A stretch of 59,881 nucleotides of DNA, taken from positions 1 through 59,881 of the forward strand of contig JAKIML020000095.1 of the NCBI GenBank assembly GCA_022702935.2. Direction: 5' to 3'. This DNA comes from Bacillota bacterium. Lineage in GTDB: Bacteria > Bacillota > Clostridia > DSM-8532. The stretch's first letter is position 1, and each line of letters begins with the position of its first letter. Below, piece by piece: positions 1 through 59,881 of the stretch. A program made the position numbers and the translations under genes. The notes under the pieces are model-generated. The model was not told the DNA's origin. It did not search any database and was given only the letters and a program-made list of their open reading frames with translations.

Positions 1-2
1 TT

Positions 3-539
3 GGCCTTTTTGATTTGGTCATGTCGCAGAATATCTTTGAATTAGGTCTTATTACCGGCGAGCCTATGAAAATGGGCTTTAAGCTGATACTTACTGTCAT
101 TGCCGCCTTTGTGCTTGGCGCTGTGGATGTTATCTGTACCATGGTTCCCATTGCCGAATTTACCATGATGATTGGCAGACGGAGCGAGAAGTATGTCAGC
201 GCCAGACTGCCGGTGATTTTAATGAAGTCCTATGCCCTGTCCCATATTCTGTTTGTCATTCCCTATGCCGTCCTCAATTACTCGGGAATCAACTGGAATA
301 ATGTCGATGCACAGGCGCCATCATCCATACGGCTGCTGTTTTCGTTCCTGGTCATCCTCATAAACGTTCTGCCCTATCTTCAATTGGGCGTGATTTACAG
401 AACCTTTAGCGTACGCACCCGTATTCAGGTTTTTGGCAAGCTCATTCTGCTTCTGGCCACTTATTTCTGGATTCAAATTTCCAGTGGGGCCATTGTATTT
501 GTTAAATATCTTCTGGAGCGCATCATTATATCATTCTGA
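3..539 (+). CDS. C-terminal part of an unknown multi-pass membrane protein (5' truncated by the window)
   Basis: The frame is open to the left edge of the window, so only about the last 178 codons are visible. I do not recognise the family. The visible part has at least four hydrophobic stretches separated by short polar loops: one around the AAFVLGAVDVICTMV segment, one around SHILFVIPYAVL, one around LLFSFLVILINVLPYLQLGVIY and a last one near the C-terminus. That points to an integral membrane protein. An in-frame TTG at 15 and ATG at 21 have no convincing Shine-Dalgarno sequence, and the frame continues upstream of them, so they are probably internal. An imperfect hairpin (542-589) follows the stop codon immediately. 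Function is unknown. Confidence 0.7.
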   Translation, partial: GLFDLVMSQNIFELGLITGEPMKMGFKLILTVIAAFVLGAVDVICTMVPIAEFTMMIGRRSEKYVSARLPVILMKSYALSHILFVIPYAVLNYSGINWNNVDAQAPSSIRLLFSFLVILINVLPYLQLGVIYRTFSVRTRIQVFGKLILLLATYFWIQISSGAIVFVKYLLERIIISF

Positions 540-541
540 AA

Positions 542-589
542 GGCGTTATCAGGCTCGTTTTCTTCTTGCGACAGGCCTTGATAAACGCC
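542..589 (+). repeat. Imperfect inverted repeat after the membrane gene, overlapping the tRNA promoter -35
   Basis: Arms 542-554 and 575-589 pair over about 12-13 base pairs with one or two single-base bulges around a 20-base loop. There is no T-run after it, so it is not a standard intrinsic terminator for the upstream gene. Its right arm contains the TTGATA -35 element of the tRNA-Arg promoter. It may stabilise the 3' end of the upstream mRNA or be a weak terminator. Confidence 0.4.
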
Positions 590-606
590 GGTAAAAAGGA
601 TATAAT
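578..606 (+). promoter_or_regulatory. Sigma-70/SigA-type promoter of tRNA-Arg
   Basis: TTGATA (578-583) and a perfect TATAAT (601-606) are separated by exactly 17 bases, 11 bases before the mature tRNA 5' end. This is one of the best promoter matches in the window and places the transcription start a few bases before the tRNA. Confidence 0.85.
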
Positions 607-616
607 TATTGAGCAT

Positions 617-691
617 GCCCCGTTAGTCTAATGGATAAGACGATGGATTCCGGTTCCATTAATGTGGGTTCGATTCCTGCACGGGGCGCCA
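617..691 (+). tRNA. tRNA-Arg, anticodon CCG
   Basis: The cloverleaf is complete. The 7-bp acceptor stem pairs 617-623 with 681-687. The D arm has GTCT/AGAC. The anticodon stem ATGGA/TCCAT (643-647/655-659) encloses a 7-base loop with CCG at 650-652. The T arm contains TTCGATT, with G-T wobbles in its stem. The discriminator base is G and CCA is encoded. It reads the CGG arginine codon. It has its own promoter and terminator, so it is monocistronic. Confidence 0.95.
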
Positions 692-697
692 TCTTAG

Positions 698-734
698 GAG
701 TGCAGGTTTTATTAAAGCCTGTACTCTCTTTTAT
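698..734 (+). terminator. Intrinsic terminator after tRNA-Arg
   Basis: A 9-bp stem (698-706 with 718-726, one G-T wobble) and an 11-base loop are followed by a T-rich tail, just after the tRNA CCA end. Confidence 0.8.
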
Positions 735-737
735 ATT

Positions 738-753
738 AAGGTGTTTACACCTT
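738..753 (+). repeat. Short inverted repeat just upstream of the acpS RBS
   Basis: AAGGTGT-TT-ACACCTT is a 7-bp inverted repeat with a two-base centre, ending a few bases before the GAAGAGG Shine-Dalgarno sequence of acpS. It could be an operator or a small mRNA hairpin; nothing in the sequence decides between these. Confidence 0.4.
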
Positions 754-767
754 GAAGAGGTAGTTTT

Positions 768-1142
768 ATGGGCATTCGCTGCGGAATGGATATCGTAGAA
801 CTGGAGCGCATTGAAAAGGCCTTGACTCAGGAGAGCTTCATTAACCGTGTATATACTCCCAGGGAACGGGCATATTGTGAAGCCAGAGGCAAGGCTGCAC
901 TGCAGAGCTTTGCGGCCCGGTTCTGTGCCAAGGAGGCCGTTTCCAAGGCCTTGGGCACGGGCATTGCCCAGGGTGTATCCTTCCAGGATATCGAGATTGT
1001 CAATGATGCCAACGGCAAGCCCGTGGTTACCCTTCAAAACGAGGCCAAGCGCCATTTTGAGGCCATGGGCGCCAAGGCCATCGATATCAGCCTGACCCAT
1101 AGCCGGGACTATGCGGCAGCTCAGGCGGTTATTCTGTTCTAG
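768..1142 (+). CDS. acpS: Holo-[acyl-carrier-protein] synthase
   Basis: This enzyme transfers 4'-phosphopantetheine from coenzyme A to a serine of apo-acyl carrier protein, activating ACP for fatty acid synthesis. The protein is 124 residues, normal for bacterial AcpS. The conserved magnesium-binding motifs are visible: GMDIVEL near the N-terminus (Asp8) and RFCAKEAVSKALGTG (Glu56). The C-terminal SLTHSRDYAAAQAV segment is also typical. The ATG is preceded by an AAGAGGT Shine-Dalgarno sequence. The gene stands between the tRNA terminator and yhaO, with a short inverted repeat in front of its RBS. Confidence 0.95.
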   Translation: MGIRCGMDIVELERIEKALTQESFINRVYTPRERAYCEARGKAALQSFAARFCAKEAVSKALGTGIAQGVSFQDIEIVNDANGKPVVTLQNEAKRHFEAMGAKAIDISLTHSRDYAAAQAVILF

Positions 1143-1204
1143 ACCATTCTTTCTTAATCCTACAGTAAGACATTAAGCTTAATTCAAAATACGGGGTGAA
1201 GAGG

Positions 1205-2377
1205 ATGAAAAGCCTAAGATTTATCCATTGTGCAGATATTCACCTGGAGGCACCCTTCAGGGAACAGGGGACGGGGAGCTATGCCGAAACCCGGCGCATG
1301 GATATCCGTAAGGCTTTTTTACATATTCTCAAGACCGCCAGGGACCAGAAGGCAGACTTTTTGCTCATATCGGGGGATCTTTTCGAGCAGGACCTCACCA
1401 CCAAAAGAACCATGGAATGGCTGAGTATGGTGCTTTCAGACGTTGACGCCCCCATCTTCATCATTCCGGGTAACCATGACCCCTTTGTAAAAAACTCCTG
1501 GTATGCGTTGTGGGACTGGCCGCCAAACGTCCATATTCTTACCCCCCAGAATCCGCAATATATCCTTGAGGAGCAAAGGGTCTTTATCTATGGCCTGGGC
1601 TTCTCGGCCTATAAACAGGGAAAGCCTGACTTAAGCCTTGTTCCGCCTCCCCGAAAGGATTATCTTAATATTCTCATGGTCCATGGCACCCTGGACATGG
1701 ATTTCAGCGGCGAGGCCTATCAGCCCGTCACCTCTCGGGAACTGGCGGCCCTTAACTACGACTACTATGCTCTGGGGCATTTTCACCAGCCCAGGGCTGA
1801 GGATTCCACAACGTCAATGATTTATCCGGGCAGTCCCGAGCCCCTGGGCTTTGATGAGTCCGGTATCCATGGCGCCTATGGGGTGACCGTCTTAAGGGAG
1901 CCCTCGGGACTTCGCCTTAAAGCAGAGCGGTTTGAGACGGCCCAGCGGGTATATCATCCTGTCAGTCTGGATGTGACGGGGCTTAAGAGCCTGGAAGAGG
2001 TAAAAATGAAGCTTTTGGGTGTTCTGGAAGGGCTTAATCCTCAACGGGATCTTGTCCAGATCACCCTGAAGGGGCGAACGGCCATGGATCTGGATGAAAA
2101 GCTGCTTACCGCTTTGTTCTCTGAGGACTGGCTGTTTCTTCAAATCCGCAACGAAACCCAAAAGGCCTTTGACCTGGAGGCCTTGACCAGGGATCCGGCC
2201 GTTAAAGGTTCTTTTGTCAGAGCGATAAATAAGAGGCTGGAGGCTCTTGATGAAGCTATGAAGATGGAAGGCGATCCTAAAGCCCTGGCAGAGGAGAAGG
2301 AGCGATTGGAATTGGCCCTGTCCTTTGGCCTGGAGGCTCTGTGCAACGGAAAAATTGAAGGGTGGAGTGAGGAATAG
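1205..2377 (+). CDS. yhaO: SbcD/YhaO-like metallophosphoesterase (DNA repair exonuclease subunit)
   Basis: The protein is a 390-residue calcineurin-like phosphoesterase with all the metal motifs of SbcD/Mre11-type nucleases: CADIHL near the N-terminus, SGDLFEQ around residue 58, PGNHDP around residue 95, MVHGT around residue 156 and GHFHQP around residue 190. It is expected to pair with the ATPase encoded three bases downstream, as SbcD does with SbcC; this matches the Bacillus YhaO-YhaN pair. I prefer ATG 1205, with GGGGTG six bases upstream, over the in-frame GTG at 1196, which lies within that sequence. The nuclease role is inferred from the family and not proven here. Confidence 0.85.
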   Translation: MKSLRFIHCADIHLEAPFREQGTGSYAETRRMDIRKAFLHILKTARDQKADFLLISGDLFEQDLTTKRTMEWLSMVLSDVDAPIFIIPGNHDPFVKNSWYALWDWPPNVHILTPQNPQYILEEQRVFIYGLGFSAYKQGKPDLSLVPPPRKDYLNILMVHGTLDMDFSGEAYQPVTSRELAALNYDYYALGHFHQPRAEDSTTSMIYPGSPEPLGFDESGIHGAYGVTVLREPSGLRLKAERFETAQRVYHPVSLDVTGLKSLEEVKMKLLGVLEGLNPQRDLVQITLKGRTAMDLDEKLLTALFSEDWLFLQIRNETQKAFDLEALTRDPAVKGSFVRAINKRLEALDEAMKMEGDPKALAEEKERLELALSFGLEALCNGKIEGWSEE

Positions 2378-2380
2378 CCT

Positions 2381-4765
2381 ATGAGAATTACAGGATGGGA
2401 TATCAAAGGATTCGGAAGGCTTAAACAGTACAAGGCCGTCCCAGGTCCTGGCTTTAATATTATCTATGCCCCCAACGAATCGGGGAAATCCACCCTTCAG
2501 GCCTTTATCCGGGCCATGCTCTACGGGCTTAAGGGGGGCCGGATTGGCAAGGATGGAACCCTGCCTCCCATAAAGCGATATAAACCCTGGAACGGGGAGA
2601 ATTATGCAGGGGTCCTGGAGTATACCCTTGCCTCAGGAGAGTCCTTCCGCGTAGGGAGAAATTTTGAAAAGGGCACCACCAATATCTATGACAGCGGGGC
2701 CAATCCCATACATCAAAGGTTCACCCAGGATAAGAGCACCGGGCCCAGATTTGCGGAGGAGCATCTGGGTCTGGATGAAGCCACCTTTGAGCGCAGTGTT
2801 TTTCTGGGACAGATGCAGAGTGCCGTGGACGAGGCGGGAAGAAGGGCTTTGATTGAGAAAATAGCCAATCTTAATACCACGGGCAGCGAGGATCAATCCC
2901 TGTCCCGGGCCATTGGGGCCCTTGAGGAGGCCCTGCTGGAGCGGGTAGGCACAGGAAGGTCCTCCACAAGACCCCTGGATAAAGTCAATATGAGAATAAA
3001 GGCTCTTGAGGAGCAGTATCAGGAGCTTGCTAAAATAAGTGAGCGCTATCTGGATAGCTTCAGGGAGCTTCATGAGAAAAAGAAGCTTCTGGCCCAATGG
3101 CTCGACGAGAAAACGAAAAAAGAGGCTCTGGCCAGCCGTCTTCATGTAAAAAGGCTTGCGATGATAAAAAAAGAAATGGAGGACCTAAGCCAAGGCCTTG
3201 ATGAAAAAGAGCGGGCATTGGAGGCCGTCCATGAGGCGCTCAAAAAAGCAGAGATTTATGGCAGGCTGACCCCTGAGGGTATGACTCAGGCGGCCTTAAT
3301 CGTTCATGATATGAACCGCATCAAAGAAGAACTGGCTCAGGCTGGAGCCGCTCTGGAGGAGCTCACCGCCGAAAAAACGGGCCTTGAGGCTTCTCTGGAC
3401 AGTGAAGAGAGCTTTATCCGCAGGACCGGGGACATTGAGGAGGCTTTGAAACAGGCCGCTTCTCAGTCTGGACCCGGGGCTTCCGGCAAAAGAGGAATGC
3501 CCATCCCGGCTTTAGTCGCAGGATGTTTGACCCTGGCCGTACTTGGATTATGGCTGATGCTAAAGCACCCCCTTCTGCCTGTGGCAGCCATGCTGGCCTT
3601 GGCGGCAACCCTTTTTCTTTGGCTGAGAACAGGGGCCGGAAAAGCTGCAAGCCCGTCCATTTCGCCCCAAACCCAGGCCCTGAATAAAGCCTTGAGCCAG
3701 GCAGGCTTCATGGGTCTTGATCAGTACATGGAATACAAGGAAGCCTGGCAGAAGGAACGAGTTGCCGTTGAGGCAGCGGGGAAGAAACTGACTGAGGCCC
3801 GGAACCGTCTTAAAGAACTGGAAGCGGCAAAAACCGCCCTGGAGGATTCCTGGCGGGGACTTACCGCTTCCTGGCCCCATGCCCGGATGGAAGAGGGAGA
3901 AGCCTTTATCCAACGCTGGCGGGAAGGGATGGATAACTATCATCAACTGTCTGCATCGAAAAAGGCCATTCTGGATGGCATGGCCCATCTGACCGACAAA
4001 CGACGCGTATTGGTACGGGAAGCCGCCGGGCTTTTAGGGAAACCCGGGCTGACCTATGAGGAATGCTGTGAGGCCCTGGATGGGTTGGATGGTCTTGCAT
4101 TAGACGAGACCCCTTGGGAGGAAACGGTCACAGAGGATGAGCTTAAGGATCTTGAACAGCGTATTAACAGCCTTAATCTGGAGATGGCTGCCCTGACCGC
4201 CCGCCTGGAGCAGGCCCCCCGGGAGGGTGAACTCTCCCGTATTCTGGAGGAGCTTGAAGGCCTTCGGGAGAAAAGAAAGAAACTCGAGCGGACGGGAGCC
4301 GCCCTGAACCTTGCCAAGGAGATTCTTTTAGAGACGGCAAAGCAGGTTCGGCGGGATTACATCCCGGCCTTAAACGAGGAGATGAGCTTCTTTATAGGCC
4401 AGCTTACTTCGGGAAAATATACAAGGGCCAGCACCAATGACGCGCTGCAGGTTCTGCTGTCATCACCCGAGACCGAAGCGCTTGTTCCCGTGGAGCGGCT
4501 CAGCACAGGCACTATAGATCAAGTCTATCTGGCCATGCGCCTGGCGGCGGTAAGGCTTCTGGAAAAACGAGGAGAGCCCCTGCCCCTGTTTCTGGACGAG
4601 CCCTTCTCCCAGTATGATGAGGCGCGCATCATTAATGGCTTTAAAATGCTGAAGGCACTGGCCGATGAAAGGCAAATCTTTTTCTTTACATGCCGGGAAA
4701 GGGAGCTTCAGTTAGCCCAAAAGGTCATGGGTCCACAATTGGTCAGAATCGAACTGCCCGATTAA
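2381..4765 (+). CDS. yhaN: SbcC/YhaN-like AAA ATPase with long coiled coil and an internal membrane hairpin
   Basis: The 794-residue protein has an SMC/Rad50 layout. An N-terminal Walker A (NESGKST, residues 32-38) lies in the YAPNESGKST context typical of SbcC/RecF. Long Glu/Lys/Leu-rich coiled-coil stretches follow. A C-terminal signature (LSTGTIDQVYLAMR) and Walker B (PLFLDEPFSQYD) complete the ATPase head. Around residues 370-415 two adjacent hydrophobic segments interrupt the coiled coil and look like a transmembrane hairpin, as in YhaN-type members and unlike SbcC. It starts three bases after yhaO, so the two are co-translated. Likely role: ATP-driven DNA-end processing or repair, perhaps membrane-associated. 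Confidence 0.85.
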   Translation: MRITGWDIKGFGRLKQYKAVPGPGFNIIYAPNESGKSTLQAFIRAMLYGLKGGRIGKDGTLPPIKRYKPWNGENYAGVLEYTLASGESFRVGRNFEKGTTNIYDSGANPIHQRFTQDKSTGPRFAEEHLGLDEATFERSVFLGQMQSAVDEAGRRALIEKIANLNTTGSEDQSLSRAIGALEEALLERVGTGRSSTRPLDKVNMRIKALEEQYQELAKISERYLDSFRELHEKKKLLAQWLDEKTKKEALASRLHVKRLAMIKKEMEDLSQGLDEKERALEAVHEALKKAEIYGRLTPEGMTQAALIVHDMNRIKEELAQAGAALEELTAEKTGLEASLDSEESFIRRTGDIEEALKQAASQSGPGASGKRGMPIPALVAGCLTLAVLGLWLMLKHPLLPVAAMLALAATLFLWLRTGAGKAASPSISPQTQALNKALSQAGFMGLDQYMEYKEAWQKERVAVEAAGKKLTEARNRLKELEAAKTALEDSWRGLTASWPHARMEEGEAFIQRWREGMDNYHQLSASKKAILDGMAHLTDKRRVLVREAAGLLGKPGLTYEECCEALDGLDGLALDETPWEETVTEDELKDLEQRINSLNLEMAALTARLEQAPREGELSRILEELEGLREKRKKLERTGAALNLAKEILLETAKQVRRDYIPALNEEMSFFIGQLTSGKYTRASTNDALQVLLSSPETEALVPVERLSTGTIDQVYLAMRLAAVRLLEKRGEPLPLFLDEPFSQYDEARIINGFKMLKALADERQIFFFTCRERELQLAQKVMGPQLVRIELPD

Positions 4766-4780
4766 ACATAAATAATGATA

Positions 4781-4817
4781 AGCACTCACGAAAAACCAAC
4801 CGTGGGTGCTTTTTTCA
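4781..4817 (+). terminator. Intrinsic terminator after yhaN
   Basis: A 10-bp stem (AGCACTCACG with CGTGGGTGCT, one G-T wobble) and a 10-base loop are followed directly by TTTTTT. Confidence 0.9.
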
Positions 4818-4902
4818 TGGTCCGGAGCGCTGAGGCGAAGGGTTTTCATCAAGTTTATTGGATAATTTTCTGAGTTCATTGAAAGAATATCCATGAGGTG
4901 AT

Positions 4903-5370
4903 ATGAAGATGAAAAGGGGTAGAAAAAAGCGACTGCTTGCTTTAGCGTTAATCTTTCTATCGTCCTGTATCCTTTGGCCTCAAAGCAGTATGGGGGCCTC
5001 AACACCGGGAAGAGTCAGCGATCTGCAGCTTCTCGCCAGGGCTATTAACGGGGAAGCCCGGGGTGAGCCCTATGAAGGGCAGGTCGCCGTGGGAGCCGTC
5101 ATATTGAATCGTGTCAATTCGCCCAATTTTCCCAATACCATTTCGGGGGTGATTTATCAGCCGGGAGCCTTTACAGCGGTGGCTGACGGTCAGATTAATG
5201 TGCCCATTGATCCTAAGTCAACGGTTGTCAAAGCGGCCCAGGATGCCTTAAACGGCTGGGATCCCACCCATGGATGCCTATACTATTGGAATCCTGCAAC
5301 GGCCACCAGCAAATGGATCTGGTCCAGGGAAATCGTGGTCACCATAGGCAAGCATCATTTTGGAAAGTAG
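4903..5370 (+). CDS. sleB: SleB-type spore cortex-lytic enzyme (cell wall hydrolase), short form
   Basis: The catalytic domain is a Hydrolase_2/SleB domain, which cleaves muramic-lactam-containing cortex peptidoglycan during spore germination. The motif INGEARGEPYEGQVAVGAV carries the expected catalytic glutamate (Glu51), and the NRV, PGAF and YYWNP segments follow as in the family. A basic, hydrophobic N-terminus (about residues 5-31) is a signal peptide; LSSC within it resembles a weak lipobox. At 155 residues it lacks the N-terminal peptidoglycan-binding domain of Bacillus SleB. ATG 4903 follows TGAGGTGAT. ypeB starts 46 bases downstream, the usual partner. Confidence 0.9.
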   Translation: MKMKRGRKKRLLALALIFLSSCILWPQSSMGASTPGRVSDLQLLARAINGEARGEPYEGQVAVGAVILNRVNSPNFPNTISGVIYQPGAFTAVADGQINVPIDPKSTVVKAAQDALNGWDPTHGCLYYWNPATATSKWIWSREIVVTIGKHHFGK

Positions 5371-5416
5371 TGCATACTAAAGCACCCATCATTGATGAAA
5401 GGTTAAGGAGTATCGT

Positions 5417-6865
5417 ATGGATAAGGAAATGGAAAAGGGATTGGATCATAACGAAATTAAAGAGACCCATGAGGATAAAGGCATTCGCCATACTATGAAG
5501 GCCTTTTATGTGGCCTTGGCCAGAAACAGAGCCAAGAATATGATTATCGCCGTGCTGCTATTGACGACTTTATTTGGGGCCTATCAGTACAGCCGGGCCG
5601 AGAACCTGCGCAGACAGCTAAATAATGCTTATAACCGTGCCTTTTACGAGCTGGTGAACTATGTCCAGAATGTTGAGGTCATGCTTTTAAAAGCCAGAAT
5701 GACTTCGTCCCCCCAGCTTTCGGCATCCACGCTGAGGGACGTATGGATGGAGGCCAGCGCTGCAGCCAATAACCTGGGCCAGTTGCCGCTGTCGGTGGGG
5801 GTTTTGAGCAATACCGAGAAATTCCTGGCCCAGGTGGCCGATTTCTCCCAGACCCTGTCGAAACAGAATACCCTGGGCAAGCCCATTGACGAGGAACAGA
5901 TGAAGCTTTTGGGTGAGCTTCACTCCTTCTCGGTGAGCCTGAAGGAAAGCCTCAACGATCTGAAAAACGACCTTTCCAATGGCAACTTCCAATGGGAGAA
6001 TGTACGGCATGAGGGCAATGAAGATGTGGGCAAGGTTTCCGAGAATATGCCCGTCAGTTTCAGCTCCATTGACAAGAACTTTCAGGAGATGCCCACCCTC
6101 ATCTATGACGGCCCCTTCTCGGAGCACATGCAGAAGCGTAAGGCTCTTGGCTTAAGCGGGCAGAAGGTGGACGAGAACAAAGCCGCTGACAGCATTGGCA
6201 AGTTCCTGGGCAAGGACAATATCCGCAATGTTCAGAAGGTGTCCGACAATAAAAATGGTGTTATTGACACCTATAACTTCAAGATTGAGCTGGACGGAAA
6301 AACCAAGGACAGCGTGGCCGAGGCCGACGTATCGGTTATCGGCGGGCATGTGGTCTGGTATCTCTATAACCGGGATGTTGGTAAGCATACCATTGGCATC
6401 AAAGAGGCCAAGGAGATTGGCCGGAAGTTCCTGGAGAAGCAGGGCTATACCAACATGAAGGACTCCTACTACCTGGAGAGCGACGGGGTGGCCACCATCA
6501 ACTATGCCTACCATGAGGACGGTATCACCTATTATCCCGACCTGATCAAGGTCAAGGTGGCGCTGGACAATGGTGAGGTGGTGGGCTTTGAGGCCAAGGG
6601 CTATTTGATGAGCCATACCACCAGAAACTTTGATACCCCCAAAATCACTGAAGCCGAAGCCCGTCAGAAGGTGACCCGGGGTGAATCCATCAAGCCCTCG
6701 GGCCTGGCCGTTATCCCCACCGACTATGGCACTGAGCTTCTGTGCTATGAGTTCATTGGCAAGATGGACGACAAGGATTTCCTGGTCTATATCAACGCCA
6801 TCACGGGCAGTGAGGAAGAGGTGCTGCTCATCATCAACTCGGACGAGGGCGTCCTGACCATGTGA
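5417..6865 (+). CDS. ypeB: Germination protein YpeB
   Basis: YpeB is the membrane-anchored partner of SleB, needed for SleB to be present and stable in the spore. The 482-residue protein has a single N-terminal transmembrane segment (about residues 41-57, after a charged cytoplasmic start). A helical domain follows, with the AFYELVNYVQNVEVMLLKA region typical of YpeB. The C-terminal half contains PepSY-like repeats, recognisable as KIELDG...AEADVSVIGGHVVWYLYNR and similar units. AAGGAG is six bases upstream of ATG 5417. It is co-transcribed with sleB. No forespore (SigG) promoter could be assigned with confidence upstream of the pair. Confidence 0.92.
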   Translation: MDKEMEKGLDHNEIKETHEDKGIRHTMKAFYVALARNRAKNMIIAVLLLTTLFGAYQYSRAENLRRQLNNAYNRAFYELVNYVQNVEVMLLKARMTSSPQLSASTLRDVWMEASAAANNLGQLPLSVGVLSNTEKFLAQVADFSQTLSKQNTLGKPIDEEQMKLLGELHSFSVSLKESLNDLKNDLSNGNFQWENVRHEGNEDVGKVSENMPVSFSSIDKNFQEMPTLIYDGPFSEHMQKRKALGLSGQKVDENKAADSIGKFLGKDNIRNVQKVSDNKNGVIDTYNFKIELDGKTKDSVAEADVSVIGGHVVWYLYNRDVGKHTIGIKEAKEIGRKFLEKQGYTNMKDSYYLESDGVATINYAYHEDGITYYPDLIKVKVALDNGEVVGFEAKGYLMSHTTRNFDTPKITEAEARQKVTRGESIKPSGLAVIPTDYGTELLCYEFIGKMDDKDFLVYINAITGSEEEVLLIINSDEGVLTM

Positions 6866-6878
6866 TGGCAAATTGCTT

Positions 6879-7910
6879 TTATTCCTCCTGGGATACGGCT
6901 TGCATCTTCTTCATGACCCGGATGTCTTCGCCGAAGAACTTGAGGGTCTTGAACTCGCCCACAATCCGGGAGGCGATGCGCTCGTTATAGGACTGGGTCA
7001 ACTGACGCGGATCCAGATTGGAAGAAATAATGGTTTTAACGGCATGGTCCCGACCTCTGGCCTTGCGCAGCTCAAGCAGGGACAGAAGCTCAGCATACCG
7101 GGCATCACTGCTGGGCTCGGTGCCCAGATCATCTAAGATGAGCAGGTTGGCGGTGATAAGATTCCTATAGGCCTTCTCCCCGCCGGCTTCCTCCCTGTCG
7201 GGATTCAGACGGTACTGATGGATAATGGAAAACAGGGACGGTGCTGACAGATACAGAACGGTATAGCCCTTTTTCAGCAGCTCTAAGCCGATACACTTAG
7301 CCATAAAGGTTTTCCCCGTGCCCGTGGGTCCGTAGAAATAGTAATTGGGGGTTTCGGGGTCGGTGAACTGGTCAATAAAGCATTGGGCCAGCTCCCTGAC
7401 AGAGAGGATCTGGTCCCTGGGGGAATTCTCGACCCGGTACTTTTCTTTGTCGGGCTTGTCGGAAAAATAGGAGGCATCAAAATACTCAAAGCCCGTTTTT
7501 CCGTCGTCCAATAAATTAGAATACTGGTAGAGCTGTTCCAGATAGAGCTTCTGATAACAGGAGCAGGGCGTGGTTATTCCGTTCTGGGTCACGTATCCCC
7601 TGTCCTCGCACAAGGAGCATTCAAAACGGGGCTTGAGATAGTCTGCCGGATAGCCGTGGGACAGAAGCAGCGCCTTCATGCGATCATTGAGTGCGTTGAT
7701 CTGGGCCGAGAGCCTTTCCTCGCTGTCAGTGGCGGCATCATTCAATAACGAACGGGCATAGCGAAGCCCCGAAAGAGTGATCTCGGCATCCAGCCGAGCC
7801 AGCTCGGGGATTTTTTCATAAACCTCTTCCTTACGCCTCTGGGCATCCTGCAAGGCCCTGTCTCTTTTTTGGGCGAACGTGCTATCCAGATTCCGTTTGA
7901 TTTCTGCCAT
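6879..7910 (-). CDS. DnaI/DnaC-like replicative helicase loader ATPase
   Basis: The 343-residue AAA+ protein has Walker A GPTGTGKT (residues 194-201) and Walker B LLILDDLGTE (about 255-264), with a late sensor segment (ISSNLDPRQL) and an arginine-finger region (NERIASRIVGEF). Before the ATPase there is a four-cysteine putative zinc site (Cys98, 101, 116, 118), as in Bacillus DnaI. Loaders of this type place hexameric DnaB on DNA. It lies six bases downstream of a DnaD-domain gene on the same strand, a common clostridial pair. It converges on ypeB with a 13-base gap and no obvious terminator. Confidence 0.88.
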   Translation of the reverse strand: MAEIKRNLDSTFAQKRDRALQDAQRRKEEVYEKIPELARLDAEITLSGLRYARSLLNDAATDSEERLSAQINALNDRMKALLLSHGYPADYLKPRFECSLCEDRGYVTQNGITTPCSCYQKLYLEQLYQYSNLLDDGKTGFEYFDASYFSDKPDKEKYRVENSPRDQILSVRELAQCFIDQFTDPETPNYYFYGPTGTGKTFMAKCIGLELLKKGYTVLYLSAPSLFSIIHQYRLNPDREEAGGEKAYRNLITANLLILDDLGTEPSSDARYAELLSLLELRKARGRDHAVKTIISSNLDPRQLTQSYNERIASRIVGEFKTLKFFGEDIRVMKKMQAVSQEE

Positions 7911-7916
7911 TTAACC

Positions 7917-8909
7917 TTATCCTTTCTTGTTCTTTGGGAGAACGGACAATTGGTCGAGTTTATCATAGAAATCATCGTCATATTGGCGCTGCTGGAAGTT
8001 ATCGCGCCGGGCTACCTTGCCGGGGGCCGGCTCACGCTTGTCGGAGCCCCTGGCCGAGGCCTCCTGATAAGCTTTAAGCTGGTCCATGGTCTTAATCCCT
8101 TCCTGATTCCAGCGGGTTAAAATGGTATGGGCCGATTTAAAGGGATTGGTTTTTCCCACCGTCAGCTTAAAGGCCTCCTCGATGATGGGAAGGTCATAGC
8201 CATAGTCGTCGAGCCAGATTTCAATCTGCTCCTCCTCATAGGCCTGGAGGGGACGCCTGAGCCTGAGCTTCTGGAGTATGGTTTTGCCAATGGCCTTGAT
8301 TTGCTCATAGGATTCCATGTATTTTTCCAGCTCCCAGTGGTTGGTGATTCCTTTCAGATACCAGGTTCGGCCCACCTTCTCAATATAGTTGATATTGAGG
8401 GCGTTATTGTCATAGCAGGTTTTAAAGAGGCTGACCATCACATCCTCGTCAAAGTGATAGGTGGAGAACCAATGATCAATGGCATTGTACCAGCTTGGAG
8501 CCATAAGGCCCTGGAAAAACATCTTGTTGATGGAGTCAATGCACTGATTCCGCTTGATGTGCATGGCCGTTTGTGAAACCGCCGACTCGCCGTCGGAGGT
8601 GGTCTTGCGCTTGTAGAGCTTACCGAGTTCGATCTCTTTAATATCGGTCAGGGAGATGAGGTTGGGGGTGCGAACAATAAGCGCCTCATGCTCCAGGATT
8701 TGAAAGGCAGCATTGACCGTATCCACCGAAAGGTCCAGCTTGGCGGCCAAATCCTCAGGACGTGCTTCCTTCTTGTATTTGCTCAAAAAAAGGCAGTACA
8801 GATAAACCTTTACTGCATCGGAGGGTAGACGGGGCATGATATCGCTTAAAAAAATGTCCGGAACCAAGGTATCGGACAGGAGAATGTCCTTTACGACCTC
8901 AAACTGCAT
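7917..8909 (-). CDS. DnaD-domain replication initiation protein
   Basis: The 330-residue protein has an N-terminal winged-helix-like domain (about residues 1-110, with DLAAKLDLSVDTVNAAFQIL as the likely DNA-binding helix-turn-helix). It is followed by tandem DnaB2/DnaD-like helical domains; the second holds a YDLPIIEEAF...NPFKSAHTILTRW segment resembling the YxxxI motif region. A disordered, charged tail follows. In Firmicutes such proteins remodel DNA and help helicase loading at the origin and at restart sites. It is transcribed with the DnaI-like gene from an extended -10 promoter at 8962-8990. Its replication role is inferred from family and neighbour. Confidence 0.85.
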   Translation of the reverse strand: MQFEVVKDILLSDTLVPDIFLSDIMPRLPSDAVKVYLYCLFLSKYKKEARPEDLAAKLDLSVDTVNAAFQILEHEALIVRTPNLISLTDIKEIELGKLYKRKTTSDGESAVSQTAMHIKRNQCIDSINKMFFQGLMAPSWYNAIDHWFSTYHFDEDVMVSLFKTCYDNNALNINYIEKVGRTWYLKGITNHWELEKYMESYEQIKAIGKTILQKLRLRRPLQAYEEEQIEIWLDDYGYDLPIIEEAFKLTVGKTNPFKSAHTILTRWNQEGIKTMDQLKAYQEASARGSDKREPAPGKVARRDNFQQRQYDDDFYDKLDQLSVLPKNKKG

Positions 8910-8961
8910 GGAATGACCTCTTTTTCATTTAATCTTCTATTCGCTGCCAGGAAGCAGAATT

Positions 8962-8990
8962 ATTATATCACAGCCGCTGCTCCCAATAAA
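8962..8990 (-). promoter_or_regulatory. Promoter of the DnaD/DnaI-like operon (minus strand)
   Basis: Read on the minus strand, TATAAT (8962-8967) is preceded by TGA, giving an extended -10. A weak -35 (TTTATT, 8985-8990) lies 17 bases upstream. The start would fall about 45 bases before the DnaD-domain ATG. Confidence 0.6.
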
Positions 8991-9117
8991 GTTTAATCCC
9001 GCAACGGCGCTCAAGGAAAGAACTTCCTGCCCAGGGGCTCATATAAAGTTTTCGGTATGAAGAAGAAGGCTTGTGGAAAACTAAGCAGAAGATTATCTGA
9101 CTTTTTCGAGGTGGATT

Positions 9118-10170
9118 ATGCCCCAACTAGCCATTCGTACCCGTTCAGGCAGGGTGGAAAGTATCCATAGCGGAATCATCTGCGTCACCGATTCTTTGAA
9201 TCATATTCTTCATTCCATTGGCAACACACGGGCCGGCCTGTTCTTAAGATCCTCGGGCAAGCCCTTTCTGGCTGTGGCCTTTGTCCATTCAGGGGCCATG
9301 CAGAAATTCAATATCACCCAGAAGGAATTGGCCGTGATCTGCAGCTCCCATTCGGGTCAGGCCTTTCATCGCAGAACGGTGCTCTCCATTCTTAACAAGA
9401 TCGGCCTTAAGGAGAGCGATTTGGACTGCGGCCATGCCAATCCCGAGGATAAAAGAGTCGAGAATGCATTGATTAAGCTGGGGAAGCGGCCTACCTGCAT
9501 CTTCAGCAACTGCTCGGGAAAGCATGCCGGTTTGCTGGCCCTTTGCAAGTTCTATGATTATCCCATTGAAGGATATACCTCCCCCGACCACCCGGTTCAG
9601 CAGCTTATACGCAAGACCATGGCTGAGCTTTTGGAATGCGATGAGAGGGAACTGGTCATCGGTAAGGACGGCTGCACCAATCCCACCTATTTTGTGACCC
9701 TCCAGCAGGCCGCATGGCTCTATGCCCGTCTTGCCCATGGCTATGGCGCCGGAGGCCCCTACGACGGGTGCCTGGATATTATCAAAAAGGCCATGATAGC
9801 CCATCCCAGAATGATCAGCGGGGATGGTACCTTTGCCACGGATCTTGTGAGGATGACCAAGGGAAGGGTGATTGGAAAAATCGGTGCCGAGGGGATTCTC
9901 TGTTTAGCCATCCCTGAAAAAAAGCTGGGTGTTTGCATCAATGTCAGGGATGGGCATCCCTGGTCCACCTATCCCATCGCCATTCGGGTTTTAGAGGAAC
10001 TGGAGGTCCTGGATGCGACCACCGTTGAGAAGCTGTCCAAATGGACCCTTCCGCCCCTCAAGGATGATAAGGGGGGAACGGTGGGCTATCTGCATCCCAC
10101 CTTCAGCCTTATTCAAAAACGGGTCAGTCATTATGAAATGGGAGATGTTTTTCCTGCAGGAGGACGGTAG
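9118..10170 (+). CDS. Asparaginase II family protein, first copy
   Basis: The 350-residue protein belongs to the zinc-dependent type II-like asparaginases related to Rhizobium etli inducible asparaginase (ReAV), which hydrolyse L-asparagine to aspartate and ammonia. The family signatures are present: RSSGKP (Ser/Lys pair), CSSHSG (Ser), NCSGKHAGL (Cys and Lys) and KDGCTNP (Asp and Cys). These correspond to the catalytic and zinc-site residues known for ReAV. The ATG is preceded by GAGGTGG. No signal peptide is visible, so it should be cytoplasmic. A second, diverged copy begins two bases after its stop codon. Confidence 0.88.
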   Translation: MPQLAIRTRSGRVESIHSGIICVTDSLNHILHSIGNTRAGLFLRSSGKPFLAVAFVHSGAMQKFNITQKELAVICSSHSGQAFHRRTVLSILNKIGLKESDLDCGHANPEDKRVENALIKLGKRPTCIFSNCSGKHAGLLALCKFYDYPIEGYTSPDHPVQQLIRKTMAELLECDERELVIGKDGCTNPTYFVTLQQAAWLYARLAHGYGAGGPYDGCLDIIKKAMIAHPRMISGDGTFATDLVRMTKGRVIGKIGAEGILCLAIPEKKLGVCINVRDGHPWSTYPIAIRVLEELEVLDATTVEKLSKWTLPPLKDDKGGTVGYLHPTFSLIQKRVSHYEMGDVFPAGGR

Positions 10171-10171
10171 T

Positions 10172-11200
10172 GTGAAGGCTTTGGCGGCGGTCACCAGAAA
10201 CAAATTGGTGGAAAGTGTGCACTGGGGAGTCATCTGTGTGGTGGACCCCCAGGGAAACATTGTGTATAAGCAAGGAGATCCCAGGACTAAGATCTTTTAT
10301 CGTTCCTCGGCCAAGCCCCTGCAGGTGCTTCCCTTTGTCCATTCGGGAGGTGCTGAAGCCATGGGCTTTACGCCCAAAGAGATTGCCCTTGCCTGTGCCT
10401 CCCATGTGGGCTCTCCCGAGCATCAGAAGACCGTCATGGATATCTTAAAACGGTTGGATCTGAAGGTCGCCGATCTCCACTGCGGTGTTATGAGCCCTTA
10501 TCATGAAGAAGAAAACAGAAGGCTTATTGCGGCCAACGAGGAGCCCTCACCCCTCCATGTAAGCTGCTCGGGAAAGCATGCCGCCATGCTGGCCTATTGC
10601 AAGTATCGGGGTTGGGATATAGCCACATACGAAAAAATAGACCATCCTCTTCAGCAGGAGATATTAAAAATCATCGCCCTGTTTACCGAGGAGAAGGCGG
10701 ATGCCATCCTGGTGGGAACCGACGGGTGCGGTCTGCCCATCTGCATGCTGCCCGTGGAGAAGATCGCTTTATCCTATGCCCGGCTGACCCAGTGCGTCCA
10801 TGATGAGCAAAGCGAGTACCATAGGGCTTCCAAAACCATATTTGAAGCCATGTACCGCCATCCCGACATGGTAGAAGGCCGGGGCGAGTTTGACACCGAA
10901 CTCATGGAAACGGCGGGGGGGAGACTCATCGCCAAGGTGGGTGCCGAGGCAGTGTATTGCATGGGGATTCGACAGGGTAACCTGGGGGTATGCCTCAAGA
11001 TAGCCGATGGCAATGAAAGAGCAGTTTATCCGGTGGTCATGCAGTTACTCCTGGAACTGGGCATCTTCGGGGACAGGGAGCTGGAGACTATGAGAAAGTG
11101 GTACAGAACCGAGCTTACCAATAATCTGAAGGAGCATATCGGGGATATTGTGCCCGTCTTTCACAGAAGGGAGGCCGTGGGTCTGGGAGATAGCCTGTGA
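10172..11200 (+). CDS. Asparaginase II family protein, second copy
   Basis: This 342-residue paralogue of the preceding gene lies in another frame. It keeps the same signature set: RSSAKPLQ, CASHVGSPEH, SCSGKHAAML and GTDGCGLPI. I place the start at GTG 10172, seven bases after a GGAGGA Shine-Dalgarno sequence inside the end of the first copy and one base past its stop. The conserved N-terminal sequence begins there, and the longer upstream extension of this frame is only a shadow of the first gene. Both copies keep the proposed active-site and zinc residues, so both may be active or they may form a heteromer. Confidence 0.88.
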   Translation: MKALAAVTRNKLVESVHWGVICVVDPQGNIVYKQGDPRTKIFYRSSAKPLQVLPFVHSGGAEAMGFTPKEIALACASHVGSPEHQKTVMDILKRLDLKVADLHCGVMSPYHEEENRRLIAANEEPSPLHVSCSGKHAAMLAYCKYRGWDIATYEKIDHPLQQEILKIIALFTEEKADAILVGTDGCGLPICMLPVEKIALSYARLTQCVHDEQSEYHRASKTIFEAMYRHPDMVEGRGEFDTELMETAGGRLIAKVGAEAVYCMGIRQGNLGVCLKIADGNERAVYPVVMQLLLELGIFGDRELETMRKWYRTELTNNLKEHIGDIVPVFHRREAVGLGDSL

Positions 11201-11224
11201 TAAAGCGAAAAAGCCACTCTTAAG

Positions 11225-11346
11225 CCCTGGTAAAAAATACATGGGTTCGTAACGGAATTGTAAAGGAATCCGCATAAGCAATGAATCTCAAATTGACGAT
11301 AAAACTTATGTAGTCTATTTGTTCTCAAATGAATGATTTACCAGGG
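11225..11346 (+). repeat. Distant 10-base inverted repeat that covers the RBS of the giant Fn3 gene
   Basis: CCCTGGTAAA at 11225-11234 is the exact reverse complement of TTTACCAGGG at 11337-11346. The right copy overlaps the AGGGGGAA Shine-Dalgarno sequence of the gene at 11358. In a read-through transcript from the asparaginase genes the two could pair and mask the RBS; a transcript from the promoter at 11293 would lack the left copy. Confidence 0.45.
11293..11321 (+). promoter_or_regulatory. Probable promoter of the giant Fn3-like surface protein operon
   Basis: TTGACG (11293-11298) and TATTTG (11316-11321) are separated by 17 bases, with a start expected about 30 bases before the ATG. The -35 is strong and the -10 mediocre. 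Confidence 0.5.
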
Positions 11347-11357
11347 GGAATTCCTAA

Positions 11358-14300
11358 ATGAACCATACGCTTAATAAAAAAATAGCACTATTCCTTGTAA
11401 TGGTGCTTTTGATAACGGGTCTGCCCACCGAGTTCCTGTCCAGTGCGGCAACGACCCCTATCACGCTGCAAGTGACCTATAATGCCAACACCAGAAAGTA
11501 TGACATCAGCTATCTATCAAGCGTAGAACCGGCAAAAACCATTCTTACATATCACGGACCCGATGGTACATTACATACCCACGAAGACGAGGAGACCTAT
11601 CAGAGCGGCAGGGTCACTGTCAGCGTGGACCTTCTTCCCGATCATATCTATGATTTGTCCCTGGATGTCTATATGACCCCTACCGATACACAGCCGTCCT
11701 ACCATGGCAGTCTCTATTATCTTGCCGACATCACCTTCCTGGGTGAGTCCTTCAACGTGATGTCCAACGCCTCGGGCATTGAGGATAAGAATCCTGCCTT
11801 TGAGTATCTCCAATACAACGGTGTGGATCATGTGGTGGCGGTAAGAAGCGGCGAGAACCCCGTAGTCCGTTTGAAATGGAAGATACCCACGATTTATCAC
11901 AACGATGGAGATCCCAGCACGTCAGACATTGTTTATGTAACCAGCAGCCGGGCCCTGGGCATTCTGCAGGATCCTGCCGTACCATTAAGCAAGACCTGCT
12001 TCCAGATTAATATGACCGTGGGCCATGGCTCCACCAGGGTGCTGAATTTTAATACCGACTATCAGGGCAGCGATATGATTATCGAGGGGAAGAACGTCAC
12101 CGTAAGCGGAATTACCAACGGTAATGTGACCAGTGCCGACAAATTTGTGACCGTGGATCTGGGCAAGGCACAGGGGATAGAATCCGGTACCGAGTATGAG
12201 TTTACCAATATTGGTCTTATCTTTGAAAATGCTGAATCAGAACAGATTCCTATTCGTCGTACCAACCTTCGCACCGACAGCGATAACCGTTTTGCCGTTA
12301 AAAATATTGATAATGTCTTTGCCGATGTGGGCTATGATTTAAGCTCCATCTATACCCCCATGGAGTTCGAGATGACCAAGGTGGACTCGGACAAGGTGGA
12401 GATTCGCTTTAAGAAAATCGTCAACGGTGTATATCCCGAGCTGTTCTATCAGGTTCAATATGCACCCCGTATTGACGATCTTTATACCCAGACCAATAAA
12501 TGGGTGAAGATTCCCGATTCGGCCCTCCCCAGCTCGGAACTCTATGGCAGTGAGATTGTCACCATTCCCGTATCGGGGGCCGACCATCCGGAATACTATT
12601 TCCGCGTGGTCTATTTTGACAGCTCCTCGGCCCTGCCCAGAAGCTCCTCCTTAAGCGTGGATCTCAGGCTTCTGGGTACTGAGTCGGGTAAACCGCCCCT
12701 TCCCAGAGAGATCAAAGCCGAAGCTGAATATATTGGAAGAAAAACTGTCACCGTTCCGACCACTGGCCTGTCCTCAGGGGATGTGGAGGTTCCTTTAAGC
12801 GATTTAAGGTTGTCCTTTGAAAAGCCCCTGGCCTGGAGACAGATAACCAACTGGGAAGCTTATAAGGCGAATGACTACGGAGAAGATGACTATACCTTCC
12901 ATGTGCTTCTTTCCACCTATCTTCCCGACACCTCGGTGCAAAAGCAAATTAAGACTGTGGGCCTTTCCAACACCAAGGACATCTATATGCCCGTCAAGCA
13001 GAAGCGTGTTTTGGTGCTGGGCAAAAAGGACTTTATAGAGGATCCCGAGGACAAGAATCGACTGATCTGCGTGATTCCCGGCGATAAGCTCTTCTATGAT
13101 TATGTGGATAATCAAAGCCTTTCCTTTGAGAATACGGAGGACCCCAGCGAGGATGGAAATCCGGGAGACTATCCCACCTTCCTGGTGCCCAATACCACCT
13201 ATTATCTGCAGCTCTTTGTATCCCGCAAAAAGGATAATGCCGACATAAACGCTGATGTATGGGGCGATCCCAATGGTCTGAGCGCCGATCTCAATAACCG
13301 CTTGTCTTACAAGTCCCCCATTATCAGCTTTACCACCTGGCCCCTTAACGAGCTTCCTGTGCCCATGCCCAATCTTCAGTTGGGTATTGAGCCCGAGACC
13401 TATGTGGATCCTGTGTCAGGGAATCTGACCCTGGCCGGAATCTCGGTAAGCTATGAGCGAGTACTGACCGATGTGGAATGGCGGCGGTATACCCGCGTCA
13501 CCACCGGCAGGGCCATTGTCTACGAATTCTATATCAGCCGTGATCCTTCCCAGTTTGACACCCAGCCCATTGTGACCGATACGGCCGTATACCCCGATGA
13601 GGCCGAGCTCATTAAGCGAGGGGTAACCATCACCAGCTCTGGGATTACGTTGCCCAATGGGCAGATGGAGCCCATCCTTCCCAATACGGTTTATTATGTG
13701 AAAGCCCGTTCCTCCCTTGTGGTTGGGGGTATAGTGATTGGCCGATCGGCTGAGACAGCTGTGAAGGCCATTACTACCCCAAAAATAGATACCGGGGGAT
13801 TGGATAATGTGCATCGGGAACCAAGGGCACCCTCCGAATTTGATATTGCCAAGGATGCAAATGGCCAGGATCTGCTCAGTGATGCCTGGGTTATATTCAA
13901 CTGGCTCCATGCTGAAAAGGATGTGACCTATGAACTGGTCTGCACCACCGTGAACCTGTCTCCCCAGGCCATAACTGCTGATTTTCAGAATGATCCCTTT
14001 AATGTGGGCTTCCTTAACGCCTATTCGGAGTTTGCCGACAATTACAGGATGGTCATCAATGTCAATGATCCCACCCTGGCCGCCCTGGGCTTCAGTGTCA
14101 ATGCGGAGGGTGGTGTGACCCTGCCCATTCGCAGGGACTTCTTAAGACCTAATCGCATTTATTATTTCAGCCTCCGTGCCGTTCGCAACAGGGGTATGAC
14201 CGATCCTTCGGGCAATTCCCTTGAGACAGTCAGCCGCTGGGTGACCGTTCCTGTGACCACCCATATGGTCAAATCTCCCGAGCAGTTTGAGGCTGTTAAG

Positions 14301-16415
14301 GATCTTGAAATCGGCTTCAATGTACAGTTGACCTATAGCGGGGCTACTGCCGATTCGGTGGAGGTCTACCTGAAGAAGGCTGAGGCTGCCGATTCCCAGT
14401 ATGTGTTACTCAACCGTTCCGATTACACCAGCGTTCTGGATGGATTCACCTACTATGTGCGCATCTATAATCTGGAGCCCAACCAATGGTATGATGTCAG
14501 GCTTAAGAACAAGATGAACAATACCTGGTATGATCAGAGCAGCGGTACCTGGAAAACCCAGACGGGCAGCCCCGTCAAGGCCAAGACCAGGGACCCCTTG
14601 ACCGAAATCGAGGTCAGATGGGAGGGCCAGGATCCCTATACCTACTATCTGGAGGCCCGAAGCGAGAAGGAAAACGATTACGAAAAGCTTATATACAGTG
14701 CTACCGGCTTTACCAACTACGGTTATGATTTGGTTTCGGGCGGCAGAATCATGTTCTACCGTGAGAAGACCAATCTCCATGTCCAGGAGGGATCGGGCAA
14801 ATATATCTATTACGCCAAGATCTCAGGTAAACCGGTCAGGGACAGCCAGGGCAATGTGCAGAACCTTCCTCTGCGCTCCAACACGCTCTATTATGTCAAA
14901 CTCTGGGCCTTCAACCTGGAGGAATCCCTCCATGTGGGTCCTGTGACCATGCGCACCGACTTCTCCCAGTCCGACTATGACAAGGATAAGAAAAAGGACG
15001 GGGTTATCGATCTCTACAACGACGCCGCCGATGGCCTTATGCAGAAGCTCTACTGGCTGGTGGATGTCAAGGCGGGAACCTCGCTGAGAGTCATCCTGAA
15101 GGACCATATGCTTTCAGGAATGTTAAGGGCCGCCATAGACGGCACCGTGACGGTGGATCTGTCGGGAGAAAATGCAAATGCCACCTATTACGAAATTCTG
15201 ATACCCTATAAAACCCTGGAGGCTGTTGAAACCTATGACAGCCGACTGAACATCAAGGTTGTGGGGGGAGAGTTTACCCTCAACAGGGGCAGTATTGATC
15301 TTGATGGGCTTAAGTCCCAGATTGTGGTCAATGGCGCCAAGGAGCCCATGCTGCTTCTGAAAATTGAAAAGAGCAAGACACCTAAGACCGTTCTGCCGTC
15401 AGGATTGGTTAATGCTTCACCCTATTATACCCTGGAGGCTTCGGCCATTGGCTCAAGGCTGACCTATGCCGAGATAAGTACCATCATCCATGATATCCTG
15501 AAAAAGCCCGATGCCAAGGGGCCCTTTAAATACGGCATTCTTGACAGGGAACTGTCCATCATCCTCAGAGATTTGGACAGCTACAGCTATCGCAGCCACA
15601 CCGATTTGAAGGATCTGATCCAAGGCGTTATGAAGAAGGTGGAGACCGAGCTCTCCCGTTATCTGAAGGACGTTTTGGACGGAGGCAGCGGCCTTCCCAA
15701 GGACTTTGTTCTGACAAGGGCCATTACCGCCTTCCCCGGAGGCCTGGGTGTGAAACTGGAATATACCTACCAGAGCGGTCTGACCCTGCCCTATGTGAAT
15801 ACCAGCGGTTCCTGGAAGGAGCCTGCAGGTGCCAAGGGCTATGTGGCCAATATTGTCCTGTTCCGTGTGGATGGCACGGGTCAATATACGGTTGTGGTTA
15901 AAGCCTCGGCTCCGGTACAGCCCGGAAGTCCTTTTGATACCACTATTTCCAAGCTGTCAGCCCGGTATGATCTGACCAAGGTCTTTGGTAAGGGCACCAT
16001 AAACCCTGCCAATCCCGTGAAGGGGGATCAAGCCGTGATGCTCTATGCGGTTCTCATCAAGCGAGACAATGAAATTGCGGGAATGACCCCCAGACAGCAG
16101 GCCACCACCCTGGGCATTGGTGACGTGGTGGGCACCAAACAGCTTACCGGGTATATGGATAATCAGACCTCGGTTTCCCTGGCCGTAAAGCTCTATTGCA
16201 CCAGGGCCAATATCAGCGCTGATTTGCTAAAGCCCACCAAGACCATCCATATTGCCAATGGCTCCGAGATTTCGTCCAACCTGTACCGCTATGTGACACT
16301 GGGCGTGGATTTGAACCTGACCACCCTGCAGAACCAGCGGTTTGATGCCACCGGACGTACCAGCATTGGCGCTTTGCTGGATATGATGAGCAAGGCCCTC
16401 GAGAAATTCGAGTAA
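11358..16415 (+). CDS. Giant secreted fibronectin-III-like surface protein with degenerate SLH-like C-terminus
   Basis: The 1685-residue protein begins with a typical signal peptide (lysine, then a hydrophobic core, ending near SSAATTP). Much of residues 30-1200 consists of beta-rich modules with fibronectin type III hallmarks: repeated NTTYYLQLF, NTVYYVKAR, NRIYYFSLRA and NTLYYVKLW strands that end each module. Around residues 1200-1320 a non-Fn3 beta domain follows (from QSDYDKDKKKD). A similar stretch occurs in the next gene. The last 150 residues contain two weak SLH-like units (around 1535-1570 and 1640-1685, the latter with NQRFDATGRTSIGALLDMM). I infer a cell-surface, possibly S-layer-attached protein; ligand unknown. 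ATG 11358 follows AGGGGGAA. Confidence 0.8.
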   Translation: MNHTLNKKIALFLVMVLLITGLPTEFLSSAATTPITLQVTYNANTRKYDISYLSSVEPAKTILTYHGPDGTLHTHEDEETYQSGRVTVSVDLLPDHIYDLSLDVYMTPTDTQPSYHGSLYYLADITFLGESFNVMSNASGIEDKNPAFEYLQYNGVDHVVAVRSGENPVVRLKWKIPTIYHNDGDPSTSDIVYVTSSRALGILQDPAVPLSKTCFQINMTVGHGSTRVLNFNTDYQGSDMIIEGKNVTVSGITNGNVTSADKFVTVDLGKAQGIESGTEYEFTNIGLIFENAESEQIPIRRTNLRTDSDNRFAVKNIDNVFADVGYDLSSIYTPMEFEMTKVDSDKVEIRFKKIVNGVYPELFYQVQYAPRIDDLYTQTNKWVKIPDSALPSSELYGSEIVTIPVSGADHPEYYFRVVYFDSSSALPRSSSLSVDLRLLGTESGKPPLPREIKAEAEYIGRKTVTVPTTGLSSGDVEVPLSDLRLSFEKPLAWRQITNWEAYKANDYGEDDYTFHVLLSTYLPDTSVQKQIKTVGLSNTKDIYMPVKQKRVLVLGKKDFIEDPEDKNRLICVIPGDKLFYDYVDNQSLSFENTEDPSEDGNPGDYPTFLVPNTTYYLQLFVSRKKDNADINADVWGDPNGLSADLNNRLSYKSPIISFTTWPLNELPVPMPNLQLGIEPETYVDPVSGNLTLAGISVSYERVLTDVEWRRYTRVTTGRAIVYEFYISRDPSQFDTQPIVTDTAVYPDEAELIKRGVTITSSGITLPNGQMEPILPNTVYYVKARSSLVVGGIVIGRSAETAVKAITTPKIDTGGLDNVHREPRAPSEFDIAKDANGQDLLSDAWVIFNWLHAEKDVTYELVCTTVNLSPQAITADFQNDPFNVGFLNAYSEFADNYRMVINVNDPTLAALGFSVNAEGGVTLPIRRDFLRPNRIYYFSLRAVRNRGMTDPSGNSLETVSRWVTVPVTTHMVKSPEQFEAVKDLEIGFNVQLTYSGATADSVEVYLKKAEAADSQYVLLNRSDYTSVLDGFTYYVRIYNLEPNQWYDVRLKNKMNNTWYDQSSGTWKTQTGSPVKAKTRDPLTEIEVRWEGQDPYTYYLEARSEKENDYEKLIYSATGFTNYGYDLVSGGRIMFYREKTNLHVQEGSGKYIYYAKISGKPVRDSQGNVQNLPLRSNTLYYVKLWAFNLEESLHVGPVTMRTDFSQSDYDKDKKKDGVIDLYNDAADGLMQKLYWLVDVKAGTSLRVILKDHMLSGMLRAAIDGTVTVDLSGENANATYYEILIPYKTLEAVETYDSRLNIKVVGGEFTLNRGSIDLDGLKSQIVVNGAKEPMLLLKIEKSKTPKTVLPSGLVNASPYYTLEASAIGSRLTYAEISTIIHDILKKPDAKGPFKYGILDRELSIILRDLDSYSYRSHTDLKDLIQGVMKKVETELSRYLKDVLDGGSGLPKDFVLTRAITAFPGGLGVKLEYTYQSGLTLPYVNTSGSWKEPAGAKGYVANIVLFRVDGTGQYTVVVKASAPVQPGSPFDTTISKLSARYDLTKVFGKGTINPANPVKGDQAVMLYAVLIKRDNEIAGMTPRQQATTLGIGDVVGTKQLTGYMDNQTSVSLAVKLYCTRANISADLLKPTKTIHIANGSEISSNLYRYVTLGVDLNLTTLQNQRFDATGRTSIGALLDMMSKALEKFE

Positions 16416-16440
16416 TAAATCAGGAGGAGTGGAAAGTCCT

Positions 16441-19400
16441 ATGAAGCGGACAGCCTATAAAATTATTGCAATATGTGTTTTAGTCACCATGATGATGGGG
16501 ATGCTCCCCAGCCGGGTCATGTCTGCTGAGCCTACGCTTTTACTGCCTCCCCAGCATAATCGTGTGGCAGATATCGGCTATGTTGAGAACTATAATGTCA
16601 GTGAATGGTATGCCAAGCTTCAGTGGGATCCCATGACCTTCCCTTCTATTGCTGAGGAGACCTATATCCATTTGGGTTTAAATGAGATTGCCTCGGGTTC
16701 GGGTACAGTGGTTCCCGATGCCATTGAGCTCTCCCTTCCGGGCAGTGCTACATCCTTCGACTTGACCCCCTACAACCCGGAAAACCTGAAACACGGTACC
16801 ATTTATGAATCCTATGTGAAGGCTTCGTATAAATACAACCAGGCCACGGGGCAATTTACCGTGACCTCCCCCAAGTCCAATCCGGCCAAGTTCTTAACGG
16901 GGCTCCATGTGAGTCTGGAGCTCATTCCGGGAACCAATTACATCAGAATCAAATGGGACGATGTGTGGGATACTACGGGCCGCATCAACTATCGTATCCT
17001 GATTTCGGATACTAAGGGCTTTACCCAGCCCCCACCCATTCCCGATATTCTGGGCAGCGAGGTTGGCAAGAGCGGCTCTGCCGTTACCGTCAATACTACT
17101 GAAAAGAAGCTGGAATACATCTATACTTCGGCCCAGCCGGGGCGTGAGTATTCCATTAAGGTGGTGCCCCTGCCCAATGTGAATGTGGCCTGTGCCGATG
17201 CTGAGTCCATTGCGCCCGTCACCATCAAGACCGACATTTTGCTCAAAGCGCAGAGAGTCGGGTTTACCAATGAGGGTGACACCATCTGGAAGCTGTTCTG
17301 GAACCCCATCGTCAAGGGGAATGACTTTACCCGGGTGGACTATGAGCTCTACCGCTATGTCAACGATGAACCCCAGGGACAGCTCTTCCGCTTGATTCCC
17401 GAAATAGACAATTATCAGATCATCATTAAGAAAGACGATCCCAATGTCTATAGCTTTAAGATCGATGCCAAGGCTTATCTTGCAGGCAGCAACGCCCCCA
17501 TTGAATTCAGGTCCAACAACAAGGTGGCCCTTAAGGAGCAGATTCCCCAGCAGCCCGAGGCCCCCGATATTGTGGATGCCTTTGAGGAGGCCGACCCTGA
17601 TCCCTTGTATTATGATGATTTTCTTGGTGCCACTGTGGCTTCTGTCTTCTGGCGCGTTCCCTATTTGGGCGATGGCATGATTGACACCGATATTACCTAT
17701 GATATCTATCTTTTGGAAGATATAAAGGACGTTGCCAATCCGCCTACCAATTACAGGATTGCGACGGATCTTTCCATGGGCCAGGCTAATCAGATTCGGA
17801 AGCGGAACACCGGTGAGGTAATCGGCTACCGTTATAATCTGATGGGTCTTAAGTCCAACTCCACCTATTACTTTGTCATTTACGCCAAAAAGAACTTCCT
17901 GGTACAGAATCCGGGAGACGGCTTAATGATCACCAAACCCTATATCTCCAAACAGGCGGTGAAGGTTATCATCACCAAGCCCGACACAGGCAGCGACAGG
18001 CCCATAGCACCTTCGGCGCCGCCCTTCCGCCTGGCTCAGGGACTGGACAGCGTCACCTATACCAAGGCAACCCTTGCCCTGGACAAGCAATGGCATGCTT
18101 TGTATGACAACGCCAATAAACGCTGGGAGTATGTCAGCAAGGATGACTATGACGCCAACGAGAGACTTAAGCCCGGCGATGAAGGCTATGAGAATAAGCG
18201 GATTGGCAAGATTGTGGAATACCAGCAGGGCTGGACCGTGGTTCCCCATGTGGTGCCTTATAATGCTGCCATTCTTGCGATACAAGCCAGGGGAAACCGG
18301 ACTGGGGAGTATATCACCTATTCGGATCTGTCCCAGCCCGATATTCTGGTCCATGATATGATGCAGCAACGGGTTTCCGTACCCGAAAGAAATGGTGAGG
18401 ATCAATCCTTTACCTTTGATGTAACGGGGCTTAAGGATAATACGGTCTATGTGGTGTGGGTGACCATCGAAAACCAGAATGGAACCTCTTCGGATCCCTC
18501 CGATCCCCTGATTGTCACTACACCACCCTATATCCCCGATAAGCCGGTAACCCCCACCGTACCCACCGATCTGAAGGGCCTTGCAGCCGACAGCTTTGTG
18601 GATCTTTTCTGGACCTTTATCAAGGATATGGATTATGAGATTCGTTATGGTACCAGCGAGAATCTCAGCGAGGCCACCACATCGGTAACCGTCACCTATC
18701 AGGATCTGCAGAGAAATTCCTTCCTGCGCATAAACAATCTGTCGGCCGATACCCTGTACTATTTCTGGATTAAGGCCATCAGCAGAGCGGCTGATGGAAC
18801 GGTTAAGGAGTCTCAGTACAGCAACCCCTTAATGATTAAGACCGAGGCCCATAAGCCTCCTGCGCCGCCCACAGGCTTTGGTGTGAAAAGCGGAGCCGAT
18901 GGCGTAACCCAAAACAGCATTACCTATGTGTGGGAGGTTCTCCCCAACATGTCCTATATTCTGGAGTTTTCTGACAATGCCAATTTTGAAAACTCCACCC
19001 TGATTCCGGTAACGGGAGGAACCCATACGGTGGGCAATCTCATTGCCAATCGCCGTTATTACGCACGACTTTACGCGGTGGATAACAGAACCACGCTGCA
19101 AAGCCAGCCTACCCGCTCCATTCTGGTTATCACCAACCGGAGCAAGAGTGAGTATGATGGAAGCTATGACTTGGACGAACCCGTATCGGGGGATGGCTTG
19201 ATTATACCCACCAAGCTGGAAAATGGCGTATGGGTGATTAGCTCTCTGGGGGCTCAGGCCCATTTGCTTGCTGAGCGTATCCGCGCCCAGTACAGCCCCG
19301 TGGTGCAGTTGGATCTTTCAAGCCCGCCTGCCAGGACAACGGCCATCCGTCTGAACCTGGGCTCGGGTGTTATTGATGCTCTGGCCGATTTAAAAAAGGA

Positions 19401-20316
19401 GCTTTATGTCAAATTGCCCTGGGGTCAAATGCTGATTCGACCTGGAACCTTCCATACCGACGAATACTTCAGACAAAAAGGGAAAAATAATGATATAAAC
19501 CTGCGCATCGATATGGTATCACCGGCCACCCAGTATACGCCTTCCACCATGATGCAAATAAAGACGCCGGTGACCGAGATAAAGGCTTCGTTGCTCAACG
19601 GCACCCTTCCCATGCAAAGCCTGACGCGCTCAGTGCGGGTAGAGCTTCCTGTTTCAGGGCTCTCAAATTACGGAAGGGATCAAATTAAGGCCTACAGCGC
19701 CACAATGCAAAGCTGGTATGCCCTGCCCACGTACCTGGACTATAGTCAGAACCTGGTGGTGGGTGAGCTGGATAAGCCCGGTCCCGTAGTGGCCGCCACA
19801 TGGGGAGTCCAGACCCAGCCCAGCGCCCCGGTTTATTTGAATGAGGGCCTGGAAGCCATTCAGGCAGTGTATAGGCTCAAGAGCCTGGAAGGAAAACCCT
19901 ATACCCCAACAGCAGCCATCACCGAGAGTGCAGCGCTCAAACTTATTCTGGACGTGGTTCCCACCGATTATTCCGATTCGGACATGCGGCAGAAGGCCCT
20001 GCAGGCCAGGCTGATTTCGGCCCAGTCCGATATTGCCGAGTCGCCCCTGCGCAAGGACAAGGCCGTGGGTCTGTTGATGAACCTTTACACCTTCAAGACC
20101 CATGAAAAGCCCATACCCACTAAACCCACTGTCTGGGCTCGGTATAAGGATTTATCCAAGGTCCAGAGCCGCTATATGGATGCCTTCAGGTTTGCTCTGG
20201 AAAACGGTGTTGTTCAGGGTAATGGTCTGGATTTGACCAATCCTGATCAAAACCTGACCTATGGGGATTTTCTGGTTCTGCTGGAACGGACTTTAAGACT
20301 GTGCGGCGATTTATAA
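16441..20316 (+). CDS. Second large secreted fibronectin-III-like surface protein with SLH-like C-terminus
   Basis: The 1291-residue protein has a signal peptide (MKRTAYK, a hydrophobic core, cleavage near VMSAEP) followed by several Fn3-like modules. Each ends in a recognisable strand such as NSTYYFVIYA, NTVYVVWVTI, DTLYYFWIKA or NRRYYARLYA. A beta domain (about residues 900-1000, starting KSEYDGSYDLDEP) matches in position and style the equivalent domain of the upstream protein. The C-terminus (about 1215-1291) reads as a degenerate SLH unit with YKDLSKVQSRYMDAFRFA and GVVQGNGLDLTNPDQNLTY. ATG 16441 lies 13 bases after AGGAGG; a GTG at 16429 sits too close to it. The 25-base gap indicates co-transcription with the first giant gene. 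Confidence 0.8.
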   Translation: MKRTAYKIIAICVLVTMMMGMLPSRVMSAEPTLLLPPQHNRVADIGYVENYNVSEWYAKLQWDPMTFPSIAEETYIHLGLNEIASGSGTVVPDAIELSLPGSATSFDLTPYNPENLKHGTIYESYVKASYKYNQATGQFTVTSPKSNPAKFLTGLHVSLELIPGTNYIRIKWDDVWDTTGRINYRILISDTKGFTQPPPIPDILGSEVGKSGSAVTVNTTEKKLEYIYTSAQPGREYSIKVVPLPNVNVACADAESIAPVTIKTDILLKAQRVGFTNEGDTIWKLFWNPIVKGNDFTRVDYELYRYVNDEPQGQLFRLIPEIDNYQIIIKKDDPNVYSFKIDAKAYLAGSNAPIEFRSNNKVALKEQIPQQPEAPDIVDAFEEADPDPLYYDDFLGATVASVFWRVPYLGDGMIDTDITYDIYLLEDIKDVANPPTNYRIATDLSMGQANQIRKRNTGEVIGYRYNLMGLKSNSTYYFVIYAKKNFLVQNPGDGLMITKPYISKQAVKVIITKPDTGSDRPIAPSAPPFRLAQGLDSVTYTKATLALDKQWHALYDNANKRWEYVSKDDYDANERLKPGDEGYENKRIGKIVEYQQGWTVVPHVVPYNAAILAIQARGNRTGEYITYSDLSQPDILVHDMMQQRVSVPERNGEDQSFTFDVTGLKDNTVYVVWVTIENQNGTSSDPSDPLIVTTPPYIPDKPVTPTVPTDLKGLAADSFVDLFWTFIKDMDYEIRYGTSENLSEATTSVTVTYQDLQRNSFLRINNLSADTLYYFWIKAISRAADGTVKESQYSNPLMIKTEAHKPPAPPTGFGVKSGADGVTQNSITYVWEVLPNMSYILEFSDNANFENSTLIPVTGGTHTVGNLIANRRYYARLYAVDNRTTLQSQPTRSILVITNRSKSEYDGSYDLDEPVSGDGLIIPTKLENGVWVISSLGAQAHLLAERIRAQYSPVVQLDLSSPPARTTAIRLNLGSGVIDALADLKKELYVKLPWGQMLIRPGTFHTDEYFRQKGKNNDINLRIDMVSPATQYTPSTMMQIKTPVTEIKASLLNGTLPMQSLTRSVRVELPVSGLSNYGRDQIKAYSATMQSWYALPTYLDYSQNLVVGELDKPGPVVAATWGVQTQPSAPVYLNEGLEAIQAVYRLKSLEGKPYTPTAAITESAALKLILDVVPTDYSDSDMRQKALQARLISAQSDIAESPLRKDKAVGLLMNLYTFKTHEKPIPTKPTVWARYKDLSKVQSRYMDAFRFALENGVVQGNGLDLTNPDQNLTYGDFLVLLERTLRLCGDL

Positions 20317-20478
20317 ATGACGAATCAAGCCAAATAAAGGCAAAAAAATTCACGAAAAAGCGAAGATTACAGTTCCATTAAAGATTGTTTTACCACGTGT
20401 GAAACCCCACACTTACGAAGATACTAACGCTGAAAACAAAAAATTTTAGGTTGGTTGAATGAGGAAAGGTGATGGGGT

Positions 20479-21738
20479 ATGGGAGCTTTTGTTATTCGTG
20501 GAGGAAAGCCTTTATTTGGCACTGTGGCCGTATCAAGTTCTAAAAATGCAATTCTTCCCATTATATCAGCATGTCTTTTGTCCGGAGAGGAATGCCTGAT
20601 TAAGCAAATTCCGGGTCTGGACGATGTATCAGGAATGTGTGAGCTCATATCCAATTTGGGGGCTGACGTAAAAGTCAACGGCCGGGCCCGGCAAATCTCA
20701 GTCCGAACGCCCCATCTCACCGGGCATACGGCCGATTATGAGGTGGTCAGCAGACTTCGTGCTTCCTTTTTAGTCATGGGTCCCTTGCTGGCCAGGGCGG
20801 GAAAGGCCAAGGTAGCCCTTCCTGGAGGCTGTCCCATCGGAAGCCGGCCTGTTGACCTGCATCTTAAAGGCTTTGAAGCCATGGGTGCCCAGATTCAAAG
20901 CGGCCATGGCTATATAGAAGCCTTTTGCCCCGATGGAAAGCTTAAGGGAACAACCATTTATCTGGATTTTCCCAGCGTAGGAGCCACTGAGAATCTGATG
21001 ACGGCGGCGGTTCTTGCCGAGGGACGGACCGTTATTGAAAATGCTGCCTCTGAGCCGGAAATTGTTGATTTAGCAGCCTTTTTAAACAAAATGGGTGCAA
21101 AGGTTAGCGGTGCCGGCACTGACACCATCGTCATTGATGGGGTGGACAAGGTTCATGGCACCGAGCATACCATTATGCCCGATCGCATTGAGGCCGGAAC
21201 CCTTATGACTGCAGCGGCACTGACGGGCGGAGATATTACGCTGACCAATGTGGTGCCTGAGCATTTGAAACCCGTGACGGCTAAGCTAAGGGAATCGGGA
21301 ATGGAAGTGATTGAACAGGGCTCGGAGCTTCGGGTGCGGGGCATGGCCCGGCCCGTGGCGCTGGACATTAAGACCCATCCTTTTCCCGGGTTTCCTACCG
21401 ATATGCAGGCCCAGATGGCAGCCTATTTATGCTTTGCGGAAGGCACCAGCGTCATTGTGGAGACCATTTTTGAGAACCGGTTCATGCATGTCAATGAGCT
21501 TAAGCGTATGGGTGCCCAGATACGGTTGGATGGCAGAACGGCCATCATTGAAGGCATTGACTGTCTCCAAGGGGCGCAGGTGAGAGCCACTGATTTAAGA
21601 GCGGGAGCGGCGCTGGTCATTGCAGGGCTAGCCGCCAGGGGCACCACCGAGGTTTTGGATATACATCATATTGACAGGGGTTATGAATTTATAGAGAATA
21701 AATTACAGAGGCTGGGTGCCGACATACAGCGTCAATAG
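20479..21738 (+). CDS. murA: UDP-N-acetylglucosamine 1-carboxyvinyltransferase
   Basis: MurA catalyses the first committed step of peptidoglycan synthesis, adding enolpyruvate from PEP to UDP-GlcNAc in the cytoplasm. The 419-residue length is normal. The substrate-site SSSKNA (Lys22, Asn23) is present, as is the active-site loop [16 protein letters not shown] with the PEP-binding, fosfomycin-target cysteine at 118. FPTDMQAQ carries the conserved aspartate, and [14 protein letters not shown] follows. ATG 20479 follows GGTGATGGGGT. It is followed by a strong terminator, so it is probably monocistronic. Firmicutes often have two murA copies; which one this is cannot be told here. Confidence 0.95.
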
Positions 21739-21749
21739 GAAGAATGAGC

Positions 21750-21776
21750 AGGGCTGCGAAAATCAGCCCTTTTTAT
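21750..21776 (+). terminator. Intrinsic terminator after murA
   Basis: AGGGCTG and CAGCCCT (21750-21756 and 21764-21770) enclose a 7-base A-rich loop and are followed by TTTT and an AT-rich stretch. Confidence 0.9.
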
Positions 21777-21795
21777 ACATTATGGGGGATGAACC

Positions 21796-22386
21796 ATGAA
21801 TCAAAAGGAGCAATACAGCTTTTACGCCTTCCTTTCCAGGATGCGCCATATCTATCGCTGGAGCCTGATGCGCAATGTGACGCAGGAGAATATTCAGGAG
21901 CACAGCCTTCAGGTTGCCATGCTGGCTCACGGTTTAGCAATTATTAAGAACAAATTGTTCGGAAGCCAGGTGAATCCGGAGCGGGTGGCGCTTTTGGCCA
22001 TTTATCATGACAGCAACGAAACCCTGACCGGGGATCTGCCCACACCCATCAAATATTTTAACCCCGAGATTCAAAATGCCTATAAAAGCTTAGAGAGCGT
22101 GTCCAAGGAGAAACTGCTCTCTCTTTTGCCCGAGGCTCTCAGAGAAGACTACCGATCCATTCTCTTTTACGACGAAGGCAGCGAGGAAGGCAGGCTGGTT
22201 AAGGCGGCAGACCGTTTGTCGGCGTACATAAAATGCCTTGAGGAGATCAAGGCGGGGAATGGTGAGTTTAAAAAGGCTCAAGTGGCCATTATGAAAAAGA
22301 TCCGGGAGAACGAAAGCCCCGAGGTCCGCTATTTCCTGGACCATTTCATGGAATCCTTCTCATTGACATTGGATGAGATAAATTGA
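21796..22386 (+). CDS. yfbR: YfbR-like HD-domain 5'-deoxynucleotidase
   Basis: The 196-residue HD phosphohydrolase matches the length and motif order of E. coli YfbR, which dephosphorylates deoxyribonucleoside 5'-monophosphates. Visible metal and catalytic residues are NIQEHSLQVA (His36), IYHDSNETLTGD (His71, Asp72 and Glu75) and KAADRLSAYIKCLEE (Asp139). The ATG follows GGGGGATG. It sits alone between the murA terminator and a small secreted protein gene. A role in nucleotide pool balance or dUMP supply is expected from the family and not shown here. Confidence 0.85.
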   Translation: MNQKEQYSFYAFLSRMRHIYRWSLMRNVTQENIQEHSLQVAMLAHGLAIIKNKLFGSQVNPERVALLAIYHDSNETLTGDLPTPIKYFNPEIQNAYKSLESVSKEKLLSLLPEALREDYRSILFYDEGSEEGRLVKAADRLSAYIKCLEEIKAGNGEFKKAQVAIMKKIRENESPEVRYFLDHFMESFSLTLDEIN

Positions 22387-22462
22387 AATCAATGAATGGA
22401 TAATAAGATATTGTCACCTATGATATGGACCCAATCGGGAAAACTAAGATTGGGAGGTGATG

Positions 22463-22915
22463 ATGGTGAAAATCAAGGAAATGCTTGCTTCTGCCGCTGT
22501 TATAGTTGCCTTGACAGGAACGACAGCTTTTGCCATGCCCGAGGCAGTACCCAGGGTTGAGGATGGCAATGTGAAGATAAACCAAGGGCACAAGCATGAC
22601 CACTGTAAAAAGGATCCCATAAAGCACCTGGAAAAGAAAAAGGAAGAGGTCCAGAAGCAGTTAAAGGAAGGGAAGCTTACTCAGGAACAGGCAGACGAGT
22701 TGCTTAAGCGCATCGATGATCGTATTGCAGATATCAATAAGTTTAAAGCGCTTCCTTTAGAGCAAAAGAAGGAAAAGATTCTTAATGAGCTCAAAATGAA
22801 GCTGGACCAGCTTGTCAAGGACGGCAGTATGACACAGGAAGAGGCCAATAATATGCTTGAAGAAGCCAAAAAGAAGCTGGAGAAGTGGAATGGTACAGAC
22901 TTTCCGCAGCAATAG
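22463..22915 (+). CDS. Small secreted helical protein (DUF2680-like)
   Basis: This encodes a precursor of about 150 residues with an N-terminal signal peptide (hydrophobic stretch ending TAFAMPEA). The mature part is very rich in Lys, Glu and Gln with two similar helical repeats, EGKLTQEQADELLKRID and DGSMTQEEANNMLEEAKK. This pattern resembles the YckD/DUF2680 family of small exported proteins of unknown function. A histidine-rich segment (GHKHDHCKKD) with one cysteine sits between the signal and the helices and might bind metal. GGGAGG lies five bases before ATG 22463; ATG 22460 and GTG 22466 are in-frame alternatives. Confidence 0.75.
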   Translation: MVKIKEMLASAAVIVALTGTTAFAMPEAVPRVEDGNVKINQGHKHDHCKKDPIKHLEKKKEEVQKQLKEGKLTQEQADELLKRIDDRIADINKFKALPLEQKKEKILNELKMKLDQLVKDGSMTQEEANNMLEEAKKKLEKWNGTDFPQQ

Positions 22916-22930
22916 CGCTTAATGGACTGA

Positions 22931-22960
22931 AAAAGCCCGTATTACTACGGGCTTTTCTTA
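22931..22960. terminator. Bidirectional terminator between convergent genes
   Basis: An 11-bp perfect stem (22931-22941 with 22946-22956) with a TTAC loop has a T-run on each strand. It can end both the small secreted protein gene and the convergent lipoprotein gene. Confidence 0.9.
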
Positions 22961-23446
22961 TTCCATCCACAGCATGGGGTCGTCGCTGTACTTCCAGAAA
23001 TACTGACCATTTATCCTGATCTTAATCCTATAAGGTGATACCTCCGGATCCTCGCTCTCGAAAGCTTCTATGGGAAGCTTTAAAGTTTTGTCAGTGCCAT
23101 TCTCGGCAGGGGTCAGGATTAAGCGGTTTTTATGTACCAGATATGTTCCGGTAAAACCTTCCCTGTCCTCGTATTCACTGGGCAGATATTCAAAAGTACC
23201 ATCTTCAAAAAAGATATAGCGATCAGTAAAACCGGAACCCACAGAAGGCGAGGCGTGCCATGAGCCCACAAAGTCTTTCATAAACTGCTTATCCACATTG
23301 GTCAGGACAAGCTCTTCCTTCTCATCATCCCGGGTTACAATCTCTTCTTTATGGGTGTTATCGGCCTTGGCTTCGTTCTTAGCCTCCATCCTTGAACAGC
23401 CCGAAAGAAGCAGAAATACAATAAGAATAAGGGATAAGCGCTTCAT
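22958..23446 (-). CDS. Putative lipoprotein of unknown function
   Basis: The 162-residue protein has a lipoprotein signal peptide with lipobox LLSGC (Cys17) and a charged linker (about residues 18-45). A beta-rich domain of about 110 residues follows, beginning MKDFVGSWHASPSVGSG and continuing with YIFFEDGTFEYLP, a GTYLVHKNRLILTP strand and FWKYSDD. The F-x-G-x-W start and successive strands resemble lipocalin-like or stress-response extracytoplasmic domains that begin with a GxW motif, but I do not recognise a specific family. It would be anchored to the outer face of the membrane. It is convergent with the DUF2680-like gene and shares its terminator. Confidence 0.75.
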   Translation of the reverse strand: MKRLSLILIVFLLLSGCSRMEAKNEAKADNTHKEEIVTRDDEKEELVLTNVDKQFMKDFVGSWHASPSVGSGFTDRYIFFEDGTFEYLPSEYEDREGFTGTYLVHKNRLILTPAENGTDKTLKLPIEAFESEDPEVSPYRIKIRINGQYFWKYSDDPMLWME

Positions 23447-23535
23447 TCAAAGAAAAGCCTTTCTTAATAATTTCTTCAATTACTAAATTATAGCATAACA
23501 GAACCAGGGATGAACAGTCCATCTTTGGAGCATAG

Positions 23536-23677
23536 TATAGGCAATAAAATAGGCGGAGGGTCTCTCCCTGATTAACCCGCCCGCCTAACCTGCTTCCGAT
23601 GTGTTATGAAGCAGGATTTGACTTCTTAAAGTCATTTGCTTGACAACTCCTCAACTTAAGAAACAACTGCGCCTATA
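23536..23677 (-). ncRNA. Candidate structured RNA or terminator-rich 3' region (unclassified)
   Basis: Several stem-loops are packed here. TATAGGC (23536-23542) and GCCTATA (23671-23677) could close the region. A GC-rich stem spans about 23552-23587. A perfect 8-bp hairpin (CCTGCTTC with GAAGCAGG) lies at about 23589-23615. A tight GACTT/AAGTC hairpin lies at about 23620-23633. On the minus strand the GC-rich stem gains a G-T pair and is followed by ATTTTATT, like a terminator. If it terminates there, the outer 7-bp pairing could not form. I could not match it to a known class (not 6S, tmRNA, RNase P or a riboswitch that I recognise). Confidence 0.35.
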
Positions 23678-23694
23678 GGGTGGAATCATCTCCT

Positions 23695-23799
23695 TTACTG
23701 GTTATTCTTAAAACTGGCTGTGACTCTTTTTGCTTTCCCCTCCTTACCCACTGTTTTTGATGAAACCTTTCCTCCATGTGCACCATCGTTCTTTACCAT
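23695..23799 (-). CDS. Candidate 34-residue basic peptide in the 23.4-24.0 kb gap
   Basis: The 533-base stretch 23447-23979 has no long gene. On the minus strand an ATG at 23799 opens a 34-codon frame giving a lysine-rich, glycine- and serine-containing peptide (start MVKNDGAHGGKVSSKT, end RVTASFKNNQ). Its composition recalls small basic spore or nucleic-acid-binding proteins, but I do not recognise it. An in-frame stop lies two codons upstream, so the start is fixed. The only SD-like sequence (AGGGT) abuts the ATG, which weakens the call. The candidate structured region lies just downstream on the same strand. Confidence 0.3.
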   Translation of the reverse strand: MVKNDGAHGGKVSSKTVGKEGKAKRVTASFKNNQ

Positions 23800-23860
23800 A
23801 CCCTATGCTTGCGGACAATTTGAACATTCCTAAAATTTCCCTTATTGCTTATCCATAAAT

Positions 23861-23928
23861 TTGACAGAAACCTGGTGTTTTTTTGTATATACTTTTTATC
23901 TGGATCAAAGCAGTACATATGGTATAAT
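23861..23928 (+). promoter_or_regulatory. Promoter region of the UPF0237-UPF0210 operon
   Basis: The best element is TATAAT at 23923-23928 preceded by TGG (extended -10), about 50 bases before the ATG. Further upstream is a TTGACA (23861-23866) with TGTATA/TATATA at the right distance, a possible second promoter. Confidence 0.6.
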
Positions 23929-23979
23929 GATTTTCATGCATTATAATACAGTGATACAGCAAGAAACGGGGGATGGTTT

Positions 23980-24249
23980 ATGAAAGCGGTTATAACGGTC
24001 CTTGGCTGCGATAGAATAGGTATAATAGCATCTATTACAGGAATTCTGGCAAAAACCAATGTAAACATCTTGGATATCTCTCAAACCATCATGCAGAACA
24101 TCTTCAGCATGATTATGCTGGTGGATCTGTCGGGTATGAATTGTGAATTCTCCAAGCTCAGCGAGCTTTTGACAAAAGTCGGCGAGGAGCTGGGTGTAGA
24201 AGTCAGGCTGCAGAGGGAAGAGATATTTACCCGTATGCATAGAATATAG
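23980..24249 (+). CDS. ACT-domain protein, UPF0237 family
   Basis: The 89-residue protein is essentially one ACT domain, starting MKAVITVLGCDRIGIIASITGILA, the usual ligand-binding loop of ACT domains, then NVNILDISQTIMQNIFSMIMLVD. Small single-ACT proteins of this type bind amino acids or act as regulators; the ligand is unknown. It is followed nine bases later by a UPF0210 gene, a pairing widely seen in Firmicutes and archaea, which suggests that the ACT protein senses a metabolite for the partner or is part of the same complex. Confidence 0.88.
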   Translation: MKAVITVLGCDRIGIIASITGILAKTNVNILDISQTIMQNIFSMIMLVDLSGMNCEFSKLSELLTKVGEELGVEVRLQREEIFTRMHRI

Positions 24250-24258
24250 GAGGTACAT

Positions 24259-25617
24259 ATGTTTAATGGGAATGAGATCCTGGAGACCATTTATATGATC
24301 TCTCAGGAGAACCTGGATATCCGCACCATTACCATGGGTATTTCCCTGCGGGATTGTGCTTCGGACAGCGCCAGGACCTCCTGCCGGAAGATTTATGATA
24401 AGATAAGCCGCTATGCCCAGAACCTGGTCAAGACCGGTGAAGACATTGAGCGGGATTTTGGTATCCCCATTATCAATAAACGCATCTCCGTGACCCCCGT
24501 TGCATTGGTGGCCGAAAGCAGCGATGCTGATAATTACGCGGTTTTTGCTAAAGCTATGGATGATGCGGCCAAAAACGTGGGTGTTAATTTCATTGGCGGA
24601 TTTTCAGCCCTGGTGCACAAGGGCTACACCAAGGGGGACGCGCTTTTAATTAAAGCCATTCCCGAAGCCCTTTCCACCACCGAACGGGTATGCTCCTCGG
24701 TGAACCTTGCCACCACCAAGACGGGAATTAATATGGATGCTGTCAAGGAGATGGGGCTTGTTATCAAGGAATGCGCCGAAAGAACCAGGGATCGGGGAGC
24801 CGTAGCATGCTCCAAGCTGGTGGTCTTTGCCAATGCGGCTGAGGATAATCCTTTCATGGCCGGTGCCTTCCATGGTGTGGGCGAACCTGAATGTGTTATT
24901 AACGTCGGTGTCAGCGGCCCCGGTGTAGTGGCTAGCGCCCTGAAGAATTTAAAAGGCGCCGACCTGGGAACAGTGGCCGAAACCATTAAAAAGACGGCCT
25001 TTAAGATTACACGAATGGGACAATTGGTGGCGCAGGAAGCCTCCTCAAGGTTGAAGGTGCCCTTCGGTATAGTGGATCTTTCTCTGGCTCCCACGCCGGC
25101 CATAGGTGACAGTGTGGCTCATATTCTGGAGGCCATGGGTTTGGAACGCTGCGGCGCCCATGGAACAACTGCCGCCCTGGCCCTCCTTAATGATGCCGTT
25201 AAGAAGGGCGGTGTTATGGCTAGCTCCTATGTGGGCGGCTTAAGCGGAGCCTTTATCCCCGTCAGTGAGGATGCGGGCATGATTGATGCGGCCATTTGCG
25301 GAGCCCTTTCCATAGAAAAGCTGGAGGCCATGACCTGTGTATGCTCGGTAGGATTGGATATGATTGCGGTTCCCGGTGATACACCGGCATCGACCCTCTC
25401 GGCCATCATTGCCGATGAGGCCGCCATTGGTGTGGTCAACAACAAGACAACGGCGGTGCGCATTATCCCTGTTCCCGGTATGAAAGAGGGCGATGTGGTG
25501 GAATACGGCGGCTTGTTCGGGCGCGCACCCATTATGCGGGTAAATCCCTTCTCGGCAGAAGAGTTTATCCAGCGCGGCGGACGGATCCCGGCCCCGTTGC
25601 AGAGCCTGAGGAATTGA
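24259..25617 (+). CDS. UPF0210/DUF711 family protein
   Basis: The 452-residue protein matches the UPF0210 (DUF711) family, whose members adopt a pyruvate-formate-lyase-like (PFL) fold but whose biochemical role is not established. Recognisable segments are [20 protein letters not shown] at the start, [36 protein letters not shown] and [19 protein letters not shown] near the end. GGAGG precedes ATG 24259. It is co-transcribed with the ACT-domain gene. The protein is soluble with no signal peptide. Confidence 0.88.
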
Positions 25618-25715
25618 TAGGGTGTGACGGCCACTATAAGAATCTAAGGTTTTATTTGAAGTAATTTCGTGGTAATATAGCAATCATATGGGATGTATGA
25701 TGGGAGAGTGCAAGC

Positions 25716-26060
25716 ATGACTTTTGAACTTCGTGAATCGGGAAATGTCATTATTGTTGCCGTGGAAGGCCAGGTTCGTATCTTAACACAGAGCGAGTTTA
25801 AGGAATACATGGATATGCTCTATGAAAAGTACGGAAATGGCACCGTGCTTTTGGACATGCAAAAGGTGAGTTATATGAATAGTGCGGCCATAGGTATCAT
25901 TGTGGATACCTTCCGAAGGTTCAGGGACAATGACGGCCGTCTGATCCTCTCCGGACTAACTCCCGAAATTGCCAAGCTGTTTGAGGTGACCAAGCTCAAT
26001 CGGTTTATTGAGATTTATGCCGATGTGGGGGAAGCAGAGGCGAAGCTTGTCAATCAATGA
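25716..26060 (+). CDS. STAS-domain anti-sigma factor antagonist-like protein
   Basis: The 114-residue protein is a single STAS domain of the SpoIIAA/RsbV type. The phosphoacceptor region VSYMNSAAIGIIVDTFRRF places a serine (Ser56) at the site phosphorylated by anti-sigma kinases. The preceding LLLDM-like strand (TVLLDMQK) and the following DGRLILSGL and LFEVTKLNRFIEIY elements are typical. No anti-sigma kinase or sigma gene is adjacent, so its partner is elsewhere. SD GGGAG precedes ATG 25716, and a hairpin follows the gene. Confidence 0.85.
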   Translation: MTFELRESGNVIIVAVEGQVRILTQSEFKEYMDMLYEKYGNGTVLLDMQKVSYMNSAAIGIIVDTFRRFRDNDGRLILSGLTPEIAKLFEVTKLNRFIEIYADVGEAEAKLVNQ

Positions 26061-26100
26061 CTTGCTAATTCAGCCAATATTTGATAGAGTATTAGAGTCA

Positions 26101-26128
26101 AGGGTGCTGTATTCAGCGCCCTGTTTGT
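26101..26128 (+). terminator. Probable terminator after the STAS gene
   Basis: A 9-bp stem (AGGGTGCTG with CAGCGCCCT, one G-T wobble) and a TATT loop are followed by a T-rich but interrupted tail. Confidence 0.55.
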
Positions 26129-26171
26129 ATGTTTGGAGATTGTTAGTAAAATGTCAATGGGAGGAAGGCTC

Positions 26172-26381
26172 ATGATTCCCCGGCAATTTTATCTTGGTGA
26201 TGTTGTCGAATTGAAGAAGGAGCACCCCTGTGGGAGCAAGCAGTGGAAGGTGCTGCGTACCGGTGCGGACTTTCGCATTGAGTGCATGGGATGCAAGCAT
26301 TCAGTGATGATTCCCCGGGTGAAGTTTGAGAAAAGCGTTAAGAAGGTTATCAGTTCATCACATCAGGAAAGCTCAGAATAG
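26172..26381 (+). CDS. DUF951 small zinc-binding-like protein (YyzM type)
   Basis: The 69-residue protein has the conserved DUF951 pattern: VVELKKEHPCGSKQWKV, then DFRIECMGCKHSVMIPR. The three cysteines (20, 38, 41) and nearby His19 or His43 could form a metal site. Members are short and widespread in Firmicutes, of unknown function, perhaps nucleic-acid-binding given the basic C-terminus. I chose ATG 26172 because GGGAGG lies seven bases upstream; a longer frame from 26133 has no RBS. Confidence 0.85.
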   Translation: MIPRQFYLGDVVELKKEHPCGSKQWKVLRTGADFRIECMGCKHSVMIPRVKFEKSVKKVISSSHQESSE

Positions 26382-26428
26382 ACAAAAGCGCTCTTCAAAG
26401 ATCTATTTTATTATACTATTTTTCACCA

Positions 26429-26458
26429 TTGAAATAAGCTATATTGCAGGAATATAAT
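26429..26458 (+). promoter_or_regulatory. Promoter of the ech-hyp operon
   Basis: TTGAAA (26429-26434) and a perfect TATAAT (26453-26458) are separated by 18 bases, leaving a leader of about 65 bases before the GTG start of echA. Confidence 0.75.
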
Positions 26459-26478
26459 TGAGTTCGTGACCCTCGGGC

Positions 26479-26499
26479 CACTATGTCTACAGTATAGTG
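26479..26499 (+). repeat. Inverted repeat in the ech leader, operator-like
   Basis: CACTAT and ATAGTG flank a 9-base centre about 15-35 bases after the predicted transcription start. It could be a repressor site or a leader hairpin. The flanking bases do not match a Rex box. Confidence 0.4.
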
Positions 26500-26530
26500 T
26501 ATACGTTTTACTGCATTAAGAGGTGGCATT

Positions 26531-28438
26531 GTGGAATCTATTTTACTTCTTATACTGTTCCCGTTATTTACAGGTACTATATTGCTTTTTGTCAAAAATG
26601 ACAGCCTCAGAAAGATCATCGTCAGGCTGGCGGCGCTTATTCTGATAGCGGTCTCACTTTTGACTACTGTACGCTATTTTAACGACGGCTTGACCCTTGC
26701 TTTACATAGAGAATGGATCAACTATGGCATGGTGGTCATAGAAAGCATCCTGGCCATTGTGATTATAGCGCTCAGCATCAAGCATAAAAAGCATCTTCCA
26801 ATTTTATTGATCTTAATCCAGACCTCCCTGATTAACTGGTACGAGTTTACCCATTCCCATGAGGTGGAGATCAAGGCCGATATAGTCATTGATCGCTTCA
26901 CCCTGATCATGGTTCTGATTACGGGGGTTATAGGGAGCCTTATCTGTGTTTATGCCCTCAATTATATGAAGGATTACCATCACCATCATCAGGAGGTTAA
27001 GGACAGACGCCCCTTTTTCTTCTTTCTGCTGTTTGCCTTTTTATCGGCCATGTTCGGTATAGTGCTGTCCAACAATCTTTTATGGATGTATTTCTTCTGG
27101 GAGATAACAACCCTGTGCTCCTTCTTGCTGATTGGCTATACCCAGGAAGAAACCGCAGTGAAGAATGCCTTTAAGGCGCTAATTATGAATCTTTTAGGTG
27201 GATTTGGCTTTGCGGCAGGGATAATCTACTTAGGCTATGCCGTGGGCACCCAGGAGCTCAATCAGCTTCCTGTTCTGGCCCAATCGGGTATTGATCTTTT
27301 GATACCCGCCGTGCTTTTAGCCATTGCCGGTGTGTCCAAGTCGGCTCAAATGCCTTTCTCAAGCTGGCTTCTTGGCGCCATGGTAGCGCCCACGCCCTCC
27401 TCGGCCCTGCTTCACTCCTCAACCATGGTCAAGGCCGGGGTTTATCTGCTCATCCGCATTGCCCCCATTCTGGGCTTCAATGTGGCGGGTATTCTGGTTA
27501 TGATGGTCGGGGGCATCACCTTCCTGCTGGCCTCTCTGATGGCCATCACCCAGTCGGACGGAAAGAAGGTTCTGGCCTACTCCACCATCTCCAACCTGGG
27601 CCTTATCGTGGCCTGTGCCGGTATCGGTTCCTATGAATCCATCTGGGCAGGGATGCTGCTCATTATCTTCCATGCCATCGCCAAGTCCCTTATGTTCCTG
27701 TCGGTGGGCACTGTGGAGCATAATATGGGAAGCCGGGATATTGAGGATATGCACGGCCTGATCATCAAGCTTCCCGAAATGGCGCTGATGATGACCATAG
27801 GCATAGCAGGCATGTTCCTGGCCCCCTTCGGCATGCTGGTTTCTAAGTGGGCGGCCTTGAAGGCCTTTATTGATTCTGACAACATTCTCATTGTTATGAT
27901 CCTGGTCTTCGGAAGCGCTGCGACTCTCTTTTACTGGACCAAATGGCTGGGAAAGCTGGTTGCTGTGCTCAATAAGATTGAACGCATCCCGTCAAAGCTG
28001 ACCTTTGACGAGTGGATAGCTCTGGGAACCCATGCGGTGCTGACAGTAGTGATTTGCTTTGCCTTCCCGCTGATAGGCAATCAATTTATCGAACCCTACC
28101 TCAACGCCCAGTTCGCTGTTCAGATGGATGCGGTCATCTCCGACGGCAATATCAAGATCATGTCCATGATGCTTGGAATGATCCTCCTGATCCCCCTGGG
28201 CCTTCTGGGCTTTGTCGCCCTTAAGGAGGACAGGATTGTCACCTCCTACATGGGCGGGGTCAATCAGGGCGACAACCGCTATTTTACCGATGCTCTGGGG
28301 AACAGAAAGAAAATGTATCTCAGCAACTGGTATATGGAGAAATATTTCAGCGAGACGCGCCTGAATACCATTGGCATCATCACCACTTCAGCCGTTATCG
28401 TGGTCATCTTTTTCATGGCGTTAGGAGGTGTTCTCTAA
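26531..28438 (+). CDS. echA: Ech-type hydrogenase membrane subunit A (NuoL/MrpA-like proton-translocating subunit)
   Basis: EchA is the large antiporter-like subunit that couples ferredoxin oxidation and H2 formation to ion transport across the membrane. The 635-residue protein has about 14-16 hydrophobic segments. The conserved core includes LLWMYFFWEITTLCSFLLIGY, AGVSKSAQMPFSSWLLGAM, PTPSSALLHSSTMVKAGVYL and KKVLAYSTISNLGLI, with the key transport lysines and glutamate. The GTG start follows AAGAGGTGG. The C-terminal part carries a conserved YxGG-like segment (YMGGVNQGDNRYFTD), typical of EchA/HyfB-type proteins. It is the first gene of a twelve-base-spaced or overlapping operon. Confidence 0.93.
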   Translation: MESILLLILFPLFTGTILLFVKNDSLRKIIVRLAALILIAVSLLTTVRYFNDGLTLALHREWINYGMVVIESILAIVIIALSIKHKKHLPILLILIQTSLINWYEFTHSHEVEIKADIVIDRFTLIMVLITGVIGSLICVYALNYMKDYHHHHQEVKDRRPFFFFLLFAFLSAMFGIVLSNNLLWMYFFWEITTLCSFLLIGYTQEETAVKNAFKALIMNLLGGFGFAAGIIYLGYAVGTQELNQLPVLAQSGIDLLIPAVLLAIAGVSKSAQMPFSSWLLGAMVAPTPSSALLHSSTMVKAGVYLLIRIAPILGFNVAGILVMMVGGITFLLASLMAITQSDGKKVLAYSTISNLGLIVACAGIGSYESIWAGMLLIIFHAIAKSLMFLSVGTVEHNMGSRDIEDMHGLIIKLPEMALMMTIGIAGMFLAPFGMLVSKWAALKAFIDSDNILIVMILVFGSAATLFYWTKWLGKLVAVLNKIERIPSKLTFDEWIALGTHAVLTVVICFAFPLIGNQFIEPYLNAQFAVQMDAVISDGNIKIMSMMLGMILLIPLGLLGFVALKEDRIVTSYMGGVNQGDNRYFTDALGNRKKMYLSNWYMEKYFSETRLNTIGIITTSAVIVVIFFMALGGVL

Positions 28439-29304
28439 TGACAGGCAGTACCTTGAGTGTGCTCCTTTATATCTTTGTCGGGCCTATCGTGGGAGGACTT
28501 ATCTCCGGCCTTGACAGAAAAATTACCGCAAGAATGCAGGGCCGTTACGGACCCCCGCTGCTGCAGCCCTTTTATGACGTGTTTAAGCTCCTGTCCAAGG
28601 AAAGCATTGCCGTCAATGGTATACAGAACTTCTTTATCTTTTGCTTCCTTATTTTTGTGGTCTTTACCGGCAGCCTGTTTTTTATGGGTGGGGACATTCT
28701 CCTGGTCATCTTCGCTCTGACATTGGCCTCCATTTTCATGGTGCTGGGCGCATATTGCGCCAATTCCCCCTATTCCAGCATAGGGGCCATGCGGGAGCTT
28801 TTGCAGATGATGGCCTATGAACCCATGGTGCTGTTGACCGCCATTGGCTTCTATGTGGTGACCAAGAGCTTTAATATTACTGAAATTATGGGTTTCAATG
28901 TGCCCTTGGTGCTCTATCTGCCCGGCATCTTCCTGGGCTTTGCCTATATTCTGACCATGAAATTGAGGAAATCCCCCTTTGACTTAAGCATGAGCCATCA
29001 TGCTCACCAGGAGGTAGTAAAGGGGATTACCACTGAGTTTTCGGGCTCCACGCTTGCCATGATTGAAATCGCCCACTGGTACGAGAATCTGTTCCTCATG
29101 GGCTTTATCTTCCTGTTCTTTGTCTGGAAGATGCCCGGAAGCTGGCTGGTGGGCCTGGGCGCCTGCATTATTATGTACTTTATTGAGATAGTCCTTGACA
29201 ATGCCTCAGCGCGTGTTAAGTGGCAGTTGGCCTTCAGCTCGGCCTGGATTGTGGCCGCCGCCCTGGGCTTTACCAATCTTCTCATACTTTTTTTGATGAA
29301 ATAG
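28438..29304 (+). CDS. echB: Ech-type hydrogenase membrane subunit B (NuoH-like)
   Basis: The 288-residue integral membrane protein is related to complex I subunit NuoH, which connects the peripheral hydrogenase arm to the membrane arm. Recognisable stretches are LDRKITARMQGRYGPPLLQPFYDVFKLL (the Q-module-facing loop), SIGAMRELLQMMAYEP and KLRKSPFDLSMSHHAHQEVVKG. About eight membrane segments are apparent. Its ATG overlaps the echA stop (TAATG), so the two are translationally coupled. Confidence 0.93.
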   Translation: MTGSTLSVLLYIFVGPIVGGLISGLDRKITARMQGRYGPPLLQPFYDVFKLLSKESIAVNGIQNFFIFCFLIFVVFTGSLFFMGGDILLVIFALTLASIFMVLGAYCANSPYSSIGAMRELLQMMAYEPMVLLTAIGFYVVTKSFNITEIMGFNVPLVLYLPGIFLGFAYILTMKLRKSPFDLSMSHHAHQEVVKGITTEFSGSTLAMIEIAHWYENLFLMGFIFLFFVWKMPGSWLVGLGACIIMYFIEIVLDNASARVKWQLAFSSAWIVAAALGFTNLLILFLMK

Positions 29305-29316
29305 AGGTGTTTCACC

Positions 29317-29796
29317 ATGTCGTTCCTTAAAAAATCTCCCTGGATTATCCATTATGACGGAACAAGCTGTAACGGCTGTGATATAGAGGTTCTAGCCTGC
29401 CTGACCCCCCTTTATGATGTTGAGCGCTTCGGCGTTGTGAATACGGGCAATCCCAAGCATGCCGATATTCTGCTCATCACAGGCTCAGTCAATGAGCAGA
29501 ATAAGGATGTGGTCTGGCAGATCTTCAATCAGATGGCCAACCCCAAGGTGGTGGTAGCCGTGGGCATTTGTGCCACCTCGGGCGGAATCTTTGCTGAATG
29601 CTATAATGTAATGGGCGGAGTGGACAAGATCATCCCTGTGGATGTCTATGTTCCGGGTTGCGCCGCCAGACCTGAATCCATTATTGATGGTGTTGTCAAG
29701 GCCCTGGATATCCTTGAGGAAAAACGTGTGGCCCTGGCCAGAAGGAGAAGGAAGGCCCGCAAGGCCCGTCCCGTTTCCCTCACCAATTTGTTTTAG
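29317..29796 (+). CDS. echC: Ech-type [NiFe] hydrogenase small subunit (NuoB-like)
   Basis: The 159-residue small subunit carries the proximal [4Fe-4S] cluster that takes electrons to the NiFe site. The four cysteine ligands are in place: CNGC (Cys18 and Cys21), Cys85 in GICATSGGIF and Cys115 in PGCAARPE. No twin-arginine signal is present, fitting an enzyme on the cytoplasmic face. The C-terminus is unusually rich in arginine (ARRRRKARKARP). AGAGGTG precedes the ATG. It lies 12 bases after echB. Confidence 0.95.
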   Translation: MSFLKKSPWIIHYDGTSCNGCDIEVLACLTPLYDVERFGVVNTGNPKHADILLITGSVNEQNKDVVWQIFNQMANPKVVVAVGICATSGGIFAECYNVMGGVDKIIPVDVYVPGCAARPESIIDGVVKALDILEEKRVALARRRRKARKARPVSLTNLF

Positions 29797-29811
29797 AAAG
29801 GATGGCAAGCC

Positions 29812-30183
29812 ATGGTCGATAAACAAACTATAACTGAGGTCAAAGTGGACGAGCTGGTGGATAAGGCTGTGCTCATGAAGGGCCAAGGCTATCGTCTTGT
29901 ACAGATTTCCTGCACCTTTAAAGATCGCTTTGAGATTACCTATTCCTTTGACAAGGATTATGAATTGGAACATTTCCGGATTTACGGGGAAAGGGATGAG
30001 GAGATTTTATCCATCAGCCAGGTATTCTTCTCGGCCTTTCTCTATGAAAATGAGATGAAGGATCTCTTCGGTGTCAAGATAAAGGACATTGCCATTGATT
30101 ATCAGGGCGGCCTTTATCGGGTGGCCCAAAAGACACCCTTCGCACCACAGAAGGAAGAAGAGGAGGAAGCAGAGCATGTCTAA
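29812..30183 (+). CDS. echD: Ech-type hydrogenase subunit D (NuoC-like)
   Basis: The 123-residue protein is related to complex I NuoC, a structural subunit of the hydrophilic arm. The conserved end AFLYENEMKDLFGVKIKD...DYQGGLYR is clear. The C-terminus is strongly acidic (KEEEEEAE). The ATG follows AAAGGA and the gene overlaps echE by eight bases. Confidence 0.9.
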   Translation: MVDKQTITEVKVDELVDKAVLMKGQGYRLVQISCTFKDRFEITYSFDKDYELEHFRIYGERDEEILSISQVFFSAFLYENEMKDLFGVKIKDIAIDYQGGLYRVAQKTPFAPQKEEEEEAEHV

Positions 30184-31255
30184 ACGATCCATTGTCCCCT
30201 TCGGACCCCAGCACCCGGTGCTTCCCGAGCCCATTCATCTGGATTTGGTGCTGGAGGATGAAAAGGTTGTGGAGGCCATTCCCTCCATCGGTTTTGTCCA
30301 CAGAGGCCTGGAAAAGCTGGTTGAAAAAAAGGAATTTACAGAGTATGTCTATGTGGCCGAAAGAATCTGCGGCATATGCAGCTTTATGCATGGCATGGGC
30401 TATTGCCAGGCCGTTGAAAATATTATGGACATTAAGGTTCCCGACAGGGCCGAATACTTAAGAACCTTATGGGCCGAGCTTTCGCGCATCCACAGCCATC
30501 TTATGTGGCTGGGACTTTTGGCCGATGCCTTCGGCTTTGAGAGCCTCTTTATGCACTGCTGGAGGCTCAGGGAACAGATCCTGGATATCTTTGAAACCAC
30601 CACCGGCGGACGGGTTATTTTCTCGGTCTGCAAGATTGGCGGGGTCAGAAAGGATATCGATAAGGACACCCTCAAAGGGATTGTAACCATTCTGGATAAG
30701 ATGCAGAAGGAGCTCAAAGAGCTCACCGATGTGTTTATCGAGGATTACTCGGTTCAGCACAGGCTGGTGGGCGTTGGGGTGCTGACCAAACAGGAGGCCC
30801 ATGATGTGGGTGCCGTAGGCCCCATGATGCGCGCCAGCGGTATCGCCCAGGACATGAGAATGCTGGGCTACGCGGCTTATAAGTACCTCGACTTTGAGCC
30901 CGTTGTGGAGAACGACGGGGACTGCTATGCCAGAACCCTGGTGCGTATCCGGGAGATCTATCAGTCCATGAACCTCATTCGCCAATGTGTTGAAAAGATG
31001 CCCGAGGGCGAGATAGAGGAAAAGTTCAAGGGCATGCCCCAGGGCGAGCGCTATGAACGGCTTGAACAACCCCGGGGAGAGGTTATTTACTACGTCAAGG
31101 CCAACGGAACCAAGTTCCTGGATCGGGTCAGGGTCAGAACGCCTACCTTTACCAATGTTCCAGCCCTTTTGAAGGTGCTCCAGGGCTGTGAGCTGGCCGA
31201 TGTACCCATGATGGTTCTGACCATCGATCCCTGTATAAGCTGCACCGAGCGGTAG
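30176..31255 (+). CDS. echE: Ech-type [NiFe] hydrogenase large (catalytic) subunit
   Basis: The 359-residue subunit holds the NiFe active site. Both cysteine pairs are present: RICGIC (Cys65, Cys68) and the C-terminal DPCISC (Cys353, Cys356), so it is a true hydrogenase and not a NuoD relative that lost nickel. The protein ends three residues after the last cysteine (TER). It has no C-terminal extension, so no maturation endopeptidase is needed; this is a known feature of several Ech/CooH-type subunits. I use ATG 30176, overlapping echD by eight bases; a longer upstream frame is a shadow. Confidence 0.95.
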   Translation: MSKRSIVPFGPQHPVLPEPIHLDLVLEDEKVVEAIPSIGFVHRGLEKLVEKKEFTEYVYVAERICGICSFMHGMGYCQAVENIMDIKVPDRAEYLRTLWAELSRIHSHLMWLGLLADAFGFESLFMHCWRLREQILDIFETTTGGRVIFSVCKIGGVRKDIDKDTLKGIVTILDKMQKELKELTDVFIEDYSVQHRLVGVGVLTKQEAHDVGAVGPMMRASGIAQDMRMLGYAAYKYLDFEPVVENDGDCYARTLVRIREIYQSMNLIRQCVEKMPEGEIEEKFKGMPQGERYERLEQPRGEVIYYVKANGTKFLDRVRVRTPTFTNVPALLKVLQGCELADVPMMVLTIDPCISCTER

Positions 31256-31276
31256 GACCCAAGAGAGGTGTTGACA

Positions 31277-31639
31277 ATGACCGTATTGCATTTTTCAACT
31301 TATGTCATAAAAAAGCTGTTTCAGAAACCGGCCACCCATCTGTATCCCATCAAAAAGCAGAAGTTTTTTGAAAGAACCCGGGGACATGTGGCCATAGATA
31401 TTGATGCCTGCATCTTTTGCGGCATGTGCTCAAGGAAATGCCCAACGGGCGCTATCGGTGTGGATAGAACGGCTAAGCAATGGGATATAGAGCGGCTCAA
31501 ATGCATACAATGTAGCTGCTGTGTTGAGGTTTGTCCCAAGAAATGCCTGTCCATGGAGAATGCCTATACGGCACCTTCCGAAGGCAGTGTGAAGGATGTG
31601 TTCCATGCACGAGTTCCCGATAACCAGCCAGATCGTTAA
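31277..31639 (+). CDS. echF: Ech-type hydrogenase ferredoxin subunit F (2x[4Fe-4S])
   Basis: The 120-residue polyferredoxin subunit receives electrons from soluble ferredoxin and passes them to EchC. Two complete four-cysteine sets are seen: CIFCGMCSRKC (45, 48, 51, 55) and CIQCSCCVEVC (76, 79, 82, 86). ATG 31277 is eight bases after AGAGG. The 3' end overlaps hypA by 35 bases, which ties hydrogenase synthesis to its maturation genes. Confidence 0.93.
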   Translation: MTVLHFSTYVIKKLFQKPATHLYPIKKQKFFERTRGHVAIDIDACIFCGMCSRKCPTGAIGVDRTAKQWDIERLKCIQCSCCVEVCPKKCLSMENAYTAPSEGSVKDVFHARVPDNQPDR

Positions 31640-31946
31640 AATTGCCCAGAAGCATGCAGAGAAGGCCCAGGCTGTACGGGTTTTAAAGATTAACCTGGTG
31701 GTGGGGGACTACTCGGGCTATATCGGGGATGCCATCAGACTGTATTTTGATATTCTTTCCGAGGGAACCCTGTGCGAGGGGGCCGAGCTCTCCATCCGGA
31801 GAGTGGAACCCATGCTAAGGTGCACAGCCTGCGGAGAGCTGTTTAAGAAGGAGCCCTTTTCCTTTGCGTGTCCCAAGTGTGGGGGCGAGGGTGGTCCTTC
31901 CGAAATAGGCAAGGAGTTCTACATTGACAGCATAGAAGTCGAGTAG
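31605..31946 (+). CDS. hypA: Hydrogenase nickel incorporation protein HypA
   Basis: HypA delivers nickel to the hydrogenase large subunit. The N-terminal MHEFPI gives His2, the nickel ligand. The zinc site CTAC...CPKC (Cys73, 76, 89, 92) is intact in a 113-residue protein. I start at ATG 31605 because HypA requires the Met-His start; GAAGGA lies upstream. It overlaps the end of echF. The usual GTPase partner HypB is not found in this window. Confidence 0.92.
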   Translation: MHEFPITSQIVKIAQKHAEKAQAVRVLKINLVVGDYSGYIGDAIRLYFDILSEGTLCEGAELSIRRVEPMLRCTACGELFKKEPFSFACPKCGGEGGPSEIGKEFYIDSIEVE

Positions 31947-32023
31947 GTATCCGGCCGGAAAGCCGCTTTTGGTGCCCGGTGCTTTTAAAGCAGGGCCTTA
32001 AGATAAAATGAGGCGTATCAATC

Positions 32024-34465
32024 ATGAACAACACCATTCAATACAAGCGCATAACCCTTTATGGACTTGTTCAGGGCATAGGCTTCCGGCCCTCTGTGGC
32101 ACGGCTTGCCATGAAATACGGCATCAAGGGTGAGGTCAATAACTGGGGAGGTGGGGTCAGCATTCTGGCTTCAGCTCCTGCGGCATTTTTAGAGGATTTT
32201 TTGGTCGAGCTGAAGGCCTCACCGCCGCCCCTTTCCGAGATACTGCATATTAAGGTGGAGGACTTAAGTGCTGACCAATATAAGAAGGCCCTGACCCGGA
32301 CCGAGGAAGCGCGGGAAGGCAGTTTCTATATTGTGGAAAGCCAGCAGGAGTCCGAAGCTCCGGTGATGCTGCCCCCCGACCTTCCGGTGTGCGAGGCCTG
32401 TCTGGCTGAGATGGAAGATGCCGAAAACCGGCGGTATAAGCATCTTCTCATAAGCTGCACCCATTGCGGCCCCCGCTATAGTATTATCAAAAAAAGCCCC
32501 TACGACCGCATCCATACCACCATGGATGCTTTTGCGTTCTGTCCGCAATGCTATGAGGAGTATACCGCCCCGGAAAGCCGGAGATTCCACGCCCAGACCG
32601 TTTCCTGCCATCATTGCGGGCCCCGGATTCAATTTATTCTGCGGGAGGACGTACTTAAGCCGGGGATCGAAACCAAGGCTGTATCTGCGCAGTCCGCGCC
32701 TATAAGAACCTGGTCCGGGGAGGAAGGCTTTGAGAAGGCAGTCATCCTCTTAAGAGAAGGCCATATCCTGGCTGTTAAGGGTATAGGGGGCTATCATTTC
32801 ATAGCAAGCCCCTATCGGGATGGGACTGTCAAGGCCCTGAGAGAACTGAAGCATAGGGAAGAAAAGGCTTTTGCCGTGTGCTTTTCAAGCCTTGAGGACA
32901 TTAAGGCCTATAGCGAGGTATCAAAGGAGGAGGAAGTCCTCCTGCGCTCCAAGGCACGGCCCATTGTACTCTTGGAGGCCAAAAACCATGATATTCCCTT
33001 TTCACCCGAGGTCTGCAAGCATAGCCGGTATATGGGCGCCTTTCTGGCCTATACGCCCATCCTTGTGGCGTTGTGCCGGCGCTTAGGCCCTCTGATTGCC
33101 ACCAGTGCCAACTTAAGTGATACCCCCATTATCCATCGGGAAGAGGATATCTTAAGCTATCCCATTGCAGAGTCCCATCAGGTTAACGGCAGGGCTGATA
33201 TTACCGCTTCTGATGCGCCCCGCCCTGTTTTTGCGGGAGTGCTTACCCATGAACGAGAGATTGTGGTGAGTCAGGACGATTCGGTGGCCTGGGTGATTCA
33301 GGGCAAGCCCCAGCTTATTCGCCGGGCCAGGGGCTATACGCCTTTGCCCCTTTATATTCAGCCCTTCGAGGCCCATAAGGGGCCTGCTGTTTTGGCTGCC
33401 GGCGGGGAACTGAAAAGTGCATTCTGCCTTCAAAAGGGCCCCCTGGCTTATATGAGCCAATACCTGGGGGACCTGGAAAGGGACACAAGCTTAAAGCTTT
33501 ACCGGGAGAATCTGGAGCATATGGAGGATCTTTTGAAAATAAAGCCGGGTCTTTTGGCCTGCGATCTTCATCCCGATTATGCCACCACCCGTATGGCACA
33601 GGAAATGGGGCTTCCCGTCATCAAGGTTCAGCACCACCATGCCCATATTGCTTCGGTCATGGCCGAAAAAGGGCTGGAGGGCCCCGTCATAGGGCTTTCC
33701 TTCGATGGAACGGGTTATGGTGCTGATGGAAATGTCTGGGGCGGAGAATTTTTGATCTGTGAAGGGGGCAGCTTTACCCGGGCGGCTTGTCTCAAGCCCA
33801 TACCCCTATTGATGGGGGACGAGTCCATGAAGGATTGCCTGAAAACTGCTACGGCCTATCTTCATGCCTATAATCTTTCAGAGGCTGTTTCCGATCAGCG
33901 TTATCCCATTATTGCCCGGGCCCTGGAGCATGAGGTCAATACCCTTTTATCCTCCAGCATGGGCCGGCTGTTTGATGCGGTGAGCAGCATTCTTAATCTG
34001 TGCCAATGGAATACCTATGAGGGCAAGGCCGCCATTCTTTTGGAAAATGCGGCTTGGTCTGCCTTAAAGGAAGGCCATGGGGATGCGTTAAAAGCCCCCG
34101 GTTTTGATATAATAGAGGAAAAGGAGCTTTTACGCTTGGATGCCGGGCCTTATTTAACGGCTCTGGCTCAGGAGAAAGCAAGGGGTAGGCTTACCTCACA
34201 TCGGAGGAATCAATGGGCCCTGGCCTTTCACCGGGCACTTGCCCAGGGGGCTGTGGCTATTGTGGACAGGCTTTCTGAAAGGACGGGCATTAAAGAAGTG
34301 GTCCTGTCGGGGGGTGTCTTCCAGAACAAGATACTGGTTCAGGAACTCTTGGCAAGACTGGCTGAAAAAGGCTATAGAAGCCATATGAACGCCAAGGTGC
34401 CCACCAACGACGGGGGAATTTGTTTAGGACAGGCCTATGTGGCCATGAAGCAATGGCAAGGGTAA
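32024..34465 (+). CDS. hypF: Carbamoyltransferase HypF
   Basis: HypF makes the carbamoyl group that becomes the cyanide ligands of the NiFe site. The 813-residue protein has the full domain set: an acylphosphatase-like domain (about 5-95, with GLVQGIGFRPSVARLA), two zinc-finger units (CEACLAEM/CTHCGP and CPQCYEEY/CHHCGP), a YrdC-like domain (about 230-410) and a Kae1-like carbamoyltransferase domain (about 440-813). The last includes HHHAHIASVMAE, SFDGTGYGADGNVWGGEF and VVLSGGVFQNK. ATG 32024 is preceded by GAGGCG. No frameshift is seen. Confidence 0.95.
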   Translation: MNNTIQYKRITLYGLVQGIGFRPSVARLAMKYGIKGEVNNWGGGVSILASAPAAFLEDFLVELKASPPPLSEILHIKVEDLSADQYKKALTRTEEAREGSFYIVESQQESEAPVMLPPDLPVCEACLAEMEDAENRRYKHLLISCTHCGPRYSIIKKSPYDRIHTTMDAFAFCPQCYEEYTAPESRRFHAQTVSCHHCGPRIQFILREDVLKPGIETKAVSAQSAPIRTWSGEEGFEKAVILLREGHILAVKGIGGYHFIASPYRDGTVKALRELKHREEKAFAVCFSSLEDIKAYSEVSKEEEVLLRSKARPIVLLEAKNHDIPFSPEVCKHSRYMGAFLAYTPILVALCRRLGPLIATSANLSDTPIIHREEDILSYPIAESHQVNGRADITASDAPRPVFAGVLTHEREIVVSQDDSVAWVIQGKPQLIRRARGYTPLPLYIQPFEAHKGPAVLAAGGELKSAFCLQKGPLAYMSQYLGDLERDTSLKLYRENLEHMEDLLKIKPGLLACDLHPDYATTRMAQEMGLPVIKVQHHHAHIASVMAEKGLEGPVIGLSFDGTGYGADGNVWGGEFLICEGGSFTRAACLKPIPLLMGDESMKDCLKTATAYLHAYNLSEAVSDQRYPIIARALEHEVNTLLSSSMGRLFDAVSSILNLCQWNTYEGKAAILLENAAWSALKEGHGDALKAPGFDIIEEKELLRLDAGPYLTALAQEKARGRLTSHRRNQWALAFHRALAQGAVAIVDRLSERTGIKEVVLSGGVFQNKILVQELLARLAEKGYRSHMNAKVPTNDGGICLGQAYVAMKQWQG

Positions 34466-34522
34466 ATGAGAAGGCAGGGGCTTAAATACCGCCCCTCGAA
34501 CGGATGGAAAGAAGGATAAAAG

Positions 34523-34750
34523 ATGTGTGTAGCATTGCCGGGATTGGTTTATGAAATAGATGGTGACACGGCTCTGGTGGACTTTAAGGGCAATAAGCTT
34601 AAGGTGAATCTGGGCCTGGTGGACGCCAAGGTGGGCGACTATGTGCTGGTCCATGCTGGCATGGCCATTGAGGTTATGAAAAAGGACGGTGCCCAGGAGC
34701 TTATGGATATTCTTGAGGAACTCGAGGCCGAGGTCTATGGCAGGGATTGA
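34523..34750 (+). CDS. hypC: Hydrogenase maturation chaperone HypC
   Basis: The 75-residue HypC/HupF protein starts MCVALPGLVYEI, giving the essential Cys2 that carries the Fe(CN)2CO unit with HypD. The GDYVLVHAGMAIEVM segment is typical. The ATG follows GAAAGAAGGA. It overlaps hypD by 14 bases. Confidence 0.93.
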   Translation: MCVALPGLVYEIDGDTALVDFKGNKLKVNLGLVDAKVGDYVLVHAGMAIEVMKKDGAQELMDILEELEAEVYGRD

Positions 34751-35789
34751 GAGTATCATTCATGCCCTTAAGGCATATAAAGGCAGAACCCTGACCCTTA
34801 TGGAGGTCTGCGGTACCCATACCTCGGCCATTATGAAGCATGGTATCAGGGAGCATCTATCCCCCCATATCCGGCTGGTATCGGGGCCCGGCTGTCCCGT
34901 GTGTGTCACCCCCGCAGCCTATATCGATGTGGCTGTGCGCTTTGCATTGACCGAGAACCATGTGCTGGTGACCTTTGGGGATATGATGAAGGTGCCGGGG
35001 GTAAACGGGGATCTTTATGAAGCCCGTTCCAGGGGCGGAAGGATAAAGATGATTTATTCACCCTTAAGCCTTCTGGATTTGGCCAGGGAAAACCCGGATA
35101 CCACCTATGTGATGGCGGCTGTGGGCTTTGAAACCACCGCTCCTGTCTATGCCATGCTGATTAAAAAGGCCCGTGAAATGAGCCTTAAGAATATCAGGCT
35201 TCTTTTGGCGGTTAAGACCATTCTTCCGGCCATGGAGGCCATTCTTGAAGCCGGAACCGTGGACGGGTTTATCTGTCCCGGCCATGTGAGTGCCATACTG
35301 GGAGCCTCGGTCTATGAGCCCCTTCAAAAGCGCTATAACAAGCCCTTTACCATTGTGGGCTTTGAGGGGCCCCAGCTTTTATCGGCCATCCATGATCTTG
35401 TGCAGCAGGCGGAGCGGGGTGTTTCGGCCGTCCATAATCTCTACCCCAGTGTGGTGAATCATCAGGGCAATAAAAAAGCCCAGGCGCTTATGGATGAGGT
35501 GTTTGTCCCCTGCCATGCCTGGTGGCGGGGCCTGGGGCTGATTAAGGGCTCAGGACTGGCTTTAAAGGATGAATACGGAGACTTTAACGCCACTCAGGAG
35601 GAGATTAAGGAGGACGGAACCCTTAAGGGAGGGTGTCGGTGTACCGATGTTATCACCGGGAAAATCAATCCCAACCAATGCCCCTTGTTTGGAAAGGTCT
35701 GCACACCCACCAGCCCCCAGGGGGCCTGCATGGTGTCCAGCGAAGGGGCCTGCGGTATCTGGTATGGAACGGGGAGGACTAGCCCATGA
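34737..35789 (+). CDS. hypD: Hydrogenase maturation protein HypD
   Basis: The 350-residue iron-sulfur protein assembles Fe(CN)2CO together with HypC. Signature segments are LMEVCGTHTSAI, SGPGCPVCVTP, TFGDMMKVPG, VGFETTAP, CPGHVSAILG and the C-terminal cysteine-rich cluster region with GGCRCTDVI, CPLFGKVC and ACMVSSEGAC. I start at ATG 34737, with GAGG upstream, inside the end of hypC; the longer frame is a shadow. It ends in ATGA shared with hypE. Confidence 0.94.
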   Translation: MAGIESIIHALKAYKGRTLTLMEVCGTHTSAIMKHGIREHLSPHIRLVSGPGCPVCVTPAAYIDVAVRFALTENHVLVTFGDMMKVPGVNGDLYEARSRGGRIKMIYSPLSLLDLARENPDTTYVMAAVGFETTAPVYAMLIKKAREMSLKNIRLLLAVKTILPAMEAILEAGTVDGFICPGHVSAILGASVYEPLQKRYNKPFTIVGFEGPQLLSAIHDLVQQAERGVSAVHNLYPSVVNHQGNKKAQALMDEVFVPCHAWWRGLGLIKGSGLALKDEYGDFNATQEEIKEDGTLKGGCRCTDVITGKINPNQCPLFGKVCTPTSPQGACMVSSEGACGIWYGTGRTSP

Positions 35790-36775
35790 TTATTAACATG
35801 ACCCACGGAAGCGGCGGCCAGGCCACCAGTGAGCTGATAAGGGATGTTTTTGCCGCGCATCTGGGCAACAGCTTTTTAAACCGTATGGAGGATGCTGCCG
35901 TTCTGCCCTTGGACAATAAGCATCAAAGGTTGGCCTATACTACCGACTCCTTTGTGGTAACGCCCCTTATTTTTAAAGGCGGGGATATTGGAAGGCTTGC
36001 GATCTGCGGCACTGTCAATGATCTTCTGGCCATGGGCACCGTGCCTCTGGCGCTGTCAGCGGGCTTTATTATCGAGGAGGGCATGGATACTGTTCTTCTT
36101 CAAGGGATCGTTATTTCCATGGCCGAGGCCCTGAAGGAGGCGGGCACCAAAATCGTGGCTGCCGACACCAAGGTCATTGAGGGCCGGGGCGGGCTCTATA
36201 TCAATACCTCGGGGGTGGGCTATGTCCGTGAAGGCCTTGAGATTGGCGCATCTCAAATCAAGCCCGGGGACGGGCTTATTGTGTCGGGAACCCTGGGGGA
36301 CCACCATGCTTGTATCCTAAGCCACCGCATGGAGATTGACAATGACATAGAAAGCGATGCAGCTCCGTTGAATGGGATGGTGGAGGCCCTCATTTCTCAC
36401 AACATTCGCATTCATGCCATGCGGGACATCACCCGGGGCGGCTTAGCCACCATCCTTAACGAGCTCTGCGAGGCCTCCCAGGTGTCAGCCCTTATTGATC
36501 ACAAGGCCCTGCCTGTGAAAGAAAGTGTCCGGGGCCTCTGCGGCATACTGGGCCTGGATCCCCTTTATATGGGCAATGAGGGGAAGATGCTTTTTGCCAT
36601 TCATCCCGAGGATGTCAATAAAGCATTGGACATTATAAAAACTGCCCCTTACGGGCAGTCTGCAGCGTTCATCGGCCATGTGAAAGAGGGAAAAGGGGTT
36701 TACTTGACGACGGATACCGGAAGCCTGCGTACCCTTCCCGTCCTTTTTGGGGAAGGGCTCCCTCGCATCTGCTGA
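35786..36775 (+). CDS. hypE: Hydrogenase maturation protein HypE (thiocarbamate dehydratase)
   Basis: HypE dehydrates the carbamoyl group on its own C-terminal cysteine to a thiocyanate, the cyanide donor for the NiFe site. The 329-residue protein ends PRIC as required. It also has THGSGGQA at the N-terminus, GGDIGRLAICGTVND, VAADTKVIEG and DITRGGLATILNE, typical of the PurM-like ATPase family. Its ATG overlaps the hypD stop in ATGA. A strong bidirectional terminator follows, closing the ech-hyp unit. Confidence 0.95.
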   Translation: MIINMTHGSGGQATSELIRDVFAAHLGNSFLNRMEDAAVLPLDNKHQRLAYTTDSFVVTPLIFKGGDIGRLAICGTVNDLLAMGTVPLALSAGFIIEEGMDTVLLQGIVISMAEALKEAGTKIVAADTKVIEGRGGLYINTSGVGYVREGLEIGASQIKPGDGLIVSGTLGDHHACILSHRMEIDNDIESDAAPLNGMVEALISHNIRIHAMRDITRGGLATILNELCEASQVSALIDHKALPVKESVRGLCGILGLDPLYMGNEGKMLFAIHPEDVNKALDIIKTAPYGQSAAFIGHVKEGKGVYLTTDTGSLRTLPVLFGEGLPRIC

Positions 36776-36783
36776 GCAATAAA

Positions 36784-36817
36784 AAAGCCGATCCTTTTTA
36801 TAGGGTCGGCTTTATTT
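36784..36817. terminator. Bidirectional terminator between hypE and the GAF-protein gene
   Basis: An 11-bp stem (36784-36794 with 36803-36813, one G-T pair) encloses an 8-base loop and has A- and T-runs on the two sides. Confidence 0.9.
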
Positions 36818-38740
36818 CTACAGGCTTAAAAAGCTTGTCAGATCGGTAAAGTCCCGTCCAAGGCGGAGTCTTTGGATGGTCACATTCTTATCGGCCAGCG
36901 CACCCCTGACAATATTGGCCGCATACTCAAAGTCCTGGGGTACAATGACTGCCGTCTGGTCATAGGCAATGGGATAGACCTTGTCCAACAGCTCGGAAAG
37001 TATCTTGGCAACACCGTTTTCACAGAAGGGCGAGGCATTGCTTTCCTTTATCCTTATAACTTCAAGGTCGAAATCATAGCTCAAGCATTCCTTCACCTGG
37101 CTTTCCAGAGCCTCAATGAAGACCTGGGCATAATCGGGTACATAGAGCTTCTTTTGCTGCTCCAGGCTGATAAAACCATTGATCAGAGGGGCGACCTGAT
37201 TGGCAATGGTTTCATAGGTCAGAATGTTCTCCTCATCGCTCAGAATCCCTTCAGCCAGATTGAAGATCAGAATGGCCCCTACAAATACGGTGTTATAGCG
37301 TTCCAGGGTCATGGGAAGAGCCAGCACGCCGGCCTTGTTATGTATGGCACTGGCCATCTCCTTGCCCACCAGAAGGGGTGCCATATCGGCATTGCTTTCA
37401 AAGACAGTCCGCCCGTCTTTAATAGGGAGCAGGGCAGGAGTAATGGGCAGGGTGCTGCCAACCAGGGTGGGGTCGGAGGACTGGCATATCTTCAGCACAT
37501 CGTTTTCCTCATCATAGAGGGTGATCATGGCGCTTTCCACGCCAAAGGAAACGGTGAGGGTTTCCAGAGCCAGCTCCAGCAGAGCCCCGCTGTCCATGGC
37601 TGAATTGATGTTTTTGGAAAGACGATTGAGCATGATCAATCTGTCCAACTTCTTTTGAAGCAGGGCCTTCTGTTCATTGACCAGATCAATGAGCATGGCG
37701 TTGGAAAGGGCGATATAGGTGTAGGAGGCCAGACTGTCCACCAGCTCAAAGGCACTCTTTTTGTAATCAGCGCCCGAGATGGTCTGGCCCAGGGTGACAA
37801 AACCCAAGAGCTTTTGCTTGTCATAGATCATGACCGCATAAAGGGCCTTGATTTCAGTGAGGGCCTCGGTGCCGTTGGGAAAGAGGCTGTTAAAATAGGC
37901 CAGATCCTCGACATTGGAGAGATCCAAAAGCTGCTTGTGGAATTTAAGCAGGGCCTCGTCGGTTAATTCCAGACTGAGGACATTCTTGCTGGAAGGGTTA
38001 AACACATCCCTGTAAGATTTCAGCACATATTTCTCAGAGGGGTTGTCATAGAGCACAAAGCCTGTGTGAGCGCTTTGGGTAAGCTCCGAGAACACGTCAA
38101 CAGCCAGGCTGTAGAGCTCTTCCAAACGGTGCTCGGTGAGCATGGCCTTGGCCGACTGATTGATGGCAAAGAGATTGAATATCTTTTCATCCAGCTCTCG
38201 GTTGCTGATCTGAAGCTTCTCGAGGCGCTGAGAGCTTTCCATGGCATTATTGAACAAATTCATGAGAGTTTCGCAGATCAGGATGTCACTCTCATTAAAC
38301 TGGGCGGTAATTCTACCGGAGAGCAGAAAGAAACCATAAAGCTTGTCCTCAAGAATGAGAGGCAGCATAACGTTGGCGTCCAGAGGCTCAATGACCGAAG
38401 CATCAAAATAATGGCTTAGACTCTCCTTGCCTCTGACCACATTGCCCACATAGAGGGCGAAGCTGGAAAGGGACTCGGTTAAAGGAATTTCTTTAGGAGC
38501 CTGAACACCTCTCTCCTTTTTCAGGGAGAAGGCTGCACCGTCAAAAAGATAGAGTGCTGATTTATCCACTGTTAAAAGCTCATTGACAAAATCAAAGGCT
38601 GTATCGGTGATCTGATCCAGCGTCAGGCGGTTGGCAAAATACCGTATGGCTTCCAAAAGCCCGTTATATCTGTACAGATCCATACGATGGTCATTTTTTT
38701 CGTCCTGCTCTATGTTTTTGAGAATCTCCTCGTACTGCAT
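36818..38740 (-). CDS. Triple-GAF sensory protein with an unrecognised C-terminal domain
   Basis: The 640-residue protein lacks signal peptide and transmembrane segments. It appears to hold three GAF-type sensor domains, at roughly residues 30-170, 200-340 and 370-510, each with the LYLFDG, GFVLYDN or ITLYDEEN style strand and a LPLIL, AVMIYDK or LALPMTLER strand before a KLYGFFLL-like finish. Short helical linkers join them. The last about 105 residues (from YVPDYAQVFIEALESQV) do not match an output domain I know; the helix-strand order faintly resembles a degenerate GGDEF fold. No kinase or DNA-binding motif is seen. It is transcribed 23 bases after the DUF342 gene; GGGGGGA serves as RBS. 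Confidence 0.75.
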   Translation of the reverse strand: MQYEEILKNIEQDEKNDHRMDLYRYNGLLEAIRYFANRLTLDQITDTAFDFVNELLTVDKSALYLFDGAAFSLKKERGVQAPKEIPLTESLSSFALYVGNVVRGKESLSHYFDASVIEPLDANVMLPLILEDKLYGFFLLSGRITAQFNESDILICETLMNLFNNAMESSQRLEKLQISNRELDEKIFNLFAINQSAKAMLTEHRLEELYSLAVDVFSELTQSAHTGFVLYDNPSEKYVLKSYRDVFNPSSKNVLSLELTDEALLKFHKQLLDLSNVEDLAYFNSLFPNGTEALTEIKALYAVMIYDKQKLLGFVTLGQTISGADYKKSAFELVDSLASYTYIALSNAMLIDLVNEQKALLQKKLDRLIMLNRLSKNINSAMDSGALLELALETLTVSFGVESAMITLYDEENDVLKICQSSDPTLVGSTLPITPALLPIKDGRTVFESNADMAPLLVGKEMASAIHNKAGVLALPMTLERYNTVFVGAILIFNLAEGILSDEENILTYETIANQVAPLINGFISLEQQKKLYVPDYAQVFIEALESQVKECLSYDFDLEVIRIKESNASPFCENGVAKILSELLDKVYPIAYDQTAVIVPQDFEYAANIVRGALADKNVTIQRLRLGRDFTDLTSFLSL

Positions 38741-38763
38741 GCGTAATAGTCCCCCCTGTGCAA

Positions 38764-40353
38764 TTACATGGTTTTTAATTCGTTGTCTCTGGCGTAATAG
38801 GTGACCATGACCTGTTCATTCAAAACCTCAGTGGTATTTCCCTTAATCTCAATCCGCACCTTGGGGTAGATTCTCGACTTGGCGATAACAGCCCCTTCAC
38901 CGGGTGTTTTCAGATAGTCATTGAGGGCTTTGTATTCGAATTCAAGCTCTCGAATAATATCCTTGAGATTGGCATATTGGGTTTTTAAATTCTCATACTG
39001 ATTCTTTTGTTCCGGGGTCAACTGATTGGAGGAGGAATAAACCTGTAAATGCTGCTTAATGCGGGTCAGGGCCAATTTATTCTCATCCAGCTTTGCGATG
39101 ACGTTGTCCAGTTGGGCTCTGTAGGCATTGCGATCAAACCCGCGTACCCGGACAATGGTCCGTGTTTCTGCCTTGCTGCCGAACTCGGCGGCAGAAACCT
39201 TAATCTCAGCATCCATCTGGCCGCCGATTATTCTTCCTCTTGGGGATTCGACAATGATCTGCTTGGCCCGTACATTGGCATTCATACAATAGAAACCGAC
39301 ATAGACGCTGCCTTCGCATTCTACGGTAATGTCGGACAGGAATTTTACATAGAGATTCTTTTTGCAGCGCAGATAAGCCTTATTTTTACCAGCTATACCG
39401 CCCTTGATATAGATGTTCCCTTCACGGCTGGTGATACTCTCAGCGGCACCCACACCGTATTCACTGAGGATCTCCACGTCCTGTCTGGCCGAGACGCTGA
39501 AATTGTCCTCAACAGTGCCTTTAACAGACAAATAGCCGTCAAAATCGATGTTGCCGGTGGAATAGTCGATATCGCCTTTAATTTCCAGATAATCGTAGAC
39601 GCCGATGGTATCCCCGCGGTAGTAGACCGCCCCGTTCTTCTTAGCCACCAGGGTGGTAACCCCATTTTCATAAATCTCTTTGACCGAGGAACGATCATAG
39701 AGCAGGGGCAGATTGCGTCCGGGAATGGGAGGAATCTCCTGGCCTTTGACGTTTTTACCGGGAATGCCCGGGGTGGGATCCCTGCGCTCTCCCAACCAGT
39801 CCCCTTCCTTGACATGGTTGATCAGGTTGAGCTCATAGTGATTGACATTGCCTGAGTCAATGAGCTGGGGCTGGGGCGGCGCAATCTCATAAAGCTTGAT
39901 TTCGGCATCCTGACCATTGACGGCAGGAAGACCCTCGGCAATGAGGTACTCCATGCCCGAGCGAAGCTGACCGGCAAGCAGATTGGTCTTGATACCAAAG
40001 ACAATACCCGCCTTGCTCAAGGTATCAAAGATTTCCTTGACCAGCTTGACACGGTTATTGGGCGAAAGCTCCTCATCGGTGACATAAAGCGTCATATACG
40101 CTTTTAGTGCATCATCTGTAATGCTGATGGTTACGCGCTCTCGCTCTTCCCCGAACAACTGTGGTCCGGCAGGTGCATGCATCAGGGTATTTTTAATAGC
40201 AATGAAGTTAGTAATCTTGATATTTGGGAAGGAGTCCCGAAGTACCTTGTTGAACATTTCTAGGGTAAATCCGCGACTAAGTGAACGAATATAAAAATAC
40301 CCTGCTTCCCGTGAAATTTCTATATGTTCATTCTTGTAAAGCAGTAATGCCAT
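38764..40353 (-). CDS. DUF342/FapA family polymer-like protein
   Basis: The 529-residue protein belongs to the FapA/DUF342 family. The central part has a repetitive right-handed beta-helix-like region, with strands such as GDIDYSTGNIDFDGYLSVKGTVEDNFSV and EGNIYIKGGIAGKNK. It is preceded by the family segment GDWLGERRDPTPGIPGKNVKGQEIPPIPGR and followed by a long helical region with coiled-coil potential (about 420-490, rich in KLDENK, NQYENLKTQYANLKD). FapA of Vibrio affects glucose signalling and flagellar assembly; the role in Firmicutes is unknown. It forms an operon with the downstream triple-GAF gene. Confidence 0.82.
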   Translation of the reverse strand: MALLLYKNEHIEISREAGYFYIRSLSRGFTLEMFNKVLRDSFPNIKITNFIAIKNTLMHAPAGPQLFGEERERVTISITDDALKAYMTLYVTDEELSPNNRVKLVKEIFDTLSKAGIVFGIKTNLLAGQLRSGMEYLIAEGLPAVNGQDAEIKLYEIAPPQPQLIDSGNVNHYELNLINHVKEGDWLGERRDPTPGIPGKNVKGQEIPPIPGRNLPLLYDRSSVKEIYENGVTTLVAKKNGAVYYRGDTIGVYDYLEIKGDIDYSTGNIDFDGYLSVKGTVEDNFSVSARQDVEILSEYGVGAAESITSREGNIYIKGGIAGKNKAYLRCKKNLYVKFLSDITVECEGSVYVGFYCMNANVRAKQIIVESPRGRIIGGQMDAEIKVSAAEFGSKAETRTIVRVRGFDRNAYRAQLDNVIAKLDENKLALTRIKQHLQVYSSSNQLTPEQKNQYENLKTQYANLKDIIRELEFEYKALNDYLKTPGEGAVIAKSRIYPKVRIEIKGNTTEVLNEQVMVTYYARDNELKTM

Positions 40354-40427
40354 TGCTCGCCTATCCCCCGCACTAGAATATTTTTTATATTCCCATATAG
40401 GCCATAGTATTAAACAACACCTTAGTC

Positions 40428-40436
40428 ATTATATCA
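40428..40436 (-). promoter_or_regulatory. Probable extended -10 promoter of the DUF342-GAF operon
   Basis: On the minus strand TATAAT (40428-40433) is preceded by TGA, giving an extended -10. No good -35 is found. It lies about 75 bases before the DUF342 ATG. The rest of 40354-40620 holds AT-rich sequence and no gene. Confidence 0.45.
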
Positions 40437-40620
40437 AACCTAAACCTGTTCCTGTTTACCCTGATTAGGAGCACATTTCCAGAAATCACACTGTAAAACG
40501 CGTTCTAGCTTTATTATAATAGGATTATCCGGCATGAGCCAGAAAAATTTAACTAAAAATGTCTAAAAATAAATCATTTGAAAGGGCATATATATATTAT
40601 ATATCGGAAGGCAATTCCAG

Positions 40621-41499
40621 ATGGTTAAGTGGGAAGTAAAGAATAATACAGTTATAGTCAGGGATTTAACACATTTTGATCCCGTTCAGACCTTTGAATG
40701 TGGTCAATGCTTCCGGTGGACGTGCATCCAGAAGAACCGTTGGTTCGGGGTGGTCAGGGGCCGGGTGCTGGAGCTTGAATGGAATGGGCGCGATTTATTG
40801 CTCTATAACACCACCCAAGAGGAGTTTTTGGATCTCTGGTACCCCTATTTGGATCTGGATCGGGATTATGGCGCTATAGAGGAGATATTGTCGCAAAATG
40901 ACCCGGTCATGGCCAGGGCCATTGCCTTTGGCCGGGGCATAAGGCTTCTTAAGCAGGACTTTACGGAAATGCTCATCACCTTTCTGATCTCCCAGAACAA
41001 CGGCATCCCCCGCATCCGGCAAATTATAGAAAGCCTCAGTCAGAACTTTGGTGAGCCCATTCATGCTGAAACGGGCGCCTATTCCTTTCCGTCGATGGAA
41101 CGCCTGGCAGGCTTATCCCTCGATGAACTGAAGGTGATTCGCGCAGGCTATCGTGACAAGTACATACACCGGGTGGCACAACAGCTCCATCACCAGGAGG
41201 TAAACCTTTCCATCATTCTTAAGGACACTGAATCAAAAGCCCGGGATGAGCTTTTAAAGCTCTACGGCGTGGGCGAGAAGGTGGCTGACTGCGTCCTTCT
41301 TTTCAGCGGTATCCGCTATGATATTTTCCCCATAGATCGCTGGGTGAAAAGGGTGATGGCAGAACTGTATCTGGGCTATGAGGCCAGCTACCAGGAGCTT
41401 GCCGCCTTTGCCAGGGAGCGCTTTGGCGAGCTGGCCGGGTTTGCCCAGGAATATCTCTTTTACTACGCCAGAGCCCAAAAAATCGGTATAGCGCGCTAG
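40621..41499 (+). CDS. ogg: 8-oxoguanine DNA glycosylase/AP lyase
   Basis: This base-excision repair enzyme removes 8-oxoguanine from DNA. The 292-residue protein has the OGG-type N-terminal domain (CGQCFRW segment) and the helix-hairpin-helix region LLKLYGVGEKVADCVLLF, with catalytic Lys220. Asp239 is in FPIDRWVKRVM; these correspond to human OGG1 Lys249 and Asp268. The ATG follows GGAAGG with a TA-rich promoter region upstream. The stop codon lies in CTAG and is shared, on the other strand, with the convergent gene. Confidence 0.92.
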   Translation: MVKWEVKNNTVIVRDLTHFDPVQTFECGQCFRWTCIQKNRWFGVVRGRVLELEWNGRDLLLYNTTQEEFLDLWYPYLDLDRDYGAIEEILSQNDPVMARAIAFGRGIRLLKQDFTEMLITFLISQNNGIPRIRQIIESLSQNFGEPIHAETGAYSFPSMERLAGLSLDELKVIRAGYRDKYIHRVAQQLHHQEVNLSIILKDTESKARDELLKLYGVGEKVADCVLLFSGIRYDIFPIDRWVKRVMAELYLGYEASYQELAAFARERFGELAGFAQEYLFYYARAQKIGIAR

Positions 41500-42449
41500 A
41501 GATGATAATCTCCGGCAGCCTCAGGCTGATAGAGAATCTTCTCGATATGGATCTCAGCCGTGCCCGAGGGGATTTTCCATGAGATGGTATCACCCTCACT
41601 GTAGCCGAGAATTGCCGTTCCCACGGGCGAGAATACCGACAGCTTCTTTTGGGACATATCGGCATCCCTGGGGTAGACTAGGGACACTTCCATGCTGTCC
41701 CCATTAAGCCGCAGACGGGCTCTTGAGTTCATGGACACCACAAACTGAGAAAGCTTGCGGGGATGGACCACCGTGGCTTTATCAATTTCCTGCTCCAGCT
41801 CCTGCAAGGCCCCATCCTTTTCCCTGCCATTGCGAAGCTCCTCGGTAATGAGCTTTCTTAGCCTGTCCTCATCCACCTCGGTGATGTAAATATCACTGGA
41901 AGGTATGGCCTGGCTCTGGATGGTTTGTACATAATTCTCCAGGGTAATGGAAAAGCTCAGCAGGGCAGGGGAATCCTGTTCCACTCTAAACCCTGCATTG
42001 ATAAAGGCCTTGATCGAGCGTTTGTTCTCATGGTGGATCTTTGCGATAAGCTTTTGGACCCGATGCTCAAAAAAGGCAACCTTCATGGTCTCCCGGATGG
42101 TATTGGTTCCAAGCTTTTGTCCCCATCTGGTGCGATCGCCGATGACAATGACCATTTCTGCCTGGGTGCCTTTTATGACAAGACGTACAAAGCCCACTGC
42201 AATGTTATGCTTGTCATAGACCATGTAAAAGCGTCCGTTCTGGCTGAACAGATGGGTCAGAATGGGGAGGTTTACCCGATTGATAACCTGCTCGATACTG
42301 GTGGAGACATCCTGAGAGTCGCTTAAGTACTTCCTCACCTCATGGTCACGCAGCCAATGGATGAGCAAAAGTGCGTTTTCCCTGGTGATTTCAGGGCATA
42401 AAAAAATGGAAGGCTCTTTCATTTTTACTACATCCTCTGTGGTAATCAT
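41496..42449 (-). CDS. GNAT acetyltransferase fused to an Rnk/GreA-C-like domain
   Basis: The N-terminal half (about residues 10-175) is a GNAT acetyltransferase: strands VGFVRLVI and AEMVIVIGD are followed by the acetyl-CoA loop RWGQKLGTN, and a C-terminal NAGFRVEQ strand follows. The C-terminal half (about 185-317) resembles Rnk, the nucleoside-diphosphate-kinase regulator related to GreA/GreB C-domains. Its markers are VVSMNSRARLRL, SLVYPRDADMSQKKLSVFSPVG, AILGYSEGDTISWKIPSG and the YQPEAAGDY ending. Rnk-type domains bind RNA polymerase; the fused acetyltransferase suggests an RNAP- or nucleotide-linked modification role, not shown here. AAAGG lies six bases before ATG 42449; another ATG is at 42464. 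Confidence 0.85.
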   Translation of the reverse strand: MITTEDVVKMKEPSIFLCPEITRENALLLIHWLRDHEVRKYLSDSQDVSTSIEQVINRVNLPILTHLFSQNGRFYMVYDKHNIAVGFVRLVIKGTQAEMVIVIGDRTRWGQKLGTNTIRETMKVAFFEHRVQKLIAKIHHENKRSIKAFINAGFRVEQDSPALLSFSITLENYVQTIQSQAIPSSDIYITEVDEDRLRKLITEELRNGREKDGALQELEQEIDKATVVHPRKLSQFVVSMNSRARLRLNGDSMEVSLVYPRDADMSQKKLSVFSPVGTAILGYSEGDTISWKIPSGTAEIHIEKILYQPEAAGDYHL

Positions 42450-42544
42450 TAAAAAGCCTTTCATAGATTGAAATGCAACAACTATGACGGTTCTTTTTCA
42501 TCCCCATTATAGCCCATTGTGGGTGCATCGTCAAATTTCAAGCC

Positions 42545-42561
42545 CTGTAAAGACTTTACAG
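42545..42561. promoter_or_regulatory. 17-base perfect palindrome over the -35 of the M24 peptidase gene (operator candidate)
   Basis: CTGTAAAG-A-CTTTACAG is an 8-1-8 perfect inverted repeat that contains the TTTACA -35 hexamer. Such a position is typical of a repressor site. It is not a GlnR/TnrA, LexA or CcpA site as I know them. Confidence 0.55.
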
Positions 42562-42582
42562 CATGGAAAAGAGTGATACAAT
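42555..42582 (+). promoter_or_regulatory. Promoter of the M24 peptidase gene
   Basis: TTTACA (42555-42560) and TACAAT (42577-42582, preceded by TGA) are separated by 16 bases, about 35 bases before the ATG. Confidence 0.65.
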
Positions 42583-42617
42583 GAAGGTTAAATATATTTT
42601 GTAGTACGGAGTTTGTT

Positions 42618-43811
42618 ATGATTGAAAAAGTACCTTTAACGGAGCTTCGGCATCGGCTTGACCGGTTCAGAGCCGAGATGGACCGGCAGGATGCTGAATG
42701 GAAGATGGTAGTTATCTTCGGCAAGATTAATCTCTATTTCTTTACCGGCACCATGCAGGAGGGCATGCTCATCATTCCCAGGGATGACGAGGCCACCTTA
42801 TGGGTGCGAAGAAGCTATGAGCGGGCTGTTGATGAATCTTATTTCCCGAAAATCAAGCCCATGGAAAGCTATCGGGATGCGGCACAGGCCTATGGTACCA
42901 TGCCCGACAAGGTCCATATGGAGCTTGAGGTTGTCCCCATCGCTTATTTAAAAAGGTTTCAAAAATACTTTCCCATTCAGGATGTGCGCTCGGCTGACAA
43001 GGCCATAAGCAAAGTGCGTGCCATTAAGACGCCCTATGAGCTTAAGCTTATGGAAAAAGCGGGAGCCATTCATCAGCATGTTTTGGAGGAATGTGTCCCG
43101 GGTCTTTTCAGGGAGGGCATGACAGAGCTGGAATTGGCCATGGAACTTTATGCCCTGATGGTGGATAAGGGACATCACGGGGTGGTTCGCTTTTCCATGT
43201 TTGATACTGAGATGGGCATTGGACATATCGCTTTTGGAGAAAGCTCCATCTATCCTACCTATTTTAACGGCCCCGGTGGAGCCTATGGGCAGAGCCCCGC
43301 TGTTCCCATTCTGGGAAGCCGTGATCGAAGGCTGAAAAAAGGAGAACTGGTCTTTATTGATGTGGGCCTGGGTGTGGAGGGCTATCATACCGACAAAACC
43401 ATGACCTACATGTTCGGTGGCCCCCTTCCTCAAACTGTTCTGGACGCCCATGAAAGATGTGTGGATATTCAGGACAGAATCGCCGCCATGCTCGAGCCCG
43501 GCAGCATCCCCTCCCAAATTTACCGGACCATCATGGAGAGCCTTGAGCCTGAGTTTTTGGAGAACTTTATGGGATTTGGCCGACGCAGGGTGAAGTTTTT
43601 GGGTCATGGCATTGGTCTGCATATCGATGAATATCCCGTCATTGCCCAGGGCTTTGACGAGCCCCTGGAGGAAGGCATGGTTCTTGCTCTCGAACCCAAA
43701 AAAGGTATTGCCGGCGTCGGCATGGTGGGCATTGAAAACACCTTTTTGGTAACCCCCCAGGGCGGCCGCTGTATTACCGGTGCCAGTCGGGGAATGATTC
43801 CGGTCTATTGA
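42618..43811 (+). CDS. M24-family metallopeptidase (Xaa-Pro aminopeptidase-like)
   Basis: The 397-residue cytoplasmic protein has a creatinase-like N-terminal domain and a C-terminal pita-bread M24 domain. All five metal ligands are visible: Asp248 (FIDVG), Asp259 (HTDKT), His330 (LGHGIGLHIDEYP), Glu359 (ALEPKK) and Glu373 (GIENTF). Such enzymes remove N-terminal residues from X-Pro peptides. GTACGGAGT serves as the SD before ATG 42618. A perfect palindrome over its promoter suggests specific regulation. Confidence 0.88.
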   Translation: MIEKVPLTELRHRLDRFRAEMDRQDAEWKMVVIFGKINLYFFTGTMQEGMLIIPRDDEATLWVRRSYERAVDESYFPKIKPMESYRDAAQAYGTMPDKVHMELEVVPIAYLKRFQKYFPIQDVRSADKAISKVRAIKTPYELKLMEKAGAIHQHVLEECVPGLFREGMTELELAMELYALMVDKGHHGVVRFSMFDTEMGIGHIAFGESSIYPTYFNGPGGAYGQSPAVPILGSRDRRLKKGELVFIDVGLGVEGYHTDKTMTYMFGGPLPQTVLDAHERCVDIQDRIAAMLEPGSIPSQIYRTIMESLEPEFLENFMGFGRRRVKFLGHGIGLHIDEYPVIAQGFDEPLEEGMVLALEPKKGIAGVGMVGIENTFLVTPQGGRCITGASRGMIPVY

Positions 43812-43946
43812 TCCCTTTAAGCGAGGCATTTGAAAGCGTCTAATCAGTCATCAGGTTCCTGTGAACACTGTTTTTTCAAAGATCAACGAACCCCGGGCAT
43901 CTATGACCGTCTAATGGAATAGACAGGAAAGGGAGGGTGCTTCGCT

Positions 43947-44936
43947 ATGACAAAGCAAAATGCTGGAAAACGAATTTCAGGAAAGAAACGGCTATTGGGG
44001 GTTATAGGGCTGTTAATCGTAGCCCTGATGATGACCGCCTGCAGCAGTAGCAAGGAAACGGCTGCTGTAGCCTATAGTGAGGATGTTTACAGAGGCGGAA
44101 CGTCCCAACCCCAGGCCTCATCAGCGCCCCAGGCTGACGGCATAGGGATGAACGGGAGCAGCTATGAGATTGCTGAGTCCATCAACCCGACTGCAACCCA
44201 AAGAAAGATCATAAAGGATGGGAGTGTCTCCCTGGAGACTCTGAATTTTGAGGAATCCTTGAAGGCCCTGAATAAACTGATTGAGGACGTGGGAGGCTAT
44301 TCGGAAAACAGAACCGTACAGGGGCAGAGCATTACCTATCAGGGCTTAAGAAGTGCCTACTATGTCATTCGCGTTCCTGCAGAATGCTTTGAACAGGTTT
44401 TAAACAGCATGGGCAGCATTGGCACCGTATTGGAGGTCAGTGACCAGGGAACCGATATTACCGATACCTATATGGATCTGGAGACCCGGGTGAAAAACCT
44501 CAAGGTTCAGGAGCAAACCCTCCTGGAGCTCATGGCCAAGGCCACCAAGCTTGAAGACGTCATTACGTTGGAAGGCCGTATCACCGAGGTTCGATATGAA
44601 ATAGAGCGCATTGAAAACACCCTGAAAAATTATGACAGCCTGGTTGCTTACAGCCGCATTACCATTAACCTTTATGAGGTCACCGAAAGAAATGAGACAA
44701 AGCCCGTACCCAGAACCCTGGGTGACCGCATTTCCGGTTCCTTCATCCAGTCCCTGGAGGATGCCAAGAATGGATTGGAGGACTTCCTGGTCTGGCTGGC
44801 AGGGGCATGGATAGATCTTCTGCTTCTGGTCTTACTCGGCGTGGTTATCCTCCTGGTGATCAGAAAACGAGTTAAAGCAAGAAAGCCTGTAAAGCCGACC
44901 ACTCAGGAAACCACCCCGACTGAACCCAAGGAATAG
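43947..44936 (+). CDS. DUF4349 lipoprotein
   Basis: The 329-residue protein has a lipobox MTAC (Cys32) after a basic start, then a low-complexity linker. A DUF4349 domain follows (about residues 90-285), recognisable by RKIIKDGSVSLET, GGYSENRT, RVPAECFEQVL and GTDITDTYMDLETRVKNLK. A helical region predicted as coiled coil (LEGRITEVRYEIERIENTLKN) leads to a single transmembrane segment (about 287-308) and a charged cytoplasmic tail. It would be doubly anchored in the membrane. The family function is unknown. GGGAGG precedes the ATG. Confidence 0.85.
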   Translation: MTKQNAGKRISGKKRLLGVIGLLIVALMMTACSSSKETAAVAYSEDVYRGGTSQPQASSAPQADGIGMNGSSYEIAESINPTATQRKIIKDGSVSLETLNFEESLKALNKLIEDVGGYSENRTVQGQSITYQGLRSAYYVIRVPAECFEQVLNSMGSIGTVLEVSDQGTDITDTYMDLETRVKNLKVQEQTLLELMAKATKLEDVITLEGRITEVRYEIERIENTLKNYDSLVAYSRITINLYEVTERNETKPVPRTLGDRISGSFIQSLEDAKNGLEDFLVWLAGAWIDLLLLVLLGVVILLVIRKRVKARKPVKPTTQETTPTEPKE

Positions 44937-44954
44937 TTCATAATCTGTATAAAC

Positions 44955-44985
44955 GGGCCTGCACATAAAAAATGCAGCCCTTTTA
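44955..44985 (+). terminator. Terminator after the DUF4349 gene
   Basis: GGGCCTGCA and TGCAGCCC pair with one bulged base around a 9-base A-rich loop, followed by TTTTAT. Confidence 0.75.
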
Positions 44986-44986
44986 T

Positions 44987-45018
44987 GTATTTTTGGGCAA
45001 ATGTTCCCCAAAAAATAC
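44987..45018. repeat. AT-rich inverted repeat before the GGDEF-EAL gene
   Basis: GTATTTTTGGG and CCCAAAAAATAC (44987-44997 and 45007-45018) pair with one bulge around a 9-base loop. It follows the DUF4349 terminator and may act as a terminator on either strand or as leader structure of the next gene. No c-di-GMP riboswitch consensus is present. Confidence 0.4.
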
Positions 45019-45114
45019 ACAAAAATAGTGGAACTCCGGTTTTAACCCCTCATTTTTGGGTAATTATTATCAGCTTTGTCTTTTTATCTTGCAGGATATA
45101 CCGGAGGGCACCCA

Positions 45115-47571
45115 ATGGATTCAATGGTCAAGTTCTATAAGGGGATAGGTAAGTATATTGCAGCCATCGTTCTGTCTGTGATCCTTGGGTGCATTGCCTA
45201 TTTTGGCTGTCATCGCATGCTTGATTATGTTTTGGCGGAGTCCTTCAGCGATTTGGCCCAACAAGGGGTCATAACCATCGAGAAGAGTATTCGAGGGGCT
45301 TCGGAAAAACTCGACTTCATTTCTCGTGTTTTTGCGGGATTCTTTGGCTGTGGGCTGGCCGGTTTTTTGATTGCCTTGATCTTTCTCCGACAGAAAATTA
45401 AACGGGAGGAAGCCTTGTTCAATAAGGCAGTTGAAACGGCCAATATCATTATCATTTCCTTTCTCGAAGACGGCACCATTCTTTCTTTTAACCGGAATGC
45501 TGAAGAATGGCTGGGCTACAAGCGGGAACAGGTGGTTAAAACCCTGACCATCTATGAGCTTTTGAGCCTCAAGGATCAACAGAAGCTGAAAAAGATTCTG
45601 GAAGAGGCCGCCCAGGGTAATAAGGAGAAAACCTTTGAACTGACCATACGCACAAGAAGCGGTGGTGCCGGACATGTGGTCTTCAGCCTCAATATTGTGG
45701 ATCAAGGGAATAATACGGTTGTTTACGAAATGCTGGGCATTGATATCACCCCACGGGTAAAGTCCCAGATTGAGCTTATGGAAAAGCATGAGGAACTCTC
45801 GGCCGTCTACGAGGAGCTTGCTGCCTCTGAGGAAGAGCTTAAGGATCAGCTCAACGAGCTCATTCACCAGAAGATCCTTCTCCAGGAGAAGGATGAGCGG
45901 CATAATCTTATTGTGGAGGCCTGCAATATTGGTATCTGGGATTGGGATATGACCACCAATACCTATTTTTATTCCGATAAGTGGTATGAGATCCATGAGC
46001 TTAAGCGCGAGGAGATCAGCGGTAAGGAAAATCAGGTGCTGACCCAGATGATCCTCCCCGAGGACAGGGATATTCCGGTAACGGCATACAACCACCATAT
46101 TGAAAACCGGACCCCTTTCTATGAGTGCCAATACAGGATTAAAACTGCTGATGGTAAAATCAAGTGGATTTACGCGGTGGGCAAGGTGCTGTGGGATCAG
46201 GACGGCAAGCCCATCAAAATGGCAGGGGCCTATACTGACATATCGGCTGAAAAGGAGAATGAGGAGAAGGTTCACCGGTTGGCCTATTACGACACTCTGA
46301 CCGGCCTTCCCAACCGCAGTCATCTCATTGAGATCTTTAACCATCTGAAGCTCAAAGTGAGCAATATGGCGCTCGTTTATATTGATCTGGACAATTTCAA
46401 GATCATCAACGATTCCTATGGCCATGCCATCGGGGACAGCCTGCTTATAGAGGTGTCTGAGCGTCTGCAGAAGCTCTGTACGCCCAACATGTATATTTCC
46501 CGCAACGGCGGGGATGAGTTCGCCATCCTGGTATGTGATTGGGAATCCAAGGAGGCGCTGGAGGAGCTGGTAGGTAATCTTTTGAAAACCCTTGAGGGCC
46601 TGATTCGGATTAAGGACAACACCATCAGCCTCTCCACCCATGTGGGCATCTCCCTGTATCCCAAGGATGCGGATAACTTCAACGATCTATTGAAGCATGC
46701 CGATACGGCTATGTTCAGGGCCCATGAACAGCGTAATAAGTTCCTCTTCTTTGACAAGGGCATGAATGATGCTATGATAGAACGCCTTGATCTGCGCATC
46801 CGCCTTAAGGAAGCCCTGGATAATAACGAATTCCTCTTGTATTATCAACCCCAGTACCGGGGCAGCGACCGCAAGATCATGGGCTTTGAAGCCCTGGTGC
46901 GCTGGAACAGCCCTGTCATGGGCATGGTCTCACCCATGAAATTCATCCCCGTTGCCGAGGAGTCCATGCTGATTCTTCCGCTGGGCGAGTGGATTCTGGA
47001 AGAGGCTATCCGCTTTATCAAAAAGATACACCAGGCGGGCTTTGAGGATATGATTATGTCGGTGAATATCTCGGTCATTCAGCTTATGCAGGAGAACTTC
47101 TCCGATACAGTCATCCGGCTCATTGAGGCCTATGACCTGGCGCCCGAACTTTTGGAGCTTGAGATCACTGAATCGGCCATGATGGAGTCCATGGAATCGG
47201 TGCTCAAGAACATTATCTTCCTAAAGCGGCGGGGGATAAGGTTCGCTCTGGATGACTTCGGCACGGGCTATTCATCCCTCAACTATTTGACCCAGCTTCC
47301 CATCAATACCCTGAAAATCGACAAGAGCTTCATTGACAATATTGGCCGCATCAAGGAAAAGGCCTACCTTATCAGCTCCATTATGGAAATTGGGCAGAAG
47401 CTGGGCTTGAGCATTGTGGCCGAGGGTGTGGAAACTGAGGATCAGTACAATTACCTTGTAAAACGCCGCTGCGAGAGAATCCAGGGTTATCTTCTGAGCA
47501 AGCCCCTGCCCGAGGCCGATGTGATGAAAATGCTCATGGTGGATGACCGGCGGGAGATTACCACAGCCTGA
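45115..47571 (+). CDS. PAS-GGDEF-EAL c-di-GMP signalling protein
   Basis: The 818-residue membrane protein has two transmembrane segments (about 12-32 and 73-92), a PAS domain (about 100-215), a coiled coil (about 225-265) and a second PAS with PAC (about 270-395). A GGDEF diguanylate cyclase domain follows (about 405-565, NGGDEFAIL intact), then an EAL phosphodiesterase domain (about 575-810). The EAL domain has GFEALVRW, EITESAMM, DDFGTGYSSLNYL and EGVETEDQYNYL, all consistent with activity. Whether net output is synthesis or breakdown cannot be told. ATG 45115 is seven bases after GGAGGG; a longer frame from 45076 lacks an RBS. Confidence 0.92.
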   Translation: MDSMVKFYKGIGKYIAAIVLSVILGCIAYFGCHRMLDYVLAESFSDLAQQGVITIEKSIRGASEKLDFISRVFAGFFGCGLAGFLIALIFLRQKIKREEALFNKAVETANIIIISFLEDGTILSFNRNAEEWLGYKREQVVKTLTIYELLSLKDQQKLKKILEEAAQGNKEKTFELTIRTRSGGAGHVVFSLNIVDQGNNTVVYEMLGIDITPRVKSQIELMEKHEELSAVYEELAASEEELKDQLNELIHQKILLQEKDERHNLIVEACNIGIWDWDMTTNTYFYSDKWYEIHELKREEISGKENQVLTQMILPEDRDIPVTAYNHHIENRTPFYECQYRIKTADGKIKWIYAVGKVLWDQDGKPIKMAGAYTDISAEKENEEKVHRLAYYDTLTGLPNRSHLIEIFNHLKLKVSNMALVYIDLDNFKIINDSYGHAIGDSLLIEVSERLQKLCTPNMYISRNGGDEFAILVCDWESKEALEELVGNLLKTLEGLIRIKDNTISLSTHVGISLYPKDADNFNDLLKHADTAMFRAHEQRNKFLFFDKGMNDAMIERLDLRIRLKEALDNNEFLLYYQPQYRGSDRKIMGFEALVRWNSPVMGMVSPMKFIPVAEESMLILPLGEWILEEAIRFIKKIHQAGFEDMIMSVNISVIQLMQENFSDTVIRLIEAYDLAPELLELEITESAMMESMESVLKNIIFLKRRGIRFALDDFGTGYSSLNYLTQLPINTLKIDKSFIDNIGRIKEKAYLISSIMEIGQKLGLSIVAEGVETEDQYNYLVKRRCERIQGYLLSKPLPEADVMKMLMVDDRREITTA

Positions 47572-47585
47572 GAATAGGTTGATCA

Positions 47586-47615
47586 TTGACAGCTTTTATA
47601 GATCTATGGTATATT
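47586..47615 (+). promoter_or_regulatory. Promoter of rpsR
   Basis: TTGACA (47586-47591) and TATATT (47610-47615, preceded by TGG) are separated by 18 bases. The leader before the rpsR ATG is about 95 bases long and AT-rich. Confidence 0.7.
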
Positions 47616-47714
47616 AATTGGGCTATTAACATAGCTGACGGATAATATAGAGATATAAAATATGCGTGTATGCCTTAATAAAGCGTGATAGTCTTGGAAG
47701 GAGGCATTCTTCAA

Positions 47715-48005
47715 ATGTCTGAGATTAAAAAGGATAAGGGCCCTAAGAAGGGTGGCAGCGGCGAAGGCAAAGCAGCAGGCCGCAGCGGCATGAGAAGGGC
47801 AAAGCGTAAGATATGCCAGTTTTGTGTCGATAAGGTAGAGGATATAGATTACAAGGACGTGATGAAAATCCGGAAGTTCCTTTCTGAAAAAGGAAAGATT
47901 CTTCCCAGAAGAATTTCCGGAAGCTGTGCAAAGCATCAGCGCCAGCTTACAACAGCCATAAAGAGAGCTCGTCACATTGCCTTATTACCTTATACAACCG
48001 ACTAA
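47715..48005 (+). CDS. rpsR: 30S ribosomal protein S18
   Basis: The 96-residue S18 binds S6 in the small subunit. It has a lysine- and glycine-rich N-terminal extension (about 25 residues), then the conserved core KICQFCVDK (Cys34, Cys37; the zinc-type form), [21 protein letters not shown] and [30 protein letters not shown] precedes ATG 47715. rpsF and ssb, normally just upstream in Firmicutes, are absent; instead the gene has its own promoter and terminator. Confidence 0.95.
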
Positions 48006-48015
48006 TGTGTATTAA

Positions 48016-48050
48016 ACAGCCTATAGATGGAGATCTATAGGCTGTATTTC
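48016..48050 (+). terminator. Terminator after rpsR
   Basis: A perfect 13-bp stem (48016-48028 with 48033-48045) with a GGAG loop is followed by ATTTC. The stem is very stable, the T-tail short. Confidence 0.75.
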
Positions 48051-48127
48051 AATGATGCGAATTTATAAGGAAAGCTCATTCGTTATTATTCTCACCTATT
48101 ACCGCATAAAGAGCCCATTCTGGGAAA

Positions 48128-48157
48128 TTGGAACTTGCCGACCGCCAATGTTATAAT
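48128..48157 (+). promoter_or_regulatory. Promoter of the MazG-like gene
   Basis: TTGGAA (48128-48133) and a perfect TATAAT (48152-48157) are separated by 18 bases, about 30 bases before the ATG. Confidence 0.65.
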
Positions 48158-48185
48158 GATTGACAGATTGGGGTTGAAGTGATTC

Positions 48186-48524
48186 ATGAGTGTTAAAGGA
48201 ATGGATATCACAAGAAATATGCGGTTGATTGAAAGTCTGAAAAGTGATCTGCTCCTCGCTGTTTCCCATCTCTATTCGGAGATGAGCTCGGAGACCTGCG
48301 AGGATATCAGGGATGTGGCACTGGACACCCTTTCCGATGTCATCATCGCAAGCTATCTTCTCTCCAGAAGGTTAGGGGTTGACTATGCCACCCTAGAGAA
48401 ACAGATAGCCTCCAAGATTCGTCTTGGCCTGTTGCAGGAACATGAAACCGAAAAGTATTTTGGTGATTTGTCTGCATTGTCCAAAATCAGGAATCAGAAC
48501 CCACAAACGGGGAATGCTTCATAA
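48186..48524 (+). CDS. MazG-like family protein
   Basis: The 112-residue all-helical protein resembles the MazG-like proteins encoded between rpsR and rplI in many Clostridia. The pattern LKSDLLLAVSHLYSEMSSETCEDIRDVALDTLSDVIIASYLLSRRLGV fits a small MazG-fold helical bundle; the EXXED-type metal motif of active MazG pyrophosphatases is not obvious, so activity is doubtful. SD GAAGTGA precedes the ATG. rplI follows 59 bases downstream. Confidence 0.7.
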   Translation: MSVKGMDITRNMRLIESLKSDLLLAVSHLYSEMSSETCEDIRDVALDTLSDVIIASYLLSRRLGVDYATLEKQIASKIRLGLLQEHETEKYFGDLSALSKIRNQNPQTGNAS

Positions 48525-48583
48525 GCTTTTGATGGCGGGCAACCGGCAATTCACCAATAGAACAATAGCATGGAGGTTGCACG

Positions 48584-49030
48584 ATGAAAGTTATATTGAA
48601 GCAGGATGTTAAGACTCTGGGGAAGAAGGATCAGATCATAGAGGTCAATGATGGCTATGCCAGGAATTTTCTTATTCCCAAGGGTTTAGCCGCCGAGGCA
48701 ACGACTGCAGCCATCAACGAAGCCAAAGCCAAGCAGAAGGCCGAGCAGCACCGCAAGGATACCGAGCTGGCCGACGCCAAGGCTTTAGCCGCAAAGATTT
48801 CCAATCTCACAGTTACCGTCAAATCCAAGGCCGGGTCCAATGGCAAGCTCTTTGGCTCCATCACCAGCAAGGACATTGCCGATGAGCTTAAGGCCCAGCA
48901 TAAGATTTCCGTAGATAAAAAGATGTTTAATATGCCCGAGCCCATTCGTTCTCTGGGCGAAACCATGGTAGAGATTAAGCTGTACGCAGGGGTCAGCACC
49001 AAGCTGAAGGTCATTGTAGAGAATGAATAG
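48584..49030 (+). CDS. rplI: 50S ribosomal protein L9
   Basis: The 148-residue L9 has the N-terminal RNA-binding domain ([33 protein letters not shown]), a long central helix (about 41-75) and the C-terminal domain with [17 protein letters not shown] precedes the ATG. dnaB follows 23 bases downstream, the common Firmicutes order. Confidence 0.96.
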
Positions 49031-49053
49031 ACGGCTTTCTTTCGGGGGTTATC

Positions 49054-50385
49054 ATGGATGATTTTACGAGGATTCCGCCCCACCATGTGGAAGCGGAACA
49101 ATCGGTGTTGGGGGCACTTTTAATCGACCGGAACGCCTTGTCCGAAGTCAGCGGCAGGCTGAAGGCCGAGGCATTCTACCTTGAAAAGCATAAGGAGATC
49201 TATGAGGCCATCCTGTCCCTGTATGAGGACAGTCTGCCCGTGGATATTGTGACAGTGTCGGATGCCCTGTCCCGGCGAGGAACGCTGGAGAAGGTAGGGG
49301 ATCTGGACTATATTGCCCATTTGGCCAACAGCGTTCCTACCACGGCCAATGTGGCCCACTATGTTTCCATTATTGAAGATAAGGCTTTGCTAAGAAGCCT
49401 TATTGCCATTTCCGGGAAAATATCGGACTTGAGCTATCAGGGGTCCATGGAGGGCACCGAGGTGCTCAATGAAGCCGAGAAGAGCATTTTCGACCTCTCC
49501 CAGGGCCTTAACCGTACCGGTCTTGAGTCCATTAATACCGTTCTGGACAAGACCTTTACCCAGTTGGAGGAGCTATGTCAGAACAAGGGGGACTTAACGG
49601 GTGTCCCCAGCGGGTTTATCGATTTGGATCGAAAGACCTCGGGCTTCCAGAACTCAGACCTTATTCTGGTGGCTGCCCGTCCGGCCATGGGAAAAACCTC
49701 CTTCGTGCTGAATATTGCCGTGAATGCGGCACTTCGCAAATATCCCGTGGCCATTTTCAGTCTGGAAATGTCCCGGGTTCAACTGGTCAATCGTATTCTC
49801 TCCCTGGAATCCATGGTGGAGCTGGAGAAGATGCGCACCGGCAAGCTGGAGGCCGAGGACTGGAAGAAGATAGGCTTTTCATTAGGCCCCTTGTCCAAGT
49901 CACCCATCTATATTGATGATAATGCCAGCACCAACGTCATGGAAATGATGTCAAAGCTTCGGAAGCTCAAGCTGGAAAAAGGCCTGGGCCTTGTCATTAT
50001 CGACTATCTCCAGCTTATGGAGGGCCGCAAAAAGACCGAAAGCCGCCAGCAGGAGATCTCGGAGATTTCACGATCCCTTAAGATTATGGCCAAGGAGCTC
50101 AATGTTCCCATTATTGCGTTGTCCCAGCTCAGCCGTGCGCCGGATCAGCGTCAGGACCATCGGCCCATACTGAGCGATTTGAGAGAGTCGGGGGCCATAG
50201 AGCAGGATGCGGACATGGTCATGTTCCTTTACCGTGACGATTATTATAACGAGGATTCCGAGAAGCGGAATATTGTAGAGGTTATTATCGCCAAGCACAG
50301 AAACGGTTCCACCGGAACGGTAGAGCTGGCCTGGATTCCTCAGTACACCAAGTTCGGAAATCGTTTGTATGACGAGCGGACCTGA
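49054..50385 (+). CDS. dnaB: Replicative DNA helicase DnaB
   Basis: The 443-residue hexameric helicase unwinds DNA at the fork. It has the N-terminal helical domain (PPHHVEAEQSVLGALLID), the linker and the RecA-like C-terminal domain with Walker A ARPAMGKTS (209-216), FSLEMSR, the Walker B-type VIIDYLQLM and SQLSRAPDQR...LSDLRESGAIEQDAD. No intein is present. It is encoded between rplI and tilS. The matching loader proteins are encoded at 6.9-8.9 kb. Confidence 0.96.
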   Translation: MDDFTRIPPHHVEAEQSVLGALLIDRNALSEVSGRLKAEAFYLEKHKEIYEAILSLYEDSLPVDIVTVSDALSRRGTLEKVGDLDYIAHLANSVPTTANVAHYVSIIEDKALLRSLIAISGKISDLSYQGSMEGTEVLNEAEKSIFDLSQGLNRTGLESINTVLDKTFTQLEELCQNKGDLTGVPSGFIDLDRKTSGFQNSDLILVAARPAMGKTSFVLNIAVNAALRKYPVAIFSLEMSRVQLVNRILSLESMVELEKMRTGKLEAEDWKKIGFSLGPLSKSPIYIDDNASTNVMEMMSKLRKLKLEKGLGLVIIDYLQLMEGRKKTESRQQEISEISRSLKIMAKELNVPIIALSQLSRAPDQRQDHRPILSDLRESGAIEQDADMVMFLYRDDYYNEDSEKRNIVEVIIAKHRNGSTGTVELAWIPQYTKFGNRLYDERT

Positions 50386-50434
50386 TAAGCATTCTAATGA
50401 GGAAGTTTTTAAAAGGCCCTATGGGGTATCGGGC

Positions 50435-51913
50435 ATGAAGCAGGGGATGAATCATTTACTCAAACGGGTAAAACAGGATATAGAGGCCCATGGGCTCATT
50501 GAAAAGGGTTGGAGGGTTGTGGCCGGAGTTTCGGGCGGAGCTGACTCGGTGGCCCTTCTTCATATGCTTATGTGCCTTCAGGAGGATTTAGGTTTTTCAC
50601 TGACGGCCGTTCATGTCCACCATGGCTTAAGGGGTTCCGAAGCCGACGGGGACGCGGCCCTGGTCCGGGACTTATGCGCCCGATGGGAGATCCCCTTTGA
50701 GCTTCACTATGCCGATGTTAAGGCCGTGGCCCAATCCAGGGGCATCTCGGTGGAGGAGGCCGGACGGGAGGAACGCTATCGGATTTTCTCCCAGGTCCTT
50801 GAAAGAACCGGGGCCCAAGCCATAGCCGTGGCCCATCAAATGGAGGATCAGGCCGAAACGGTCATGCTCCATCTTCTCCGGGGGACGGGGCTTGACGGAC
50901 TGTGCGGCATGGCCATGCGTCAGGGCTGTATCATCCGCCCGCTGCTTCATATCTCCCGCAGGGAGATACTGGCTTACTTAAAGGCCCATCACCTGGACTA
51001 TCGGGAGGACAGCACCAATCTGTCCAATGATTATACAAGGAATCGGATACGTAACACGCTCTTTCCTTCAATCAACGAGCTGTTTCAGGTGGATATCCAT
51101 GAGCAGTTGGTTAAGCTTTCTCATCTTGCCCGGGATGACAGGGACTATCTGGAGCAGGCTGCTAAGGCGGCCTTTGAACGGTGTTTGACAGAGGAAGGAG
51201 AAAAAGCTCCGGGCCTACCCTATTTGGCACTTTCCATTGAAAAAATGAAAAGCTTTCACCCAGCCCTGATAAAGAGGATAATCAGACTGGCTTGGGAGAG
51301 AATAAACACCAATCGCAAAAATTTAGAATGGCTGCATGTCAGTCAAATCCTTGAACTCATGGACAAGGGAACGGGCAAGAGGCTCTGCCTTCCATGCAAT
51401 ACGTTGGCCAGAGTTGCGTACGGGCAATTGATTATGACTGGCAATACTCATAATGAGGGTGAAATGCCTCGAACCCATGCCTATGCCTATACGGTGGTCC
51501 CCGAAGGGCTGACTTATGCCCGGGAAGCCGGAGGCACCCTTTCGGCGGCCATTATGCCTGCCCCGGAAGCCTATGCCCGGTATGGAAGACCCGGTGCCCT
51601 GAAAGAAAAGGATTTGGTACAGCTTTTTGATTATGATAAACTTAAGAGTGGAATAACCTTAAGGAATCGACGTGAGGGGGACAGGATTCACCTCCGGGGT
51701 TCCAAGGGTGAGAAAAAATTAAAGGAATATTTTATTGACGCAAAGATACCCAGGGAGCAGCGTCTTTCCATTCCTCTGGTGGCCTTAGGCAATAAGGTGA
51801 TTTGGGTGATTGGAAGAAGAACATCCCAGGCTTTTAGCGCTCAGGAAGAGACACAAAGGGTTTGGGTGCTGTCCTGGAACAGTCATGATGGAGGAGAAAA
51901 CAGCAATGTCTAA
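50435..51913 (+). CDS. tilS: tRNA(Ile)-lysidine synthase
   Basis: TilS converts the wobble cytidine of the CAU-anticodon tRNA-Ile to lysidine, so that it reads AUA. The protein of about 492 residues has the PP-loop SGGADS (33-38), HVHHGLRG, AHQMEDQAETVMLHLLRG and the RNRIRNTLFP segment. The C-terminal tRNA-binding domain has LRNRREGDRIHLRGSKGEKKLKEYFID. I place the start at ATG 50435; an in-frame ATG at 50369 overlaps dnaB and has no RBS, and 50447 is another option. It overlaps hpt by eight bases. Confidence 0.92.
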   Translation: MKQGMNHLLKRVKQDIEAHGLIEKGWRVVAGVSGGADSVALLHMLMCLQEDLGFSLTAVHVHHGLRGSEADGDAALVRDLCARWEIPFELHYADVKAVAQSRGISVEEAGREERYRIFSQVLERTGAQAIAVAHQMEDQAETVMLHLLRGTGLDGLCGMAMRQGCIIRPLLHISRREILAYLKAHHLDYREDSTNLSNDYTRNRIRNTLFPSINELFQVDIHEQLVKLSHLARDDRDYLEQAAKAAFERCLTEEGEKAPGLPYLALSIEKMKSFHPALIKRIIRLAWERINTNRKNLEWLHVSQILELMDKGTGKRLCLPCNTLARVAYGQLIMTGNTHNEGEMPRTHAYAYTVVPEGLTYAREAGGTLSAAIMPAPEAYARYGRPGALKEKDLVQLFDYDKLKSGITLRNRREGDRIHLRGSKGEKKLKEYFIDAKIPREQRLSIPLVALGNKVIWVIGRRTSQAFSAQEETQRVWVLSWNSHDGGENSNV

Positions 51914-52427
51914 GATCAAGGTACTCATCAGCAGAGATGAACTCAAAGCAAAAACTGAGGAATTGGCCAGGAGAATATCCGAGGACTATGAAGGAAAGGA
52001 TCTTCTTTTGGTAGGCGTTTTAAAAGGCGGCTTTATGTTCTTGTCCGACCTTTGCAGGGCCATTACCATTCCGGTCAGCATAGATTTTATATCGGTCAGC
52101 AGCTATGGCAACTCCACCGTTTCATCGGGTGTTGTCAGAATCCTTAAGGATATTGATTATGATATAACCGGAAAGCATGTGCTTATTGTCGAGGATTTGA
52201 TTGATACGGGCCTGACCCTTACATACCTGAAGGATTTGTTTGCGGCCAAGCATTGCGCCAGCGTGAAGGTATGTACCATTTTGGATAAGCCATCCAGAAG
52301 AAAAGTGCAATTAGAAGTGGATTATCAGGGTATAATAATCCCGGACAAATTTGTTATCGGCTATGGGCTGGACTATGCGGAAAAATACCGTAACCTGCCT
52401 GATGTGTGTATTGTAGAGGAAATATAA
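51906..52427 (+). CDS. hpt: Hypoxanthine phosphoribosyltransferase
   Basis: The 173-residue purine salvage enzyme makes IMP or GMP from hypoxanthine or guanine and PRPP. The PRPP-binding motif VEDLIDTGLTL (about 95-105), VGVLKGGFMFLSDL and DKFVIGYGLDYAEKYRNLP are present. GGAGGAG lies nine bases before ATG 51906. The tilS-hpt-ftsH order is conserved in Firmicutes, often near the origin. Confidence 0.95.
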   Translation: MSKIKVLISRDELKAKTEELARRISEDYEGKDLLLVGVLKGGFMFLSDLCRAITIPVSIDFISVSSYGNSTVSSGVVRILKDIDYDITGKHVLIVEDLIDTGLTLTYLKDLFAAKHCASVKVCTILDKPSRRKVQLEVDYQGIIIPDKFVIGYGLDYAEKYRNLPDVCIVEEI

Positions 52428-52460
52428 GGTTGTTTTTTTATAATCGGTATGTTACCATAA

Positions 52461-52466
52461 TATAAT
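52461..52466 (+). promoter_or_regulatory. Possible -10 element of an ftsH promoter
   Basis: A TATAAT at 52461-52466 lies about 65 bases before the ftsH start. The -35 region is weak, so this is tentative; ftsH may also be read from the upstream operon. Confidence 0.35.
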
Positions 52467-52530
52467 AATTTTGAATGGCCTACCTGTTTTATATAAATGT
52501 ACTCATGGCCTTCACAGGAGGGTGAATTAT

Positions 52531-54372
52531 TTGAAGAATGCTAGGGGCTTTAGTTTCTACATCATCATATTCGTGATCATGGCCCTGATCATTATGATGT
52601 ACACAAACATCAGTAATCCTACTGAGATGAAATACTCCGACTTTCGCAGAGAGCTCAATGCAGGCAACGTGAAAAACGTTATGGTAGGAACGCTCACTGC
52701 CGAGGTGGTGCTCAGCCAAGCCTCGGGGACCTTTTCCCCTGACTATAGATACACCATCAGCTTTTTGTCCCAGGATGCTTTTATCAAACTTCTGGATGAT
52801 GCCTTTGATCAGGGAAAACTGCTGAATTACGACATTGAGAAAAAGTCAAGCCCACCCTGGTGGCTTGAAATGCTGCCCATGTTTGCCATAGTCATTCTCT
52901 TTGTCTTCTTCTGGATTTTCTTCATCCAGCAGTCCCAGGGCGGCGGAAACCGTGTCATGTCTTTTGGTAAGAGCAAGGCCCGCATGGCCAATGAGGACGG
53001 CAAGATGAAGGTTCGCTTCAGCGATGTGGCCGGGGCTGATGAGGAAAAGGAAGAGCTTGAGGAAATTGTGGAATTCCTTAAAGAGCCTAAGAAGTATGTT
53101 GAGCTGGGCGCGCGCATTCCCAAGGGTGTCCTCCTTGTAGGCCCTCCCGGAACAGGTAAGACCCTCCTTGCCAAAGCTGTTGCCGGTGAAGCCGGTACGC
53201 CCTTCTTCTCCATCAGTGGTTCCGACTTTGTGGAAATGTTTGTGGGTGTGGGTGCGTCCCGTGTCCGTGATTTGTTTGAGCAAGCCAAGAAAAATGCTCC
53301 CTGTATCATTTTCATCGACGAGATTGATGCGGTGGGACGCCATAGAGGCGCCGGCTTAGGCGGCGGCCATGACGAGCGTGAGCAGACCCTTAACCAGCTC
53401 CTGGTTGAGATGGACGGCTTTGGCGTCAACGAGGGTGTTATTATTCTGGCAGCCACCAACCGTCCAGACATCCTTGACCCGGCGCTGATGCGTCCCGGAC
53501 GTTTTGACCGTCAGGTAGTGGTCAGCTATCCCGACATTAAGGGCCGTGAAGAAATCTTAAAGGTTCATTCCAAGAACAAGCCCTTGGGTCCCGATGTGGA
53601 TCTTAAGGATATTGCCAAAACCACTCCGGGCTTCACCGGAGCTGATCTGGAAAATCTCTTGAACGAAGCAGCCCTTTTGGCCGCCCGTAAGAACAAGAAA
53701 GAGATTACCATGGTGGAAATCAAGGAAGCCAATTACAAGGTCATGATGGGTCCCGAGAAAAAGAGCCGGGTCATCAGCGACAAGGAAAAGAAGCTAACGG
53801 CTTACCATGAAGCAGGTCATGCCATTGCGGTGCGGGTGGTTTCCACCACCGTCAAGGTGGACCGCGTCACCATTATTCCCTCGGGTCGTGCCGGAGGCTT
53901 TACCTCCTATAAGCCCGACGAGGATCGCCAGTACACCACCAAGGCTCAGCTCATTGAGCAGATTATTGTCAGCCTGGGCGGCAGAGCGGCAGAGGAGCTG
54001 GTACTCGGTGAGATCAGCACGGGCGCTGCCAGCGACCTTAAGAATGCCAATGGCATTGCAAGGAAGATGATCACCAAGTACGGTATGAGTGAGGAGCTCA
54101 CCAATATGATCTTTGGCGATGAAAACGATGAGGTCTTCCTGGGCAAGAGCTATGGACATACCAGGAACTACAGTGAAGAAATCTCGGCCAAGATTGACGC
54201 AGAGGTTAAGAAGATTATTGACAGTGCCTATAACAAGGTTAAAGAGGTGCTCACCGAGAACAGGCAGAAGCTGGATGACATTGCACAGGCTCTTCTGGAT
54301 AAGGAACGTCTGGAAGCCGATGAGTTTGAGGAAATCTTCAAGAATGGCTATAATAAGCCAGTAACTGTATGA
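52531..54372 (+). CDS. ftsH: ATP-dependent zinc metalloprotease FtsH
   Basis: The 613-residue membrane-anchored AAA protease degrades misfolded membrane and regulatory proteins. There are two transmembrane segments (about 9-26 and 112-133). The AAA module has Walker A GPPGTGKT (204-211), [15 protein letters not shown] and the second region of homology [18 protein letters not shown]. The zinc motif HEAGH is at about 426-430. I choose TTG 52531 because AGGAGGG lies eight bases upstream; no ATG in frame has a comparable RBS. Confidence 0.95.
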
Positions 54373-54421
54373 TATTTATAAGGGTCAATGACCATTGACC
54401 TTACAAACGGGATATGACAGG

Positions 54422-54453
54422 ATAGTCGCTTTCGCAGTAAGGCGACTATTCTT
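54422..54453 (+). terminator. Possible terminator after ftsH
   Basis: ATAGTCGC and GCGACTAT (54422-54429 and 54442-54449) form an 8-bp stem with a 12-base loop, followed by TCTTG. A smaller palindrome, GGTCAATGACCATTGACC, sits at about 54383-54400. The T-tail is weak. Confidence 0.4.
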
Positions 54454-54505
54454 GTATGCGGACTTTTGCTAAAGTTCCCGTTGTCAGTGTGAAAGGAGGA
54501 GCAGC

Positions 54506-54970
54506 ATGGAGAAGAAATCCACCTTGGTCTTTGAGTCGCCCCTGGGGCTTATTGAGATAACGGGCAATGGGAGAGCCGTTACCGCTATGAGATTCTGTGA
54601 AGCGGGTGAGGCAGAGCGCAAGGACTCTGATGATCCTGTCTTATTGGAATGCCAGAAACAGCTTCAGGAGTATTTCCAGGGGAATCGCAAAGCCTTTGAT
54701 ATCCCTGTGGAGTTAAAGGGCACAGAATTTCAAAAGAAAGTATGGGAGGCCCTTAAAGCCATCCCCTACGGCAAGAGCACTTGTTATGAGGAGATTGCCA
54801 AAAGCCTGGGCAATGTCAAGGCCTGCCGTGCAGTAGGGGCGGCCATTGGCAGAAATCCTGTCTGTATCCTGGTCCCCTGCCACAGGGTGAGCGGCAAGGA
54901 CGGGAGCCTCACGGGCTTTGCCTGGGGACTGGAACGGAAAAAGTGGCTGGTGAACCACGAGAAACACTGA
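54506..54970 (+). CDS. ogt: Methylated-DNA-protein-cysteine methyltransferase
   Basis: This enzyme transfers the alkyl group of O6-alkylguanine in DNA to its own cysteine. The 154-residue protein has the active-site motif VPCHRVSG (Cys125), the helix-turn-helix arginine region (CRAVGAAIGRNP) and the IPYGKSTCYEEIA segment. It is an Ogt-type single-domain protein without an Ada part. The ATG follows AAAGGAGGAG. It probably forms its own unit, between ftsH and the metH genes. Confidence 0.93.
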   Translation: MEKKSTLVFESPLGLIEITGNGRAVTAMRFCEAGEAERKDSDDPVLLECQKQLQEYFQGNRKAFDIPVELKGTEFQKKVWEALKAIPYGKSTCYEEIAKSLGNVKACRAVGAAIGRNPVCILVPCHRVSGKDGSLTGFAWGLERKKWLVNHEKH

Positions 54971-55045
54971 GTACGTCTATAAAAAGATTGGCAGTCCGGA
55001 GGGAAAAATAGCCAGGAATAACTGTTCGGACAGCCCCGAATATGG

Positions 55046-55051
55046 TAGAAT
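55046..55051 (+). promoter_or_regulatory. Probable extended -10 of the metH operon
   Basis: TAGAAT at 55046-55051 preceded by TGG forms an extended -10 about 44 bases before the first ATG of the methionine synthase pair. The -35 is poor. No cobalamin or SAM riboswitch is seen in the 124-base gap. Confidence 0.45.
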
Positions 55052-55094
55052 AGGAAACGCCCATTGATAAAGCTGGGCATGAAAGGATTGGATC

Positions 55095-55718
55095 ATGACA
55101 CCTGTTCAGGTCATGAGAGGGCTTAAGCCCCAGTACAATAAGCGCCTTATCTATACAAGGCTGGGTTATGACAGGGAGAGGACTTCCCTTTCGCCGGAGC
55201 TTGAGCAAGAGGTGGAGCGGCTTTTAACACTGACAGAGAACACCCTGAACATTACGGCTGCTTATCGTATGGTGGAAATCAAAAGGATTGATTCCCCCGC
55301 CATAGTCCTGGAAGATGATACTGTCTTATCGGGTGTCAGACTTGCAGAGCTTCTGGACGGCTGCGATCAGGCACTGCTGATGCTGGCTGCAGGGGGCAGC
55401 AGGATCATGGACCTCATTCATAGGCTCCAGGAGGAGAATCGTATGAGTGAGGCCGTGGTGGTGGATGCCGCCGCCTCAGAGATCACCGACTCGGCGCTGG
55501 ATATTGTCATGGCCCATGTGACTACGCTCCTGCGTTCCCGGGGCAGGGCACTGACCTCCATGCGATTCAGCCCCGGATATGGGGACTTTGAGATTACGCA
55601 GCAGAGGGACTTCTATCGACTGCTCAATGGTGAGGCCTTTGGCATAACCCTCAACGAGGCCTGTCTGCTCATTCCTGAAAAATCCGTTTTCGCCATTGCC
55701 GGAATCGGTAAACAATGA
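55095..55718 (+). CDS. Stand-alone methionine synthase activation (AdoMet-binding) domain protein
   Basis: The 207-residue protein resembles the C-terminal reactivation domain of cobalamin-dependent methionine synthase, including the AdoMet-binding segment RFSPGYGDF. A domain of this kind reduces and remethylates cob(II)alamin on MetH. It is followed 18 bases later by a metH that lacks exactly this domain, so the two products should act together. AAAGGATTGG precedes ATG 55095. Confidence 0.85.
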   Translation: MTPVQVMRGLKPQYNKRLIYTRLGYDRERTSLSPELEQEVERLLTLTENTLNITAAYRMVEIKRIDSPAIVLEDDTVLSGVRLAELLDGCDQALLMLAAGGSRIMDLIHRLQEENRMSEAVVVDAAASEITDSALDIVMAHVTTLLRSRGRALTSMRFSPGYGDFEITQQRDFYRLLNGEAFGITLNEACLLIPEKSVFAIAGIGKQ

Positions 55719-55736
55719 TCCTTTGTGGAGGCTGGT

Positions 55737-58136
55737 ATGACCAAGAAAGAGTTTAAAAAGCTGTTTCATAATAAATTGATTATTCTGGACGGCGGTATGG
55801 GAACCCTTCTTCAGAAACTGGGTCTGCCCAGCGGTGTATGCCCTGAGGAATGGGCTATTCAAAACACCGAGCTTCTGATTAAGACCCAGAGCCAATACCG
55901 GGAAGCGGGCTCCCATATCCTGTATACCTTCACCTTTGGGGCAAATCCTATAAAGCTGAAAGAATATGGTCTGTCGGATCAGACCTTTGAAATAAACCGC
56001 CTGCTTGCCCTTGCGGCCCGTAAGGCTGCGGGAGATGATGTTTGGGTGGCCGGCGATATATCCTCCTGCGGAAGCCTTCTGTGGCCTTTTGGAGAGATTG
56101 AGTTTGAGGAGGCCGTTGAAAGCTTTAAGACCCAGGTTAAAGGGCTTTTGGCAGGCGGTGTGGACCTCTTTGTCATTGAGACCATGCTGGATATTCAGGA
56201 GGCCCGTGCAGCCCTTTTGGCTGTCAAGGAGCTTTGCGATTTGCCCGTGATGGTAACCATGACCTATGAAGGGGAGAGAACATTAATGGGCAGTGATCCT
56301 GTCAGTGCCCTGGTCACCCTTCAGTCCCTTGGCGCCGATGCGGTGGGCTGCAACTGCTCCAGCGGACCTGCCGAGATGGTGAGCTTAATCGCCCAGATGA
56401 AGCCCTATGCCAGGGTGCCCCTGATTGCCAAGCCCAATGCGGGCAAGCCCCGTCTGGAGAAAGGCAAAACCCTGTTCGACATGGATGCCGAGACCTTCGC
56501 CTCCTATACCACAGCTCTTGTGGAGGCCGGTGTCAACGGTCTGGGCGGCTGCTGCGGCACTACTCCGGCCTATATTGAAAAGGTAGCGGCCGTTGCCCGG
56601 GATCTTAAGCCCGTCAAGGTGGAGCGGAAACCCTATAGCCTGGCCTGTTCCAATCGCCAAACAGCGGCCATTCATCCCTCCCTGCCCTTTACCATCATTG
56701 GCGAGCGGTTGAATCCCACCGGTAAGAAGGCCCTCAAGGAGGCTTTGCTTAAGGGGGATATGGAAACGGTGGCCGAGCTGGCACGGGAACAGGTGGAGGC
56801 CGGTGCGGTTCTGCTGGATATCAATGCGGGCGTCCCCGGCATCAATGAAAAGGAAACCCTGGTGGCCATGGTCAATGCAGTATGCAATGCAGTACCGGCC
56901 CCAATCCTTTTGGATTCCTCCAATGCTGAGGCGCTGGAGGCTGCACTCAGAATTTATCCCGGACGTGCCGTCATCAACTCCATATCGGGTGAGACCGAGA
57001 AGCTGGAAAAACTTCTGCCCCTGGCTCAAAAGTATGGGGCCATGTTTGTTCTGCTTCCGGTGGATGATCATGGCGTTCCTGAAACAGCAGAAGAAAGAAT
57101 TGCCATCATTAAGAAGGTTTATGATAGAGCCAAAAAACTGGGCTTTAACAAGGAGGACATCCTGGTGGACGGCGTGGTTATGACCGTGGCCAGCAATGCC
57201 CATGGCGCAAAAGAAGCCCTCAAGGTGGTCGCCTGGTGCTCGGGCAAGTTCAGGGCCAATACCACCCTGGGTCTTTCCAATGTATCTTTTGGTCTTCCCG
57301 GAAGGGAGGCTGTCAATTCGGCATTTGTGGCTATGGCCATGGCCAAGGGCCTGTCCACCGCCATACTCAATCCCAACAACGAGCAGATGGTGCAGACAGT
57401 GAGAGCCTCGGATGCACTTATGGCCCGGGATCTTAATGCGGTCAACTATACCAGCCTGTATGCGGGTCAGAAATCCGGATCCGCCCAGCCCCAGAAGGAG
57501 AAGGCTGTGAGTAAAACCCTGTATGAGGCCATTCTCAGCGGATCACGGGAGAGTGCGGGAGAACTGGCAAGACTGGGGCTTTTAAGCGGCCGCACGGCCA
57601 AGGAATTGATAGATCAGGAGCTCATCCCGGCTATTCAAAAGGTGGGGGATTTCTACGAGAAAAAGCAGTACTTCCTTCCCCAGTTGATTCGGGGCGCCGA
57701 GGCCATGGAAAAGGCCATGGAGGTACTTACGCCCGAGCTGGTCAGGGACAGCGGTGACCAACCCCATCAGGGAACAGTGGCCATTGCCACTGTTAAGGGG
57801 GATGTCCACGACATTGGCAAAAATATTGTTGCCATGCTGCTTAAAAATTACGGCTTCAAGGTTATTGATCTGGGCAAGGATGTGGATGCTGATAGCATAA
57901 TTCATGCAGCAAAGACAAATAATGCAGATATCATCGCCCTTTCCGCTCTCATGACCACCACCATGAGCCAGATGCCGCTGGTTATGGACAGAATGAGGGA
58001 AGCAGGCCTTGACATACCCATGATGGTTGGGGGAGCGGTTCTTGATAAGAAGTATGCGGAAAGCTTTGGCGCCCACTTCTCCAATGATGCCTATGGCGCT
58101 GTGAAGTTGGCCAAAAGCCTGATGAATAGTAAATAA
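55737..58136 (+). CDS. metH: Cobalamin-dependent methionine synthase, lacking the activation domain
   Basis: MetH transfers a methyl group from methyltetrahydrofolate through cobalamin to homocysteine. The 799-residue protein contains an Hcy-binding barrel (about 1-290, LDGGMGTLLQ, zinc cysteines in GCNCSSG and GGCCGTT) and a pterin-binding barrel (about 310-560, GERLNPTGKKALKEAL, LDINAGVPG). A B12 cap region (about 590-680) and a B12-binding domain with VKGDVHDIGKNIV (His of the DxHxxG motif) complete it. It stops before the activation domain, which the preceding gene supplies. TGGAGG precedes ATG 55737; an in-frame GTG at 55725 lacks an RBS. Confidence 0.94.
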   Translation: MTKKEFKKLFHNKLIILDGGMGTLLQKLGLPSGVCPEEWAIQNTELLIKTQSQYREAGSHILYTFTFGANPIKLKEYGLSDQTFEINRLLALAARKAAGDDVWVAGDISSCGSLLWPFGEIEFEEAVESFKTQVKGLLAGGVDLFVIETMLDIQEARAALLAVKELCDLPVMVTMTYEGERTLMGSDPVSALVTLQSLGADAVGCNCSSGPAEMVSLIAQMKPYARVPLIAKPNAGKPRLEKGKTLFDMDAETFASYTTALVEAGVNGLGGCCGTTPAYIEKVAAVARDLKPVKVERKPYSLACSNRQTAAIHPSLPFTIIGERLNPTGKKALKEALLKGDMETVAELAREQVEAGAVLLDINAGVPGINEKETLVAMVNAVCNAVPAPILLDSSNAEALEAALRIYPGRAVINSISGETEKLEKLLPLAQKYGAMFVLLPVDDHGVPETAEERIAIIKKVYDRAKKLGFNKEDILVDGVVMTVASNAHGAKEALKVVAWCSGKFRANTTLGLSNVSFGLPGREAVNSAFVAMAMAKGLSTAILNPNNEQMVQTVRASDALMARDLNAVNYTSLYAGQKSGSAQPQKEKAVSKTLYEAILSGSRESAGELARLGLLSGRTAKELIDQELIPAIQKVGDFYEKKQYFLPQLIRGAEAMEKAMEVLTPELVRDSGDQPHQGTVAIATVKGDVHDIGKNIVAMLLKNYGFKVIDLGKDVDADSIIHAAKTNNADIIALSALMTTTMSQMPLVMDRMREAGLDIPMMVGGAVLDKKYAESFGAHFSNDAYGAVKLAKSLMNSK

Positions 58137-58151
58137 ACGGGGGTAATACAC

Positions 58152-58598
58152 ATGGAAGGCTTTTTAAAACTGGGATTCTTCACCATGGCTGATAAAGTGG
58201 TGGATGCATTAGGGAAAACCACGCCCTTTATCTTTACGGGGGCCGTTATTGCAGCCATATGGATTTACTTTCTTTTCCTTGTTCCCAAGCAAAAGATAAA
58301 CTATAACAGCTTTAGAGACTATATCGTTGACGTGCTGCACTTCAGGGTCATGCTGGCCTGTGTACTGGCCAAGATCCTCTATATTGCATCAGCCATTGTG
58401 CTGCTTATCATTGGTATTGTGGCCATGATTGTAGCCAATTTCATGGTGGGCCTGGTGGGCACCGTTATCCTGCAAATTGTTCTGCGGGTACTTTTTGAGA
58501 TATTTATGGTTCTCTTCTCCATTCAGGAAAATATAGTGGCCATGCGTGAGGAGAGGCAAACCATGGAAGTAGAGGCATATTACGACGATGAGGACTAA
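58152..58598 (+). CDS. DUF4282-like small membrane protein
   Basis: The 148-residue protein has three hydrophobic segments (about 25-45, 68-95 and 100-125) and an acidic C-terminus (EVEAYYDDED). The arrangement LAKILYIASAIVLLIIGI...VLRVLFEIFMVLFSIQENI fits DUF4282, a family of small bacterial membrane proteins of unknown function. GGGGGTAA precedes the ATG. It follows metH by 15 bases and overlaps the next gene by 11 bases. Confidence 0.75.
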   Translation: MEGFLKLGFFTMADKVVDALGKTTPFIFTGAVIAAIWIYFLFLVPKQKINYNSFRDYIVDVLHFRVMLACVLAKILYIASAIVLLIIGIVAMIVANFMVGLVGTVILQIVLRVLFEIFMVLFSIQENIVAMREERQTMEVEAYYDDED

Positions 58599-59881
58599 TC
58601 CTTTTCTGCTTTTGTTCATCCTGGCCTTTGGGCTTATTACTCTGATTGTCGGTATTAATGTTCCCTTTGCCCTGTTGCTGCTGGTAACGGGGCTTTGCTT
58701 CGTTCTTACTTTTCGGTATTCCCTTAAAGGCTTTCCTCTGGTGCTTTTTTTGATAGCCTTTATCACCCGGCTTGTCTTTATTCTTGTGGTTGATACTCCG
58801 CTTATCTCTGATTTCAAGATGCTCTATGAAGCTGGGGTTTCCTATGCCAATGGGGACTACAGCTTCAGCCTTGACCAGTACTTTTCTGAATGGGCCTATC
58901 AGACGGGCTTTGTGATTTATGAGGGGATCATCATCAAGATCTTTGGCGCAAAAAGTGCCTTTCTGGTGCTAAAGCTGCTCAACGCGGTCTTTAGCTCGGC
59001 CACCTTTGTGTTTATTTATTGGATTCTGAAGAATTATATCCGAGAGAAGGTTGCACAGTTCTGTGCGTTGTTTGGCTCATTTCTCATCTTCCCGCTGACC
59101 TTTGTCACCGTACTGTCCAATCAGCAGCTTTCCACCTTTTTCATGGTGATAGGGCTGTTCTTCTTCACCGAGAAGAATATCACCCTGAAGCCCTGGGTGC
59201 GGGGTGCTCTTTCGGGATTGTTTTTCGCTCTGGGCAATATCATCCGTCCCGAGGGAATGGTTGTTTTGGCGGCATTGGTCATATTCTTCCTGCTCCGCCT
59301 TGTCAATCCCCGTCACGAGAGGCGTGGAGCCATTCTATCCATGGGCATCCTGCTCTTCTTCATTTACTTTTCTCTGAATTTTCTGGCTTCACAATGGATT
59401 ATGGGCTCGGGGGTGAATCCCCAGGGGCTTAAAAACAATAACTCACTGTATAAGTTTGTAGTGGGCCTCAATCATGAGACCAAGGGACTCTATTCCGATG
59501 CCGATGTGGATGCCATCTACGGCCAAGAGATGTCCAAGGAGGAACGGGACAAGCTGGAAGTGCAGATGATTATTCAACGTCTGTCGGCAGGCCCAAAGAA
59601 GCTTTTGGCCCTGCTTGTGAGCAAGCAGCAGCTTCTCTGGGGAGGCAACCCGGTGATCTGGAGTTATCAGCACCTTTTGGATGCCGAAAAATCAGTGAAT
59701 CTTTTGGGGATAGAGATACCTATGGTTAAAGTGGGAGAGCTGCTATGGCGGTTACATAACCTCCAAATCTTTCTGCTCTTTGCCTTAAGTGTCATGGGCG
59801 GGGCATTCCTCCTCAGAGGCACCATGAACCACTATTTCATGGTCTATTATCTGGTTCTGCTTATGTCTGCAGCAGCCTTTC
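58588..59881 (+). CDS. GT-C type membrane glycosyltransferase-like protein (3' truncated by the window)
   Basis: The frame from ATG 58588 is open to the right edge, so at least 431 codons are visible. The first 75 residues are hydrophobic with few charges. An extracytoplasmic loop then carries SDFKMLYEAGVSYANGDYSF, resembling the aspartate motif of dolichyl-phosphate-mannose-type (PMT/ArnT, GT39) glycosyltransferases. It is followed by many more membrane segments and NIIRPEGMVVL. Such enzymes move sugars from lipid-phosphate donors to proteins or polymers outside the cell. The start overlaps the DUF4282-like gene by 11 bases. Donor and acceptor are unknown. Confidence 0.75.
   Translation, partial: MRTNPFLLLFILAFGLITLIVGINVPFALLLLVTGLCFVLTFRYSLKGFPLVLFLIAFITRLVFILVVDTPLISDFKMLYEAGVSYANGDYSFSLDQYFSEWAYQTGFVIYEGIIIKIFGAKSAFLVLKLLNAVFSSATFVFIYWILKNYIREKVAQFCALFGSFLIFPLTFVTVLSNQQLSTFFMVIGLFFFTEKNITLKPWVRGALSGLFFALGNIIRPEGMVVLAALVIFFLLRLVNPRHERRGAILSMGILLFFIYFSLNFLASQWIMGSGVNPQGLKNNNSLYKFVVGLNHETKGLYSDADVDAIYGQEMSKEERDKLEVQMIIQRLSAGPKKLLALLVSKQQLLWGGNPVIWSYQHLLDAEKSVNLLGIEIPMVKVGELLWRLHNLQIFLLFALSVMGGAFLLRGTMNHYFMVYYLVLLMSAAAF

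Follow-up and report, generated by a model that had tools for sequence, protein, structure and literature searches.

A GNAT–Rnk fusion protein of Clostridia and Proteobacteria with a derived acetyl-CoA loop

A contig of a Bacillota bacterium of the class Clostridia (JAKIML020000095.1; 59,881 nucleotides, the whole of which is called the window here) carries one reading frame in which an acetyltransferase domain of the GNAT type is followed by a domain resembling Rnk, a protein that in E. coli binds RNA polymerase (RNAP). This locus raises the question of whether the two halves truly form one protein and, if so, what an acyltransferase joined to Rnk might do. We addressed the gene and its domains, the distribution and descent of the fusion, the state of its acetyl-CoA site, and the explanations that could account for the pairing.

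Gene structure and domain content

On the minus strand the frame runs unbroken between 42464 and 41496. The initial annotation had placed the gene at 41496–42449 without specifying the strand; its frame holds, but its start, which gave a protein of 317 aa, was probably set too far upstream. Translation probably begins at the ATG at 42422 (308 aa), because relatives align from the sequence M[KTN]EPF, because the gene of the relative G020 has no in-frame start further upstream, and because AGAGG lies 11 nt upstream, at 42434–42438. The four landmarks named beforehand (RWGQKLGTN, MNSRARLRL, SVFSPVG and YQPEAAGDY) are all present in the translation. The gene is monocistronic and stands alone, its divergent neighbour encoding an M24 peptidase. 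A gene for an OGG-type DNA glycosylase (40621–41499) converges on it, and the tails of the two overlap by 4 bases (41496–41499). The gene and its domains are as follows.

41496–42422, minus strand: GNAT–Rnk fusion gene, probable start at 42422, 308 aa
42506–42534, minus strand: promoter-like site of the sigma-70 type, TTGACG-17-TATAAT, 11 of 12 matches, a consensus match only
41910–42422, minus strand: GNAT domain (Acetyltransf_3; Pfam match 41985–42371), also matched structurally by AAC(6')-Ib and SpeG
41892–41909, minus strand: inter-domain linker, of low confidence in the model (residues 172–175, pLDDT <50)
41766–41891, minus strand: Rnk N-terminal helical hairpin (Rnk_N), by Pfam; model helices 182–197 and 204–215
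41529–41741, minus strand: Rnk/GreA_GreB C-terminal FKBP-like domain, by Pfam and by the match to 3bmb (Z 20.5, 131 residues)

Profile searches bore out the assignment of a GNAT followed by a Rnk-like half, each Pfam domain scoring above its curated cut-off: Acetyltransf_3 (PF13302) at residues 27–155 (E 4.9e-13; 50.4 bits, cut-off 25.4), Rnk_N at residues 187–228 (34.8 bits, cut-off 23.7) and GreA_GreB at residues 237–307 (62 bits, cut-off 26.9). The NCBIfam Rnk model (PRK05753 / NF004396) matched with 115.8 bits (cut-off 109) over model positions 5–136 of 137, and phmmer retrieved two solved structures over residues 187–316, 2pn0 of Nitrosomonas (1.2e-22) and 3bmb, E. coli Rnk (1.8e-19). Because these profiles span the full Rnk, the C-terminal 131 residues constitute a whole Rnk and more than a Gre-C domain; the concern raised in the initial annotation, that this half might have no significant similarity to Rnk or GreA_GreB, is thereby removed, the similarity being highly significant.

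The structure model of the fusion protein, built from a 45-row alignment (mean pLDDT 84, pTM 0.57), comprises two confident domains joined by a loose linker at model residues 172–175. When the model was compared with known structures by Foldseek and VIA-align, its predicted C-terminal half matched E. coli Rnk 3bmb with a Z of 20.5 (rmsd 2.1 over 131 residues, 36% identity), and the predicted N-terminal half (model residues 3–172) matched AAC(6')-Ib (Z 19), SpeG (Z 18) and a lasso-peptide acetyltransferase (Z 17.6). The predicted structure is in agreement with the GNAT and Rnk assignments.

Set against known proteins, the fusion resembles E. coli Rnk along its full length in having a short helical hairpin and an FKBP-like domain, but adds an N-terminal GNAT, and most of the clostridial fusion hosts examined lack the nucleoside diphosphate kinase Ndk. 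With GreA and GreB it shares a homologous C-terminal domain; unlike them, it lacks a long coiled coil and so could not extend as far as the active site of RNAP. Identity as a GreA/GreB cleavage factor was rejected, with greA at 54.6 bits against a cut-off of 139, greB at 22.6 against 171, and a hairpin of only ~34 residues in the model. The Acetyltransf_3 group, to which AAC(6')-Ib and SpeG belong, has the fold and the layout of the CoA site in common with the fusion, which differs in lacking the central loop glycine, in carrying Rnk, and in scoring below all specific aminoglycoside and polyamine cut-offs. Specifically, an aminoglycoside 6'-acetyltransferase was dismissed on the best AAC(6') model (23.6 bits, cut-off 450), and SpeG spermidine acetyltransferase on PRK15130 (20.1 bits, cut-off 218) together with phenylalanine in 52/52 fusions where the catalytic tyrosine is expected. 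That position, which we take to be the SpeG catalytic tyrosine, is also phenylalanine in nearly all unfused relatives.

Distribution and descent of the fusion

Altogether, 52 full-length fusions with 51–61% identity were collected from Clostridia metagenome-assembled genomes and from cultured Beta- and Gammaproteobacteria. Two come from members of the host's family, G011 and G020 (59–61% identity), and the class and phylum samples added others in G041, G045, G051 and G698. A scan of named genomes, in which a single-sequence query gave nothing and an alignment query succeeded, yielded ~43 more at 51–59% identity, nearly all in Pseudomonadota, including Acidovorax, Hydrogenophaga, Simplicispira, Comamonas, Bordetella, Pigmentiphaga, Pandoraea, Thiobacillus, Pseudomonas and Pseudoxanthomonas. 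The survey of Clostridia proposed in the initial annotation would have overlooked the larger share of the family, which is proteobacterial. Occurrence is patchy, at about 1–4% of species in the sampled groups: 5/391 genomes in the sample of the window's class, 8/200 in that of Hydrogenophaga's family and 3/369 in that of Hydrogenophaga's class, the centre genome being included in each.

The existence of full-length fusions in dozens of relatives establishes that the fusion is genuine. A junction of two genes created by misassembly or a frameshift, the alternative raised at the outset, is refuted and has practically no probability left: nothing was found in its favour beyond the fact that the assembly containing the window is fragmented into 132 contigs, whereas independent assemblies carry the fusion at full length, those of cultured Acidovorax, Hydrogenophaga, Bordetella, Pandoraea and Pseudomonas among them.

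No fusion was recorded among PLSDB plasmids or INPHARED phages. A gut phage contig (MT836484.1, 12701–13216) encodes a protein homologous to the GNAT half only, at 33% identity. On a megaplasmid of Mycetohabitans endofungorum, similarity to the fusion extends upstream of the annotated start of a GreA/GreB-family gene (L186, 1501–1977), which is possibly a decayed fusion.

Unfused relatives of both the GNAT half and the Rnk half were found in Bacillota. When a tree was built from the GNAT half, a branch with SH-aLRT support of 94 separated the fusions from the other sequences, and the proteobacterial fusions grouped in a single clade (100) nested among the clostridial ones. The Rnk-half tree likewise recovers the proteobacterial clade (99) and places the window protein beside it as sister (92); it also puts a few standalone clostridial rnk genes, with weak resolution, in the midst of the fusions. 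Both trees were quick ones, made without bootstrap. The simplest reading is that one fusion event in Clostridia was probably followed by one transfer to Proteobacteria and then by spread or loss. The domain pair stayed joined through this cross-phylum transfer, at 51–61% identity.

The modules are nevertheless separable, as two relatives with a deleted GNAT and an open Rnk frame indicate. G018 (L064, 5499–6101) has lost the first part of the GNAT and retains its C-terminal part in frame; G019 (L065, 5725–6171) has lost almost all of the GNAT and retains an N-terminal remnant upstream. The idea that the standalone clostridial rnk genes are leftovers of GNAT loss was set aside after their upstream regions were checked, since clear remnants occur only in these two and the others look truly standalone. 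Both halves of the intact fusion are under purifying selection, with median dN/dS values of 0.20 for the GNAT half and 0.18 for the Rnk half (540 pairs, crude Nei–Gojobori estimates), so the GNAT half is not decaying.

A search of the open-access literature returned no paper on a GNAT–Rnk architecture, although subscription papers or database names could still exist; we assume that automated names like 'bifunctional GNAT family N-acetyltransferase/nucleoside diphosphate kinase regulator' may be in use in databases. The architecture is therefore one for which we found no description; it spans two phyla, has a derived CoA loop and is broader than first thought.

The acetyl-CoA loop and the GNAT active site

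In GNATs, the pyrophosphate of CoA is bound by main-chain atoms of a loop with the motif Q/R-x-x-G-x-G/A (PMC5423648; PMC5390088). The initial annotation took RWGQKLGTN for this loop; the sequence is there, but it is not canonical, having a lysine at a position that is glycine in nearly all GNATs. Throughout the family the loop consensus is W-G-x-[K/R/N/Q]-L-G, and its central position is glycine in 0/52 fusions (Lys in 36, Arg in 11, Asn in 3 and Gln in 2) as against 32/32 unfused relatives. With the fourth position never glycine (52/52), the fusions depart from the canonical motif, so the fusion is filed as a GNAT by homology, as distinct from proven acetyltransferase activity. As a control, 13 other Acetyltransf_3 matches of the window's genome were inspected, of which 12 have the loop glycine and 1 has serine. 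The serine case is a RimI-like GNAT (L195; G000 C67:2621–2980) with the loop RGKSYG. Tryptophan at the first loop position is common in Acetyltransf_3-type GNATs and not unusual. The site elements within the gene are the following.

42108–42125, minus strand: acetyl-CoA pyrophosphate loop W-G-Q-K-L-G, in which the Lys codon 42114–42116 replaces the conserved central Gly
42156–42158, minus strand: codon of the beta-4 Glu, candidate general base, invariant in 52/52 fusions and 32/32 unfused relatives
41988–42026, minus strand: NKRSIKAFINAGF, the N-x-R-S...GF segment, which in GNATs makes contact with CoA on its pantetheine side; kept in the fusions; it has Phe in place of the catalytic Tyr of SpeG

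The beta-4 glutamate may act as the general base, by its correspondence to the position of the catalytic glutamate of Gcn5. Together with W-G-x-x-L-G and the N-x-R-S...GF segment, it is invariant or nearly so across the 52 fusions. An asparagine–pantothenate contact has been described for SsArd1 (PMC5390088). Catalysis by the GNAT half is likely but not assured, because the central loop glycine has been replaced in every fusion. Since this glycine is lost and the GNAT half is nonetheless under constraint, we regard the loop change as a conserved, fusion-specific trait, reflecting either a working enzyme that handles CoA in a changed way or a domain turned into a ligand sensor.

A distinct unfused GNAT subfamily (L141–L165, in Clostridium and relatives), whose nearest members are 42–49% identical to the fusion, recurs in Clostridium; it has an invariant L-N-E and, in common with the fusion, a T-H-L-F-N-x-x-G-x-F segment. 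At P0001 positions 43–44 the fusion has SD and the unfused GNATs NE. Herbinix (L162) has two copies of the unfused gene ~1.3 kb apart, and C. rectalis (L156) has a second, shorter copy 5 kb away.

Docking on RNA polymerase and competing explanations

E. coli Rnk has a short hairpin, binds RNAP and competes with GreA/B and DksA; this binding has been known since 2008, and a 2015 review still listed the function of Rnk as unknown (PMC4598747). The globular domains of Gre and DksA bind the rim helices of the beta-prime subunit (PMC7527559). Homology with the published E. coli protein suggests that the Rnk half of the fusion would likewise bind RNAP. The TMNS, LVYP and YQPEA-G stretches are nearly invariant and common to fusions and standalone Rnk, and the window protein retains the S-P-V-G loop. 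The proline of S-P-[IV]-G, invariant in the 19 standalone Rnk compared, is glycine or aspartate in most proteobacterial fusions, which score 96–106 bits against NF004396, just below the cut-off of 109. In proteobacterial fusions (L102, L104, L095 and others) the Rnk hairpin is also 6 residues shorter, the hairpin and loop changes lying at P0001 columns 205–210 and 275. Given the changed loop and shorter hairpin, RNAP binding may differ in the proteobacterial fusions; docking would thus be reasonably founded for the window protein, by analogy with E. coli Rnk, and is less certain for the proteobacterial branch.

We propose, with a rough probability of 0.4, that the fusion is an RNAP-docked acyltransferase. 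Its Rnk module would dock at the mouth of the secondary channel, on the beta-prime rim helices; the hairpin, as in E. coli Rnk, would be too short for the active site and would not elicit RNA cleavage. Docking would compete with GreA and tether the GNAT beside the polymerase, where CoA-ester supply would control its transfer of an acyl group to an amine; the acceptor could belong to RNAP, to another factor that binds the channel, or to a small amine or peptide ligand. As in the initial annotation, the fusion may accordingly bring acetylation to RNAP, by analogy with relatives for which Rnk–RNAP binding (E. coli) and GNAT chemistry are established. This proposal draws on a Rnk that is complete by profile and fold, a GNAT fold nearest to AAC(6')-Ib, SpeG and lasso-peptide acetyltransferase, CoA-site elements mostly invariant in the 52 fusions, and the retention of the pair through transfer between phyla with dN/dS of ~0.2 in both halves. 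A precedent is the phage protein Rac, a predicted GNAT that targets the linker of the RNAP alpha subunit and brings about cleavage of that subunit (PMC7552054); by its description it is a functional parallel only, as Rac is viral, stands alone and has no Rnk domain. Against the proposal stand the missing loop glycine, the phenylalanine at the SpeG-type tyrosine, the altered Rnk loop and hairpin of the proteobacterial members, and the lack of a conserved neighbour that would indicate a substrate. All-against-all clustering of the genes around the 52 fusion loci revealed no shared neighbour, the top clusters being antisense or shifted frames of the fusion gene itself, and none was conserved beside the unfused GNAT or unfused Rnk genes; genomic context therefore gives no substrate.

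The loop change bears on a possible though less probable alternative, in which the GNAT half serves as a pseudo-enzyme or sensor. It would bind a nucleotide (acetyl-CoA, CoA or another), catalyse inefficiently if at all, and gate the access of Rnk to RNAP, thereby coupling transcription to acetyl-CoA supply. The replacement of the glycine, mostly by a basic residue, in a domain under purifying selection would fit such a role, as would the presence of glycine throughout the unfused sister family and in 12 of the 13 other GNATs of the window's genome. The beta-4 glutamate and the N-x-R-S segment are, however, intact, and because CoA contacts are mainly main-chain (PMC5423648; PMC5390088), Lys or Arg in the loop may be tolerated. 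More doubtful is a Rnk half that has ceased to act on RNAP and instead helps a small-molecule acetyltransferase to oligomerise or to bind its substrate. An FKBP-like domain could serve as a general binding module, and the divergent S-P-[IV]-G loop and shortened hairpin of the proteobacterial fusions would be compatible with this; but the window protein has S-P-V-G and exceeds the Rnk cut-off, the stretches shared with standalone Rnk are nearly invariant, and two relatives kept the Rnk half after losing the GNAT.

An unlikely variant has Rnk bringing the GNAT to RNAP to acetylate an inhibitor bound in or near the secondary channel, such as a lasso peptide. A resistance protein of this kind would suit, though indirectly, the patchy, accessory distribution, the orphan gene without conserved neighbours and the fold near AAC(6')-Ib and lasso-peptide acetyltransferase, yet the phage and plasmid collections searched contain no fusion, the PADLOC defence library gave no match to the protein, and every aminoglycoside-acetyltransferase cut-off lies far above its scores. 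The historical name of Rnk, carried by the matched NCBIfam model, would make the fusion a regulator of nucleoside diphosphate kinase, which is highly improbable and is refuted as a general role in clostridial hosts. Ndk (PF00334) is absent from 6/7 clostridial fusion genomes, the window's own among them (G000, 99.98% complete), whereas 12/14 control genomes match, so the name cannot describe a role there. The clostridial hosts examined have GreA-type genes and no second Rnk; a standalone Rnk above cut-off also occurs in 4/6 of the proteobacterial hosts examined.

Returning to the docked acyltransferase, the fact that scattered Clostridia and Proteobacteria have retained the fusion suggests that it acts, as an enzyme or sensor, from a docked position on RNAP. 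Tentatively, the family may represent an undescribed class of secondary-channel factor with its own acyltransferase or acetyl-CoA sensor; such a factor would link acetyl-CoA supply to transcription, and would have a single clostridial origin with later spread to Proteobacteria. That Rnk is naturally fused to an enzyme, and has stayed so in more than one phylum, offers a hint to the function of Rnk itself, as the target of the GNAT should be near where Rnk sits. If the proposal is true, post-translational or metabolic control would be delivered via the secondary channel of RNAP.
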